A DNA stretch of 14,416 bases, from assembly GCA_938039345.1 (NCBI GenBank), contig CALHVB010000025.1, forward strand, positions 1 to 14,416. The letters run 5' to 3'. Source of the DNA: an uncultured Sediminicola sp. Its GTDB lineage: Bacteria > Bacteroidota > Bacteroidia > Flavobacteriales > Flavobacteriaceae. The position numbers were made by a program, and so were the translations under genes. Of this stretch, positions 1 to 14,416 are shown piece after piece; the stretch's first letter is position 1, and each line of letters opens with the position of its first letter. Below the pieces are notes generated by a model. It did not search any database and was not told the DNA's origin. It saw only the letters and a program-made list of their open reading frames with translations.

Positions 1-175
1 TTACGTACGGCACTTCTTTTGCATCTAGCAAATTGTATTTAGGGGCTTCTTTAGTCCTTTTTTTATAACCTAAATAGTTGATTAATAAATTTAGCTGAGC
101 CAAGCTATAAAAGAAAATCAATAATAATGCTATAGTGTATATAACAATGATTAAGTAAGCAATAGTTAGTCCCAT
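1..175 (-). CDS. Membrane glycosyltransferase family 2 (cellulose-synthase-like), N-terminal fragment
   Basis: Only the first 58 codons are present; the frame is open at the left edge. The protein starts with one long hydrophobic helix at about residues 3-30 (GLTIAYLIIVIYTIALLL), followed by a short LINYLGYKK segment and a basic linker. It then reaches a DAKEVPYV stretch, the kind of sequence that leads into the first beta strand of the catalytic domain (usually 'PYVTIQLPVYNE'). This layout is known from flavobacterial processive-type GT2 enzymes with N- and C-terminal membrane helices. The donor and product cannot be read from the fragment. Its ATG lies 1 nt beyond the stop of the upstream glycosyltransferase gene, so the two are co-transcribed and probably translationally coupled. 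The family call is from memory of the N-terminal pattern; no catalytic residue is in the window. Confidence 0.68.
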   Translation of the reverse strand, partial: MGLTIAYLIIVIYTIALLLIFFYSLAQLNLLINYLGYKKRTKEAPKYNLLDAKEVPYV

Positions 176-176
176 A

Positions 177-866
177 TTATTTTATACTATATTTAAATAT
201 CCAACCAAGGATTTTTATGCCTGCAAAGATAGTACCTTTTACTGTACCAGATACTTTGGATATTCCGATTCTTTTTTTATAACGCACTGGTATTTCGGTA
301 TATGCTAGCTTTTTTTTCAACGCTTTTAATTGCATTTCTACCGTCCAACCATAGGTTTGGTCTTGCATCTCTAAGTTTAACAACTGATCATATTTTATAG
401 CTCTAAACGGCCCAAGGTCAGTAAATTTAGCATTAAAGAATAATTTCATTAATGTTGTTGCTAATTTGTTTCCAAATATTTGCTGAGGGGTCATAGATCC
501 ATCTTCCCTTAATTCTTTTGTTCTAGCTCCAATTACAAAATCTACTTTATTTTCTATTATTGGGTTTACAAGTTTAGTTAGCTCTTCGGGATAGTCAGAA
601 TAGTCTCCATCAATAAATACGATGATAGTAGGCTTCACAGACTTCTTGCTGATATAATCCATTCCGCATAAACATGCATAACCATAACCTTTCCTAACTT
701 CTGTTAAAACGGTAGCACCTGCTTTTTTTGCATTTTCTACAGTATTATCGGTAGAATTATTGTTCACTACAATAATTTCCGAAACAGATTTAGGAATTTC
801 ATTAATAACCTTAGCAATAGAATCTGCTTCATTAAAAGCCGGAATAATTACATTAATATCTGCCAT
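177..866 (-). CDS. DPM1-like family 2 glycosyltransferase (polyprenyl-phosphate sugar transferase type)
   Basis: A 229-residue protein, the usual length of a bare DPM1/DPG-synthase-type GT-A domain. It opens with the nucleotide-sugar strand INVIIPAFNE (4-13), then VNNNSTDNT (34-42) and the metal-binding DGD (Asp86-Gly-Asp88). It continues with the acceptor-side LGPFRAI (151-157), YGWTVEMQLKAL (172-183) and the RIGISKVSGT loop (199-208) typical of this subgroup. There is no long C-terminal membrane domain, only a weakly hydrophobic tail (about 210-225). Enzymes of this type transfer mannose, glucose or another hexose from a nucleotide sugar to a polyprenyl phosphate or lipid at the inner face of the cytoplasmic membrane; the sugar is not deducible. 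Its ATG overlaps the stop of the upstream YwqK-like gene (TAATG), and the next glycosyltransferase starts 1 nt after its stop, which indicates a joint role in building one glycan or glycolipid. Confidence 0.85.
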   Translation of the reverse strand: MADINVIIPAFNEADSIAKVINEIPKSVSEIIVVNNNSTDNTVENAKKAGATVLTEVRKGYGYACLCGMDYISKKSVKPTIIVFIDGDYSDYPEELTKLVNPIIENKVDFVIGARTKELREDGSMTPQQIFGNKLATTLMKLFFNAKFTDLGPFRAIKYDQLLNLEMQDQTYGWTVEMQLKALKKKLAYTEIPVRYKKRIGISKVSGTVKGTIFAGIKILGWIFKYSIK

Positions 867-1351
867 TATTTTAAATCGGATAAGTTGTTTTCCTTTTTAA
901 AACTCCTAAGGCTAAACCATTCTTTAATTTTTTTTCCATTTCTAAATTTCACTGCAGAAGTTAGTTTTTCATTTTTATATTTTAAACAATACCCGTTTTT
1001 AACTCCCATAGTTAATTGGCATTTGTGATGTATTTTTCCATTATTATCATAATACAACCACCAATCTATCATTTTACCATTTTTGTAATGTCCTTCTAAT
1101 TTTGGCTTTTTGGTATTGTTATAAAAGTACCAGTAGTTTTCTCTGATATTATTTTTATAATGTCCTTTTTCCGATACATTACCATTAGTATGATAGTATT
1201 TCCAATAATCTACTTTGTTACTATTTTTTAGCCATCCTTCAGCTTTTAAATTGCCATTGGCATAATATTCTCTATGATATACTTTTTGTGCAACTGAAGA
1301 ATTTGATAAACTAATTATTACTAGGCTTAAAAAAGCTATTTTTTGAAACAT
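866..1351 (-). CDS. Secreted MORN-repeat protein, YwqK-like
   Basis: A 161-residue protein with a signal peptide (MFQKIAFLSLVIISL..., probable cleavage after VAQ at 20-22). Four degenerate MORN_2 repeats of the form 'Y..NG....G.YKNG' follow: about 29-43, 53-68, 77-92 and 101-116, with a weaker fifth near 127-140. Databases often label this family 'toxin-antitoxin system YwqK family antitoxin', but no toxin gene is adjacent and the protein is exported, so that label should not be taken literally here. MORN_2 repeats form beta-hairpin ladders, probably for binding. The gene sits 7 nt after the membrane ferredoxin and overlaps the GT2 start by 1 nt, so it is an operon member with an unknown role, probably at the periplasmic face of the envelope. 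The C-terminal 20 residues are basic and polar. Confidence 0.8.
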   Translation of the reverse strand: MFQKIAFLSLVIISLSNSSVAQKVYHREYYANGNLKAEGWLKNSNKVDYWKYYHTNGNVSEKGHYKNNIRENYWYFYNNTKKPKLEGHYKNGKMIDWWLYYDNNGKIHHKCQLTMGVKNGYCLKYKNEKLTSAVKFRNGKKIKEWFSLRSFKKENNLSDLK

Positions 1352-1358
1352 GTATTAT

Positions 1359-2948
1359 TTACTTCTTGTTTACTAGATTCATCAAATCTACATCATTTCC
1401 TAATAATATTTCTGTTGGATTTATTCTTCCTTCCAAAGAATCGTTTTCTAATTTTAAAACTCCTCTAGGACATACCGCAGAACATACACCACACCCAACA
1501 CAGCTAGAACGTACAATATTTTCTCCTTTTTGTGCATAGGCACGTACATCTATTCCCATTTCACAACTGTTAGAGCAGTTACCACAAGAAATACATTGCC
1601 CACCATTGGTTGTAATTCTAAACTTAGAGAATAAACGTTGCTGAAATCCTAGTATTGCTGCCATAGGGCAACCAAATCTACACCATGATCTACTCCCTAG
1701 GATAGGGTAAAACCCTGTTCCGATTACTCCAGAAAATATAGATCCTATATATAAACCATAGGCAGATCTAAGTGTTTTACCTTTAATGAAAAATATTTCA
1801 TCTGTGGTTCCTGTATAATGCATAACTAACAACAATCCTATAGTAACAAAGAAACCAATTGCTCCGTATTTAGCATCTTTACCAAGTTCTTTGCCTTTAA
1901 AATATATTACGGCAGCAAAAACAAGTGTTAAAAAACCTATTACCATACTTAAGAATACTCCCCTTGTAAGCCAATATTTAGAGCCATCATTATCTAGATA
2001 AGTGTATACCATACCCACAGTCATTACAACAGAAAATACTAATACCACATGTATTAACCAACGTTCTAATTTCCAAGCAGACATTTTTTTTGAAGATAAT
2101 TGCCTAAAAGAGTCTCCGGCAGTTTCAGCCAGTCCTCCACAACCGCATACCCATGAACAATACCATCTTTTTCCAAATTTGTAAGTTAGAATAGGTGTAA
2201 TTATAAATACTGATAAAATTCCAAAAATAATTAATGCTAATCCAATATTTCCGTTAGATAAAAACCCTTTTACAGACCATTCGTCAAAAATATAATAGTT
2301 AAGAGGCCATACGCTTTTTAAATCATAATAGGGTAAATTAGAATTCATGCGATACATAAATTCTGGAATTAAAAAAGCAAATGCCAATTGAAAAAACATA
2401 ACAGACATTGTTCGTATTTGTTCGTATTTGTTATGACGATATTTTAATATAAATTTATAGCCAAAAGCAAATATAGCAACAGTATATAGGGTTCCGTACA
2501 CAAACCATTGACTTGCAGGTCTGCCACTTAAAAGGTTACTTAATGGATCAAATAAACTAATTAAACCTGTGTTTGATTCACCATTTTTTCCTAAGCCTAA
2601 ATACTGCGGGTAAAAGTAAAGAACAATATAGAATATAGTTAAGATTACACCTACTGCCCATCCCCAAGCTCCACGAGAAGATATAGACTTAAACCATACT
2701 CCGTCATTTTTAATTCCTTTTACTTTAGTTAAATATGCATCTCTGGAGTATACAACGGTACCTAGGGTAATTAATCCTAAGGATAAGGTTAAGAATAATC
2801 CTTTATTTGGGAAATTAACGTTAAATAGCGCTAGTACTAATATAAAAAGACCTACTAACCCTACAGCTAAAGCAATTTTTTGTTTTTTAGATATGTCTAT
2901 TGCATCTGGTGTTGCTAAAGACATGCTTTTATTTAATTTATTACTCAT
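1359..2948 (-). CDS. Polytopic membrane 4Fe-4S ferredoxin protein (NapH/NosR/CcoG-like)
   Basis: A 529-residue integral membrane protein with hydrophobic segments near 24-42, 50-67, 96-113, 147-167, 181-197, 235-255, 299-317, 330-350, 361-377 and 396-414. It has paired membrane-edge cysteine motifs, C264-SWV-C268-G-C270 and C423-RFG-C427-P. A C-terminal dicluster ferredoxin domain follows: C452-IS-C455-GN-C458-SNS-C462 and C483-VG-C486-GV-C489-SAV-C493-P. The motif order is that of the NapH/NosR/RdxA-CcoG superfamily, which moves electrons from the quinone pool or a cytoplasmic donor across or along the membrane. The long N-terminal half makes it larger than NapH, and it lacks the NosR FMN domain. 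It lies 11 nt downstream of an FAD/NAD(P)H oxidoreductase, an obvious candidate electron donor. The terminal acceptor is not identifiable. Confidence is high for the fold and low for the exact reaction. Confidence 0.82.
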   Translation of the reverse strand: MSNKLNKSMSLATPDAIDISKKQKIALAVGLVGLFILVLALFNVNFPNKGLFLTLSLGLITLGTVVYSRDAYLTKVKGIKNDGVWFKSISSRGAWGWAVGVILTIFYIVLYFYPQYLGLGKNGESNTGLISLFDPLSNLLSGRPASQWFVYGTLYTVAIFAFGYKFILKYRHNKYEQIRTMSVMFFQLAFAFLIPEFMYRMNSNLPYYDLKSVWPLNYYIFDEWSVKGFLSNGNIGLALIIFGILSVFIITPILTYKFGKRWYCSWVCGCGGLAETAGDSFRQLSSKKMSAWKLERWLIHVVLVFSVVMTVGMVYTYLDNDGSKYWLTRGVFLSMVIGFLTLVFAAVIYFKGKELGKDAKYGAIGFFVTIGLLLVMHYTGTTDEIFFIKGKTLRSAYGLYIGSIFSGVIGTGFYPILGSRSWCRFGCPMAAILGFQQRLFSKFRITTNGGQCISCGNCSNSCEMGIDVRAYAQKGENIVRSSCVGCGVCSAVCPRGVLKLENDSLEGRINPTEILLGNDVDLMNLVNKK

Positions 2949-2959
2949 TTTATTTTGGA

Positions 2960-4267
2960 TTAGGCTGTTTGTAAATTGTTGTTGTATGCAGAAAGAATAT
3001 CTTTCTCGAAATGTTTGTAGAATTCTGGGTCAAAATTGGCTTTTTCTAAATTTTTAATAACAAAGTCTATATCTCGTTTTTCTGTTAACCAGCGGTCAAA
3101 AACTTCGTGTCTCATTCGAATGCCAAAAGTATTTATGCCTAAAAATTCTTTAGTGTCTTTATTAAAGGCAACTGTCACACATATTTTTTCTTTAGGATGT
3201 CGCCAATGAAAATGTTCTTCATATTCTTTTCTTGCAGGGCCTCCAGCAAAAACCCACCCATAAGTTTGGTATTCTATGTCTAAAAATTTTGCAGAATTAA
3301 ACCAATGTCCTGGTTTGTATTCTGTGGGGTTTCCGCATATGGTTTGTGCTAAAGTTTCACCCATCATTCTACCCGTATACCATACTGCTTCTATAGGTCT
3401 TCTGCTACCAATAGCTTCGTGTTGTTCTGCACAGTCACCAATGGCATAAATATCTTTAATATTAGTTTCTAAAAACCGATTTACCTTAACGCCTCTTCCT
3501 AGTTCTATTCCAGAATCTTTTAAGAAATTAATATTTGGAGATACTCCAGCAGTAAGTCCTACTACATCACATGCTATTTCTTCTCCTGTCTCTTTTATAA
3601 CTATGGCACGAGCTTTACCGTTTTCATCTGCTAATATTTTATCTAAATTAGTACCTAATCGTAAATCTATATGGTGCTCTAGTATATGTTCATTTATCAT
3701 TTTTGATTCGCCGTTAGGTAATACACCATTCCAAAAGCTAGATTCTCTAACTAAAAAAGTAACAGGGATATTACGGCTTCTAAGCATTTCTGCCATTTCT
3801 ATACCAATTAACCCGCCACCCACAATAACAGCTCGCTTGCATACTTTATTATTAGGCGCATTTGCTTCTAAACTGTCTAAATCTTGTTTGGAATATAAAC
3901 CCTGAACACCTTTTAAATCTTGTCCTGGCCAGCCAAATTTATTTGGTTTGGATCCAGTAGCAATTACAAGCTTATCGTAAGAGAAAGATTTAGAGTTGTT
4001 TAATAGTAATGTTTTGTTTTCGTGGTTTACTTTAGTAACGAAACCTTTTAACAAATTAATTCTATTTTTTTTCCAAAACCAGTTTTCATAAGGTTGTGTA
4101 TGCTCAAATTTCATATGTCCCATATATACATACATTAGAGCTGTGCGAGAGAAAAAGTAATCTGTTTCAGCAGATATCACTGTAATTTTTTTATCTGAGT
4201 TTTTACGTACGTGTCTAGCAAGAGAAATACCTGAAATTCCATTACCAATTATAACAATGTGTTCCAT
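2960..4267 (-). CDS. FAD-dependent pyridine-nucleotide oxidoreductase
   Basis: A 435-residue two-dinucleotide-domain flavoprotein. It has the FAD Rossmann motif G8-N-G-I-S-G13, the ATGSKP motif (103-108), the NAD(P)H motif G150-GG-L-I-G-I-E157 and the second FAD motif YAIGDCAE (274-281). No CxxxxC redox disulfide is present, so it resembles NADH:acceptor reductases such as rubredoxin/ferredoxin reductases and the NirB N-terminal module rather than thioredoxin or lipoamide reductases. The C-terminal part (about 310-435) is unlike the standard dimerisation domain. It is rich in aromatic residues and His (HWFNSAKFLDIEYQTYGWVF, then EEHFHWRHP) and may form an acceptor-specific interface. It is the first gene of the minus-strand operon and directly precedes the membrane ferredoxin, suggesting an NAD(P)H-to-FAD-to-[4Fe-4S] route. 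It diverges from the DUF547 gene across 237 bp. Confidence 0.85.
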   Translation of the reverse strand: MEHIVIIGNGISGISLARHVRKNSDKKITVISAETDYFFSRTALMYVYMGHMKFEHTQPYENWFWKKNRINLLKGFVTKVNHENKTLLLNNSKSFSYDKLVIATGSKPNKFGWPGQDLKGVQGLYSKQDLDSLEANAPNNKVCKRAVIVGGGLIGIEMAEMLRSRNIPVTFLVRESSFWNGVLPNGESKMINEHILEHHIDLRLGTNLDKILADENGKARAIVIKETGEEIACDVVGLTAGVSPNINFLKDSGIELGRGVKVNRFLETNIKDIYAIGDCAEQHEAIGSRRPIEAVWYTGRMMGETLAQTICGNPTEYKPGHWFNSAKFLDIEYQTYGWVFAGGPARKEYEEHFHWRHPKEKICVTVAFNKDTKEFLGINTFGIRMRHEVFDRWLTEKRDIDFVIKNLEKANFDPEFYKHFEKDILSAYNNNLQTA

Positions 4268-4362
4268 AAGATTTTATAGGTTGATGAGCATTCTGTCGTT
4301 AATAAAGATAAGAACTTAATCCTCGTGTTTTATTTAGAATAAATTTAAATATCACTTTTTTT

Positions 4363-4388
4363 GTAAGGTTGTATATGTTAATCGTACG
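4363..4388 (+). promoter_or_regulatory. Putative upstream promoter element 1 (GTAAG-N15-CGT)
   Basis: A run of seven T is followed by GTAAGGTT and, 15 nt after GTAAG, by CGT within the palindrome CGTACG. The arrangement recalls the GTAA / CGTC two-block promoters read by many ECF sigma factors, rather than the TTG / TAnnTTTG consensus of the flavobacterial primary sigma factor. It lies about 120-140 bp before the DUF547 start. The support is its resemblance to a second copy exactly 80 bp downstream; no sigma gene is in the window. Confidence 0.35.
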
Positions 4389-4442
4389 CATAACTCGTTA
4401 TTAATCAATATATTAATTAAATCATAAAAATTTATTTTTTTT

Positions 4443-4466
4443 GTAGGGTTCTGTAAAATCGTTCGA
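4443..4466 (+). promoter_or_regulatory. Putative upstream promoter element 2 (GTAGG-N16-CGA)
   Basis: A run of eight T is followed by GTAGGGTT, then TCGTTCGA. The first block matches element 1 at 14 of 15 positions (seven T plus GTARGGTT), and the second block falls at nearly the same spacing. If it is a minus-35/minus-10 pair, transcription would start near 4473, giving a leader of about 30 nt to the ATG at 4505. Such a leader is normal for a flavobacterial gene. Confidence 0.4.
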
Positions 4467-4504
4467 CAGAGCATACAGTGAAATAATAATAGAAACAATA
4501 AAAC

Positions 4505-5224
4505 ATGAAAAAGAATAACATATTAATAATCGTTTTTTTATTTGCTATATCTATAGGATATGCACAATCAACTTCAACTTTTTTTACAAAGGCAGATACA
4601 TTTTTTAATACTTATGTAAAAAATGGTAAAGTAGACTATAAAGGAATAAAAAGTAACCCGGCTTTATTAAAAGAGCTGGTAAGTTTAGCAGAAGGAGTAT
4701 CGGTTTCTAAAGATAATGCAGCAGAATATCAGGCTTTTTGGATTAACGGATATAACCTTTCGGTTATAAATAATGTAATTAATAATTACCCTTTAAAAAC
4801 ACCAACAAGTAAAGCTGGTTTTTTTGATAAAATTAAACATAATATAGGAGGTAAAAGTATTACATTAAATGATATAGAAAATAAATTACTTCGCGGTAAT
4901 TTCTCTAAAGAAGCACGTTTTCATTTTGTGTTAGTATGTGCAGGATTAGGGTGTCCACCTATAATTAATAAAGCGTATAAGCCATCTACTTTAGAAGCTC
5001 AATTACAAAAGCAAACCAAGTTAGCCTTAAATGACCCTAAGTTTATTAGAGTAAATAAAAATAAGGTGCAAATATCTCAGATTTTCGAATGGTATACAGG
5101 AGACTTTACTCAAGGAGGTAAAAAATTAGTAGATTACATAAATAAATATAGAACAGAAAAATTACCAGAAAAAGCTAAAGTATCTTACTATGCTTATGAC
5201 TGGACATTAAACGAATTAAAATAA
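4505..5224 (+). CDS. Secreted DUF547 domain protein
   Basis: A 239-residue protein with a clear signal peptide (MKKNNILIIVFLFAISIGYA, cleavage near 20-21), so it is probably periplasmic. The rest is one DUF547 domain. It has the early 'GKVDY' motif (41-45), a WINGYNLSVINN segment (79-90), and the family core H140-F-V-L-V-C145-AGLG-C150-P, with the conserved His and Cys residues expected of the family. IFEWYTGDF (193-201) and the terminal YDWTLNE (231-237) follow. DUF547 has no settled biochemical function; the conserved Cys/His make a thiol-based or metal/metalloid-binding activity conceivable, which is inference. The ATG is preceded by an A-rich leader without Shine-Dalgarno, normal for Bacteroidota. 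A paralogue with the same core is at 12912-13982. An outer-membrane barrel gene follows after 32 nt and is probably co-transcribed. Confidence 0.88.
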   Translation: MKKNNILIIVFLFAISIGYAQSTSTFFTKADTFFNTYVKNGKVDYKGIKSNPALLKELVSLAEGVSVSKDNAAEYQAFWINGYNLSVINNVINNYPLKTPTSKAGFFDKIKHNIGGKSITLNDIENKLLRGNFSKEARFHFVLVCAGLGCPPIINKAYKPSTLEAQLQKQTKLALNDPKFIRVNKNKVQISQIFEWYTGDFTQGGKKLVDYINKYRTEKLPEKAKVSYYAYDWTLNELK

Positions 5225-5256
5225 AACAATAAATAATCAATAAAAGAATAATTAAA

Positions 5257-6135
5257 ATGATTTCAATTAAAAAGAGTATAGTATTCGCAGGCTTGTTATT
5301 TGCAACAACTATAGGGTTTTCACAAGAAGATGAACAAGAAGAGAAAAGTAATATTCAACAGTATACACCATCTAAGCTAATAGGAAAGGGGCAAATAGAT
5401 TTAAAGTGGTTTAACAATTTATATACACAAACAAAAAGTACTTTTACAGAAGGTAAAGAAGCTAGGCAAACCTTTTTTACTTCTACTCTAGAATTGTATA
5501 CGGGAGTTGGTGAAAATAAAAGATGGAATGTTGGTGTTATATTAGAAGCGCGTTCTAATGTAATTGCAGATAGGAAAGCTTTAGATGTATTTAAATTTGA
5601 TGGAGAAAATAATACAGCTCGTTCTGGTTTAACTTCTATAGCGCCCTCTGTAAAGTTTGTTCCTCTTGCTTCTGTAAGTAATTTTAGTGTTCAGAGTTCT
5701 TTGTTTATTCCTTTAGTGGATAACGAAAGTGAGAATGGTGTTTTTTTAGATCAAAAAGGATTTACATGGCAAAACCGTTTCTTTTATGATTATACATTTC
5801 CAGGAGATAAGTGGCAGTTATTCACAGAACTTAATTCTGAAATTCACTTTGGAGATAAAGAGGAAAGTTTTGCAAACAATAGTTTAAGTTTAACTCCAGG
5901 TGTTTTCTTAAGTTATTTCCCAAGTTCTAAGTTTACTGTTTTAGCTTTAGCACAACATTCTCAACGTATAGATTTAGGGAATGATTTTGAACAAGATTTT
6001 ACTGCATTAGGTGGTGGGGCTAAATATCAGCTATCTAAAGCTTTAAACTTAGAAGTATTGTATACTAACTTTGTAAGAGGTAATAATACTGGTTTAGGAG
6101 AAACATTTAATATAGGATTAAGAGGAATTTTTTAA
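5257..6135 (+). CDS. Outer-membrane beta-barrel protein, function unknown
   Basis: A 292-residue protein with a signal peptide (cleavage near FSQ, 21-23) and an acidic, disordered start of the mature chain (EDEQEEK). Alternating hydrophobic/polar strands then run to a terminal aromatic residue (...FNIGLRGIF), the hallmark of an outer-membrane barrel. Repeating pieces such as 'WQLFTELNSEI', 'LTPGVFLSYFPSSKFTVLALAQHSQ' (cited in part) and 'LEVLYTNFVRG' fit about 10-12 strands. It resembles the proteins annotated loosely as 'transporter' in Bacteroidota, but no substrate can be named. It lies 32 nt after the DUF547 gene and is probably in the same transcript. DUF547 proteins and small barrels are plausible envelope partners, but the link is from context only. 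No terminator is visible before the next gene. Confidence 0.75.
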   Translation: MISIKKSIVFAGLLFATTIGFSQEDEQEEKSNIQQYTPSKLIGKGQIDLKWFNNLYTQTKSTFTEGKEARQTFFTSTLELYTGVGENKRWNVGVILEARSNVIADRKALDVFKFDGENNTARSGLTSIAPSVKFVPLASVSNFSVQSSLFIPLVDNESENGVFLDQKGFTWQNRFFYDYTFPGDKWQLFTELNSEIHFGDKEESFANNSLSLTPGVFLSYFPSSKFTVLALAQHSQRIDLGNDFEQDFTALGGGAKYQLSKALNLEVLYTNFVRGNNTGLGETFNIGLRGIF

Positions 6136-6184
6136 TCACATAGTATAAAACATTATTTTAGAAGTCTTAATTAAATTCTTAAAA

Positions 6185-7186
6185 ATGAAAAAATTAGGAC
6201 TTCTTTTTTTGTGTATGTTTCAGTTATCTTGCTCTAGTCAGGTACAAGAAAAAATAAATGGAGTAAGTTTTGTTGCTTCGCCAGAAAAAGCAAAACAAAA
6301 AAATATTGATGCATTTGTAAAAGTAAATGCCAATTATGCAGCTATAATGCCTTTTGGTTTTATACGAACTATAGATTCTCCTAATATTGTATTTGATACC
6401 GAAAGGCAATGGTATGGTGAAACAAAAAAAGGAGCTAAGCAGTATATAGAATTACTTCATAAGAATAATATACAAGTAATGCTAAAGCCTCAAATATGGA
6501 TATGGAGAGGAGAATTCACAGGTACATTGCAAATGAAAACAGAAGAAGATTGGGTAGCTCTAGAAAAATCGTATACTAATTTTATAATGGCGTATGCCGA
6601 TTTAGCGCAAGAAACTAATACCCCTATTTTATGTATTGGAACAGAGTTAGAGCAATTTGTAAAGCATAGACCTAAGTATTGGGAAAAACTTATTGTGGAA
6701 ATTAAACGTATTTATAAGGGGAAGTTAACTTATGCAGCTAATTGGGACGAGTATAAACGAACTCCTTTTTGGAAAGCTTTAGATTATATAGGTATAGATG
6801 CTTATTTTCCTTTATCTGATAAAAAAACACCTACGGTATCAGAATTAAAAGATGGTTGGTTAACTCATAAGCAAGCAATAAAAGAATTATCTATAACAAA
6901 TAATAAGCCTGTTTTATTTACTGAATATGGATATAGAAGTACAGATTATAATGCCAAGAAACCTTGGGCGGTGGACAGACATGAAAATCTGGTTAATCTT
7001 GTTGCGCAATCAAATGCAACTAAAGCTATATTAGAAGAGTTTTGGAAAGAAGACTGGTTTGCAGGCGGTTTTGTATGGAAATGGTTTATAGCTAAAGAAA
7101 ATGCCGGAGGAGAAAAAGACAACCGTTTTACTCCGCAAAATAAACCAGCAGAAAATATTATAAGAGAATATTATAAAGAAAACTAA
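6185..7186 (+). CDS. GH113-type glycoside hydrolase (beta-mannanase-like TIM barrel), lipoprotein
   Basis: A 333-residue protein. The N-terminus MKKLGLLFLCMFQLSC-SS suggests a lipoprotein with Cys16 as the anchor, although the lipobox (Gln at -3) is not ideal. The mature part is a GH clan A (beta/alpha)8 domain close to GH113: 'INGVSFV' (24-30), 'KVNANYAAIMPFGF' (46-59), 'VMLKPQIWIW' (98-107), 'ILCIGTELEQF' (148-158) with Glu154 as likely acid/base, 'YIGIDAYFPL' (201-210), and 'PVLFTEYGYRS' (242-252) with Glu247 as likely nucleophile. Characterised GH113 members cleave beta-1,4-mannan; the substrate here is not proven. No SusC/SusD pair or regulator of a polysaccharide utilisation locus accompanies it. 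It starts 49 nt after the barrel gene and is followed 1 nt later by another lipoprotein. Confidence 0.82.
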   Translation: MKKLGLLFLCMFQLSCSSQVQEKINGVSFVASPEKAKQKNIDAFVKVNANYAAIMPFGFIRTIDSPNIVFDTERQWYGETKKGAKQYIELLHKNNIQVMLKPQIWIWRGEFTGTLQMKTEEDWVALEKSYTNFIMAYADLAQETNTPILCIGTELEQFVKHRPKYWEKLIVEIKRIYKGKLTYAANWDEYKRTPFWKALDYIGIDAYFPLSDKKTPTVSELKDGWLTHKQAIKELSITNNKPVLFTEYGYRSTDYNAKKPWAVDRHENLVNLVAQSNATKAILEEFWKEDWFAGGFVWKWFIAKENAGGEKDNRFTPQNKPAENIIREYYKEN

Positions 7187-7187
7187 T

Positions 7188-7913
7188 ATGAAATCTTGGG
7201 TTTACATTTTTGTTCTTATTATATGTAGTTGTTTTTCTAACGATGAGCAGATAAATACATTAGCAAAAGCTATAGAGAATAAGAAGGTGGTTTTAGATAA
7301 TGTAATTGCTTGTGCTGCAAGTACTGTAAATGTAGAAAACTCAGTAGATATATATTTATACCCTAGAGAAGGAGCGCATACAATAGCATTTTATGAGACA
7401 GTAGATGCCAATGTAGATAAAAATGATTTTAATAACTACACTATAGCCCTAGCTCCCTTAATAGGAGTTTTTAATGGGTATTTGTTAAAATTTGAGGCGT
7501 CTATAGCCGAGGAAAAATGGATTATTGTTGCTTTTGAGGAGAAAGGAAAAACACATTTATCAAACCCAATTAGATTAAAACAAAACACGAAGCCTACGGA
7601 ATATAATAATGAAAATGTATCTATTGATTTAACAGATGAATTAATGCCTAAATTTTTATGGACTGATGGTATTTATGATGACACTAAAATTTATTTTGAG
7701 GTAGTATCAGATGTTGACGATAATTTTATTTCGGGAACGTATACTTTTGAAAAGGAATTTCAGTACTATAAATTAGATAATATTGTTTTAAATATTACCA
7801 TGGGAACACCACCAAGTTTATTGGAGAATAGTATATATAATTTTAGTATGTTAGCTGTTAGTGAAGATAATTGGGTTAATTTGTTTTCGAAGATTTCTTT
7901 TACTGCGGAATAA
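7188..7913 (+). CDS. Hypothetical lipoprotein, possibly surface-exposed
   Basis: A 241-residue protein that I do not recognise. The N-terminus has a short hydrophobic signal and a good lipobox, I12-C-S-C15, followed by F-S-N-D-E-Q. An acidic cluster just after the lipid-bearing Cys resembles the Bacteroidota lipoprotein export signal that sends lipoproteins to the cell surface. The remainder looks beta-rich, with many alternating short strands and no obvious catalytic motif. Its ATG lies 1 nt after the stop of the GH113 gene, so the two are translationally coupled. A role in binding the hydrolase's substrate or in anchoring is plausible but unsupported by any motif. Confidence 0.7.
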   Translation: MKSWVYIFVLIICSCFSNDEQINTLAKAIENKKVVLDNVIACAASTVNVENSVDIYLYPREGAHTIAFYETVDANVDKNDFNNYTIALAPLIGVFNGYLLKFEASIAEEKWIIVAFEEKGKTHLSNPIRLKQNTKPTEYNNENVSIDLTDELMPKFLWTDGIYDDTKIYFEVVSDVDDNFISGTYTFEKEFQYYKLDNIVLNITMGTPPSLLENSIYNFSMLAVSEDNWVNLFSKISFTAE

Positions 7914-7976
7914 GTCATTTATTGCTTAGAAATAACCATTTAATACTTTACATGCATATATTATTAATGTACCTTT

Positions 7977-9269
7977 ATGAAAACCGTTTGTAATTCGCAT
8001 GAAACCATGTTAAGGGGCTTTTTTTTATTTTTTTTATTTTTCACTTTCTTTATAGGTCTTTCTCAAGACCCTATTATAGCTAATGTTAAAATTCAGGGGG
8101 CAAAGCGCATAAAAATTTCTTTTATTGAAAAAATAATAAAAGTAAAATCAGGAATGGTTTTAGATATGGTACTTGTTGAGGAAGATATAACACGCTTAAA
8201 ACGCTTGCCATCTGTATCTAACGCTAGTTTTAAGATTTCTCTAACAGAACAAGGTCTGTATAATGTATTCTACAATATTCAAGAAAATTTTACTTTAATA
8301 CCTTTTGCAAATTTGTACACTTCTTCGAATGATGAATTTGCTTTTAGAATAGGCTTAGAAGAATTTAATTTTTTAGGAAAAAATATTAAATTAGGTGCAT
8401 TTTATCAGTACGATATTTTTAGTTCTTACGGTATAAATCTTAGAGCTCCATATTTGTTTAGTAATAAATTAGGTGTAGCTATTAGTCATACTAATTTAAA
8501 AACCCAAGAACCCGTATTTTTTGAAAATGCAACGGCTGATTATAAATATAATAATAACAGTATAGAAGTTTTAGGCTTGTATGAGCTTAATTTTAAAAAT
8601 AGAGTTGAATTTGGTGTAAATTTTTTTACTGAAGATTATAGATACATAAGGGGAGCTACTGATCCAAATGTACCTCAGGCCTTAAAAGTTAATAAACATC
8701 TGTTTAAATTTATTTATAATTATAATAATATTGAATACCAATATCAATATTTATCGGGCTTTAGGAGTACTTTAAATTTTCAATATGTAGGTAGTTCGGA
8801 TACTAGTTTGCCAGAATTTTTAATTGGCTTTAATGATTTTGAATACTTTAAAAGAATAGGTGAAAAAGGAAATTTTGCAAGTCGTTTGCGCTTAGGTTTA
8901 GCGAGTAATATTAATACGCCTTTTGCACCTTTTTCAGTAGATAATAATTTAAATATTAGAGGTGTCGGTAATTTAATAGACAGAGGCACAGGAGCTATTG
9001 TTTTAAATACCGAGTACAGGCATACAATGGTAGATACAGATTGGTTTGTATTACAAAGTAATATTTTTATAGATAGCGGTACTTGGAGAAATCCTGGAGG
9101 TACTTTTAAAGACTTTACGGATGTAGAAAATATTCGTGTATATCCTGGTTTAGGCCTAAGATTTATGCATAAGCGTATATTTAATGCTGTTTTTAGAATA
9201 GATTATGGCTATGGAATAACTAGAGATTCTTCTAAAGGTATTGTGTTTGGAATAGGACAATATTTTTAG
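7977..9269 (+). CDS. Small Omp85/BamA-like outer-membrane protein with a single POTRA domain
   Basis: A 430-residue protein. After a signal peptide (hydrophobic core 12-27, cleavage near LSQ 28-30) comes one POTRA-like beta-alpha-alpha-beta-beta domain (about 33-105: 'IIANVKIQGAKRIK', then 'EEDITRLKRLPSVSNASFKI'). A barrel of about 325 residues follows, ending in ...GIGQYF. The Omp85 hairpin signature is present as NIRGVGN (326-332, counterpart of the V-R-G-F/Y motif), followed by DRGTGAIVLNTEYRH (335-349). Canonical BamA has five POTRAs and about 800 residues, so this is a reduced relative, probably inserting or exporting specific clients. The start could be the ATG at 8007 instead, giving the more typical signal MLRGFFLFF. 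A weak TTG (7922) N19 TACTTTAC (7944) promoter candidate upstream fits either start. The pseudo-amidase gene follows after 51 nt. Confidence 0.8.
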   Translation: MKTVCNSHETMLRGFFLFFLFFTFFIGLSQDPIIANVKIQGAKRIKISFIEKIIKVKSGMVLDMVLVEEDITRLKRLPSVSNASFKISLTEQGLYNVFYNIQENFTLIPFANLYTSSNDEFAFRIGLEEFNFLGKNIKLGAFYQYDIFSSYGINLRAPYLFSNKLGVAISHTNLKTQEPVFFENATADYKYNNNSIEVLGLYELNFKNRVEFGVNFFTEDYRYIRGATDPNVPQALKVNKHLFKFIYNYNNIEYQYQYLSGFRSTLNFQYVGSSDTSLPEFLIGFNDFEYFKRIGEKGNFASRLRLGLASNINTPFAPFSVDNNLNIRGVGNLIDRGTGAIVLNTEYRHTMVDTDWFVLQSNIFIDSGTWRNPGGTFKDFTDVENIRVYPGLGLRFMHKRIFNAVFRIDYGYGITRDSSKGIVFGIGQYF

Positions 9270-9320
9270 TTTTATTTTTTATGTGTTAATTTAACAGCTA
9301 TAACTCAAATAACACTAACC

Positions 9321-10217
9321 ATGAATATTGTAATTATTAGAGCTTTTATGTGCTCTATCTTTTTGTATAGTTGTATTATACAAGGTCAGGATTCTTTAAA
9401 AACAGTTATAGCTAAAGATGGAGATGGTATTTTTTCTATTTTAAAAAGAGAGGGTATTATAGGAGATAAATATTATGTTGAGTTTGTAGAGCTAAATAAG
9501 GATAAAATAAATAATGGTACTGTTTTACAGGTAGGTGAAACATATAAAATACCAAATGCTCCGGATTCTTTTAAGAATATGGGAAGGAAAATAGTACTTT
9601 CTAAGGGTATAGATTTTCCTATTTTTACTGAAGATATAAGGAGTTTAAAAAGAAAAGGAAAAGTTTTAAAGAACACTATCTATTATTTAATTTTTGATGA
9701 GTTTGATGGTGATAATTTAAAACTGATAAAGAGTAAGACGCAAACTAATGATGTTATTGCAAAAGCAATTGCTAAAGAACTTATGCAACAAGGAGCAATA
9801 GTTTTTGTGTTTGATTATAATAGTAGTGAAACACAATATTTAGGAGATTATGTAGATGCAATTAATAAGAGGTACCTTAAATATGCAGGGCAACATCAAA
9901 GGTTGCTGTTTGTTAATTTAAATCAAGAGGCTTTAGATGAGGATACATCGGTTTCTGTATCTCATTATGAAAAAAGTAAAGAAGGAGCTCAGTTTGCAAA
10001 CAGCTTAGAAAAGATGTTCTATGCTAAAAATGTAAAACTTATATCTTCAGAAAAAAATGTATTTACAGATAATGTTAATTTATACTTAGCAAAGAATGCT
10101 ATGCCAACGATGACCTATGTTTCTCTTGTTACTAAGGATATAGATAACAAAGATTTTGTGAATAAAATTACCAAAGGCATAAAAAACGATTATTCTAAAC
10201 TTTCTTTTGAAGAGTAA
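9321..10217 (+). CDS. Pseudo-amidase: LysM-like domain plus Amidase_3 fold lacking catalytic residues
   Basis: A 298-residue exported protein. The signal is cleaved either at IQGQ-D (24) or as a lipoprotein at L-Y-S-C18. A LysM-like domain (about 26-79, VIAKDGDGIFSIL ... LQVGETYKIP) is followed by a domain that aligns along its length with the downstream N-acetylmuramoyl-L-alanine amidase. Shared landmarks are T-I/V-YYL (119-123), IAKEL (150-154), QRLL (193-196), SHYEKSK (214-220) and MPTMTYV (261-267). All zinc and catalytic positions are changed: the GHGG His is Glu127, the helix Glu is Gln141 or Lys139, the second His is Asn199, and the catalytic Glu is Ser268. The reading frame and hydrophobic core are intact over the whole length, so this looks like a maintained non-enzymatic protein, perhaps binding peptidoglycan or regulating its neighbour. 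Annotation as an active amidase would be wrong. Confidence 0.8.
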   Translation: MNIVIIRAFMCSIFLYSCIIQGQDSLKTVIAKDGDGIFSILKREGIIGDKYYVEFVELNKDKINNGTVLQVGETYKIPNAPDSFKNMGRKIVLSKGIDFPIFTEDIRSLKRKGKVLKNTIYYLIFDEFDGDNLKLIKSKTQTNDVIAKAIAKELMQQGAIVFVFDYNSSETQYLGDYVDAINKRYLKYAGQHQRLLFVNLNQEALDEDTSVSVSHYEKSKEGAQFANSLEKMFYAKNVKLISSEKNVFTDNVNLYLAKNAMPTMTYVSLVTKDIDNKDFVNKITKGIKNDYSKLSFEE

Positions 10218-10286
10218 AACATATCTTCTTTAATTAATTGTAAGCCTATACTTTTTTAAAGATATTTGCTAAAATTTATAGTTTTC

Positions 10287-11309
10287 ATGATTTTTTTTAA
10301 GCGTTTATCATTACTTGTATTCATTGTTTTTACAGTACAAGTAAAGGCACAAGATACATTACAAACTGTTGTTGCAGAAAAGGGAGATGGTATAATATCG
10401 TTATTGCGAAAACAAAAATTAAATCCCTATGATTATTTTGATGACTTTGTAAAATTAAATTCTAAAAACCTTAGAGATAGTGTTCATTTATACGCTGGAA
10501 AAAAGTATATAATACCAAAAGTAAAACAGAAAGATACTGTTAAAAGCGGTGTAAAAGATAATAAATTAAAAGAAGGTAAAGAGTATGTTATTTTTGGAAA
10601 AAAGCATGCGCTAGTAACTTCTAAAAGTAAAAAATTAGCAGGCACGGTTTATTATTTAGTATCTGGGCATGGAGGGCCAGATCCAGGAGCAATAACAAAC
10701 TATAGGGGTAAGGTTATAGCAGAAGATGAGTATGCTTATGATGTAACATTGCGTTTAGCAAAAGAACTCCTTTCTCATGGAGCAAAAGTACATATTATCG
10801 TTAGGGATCCCGATGATGGAATTAGGGATAGTAGAGTTTTAAGCATAGATAAAGATGAGGTTGTTTATCCTAAAAAAATAATTCCGTTAAACCAAGTGCA
10901 GCGTTTAAAACAGCGAGTAGAAGTTGTAAACGATTTGTATATAAAGAATAAAGGCAAGTATCAACGATTAATTGTAACGCATGTAGATAGCCGTAGTAAA
11001 GGGCAAAATATAGATGTTTTCTTTTACCATCACGAGAAAAGTAAGAATGGAAAAAGGTTAGCAGAAAGTATTCATACTACTTTTCAGAAAAAATATAAAA
11101 AATATCAACCTAATAGGGAATATAAAGGAACGTTTGGAGATAGGCGTTTATATATGGTTAAAAATACCTTGCCCGCAGTTGCTTATATAGAAATTGGCAA
11201 TATCAAAAATAAGAAAGATCAAAAACGAATTTTAGATCCAGAAAACAGACAAGCTTTAGCTAAATGGATTAGTGAAGGCATTTTATTAGATTATGAAAAT
11301 AAAAAGTAA
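10287..11309 (+). CDS. N-acetylmuramoyl-L-alanine amidase (Amidase_3) with N-terminal LysM-like domain
   Basis: 340 residues from the ATG at 10287, which gives a standard signal peptide (MIFFKRLSLLVFIVFTVQVKA-QD). A TTG seven codons upstream (10266) is in frame but less likely. A LysM-like domain (about 25-78: VVAEKGDGIISLL ... YAGKKYIIP) precedes the zinc amidase domain (about 118-340). The metal ligands are His128 in SGHGGPDPGA, Glu146 or Glu148 in AEDEYAYDV, and His232 in VTHVDS. The catalytic base is Glu302 in YIEIGNI. Such enzymes cleave the bond between MurNAc and L-Ala in the periplasm and act in cell separation and wall turnover. The gene lies 69 nt after its degenerate paralogue and ends in a bidirectional terminator that begins inside its stop codon. 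The LysM-like module probably positions it on glycan strands. Confidence 0.9.
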   Translation: MIFFKRLSLLVFIVFTVQVKAQDTLQTVVAEKGDGIISLLRKQKLNPYDYFDDFVKLNSKNLRDSVHLYAGKKYIIPKVKQKDTVKSGVKDNKLKEGKEYVIFGKKHALVTSKSKKLAGTVYYLVSGHGGPDPGAITNYRGKVIAEDEYAYDVTLRLAKELLSHGAKVHIIVRDPDDGIRDSRVLSIDKDEVVYPKKIIPLNQVQRLKQRVEVVNDLYIKNKGKYQRLIVTHVDSRSKGQNIDVFFYHHEKSKNGKRLAESIHTTFQKKYKKYQPNREYKGTFGDRRLYMVKNTLPAVAYIEIGNIKNKKDQKRILDPENRQALAKWISEGILLDYENKK

Positions 11310-11347
11310 AAAACCTCAACCAAGTTATTTTATGGCTGAGGTTTTTT
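11308..11347. terminator. Bidirectional intrinsic terminator between convergent genes
   Basis: The left arm AAAAAACCTCAACCA (11308-11322) pairs with TGGCTGAGGTTTTTT (11333-11347). The stem is 15 bp with one A/C mismatch and a 10-nt loop. The A-tract and T-tract flank a CCTC/GAGG core, so it works in both directions. It ends the amidase transcript on the plus strand and the DUF6503-like transcript on the minus strand. Confidence 0.9.
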
Positions 11348-11370
11348 GTGGGGTGTGGGTATGCTGTAAT

Positions 11371-12156
11371 CTATTTCATTGAAGGTTGTTGAAATATAGA
11401 AGTGTCTATATCAGTATTAAATTTAATATTGGTCCAGTTTGTAGTAGTCCATTGTTTTCCAATAACTTCTCCGTCCCAGTTAGATGCTATGTATTTTCTT
11501 TTAGATCCTATTTTAATTCCATCTACAGTTTCGTACTCCATAACCATTAATAATGGGTCTTGCATACCCATGCCAACAACAGTAAATAAAAATTGGTCTA
11601 CCAGTTTTGTTTTTTTGTTAATATATAAAACATAAGTGTCTTGGGCGTCTCCAACGTTTTCTCCAAAAGTTATTTTTACAATATCATAAGTTTTTCCGTT
11701 CACAGTTTTAGTGCCTTCGTATGCATGGTTTACGCCATTGTCTAAAAGTTTAAAAAACATAGTAAACCAGTAGTAATTTGTTTTTCGTAAAAAACGAGCT
11801 ATTCCATTAGGCTTTTCTTCTTTAGATAGTTTGCCATTAAAAGTAACCCAAGCATTTGTGCCATCATACCCTTCTATAACTGATCCATTAGCTCCTAAAA
11901 TACTGTGTTCAGTATATTTTGCATAGGATAGCTCTTTATGGAAAACATAAGTTTCATGATTGGTAAGTTTCATAGGAGCCTCAGGGTTGTTGTAGGCATA
12001 ATCGTAATTTACATTTTTTAAATTGTAAAAATTTTCCTTTCCACCAACAGCTTCAATCATTTCGGAAACTAATTGTTTGGCATCTTGTGCTATTATTGTA
12101 CTTGTTGTAATTAAGCTTAAAAAAAATGTATATACTACCTTTTTGTAAGTGTTCAT
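11371..12156 (-). CDS. Secreted DUF6503-like protein (lipoprotein-sorting/LolA-like fold suspected)
   Basis: 261 residues from the ATG at 12156. The frame stays open for 48 more codons upstream, but those run into the glycosyltransferase gene, whereas the internal ATG begins a proper signal peptide (MNTYKKVVYTFFLSLITTST, cleavage near IIAQ-D, 21-24). The mature chain has features of a family common in Bacteroidota: AKQLVSEMIEAVGGKENFY (26-44), GYDGTNAWVTFNG (96-108), RFLRKTNYYWFTMFFKLLD (121-139), YVLYINKKTKLVDQFLF (175-191) and GSKRKYIASNWDGEVIG (217-233). These beta-rich proteins resemble LolA/outer-membrane lipoprotein-sorting proteins in outline, suggesting a hydrophobic-ligand pocket, which is inference. 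It is 61 nt downstream of the TIGR04283-type glycosyltransferase and possibly the last gene of that transcript. Confidence 0.75.
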   Translation of the reverse strand: MNTYKKVVYTFFLSLITTSTIIAQDAKQLVSEMIEAVGGKENFYNLKNVNYDYAYNNPEAPMKLTNHETYVFHKELSYAKYTEHSILGANGSVIEGYDGTNAWVTFNGKLSKEEKPNGIARFLRKTNYYWFTMFFKLLDNGVNHAYEGTKTVNGKTYDIVKITFGENVGDAQDTYVLYINKKTKLVDQFLFTVVGMGMQDPLLMVMEYETVDGIKIGSKRKYIASNWDGEVIGKQWTTTNWTNIKFNTDIDTSIFQQPSMK

Positions 12157-12217
12157 AATGTAAGTGTTTATTATAAGTTTTCTATAAGGTCGTATCTTAT
12201 ATGAAAAACTATCAAAA

Positions 12218-12925
12218 TTATGTAGTAATATTTTTTTTATAGTATAGGTACAAGTCTTGGGGGCTAGCTCCCAAGAATTTTTTAAAGTGTATAATTCCAA
12301 AATGATATTGTAATTTTAATGTACCTAATTGTTCGTATTTTCTGGCTGAGGTTATTACTTTTTGTGGAAGCACTTTAAAATTACTTGCTTTATAAAGTCT
12401 GGAAATAAACTCGGAATCTTCATAGATTATATAATCTTCGTTAAAACCTTTAGTTTGTTTAAACAATTGTTGTGTTATAAATAACGATTGATCGCCACCA
12501 CGGCAAGATTTATGGTTAATTCTGGTAAGCCATCCAAAAAATTTTAAGAAGTAATTAGAGCTATTAAATTTCATTCTAAAACATCCGGCATATTGTTTTC
12601 TATTTACAGCTTGTATAATAGCACTATCAAAGTTTTTTGGGGGAAAAGTATCTGCATGTAAAAAGTATAAAATACTTCCTTTAGCATGTTTTGCGCCAAG
12701 ATTCATTTGTTTAGCTCTGCCTTTTTCAGCTTCAATAATTGTTACATTATAGTTAGCGGCAATTTTTTTAGTATCGTCTGTACTACCGCCATCAATAACT
12801 AAAATTTCCTTTATGTTTTTTGATTTAGAAATTGGTTTTAAATAAGCTAATAAATCTCCAATACAGCATGCTTCATTAAGTACCGGAATTATGATGCTTA
12901 TATCTTTAAGCTTATTTTCTTTCAT
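12218..12925 (-). CDS. TIGR04283-type glycosyltransferase (arsenosugar biosynthesis-associated)
   Basis: 235 residues from the ATG at 12925. An in-frame start 16 codons earlier would only add sequence overlapping the DUF547 gene. The GT-A domain shows ISIIIPVLNEA (9-19), VIDGGSTDDT (43-52), the FLHADT metal motif (89-93 region), C-RGGDQSLF (141-149) and IYEDSEF (167-173). The tail is the subfamily's: SARKYEQLGTLKLQ (193-206) and FLGASPQDLYLYYKK (217-231). This pattern is that of the TIGR04283 family, named for its repeated occurrence near the radical-SAM protein ArsS and ArsM in arsenosugar loci. Its exact reaction is unproven. A probable ArsM C-terminus lies about 1.2 kb upstream on the same strand, supporting the assignment. 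The gene overlaps the end of the DUF547 gene by 14 nt, so they are translationally coupled. Confidence 0.83.
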   Translation of the reverse strand: MKENKLKDISIIIPVLNEACCIGDLLAYLKPISKSKNIKEILVIDGGSTDDTKKIAANYNVTIIEAEKGRAKQMNLGAKHAKGSILYFLHADTFPPKNFDSAIIQAVNRKQYAGCFRMKFNSSNYFLKFFGWLTRINHKSCRGGDQSLFITQQLFKQTKGFNEDYIIYEDSEFISRLYKASNFKVLPQKVITSARKYEQLGTLKLQYHFGIIHFKKFLGASPQDLYLYYKKNITT

Positions 12926-13982
12926 TAAGGCTCCAGTCATATTTATTGTAACTAATTTTTGCTTCTGTTGCAATGGGGGTATTAGTGTATTTGTTAATGT
13001 AATTTATAAGGGAGCCATTGGTAGTGAAATCTTTTTTGTACCATTTAAAAATTTCTGATAATTCAATAGAATTTTCAGAGATATTATTACGGCTAATATC
13101 ATTAACAAAATCTTTGGTAACCTGTTCTAGTTGTTTCTCCATAGTAGCAGCAAGAAACACTCTGTTTAATAGTTTAGGGCAAGAATAAGAAGCGCAGTTA
13201 ATAGCAAAATGAATACGTGGCTCATTCATTTTACGTAAAATTTTATGCTCAACATCTCCTAAAGAAATAAGTTCTGAGCCTATTTTTACAATTTTTTTAC
13301 CCCATGGATTTTTTAAATCTTTAATGCTTTTAGTGGGGTAATTATCTAAAATGAGCTTTACTGTTGCTGCATTATATAGGTTAATATAATATGCAAGCTT
13401 TTCATTTTTTGTCCAGTTAGGCATTGGAGAGTTTTTTGCTAAATAATTTAGATATGTATTTAACTCATTTGTGTTTTTCTTAAAACTAGCATAATCTACA
13501 TTTCCTTCTTTAGATACATATTGTATAAGTAATTTATTCCATGCAGAATGGTTTATTATGGGTTGTGTTTTATGGGTTTCTTTTTTGGCAACAATTTCCT
13601 TTTTTGTAATTGTTCTTGCTTGCTCTTTTATTATAGGCTTTTTAGTAATTTCCTTTATTTCTGTTGTAATAGAATCTGTAAGCTTAAGTGTTTTTTGCGT
13701 TTCCTTTGCTATCTTAATGTCTTTTGTTGTTGTAGCTTTTTCTTTAGAACTATTTTTTTCAACGGTTTTTATTTTTAGGGGAGCAACTGGTTTTATAGCT
13801 TCTGTAGTATCCGTAATTTTTTTAGTAACTGCTATTTTTTGTTGTTCTTTAAGGGGCGTGCGGATAGAATCCTTCGCATTTACAACGACCTTAGGCGTTT
13901 TGTTATTATCATTATTATTTGGGGAGCTGCTTTTACAGTTGGTAATAGCTATGAAAGCAAATAGTAAAAATAATTTATTCAT
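12912..13982 (-). CDS. DUF547 lipoprotein with long Lys/Thr-rich linker
   Basis: A 356-residue protein. The signal MNKLFLLFAFIAITN-C16 is followed by Lys-Ser-Ser-Ser, suggesting a lipoprotein. Residues about 17-140 are a low-complexity, Lys/Thr/Glu/Ile-rich, probably extended linker. Residues about 145-356 form a DUF547 domain: 'EGNVDYASF' (159-167), 'AYYINLYNAATVKLIL' (197-212), the His/Cys core H258-FAIN-C263-ASYS-C268-P, 'IFKWYKKDF' (311-319) and terminal YDWSLNE (348-354). The core and ending match the plus-strand DUF547 protein at 4505-5224, but that one has no linker. The linker could let the domain reach across the periplasm from a membrane anchor (inference). It is the first gene after the ArsM terminator and overlaps the glycosyltransferase start, so it most likely serves the same pathway. 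Several open frames on the opposite strand here reflect the biased linker composition. Confidence 0.85.
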   Translation of the reverse strand: MNKLFLLFAFIAITNCKSSSPNNNDNNKTPKVVVNAKDSIRTPLKEQQKIAVTKKITDTTEAIKPVAPLKIKTVEKNSSKEKATTTKDIKIAKETQKTLKLTDSITTEIKEITKKPIIKEQARTITKKEIVAKKETHKTQPIINHSAWNKLLIQYVSKEGNVDYASFKKNTNELNTYLNYLAKNSPMPNWTKNEKLAYYINLYNAATVKLILDNYPTKSIKDLKNPWGKKIVKIGSELISLGDVEHKILRKMNEPRIHFAINCASYSCPKLLNRVFLAATMEKQLEQVTKDFVNDISRNNISENSIELSEIFKWYKKDFTTNGSLINYINKYTNTPIATEAKISYNKYDWSLNERK

Positions 13983-14137
13983 AAAAGATATTTCTTAAAG
14001 TTAGAATAAAAGTATTAATGTAATACATTTATTTTTGACGTGCTTTTAAAGTATATCTTACTTCATAAATGTAAAAAACCTTTTTAGCACAGTTTTTTTG
14101 TGCTAAAAAGGTTTTACAATTATTATTTGTAGCGGTA
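13983..14137. other. Intergenic region between ArsM and the DUF547 operon
   Basis: 155 bp holding the ArsM terminator hairpin at its right side and about 90 bp of AT-rich DNA before the DUF547 start. That stretch should carry the promoter for the DUF547-glycosyltransferase transcript, because the terminator would isolate it from ArsM. A TACTTTTA box (complement of about 14007-14014) could be a minus-7 element, but no matching TTG was found. Confidence 0.5.
14075..14115 (-). terminator. Strong intrinsic terminator after ArsM
   Basis: A perfect 17-bp stem (14075-14091 with 14099-14115) encloses a 7-nt loop. On the minus strand the arm ends in GG followed by a run of U's (complement of the A-tract 14073-14078), as expected 22 nt after the ArsM stop codon. 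No plus-strand gene enters from the left, so its use is for the minus strand. It separates ArsM expression from the downstream DUF547 operon. Confidence 0.93.
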
Positions 14138-14416
14138 TTAGCAACAGCCACCACCATTATAATGCCAAGTACTTTCACTAATATGAATTTGGTCGTTTTC
14201 TTTTGCTAATGCAGCAGCAGTTTTATCGCAAACTGCTAAAGGTTGATTTTGCATTAATACATGTCCCTTTTTATCATCAAAGTATTCTTCATCACCATAA
14301 TAAATCGCTGTTTTTCCGGTGAATATACAAGGTCCATCCTCTGGCATTGGGTCTTTAATAGCAGCTACTTCTATAGATTCTATAAATACCAATTCTTCTG
14401 TAGGGTAGTGGTTAGG
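14138..14416 (-). CDS. arsM: Arsenosugar-type arsenite S-adenosylmethionine methyltransferase ArsM, C-terminal fragment
   Basis: The frame is open through the right edge; 92 C-terminal residues are present. A TTG at 14392 is internal, not a start, because coding continues upstream of it (PNHYPTEE). The segment has the pattern I associate with the C-terminal domain of ArsM proteins from arsenosugar clusters: EDGPCIFTGKTAIYYGDEE, 'FDDKKGHVL', 'NQPLAVCDKTAAAL', and a final HYNGGGCC. ArsM methylates As(III) using SAM, the first step toward arsenosugars. The C-terminal domain binds As(III) through cysteines, and the Cys of DGPC, the Cys of AVCDKT and the terminal Cys pair are candidates. The SAM domain is outside the window, so the call rests on this tail plus the TIGR04283-type gene nearby. 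An alternative would be an unrelated Cys-tailed protein. Confidence 0.72.
   Translation of the reverse strand, partial: PNHYPTEELVFIESIEVAAIKDPMPEDGPCIFTGKTAIYYGDEEYFDDKKGHVLMQNQPLAVCDKTAAALAKENDQIHISESTWHYNGGGCC

Follow-up and report, generated by a model that had tools for sequence, protein, structure and literature searches.

The amidase gene pair and its island

The window, the whole stretch of 14,416 nucleotides that was analysed, contains two co-directional genes separated by a gap of 69 bp. The upstream gene (9321–10217, forward strand) encodes a secreted-looking protein of 298 amino acids, here called the dead copy, made up of a LysM-like N-terminal domain (9390–9569, forward) and an Amidase_3 fold lacking the zinc ligands (residues 116–296; 9666–10208, forward). 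The downstream gene (10287–11309, forward) encodes the live amidase, of 340 amino acids when counted from the ATG at 10287, which was used here in place of the TTG at 10266 in the list of open reading frames. It consists of a LysM-like domain (10341–10520, forward) and an Amidase_3 catalytic domain (10656–11282, forward) that passes Pfam PF01520 (78.2 bits against a cut-off of 27, E 1e-21), with the ligands H128, E146, E148, H232 and E302 present. The Pfam search found no match to PF01520 at E ≤ 1 in the dead protein and no match to M23 (LytM) at E ≤ 1 in either protein. The two proteins are paralogues (26% identity, E 3e-29; profile E 4.5e-72), and the tandem of a live amidase and a ligand-less copy, seen in an earlier note on this DNA, was confirmed.

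The start of the dead protein resembles a signal peptide, with a hydrophobic stretch before Q23 (read by eye) and a helix at residues 2–21 in the structure model, and this suggests that the protein is secreted. The assignment of the N-terminal domain to LysM is weak. When six of these domains were searched with Pfam LysM (PF01476), one matched, below the cut-off (E 0.071, 13.5 bits against 20.9), and no structural match to LysM was found by profile; the order strand-helix-helix-strand in the model of the dead protein fits LysM. A scan for operon signals gave 26 promoter-like sites (23.5 expected) and three terminator-like sites (1.0 expected). It found no terminator-like site in the gaps on either side of the dead gene, and one weak promoter-like site in the gap between the dead and live genes.

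Upstream, a gene for a POTRA-domain protein (7977–9269, forward; POTRA at its cut-off, 21.3 bits) ends 51 bp before the dead gene, and its product is likely to be an outer-membrane protein. Farther upstream is a gene for a GH113-type glycoside hydrolase (6185–7186, forward; GH113, E 2.1e-41), possibly a wall glycosidase partner. Its product also resembles a gene-transfer-agent TIM-barrel family, and many relatives have this gene in their amidase island. The island is flanked, here and in many relatives, by two look-alike proteins on opposite strands (4505–5224 and 12912–13982), which we take to be members of the DUF547 family. The POTRA protein of the window shares 75% identity (dS 0.92) with that of its relative L001 (2595–4001), while the other genes compared are 91–98% identical (dS 0.10–0.21). 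This looks like replacement by recombination and perhaps reflects surface variation. In two relatives (L113 in genome G346 and L140 in G629) the live gene occupies another position within the island, either at its far side or flanked by the POTRA and GH113 genes, and the dead gene remains at the GT2b end.

Loss of the active site and constraint on the dead protein

In the dead protein of the window the ligand positions are occupied by Glu127, Lys139, Gln141, Asn199 and Ser268; the residue table given earlier for both proteins was exact on re-check. Across the family, none of 34 dead genes keeps both His ligands and 33 keep neither. Four of the five ligand columns fall at the variable end of the C-terminal domain (82nd–96th percentile of variability), and the second His column, at the 49th percentile, is mostly Arg, Asp or Asn. 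The structure model of the dead protein retains the Amidase_3 fold, the loss of which would, according to the earlier note, have counted against a pseudo-amidase. The model of the live protein was poor (pLDDT 54.6) and was left out of comparisons. PF01520 was matched at E ≤ 1 by 23 of the 44 members of the set A1, six of which are live proteins, so among the 38 dead proteins weak matches number no more than 23, probably 17.

A tree of 37 dead and 61 live rows, built by a quick method, unrooted and with long branches, placed a single split between the two (SH-aLRT 100). Repeated independent inactivation was considered and found no support, as this quick, unrooted tree puts every dead row on the same side of a single branch. 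The live family shares its two-domain architecture, island and origin with the dead proteins, but has all ligands and evolves more slowly. It also has a strongly conserved segment just before the second ligand His (approximately residues 181–215 in the numbering from the TTG; approximately 10806–10910 in the window) that is mostly absent from the dead family and may form a substrate or regulatory loop.

Selection was estimated as dN/dS by the NG86 method. In genomes holding both genes, the dead gene gave 0.209 (window and L001), 0.116, 0.096 and 0.275, and values of 0.096 and 0.205 came from two further pairs with dS near 2; one pair was saturated. The live gene gave 0.056–0.08 in the same first four pairs and neighbouring genes 0.033–0.18, and the dead gene exceeded the live gene in all five pairs where both could be estimated. 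In genomes with the dead gene alone the values were 0.065, 0.113 and 0.091, and 0.112 at dS 2.2, with one pair saturated. Constraint on the dead gene is thus present whether or not there is a live partner, though in paired genomes it is weaker than on the live gene. The prediction that dN/dS would be well below 1 was borne out (0.065–0.28).

The two domains are not conserved alike. In 231 pairs drawn from 22 genomes holding both genes, pairs that are not independent of each other, the dead proteins had a mean identity of 0.535 in the LysM-like domain and 0.343 in the C-terminal amidase domain, against 0.523 and 0.722, respectively, in the live proteins. The LysM-like domain was the better kept of the two in all 231 dead pairs but in only two of the 231 live pairs. 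In the dead family the LysM-like domain is therefore held at the level of the live proteins and the amidase domain is relaxed. In two of the three closest comparisons between dead-only genomes the C-terminal domain was slightly better kept than the LysM-like domain, which indicates that the inert domain matters there too.

With ligands lost family-wide, a history that one origin fits, the fold kept and purifying selection, the claim that a non-catalytic protein arose from a duplicated enzyme is supported, and the dead protein is firmly identified as a pseudoenzyme from the LysM-like/Amidase_3 amidase lineage.

Distribution of the dead and live genes

When live loci were scanned using one genome per species, the dead gene was immediately upstream on the same strand in 11 of the best 80 loci from 285 relatives (view limited to 5 kb). 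In a family draw of 397 genomes, the dead profile, which picks up live proteins as well, matched 84 at E ≤ 1e-5, and 16 of these have the dead gene. Eleven have an adjacent live gene, two have a live gene elsewhere (G346 and G156), and in three no live gene was found (G126, G092 and G170). The match in the remaining 68 was live-type, as called by motif within loci for 16 and by live-profile score or a known live locus for the others. Full-length dead proteins score at most 190.5 bits against the live profile; of 48 genomes checked with it, 44 reached at least 453 bits and four had partial matches (178–365 bits) called live-type by score density. The dead gene thus accompanies a live-type match in 13 of 81 genomes of the draw, a search that scored five candidates per genome and may have missed a few second copies. 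Across all the data, it is in the locus or genome of 24 of 108 live rows (some rows come from one genome), and most genomes with the live gene are without the dead gene. Whole genomes searched with the dead profile were those of the family draw, of three genera and of a few further entries; the live profile matched seven of 246 genomes in an order draw at E ≤ 1e-20.

An open frame is present in 34 dead genes, one of which (L070) is cut by the contig end. In 22 of the 24 loci holding both genes with the dead gene open, the dead gene immediately precedes the live gene on the same strand; in L097 the two are 490 bp apart. In genome G156, where the live gene is far from the island, the dead gene is broken up into two frames that overlap (L114, 3893–4573 and 4522–4968). 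No remnants of the dead gene were detected at E ≤ 0.05 in 8486 fragments taken from before the live gene in loci lacking a dead gene, a search run without a positive control, and either the losses were clean or the gene was never present there. Given its presence in only 24 of the 108 live rows and its division into two frames in one genome, the dead gene is dispensable. The earlier note had regarded absence or frameshift of the gene in close relatives as telling against its proposal. The gene is indeed absent from most relatives and split in one, but dN/dS well below 1 and the Amidase_3 fold stand on the other side.

Besides the window, 33 genomes or loci carry the dead gene with an open frame, and in 10 of these whole-genome searches did not find a live paralogue. 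Among 11 genomes of the genus of G170, eight have the dead gene with no live gene found (G170 and G631–G637), two have both (G629 and G346) and one has neither (G630). In G632, a dead-only genome of approximately 5.7 Mb, the locus is on a contig of 5,689,803 bases, a near-complete chromosome, so an incomplete assembly is not the reason there; the other dead-only assemblies may be incomplete, although the island is contiguous in all 10. In each of the 10 the dead gene keeps its position in the conserved island of envelope genes, with the POTRA gene on one side, the GT2b or outerLP-like genes (which elsewhere stand after the live gene) on the other, and no contig break in between. Presence of the live gene on the dead tree takes four changes by parsimony, at least two of them forced by starred branches.

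Possible roles of the dead copy

As the dead copy of these marine flavobacteria is under selection and in some species outlasts the working enzyme, it probably has its own task at the cell wall. We give an even chance to the reading that it is an ancient secreted pseudoenzyme, wall-associated, with a non-catalytic role of its own. The protein would be exported to the periplasm and would bind peptidoglycan via its LysM-like domain, with the inert amidase-fold domain serving as a scaffold or docking surface. Such a non-catalytic factor at the wall could mark or occupy sites there or, alternatively, tie the wall to the outer membrane together with two island products, the POTRA protein and the GH113 enzyme. 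In genomes that have the live amidase, the dead protein may also tune it through their common wall-binding module, but this would not be its sole role. A further, tentative reading is that a secreted pseudo-amidase family of flavobacteria has taken the place of its own live paralogue, with a non-catalytic function in the envelope that involves peptidoglycan binding. In some lineages the enzyme would have been dropped and the dead copy kept beside the POTRA gene, under strong selection, as a wall-tethering or site-marking factor.

The earlier note had proposed that the dead copy controls the adjacent live paralogue, a role that the results bear out in part. We consider a dedicated regulator of this kind, whether activator, inhibitor or heteromeric subunit, unlikely, even though the dead gene directly precedes the live one in most loci with both (22 of 24; 69 bp apart in the window), the proteins share an architecture, and the identities of dead and live proteins across 22 genomes are correlated (0.344, with none of 2000 permutations as high). 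This correlation did not clearly persist when one other island gene at a time was controlled for (16, 15 and 12 genomes), the partial correlation falling to 0.06–0.22, a level that 146–615 of 2000 permutations reached. Correlation of the dead gene is stronger with the control genes (0.46–0.61) than with the live gene (0.12–0.32). The live gene correlates weakly with the control genes (0.12–0.29), which leaves the test low in power on the live side. The pattern fits vertical inheritance with the island, without a clear sign of pairwise coevolution. Most live loci are also without the dead gene. Moreover, as the dead gene persists in 10 genomes without a live paralogue and is under purifying selection there in four close or moderate pairs (dN/dS 0.065–0.113), regulation of the neighbour cannot be the whole account.

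A target that is always present would be another, larger and stronger-scoring Amidase_3 enzyme (frames of 404–486 amino acids), presumably AmiA/B/C-like, found in all 24 genomes searched with PF01520, including the 10 dead-only genomes. Linkage, co-variation and structural support for its regulation by the dead protein are all absent, and a universal enzyme gives no presence/absence signal; we regard this as quite improbable. That the old fold has gained another enzymatic activity would agree with purifying selection and retention of the fold, but it is very improbable, as most ligand columns drift and no C-terminal residue is newly invariant. The 13 residues invariant in the dead proteins are invariant (nine) or nearly so (four) in the joint alignment with the live family, and a new active site was rejected for want of newly invariant residues. 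That the gene is a decaying, functionless pseudogene is barely credible and is ruled out as a general account by low dN/dS (0.065–0.28), deep divergence, long retention and 34 open frames (L070 being cut by the contig end), despite its frequent absence, its two frames in G156 and its dN/dS above that of the live gene in all five pairs.

Dead wall hydrolases are already known, EnvC and CwlM among them. CwlM of mycobacteria is described as a homologue of the AmiA/LytC amidase family without key zinc-coordinating residues, the essential function of which is regulatory rather than enzymatic; it is cytoplasmic, is phosphorylated by PknB and activates MurA (PMC4946905). It resembles the dead protein in having a degenerate zinc site in an Amidase_3 fold. 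However, the dead protein has a signal-peptide-like start (by eye) and a LysM-like domain, has lost its zinc site almost wholly and stands in tandem with a live amidase to which it is paralogous. Among proteins that control wall amidases without catalysis, the best known are dead LytM proteins. EnvC, NlpD and ActS are degenerate LytM activators of AmiA/B/C, and activators of the EnvC type displace an autoinhibitory helix (PMC10268282). They are likewise dead wall hydrolases of the envelope, and act on amidases, but their domains are LytM (M23) and the dead protein has an amidase fold. Retention of a dead paralogue beside a live enzyme is also seen in trypanosomatid deoxyhypusine synthase, where both are reported to be essential and to assemble into a heterotetramer (PMC3663545); the dead amidase copy, in contrast, occurs without the live one.

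In the open-licence PMC literature we recognised no description of a secreted pseudo-amidase family or of such a dead/live pair, and found no secreted pseudo-amidase that outlasts its own paralogue. To our knowledge, control of envelope peptidoglycan hydrolysis in Bacteroidota has been little studied. A secreted dead amidase in natural genomes with and without its live paralogue offers ready comparisons for whether a dead wall hydrolase regulates, binds or tethers. If the dead copy did replace the live paralogue, a wall-cutting enzyme would have given rise to a wall-tethering or site-marking factor.
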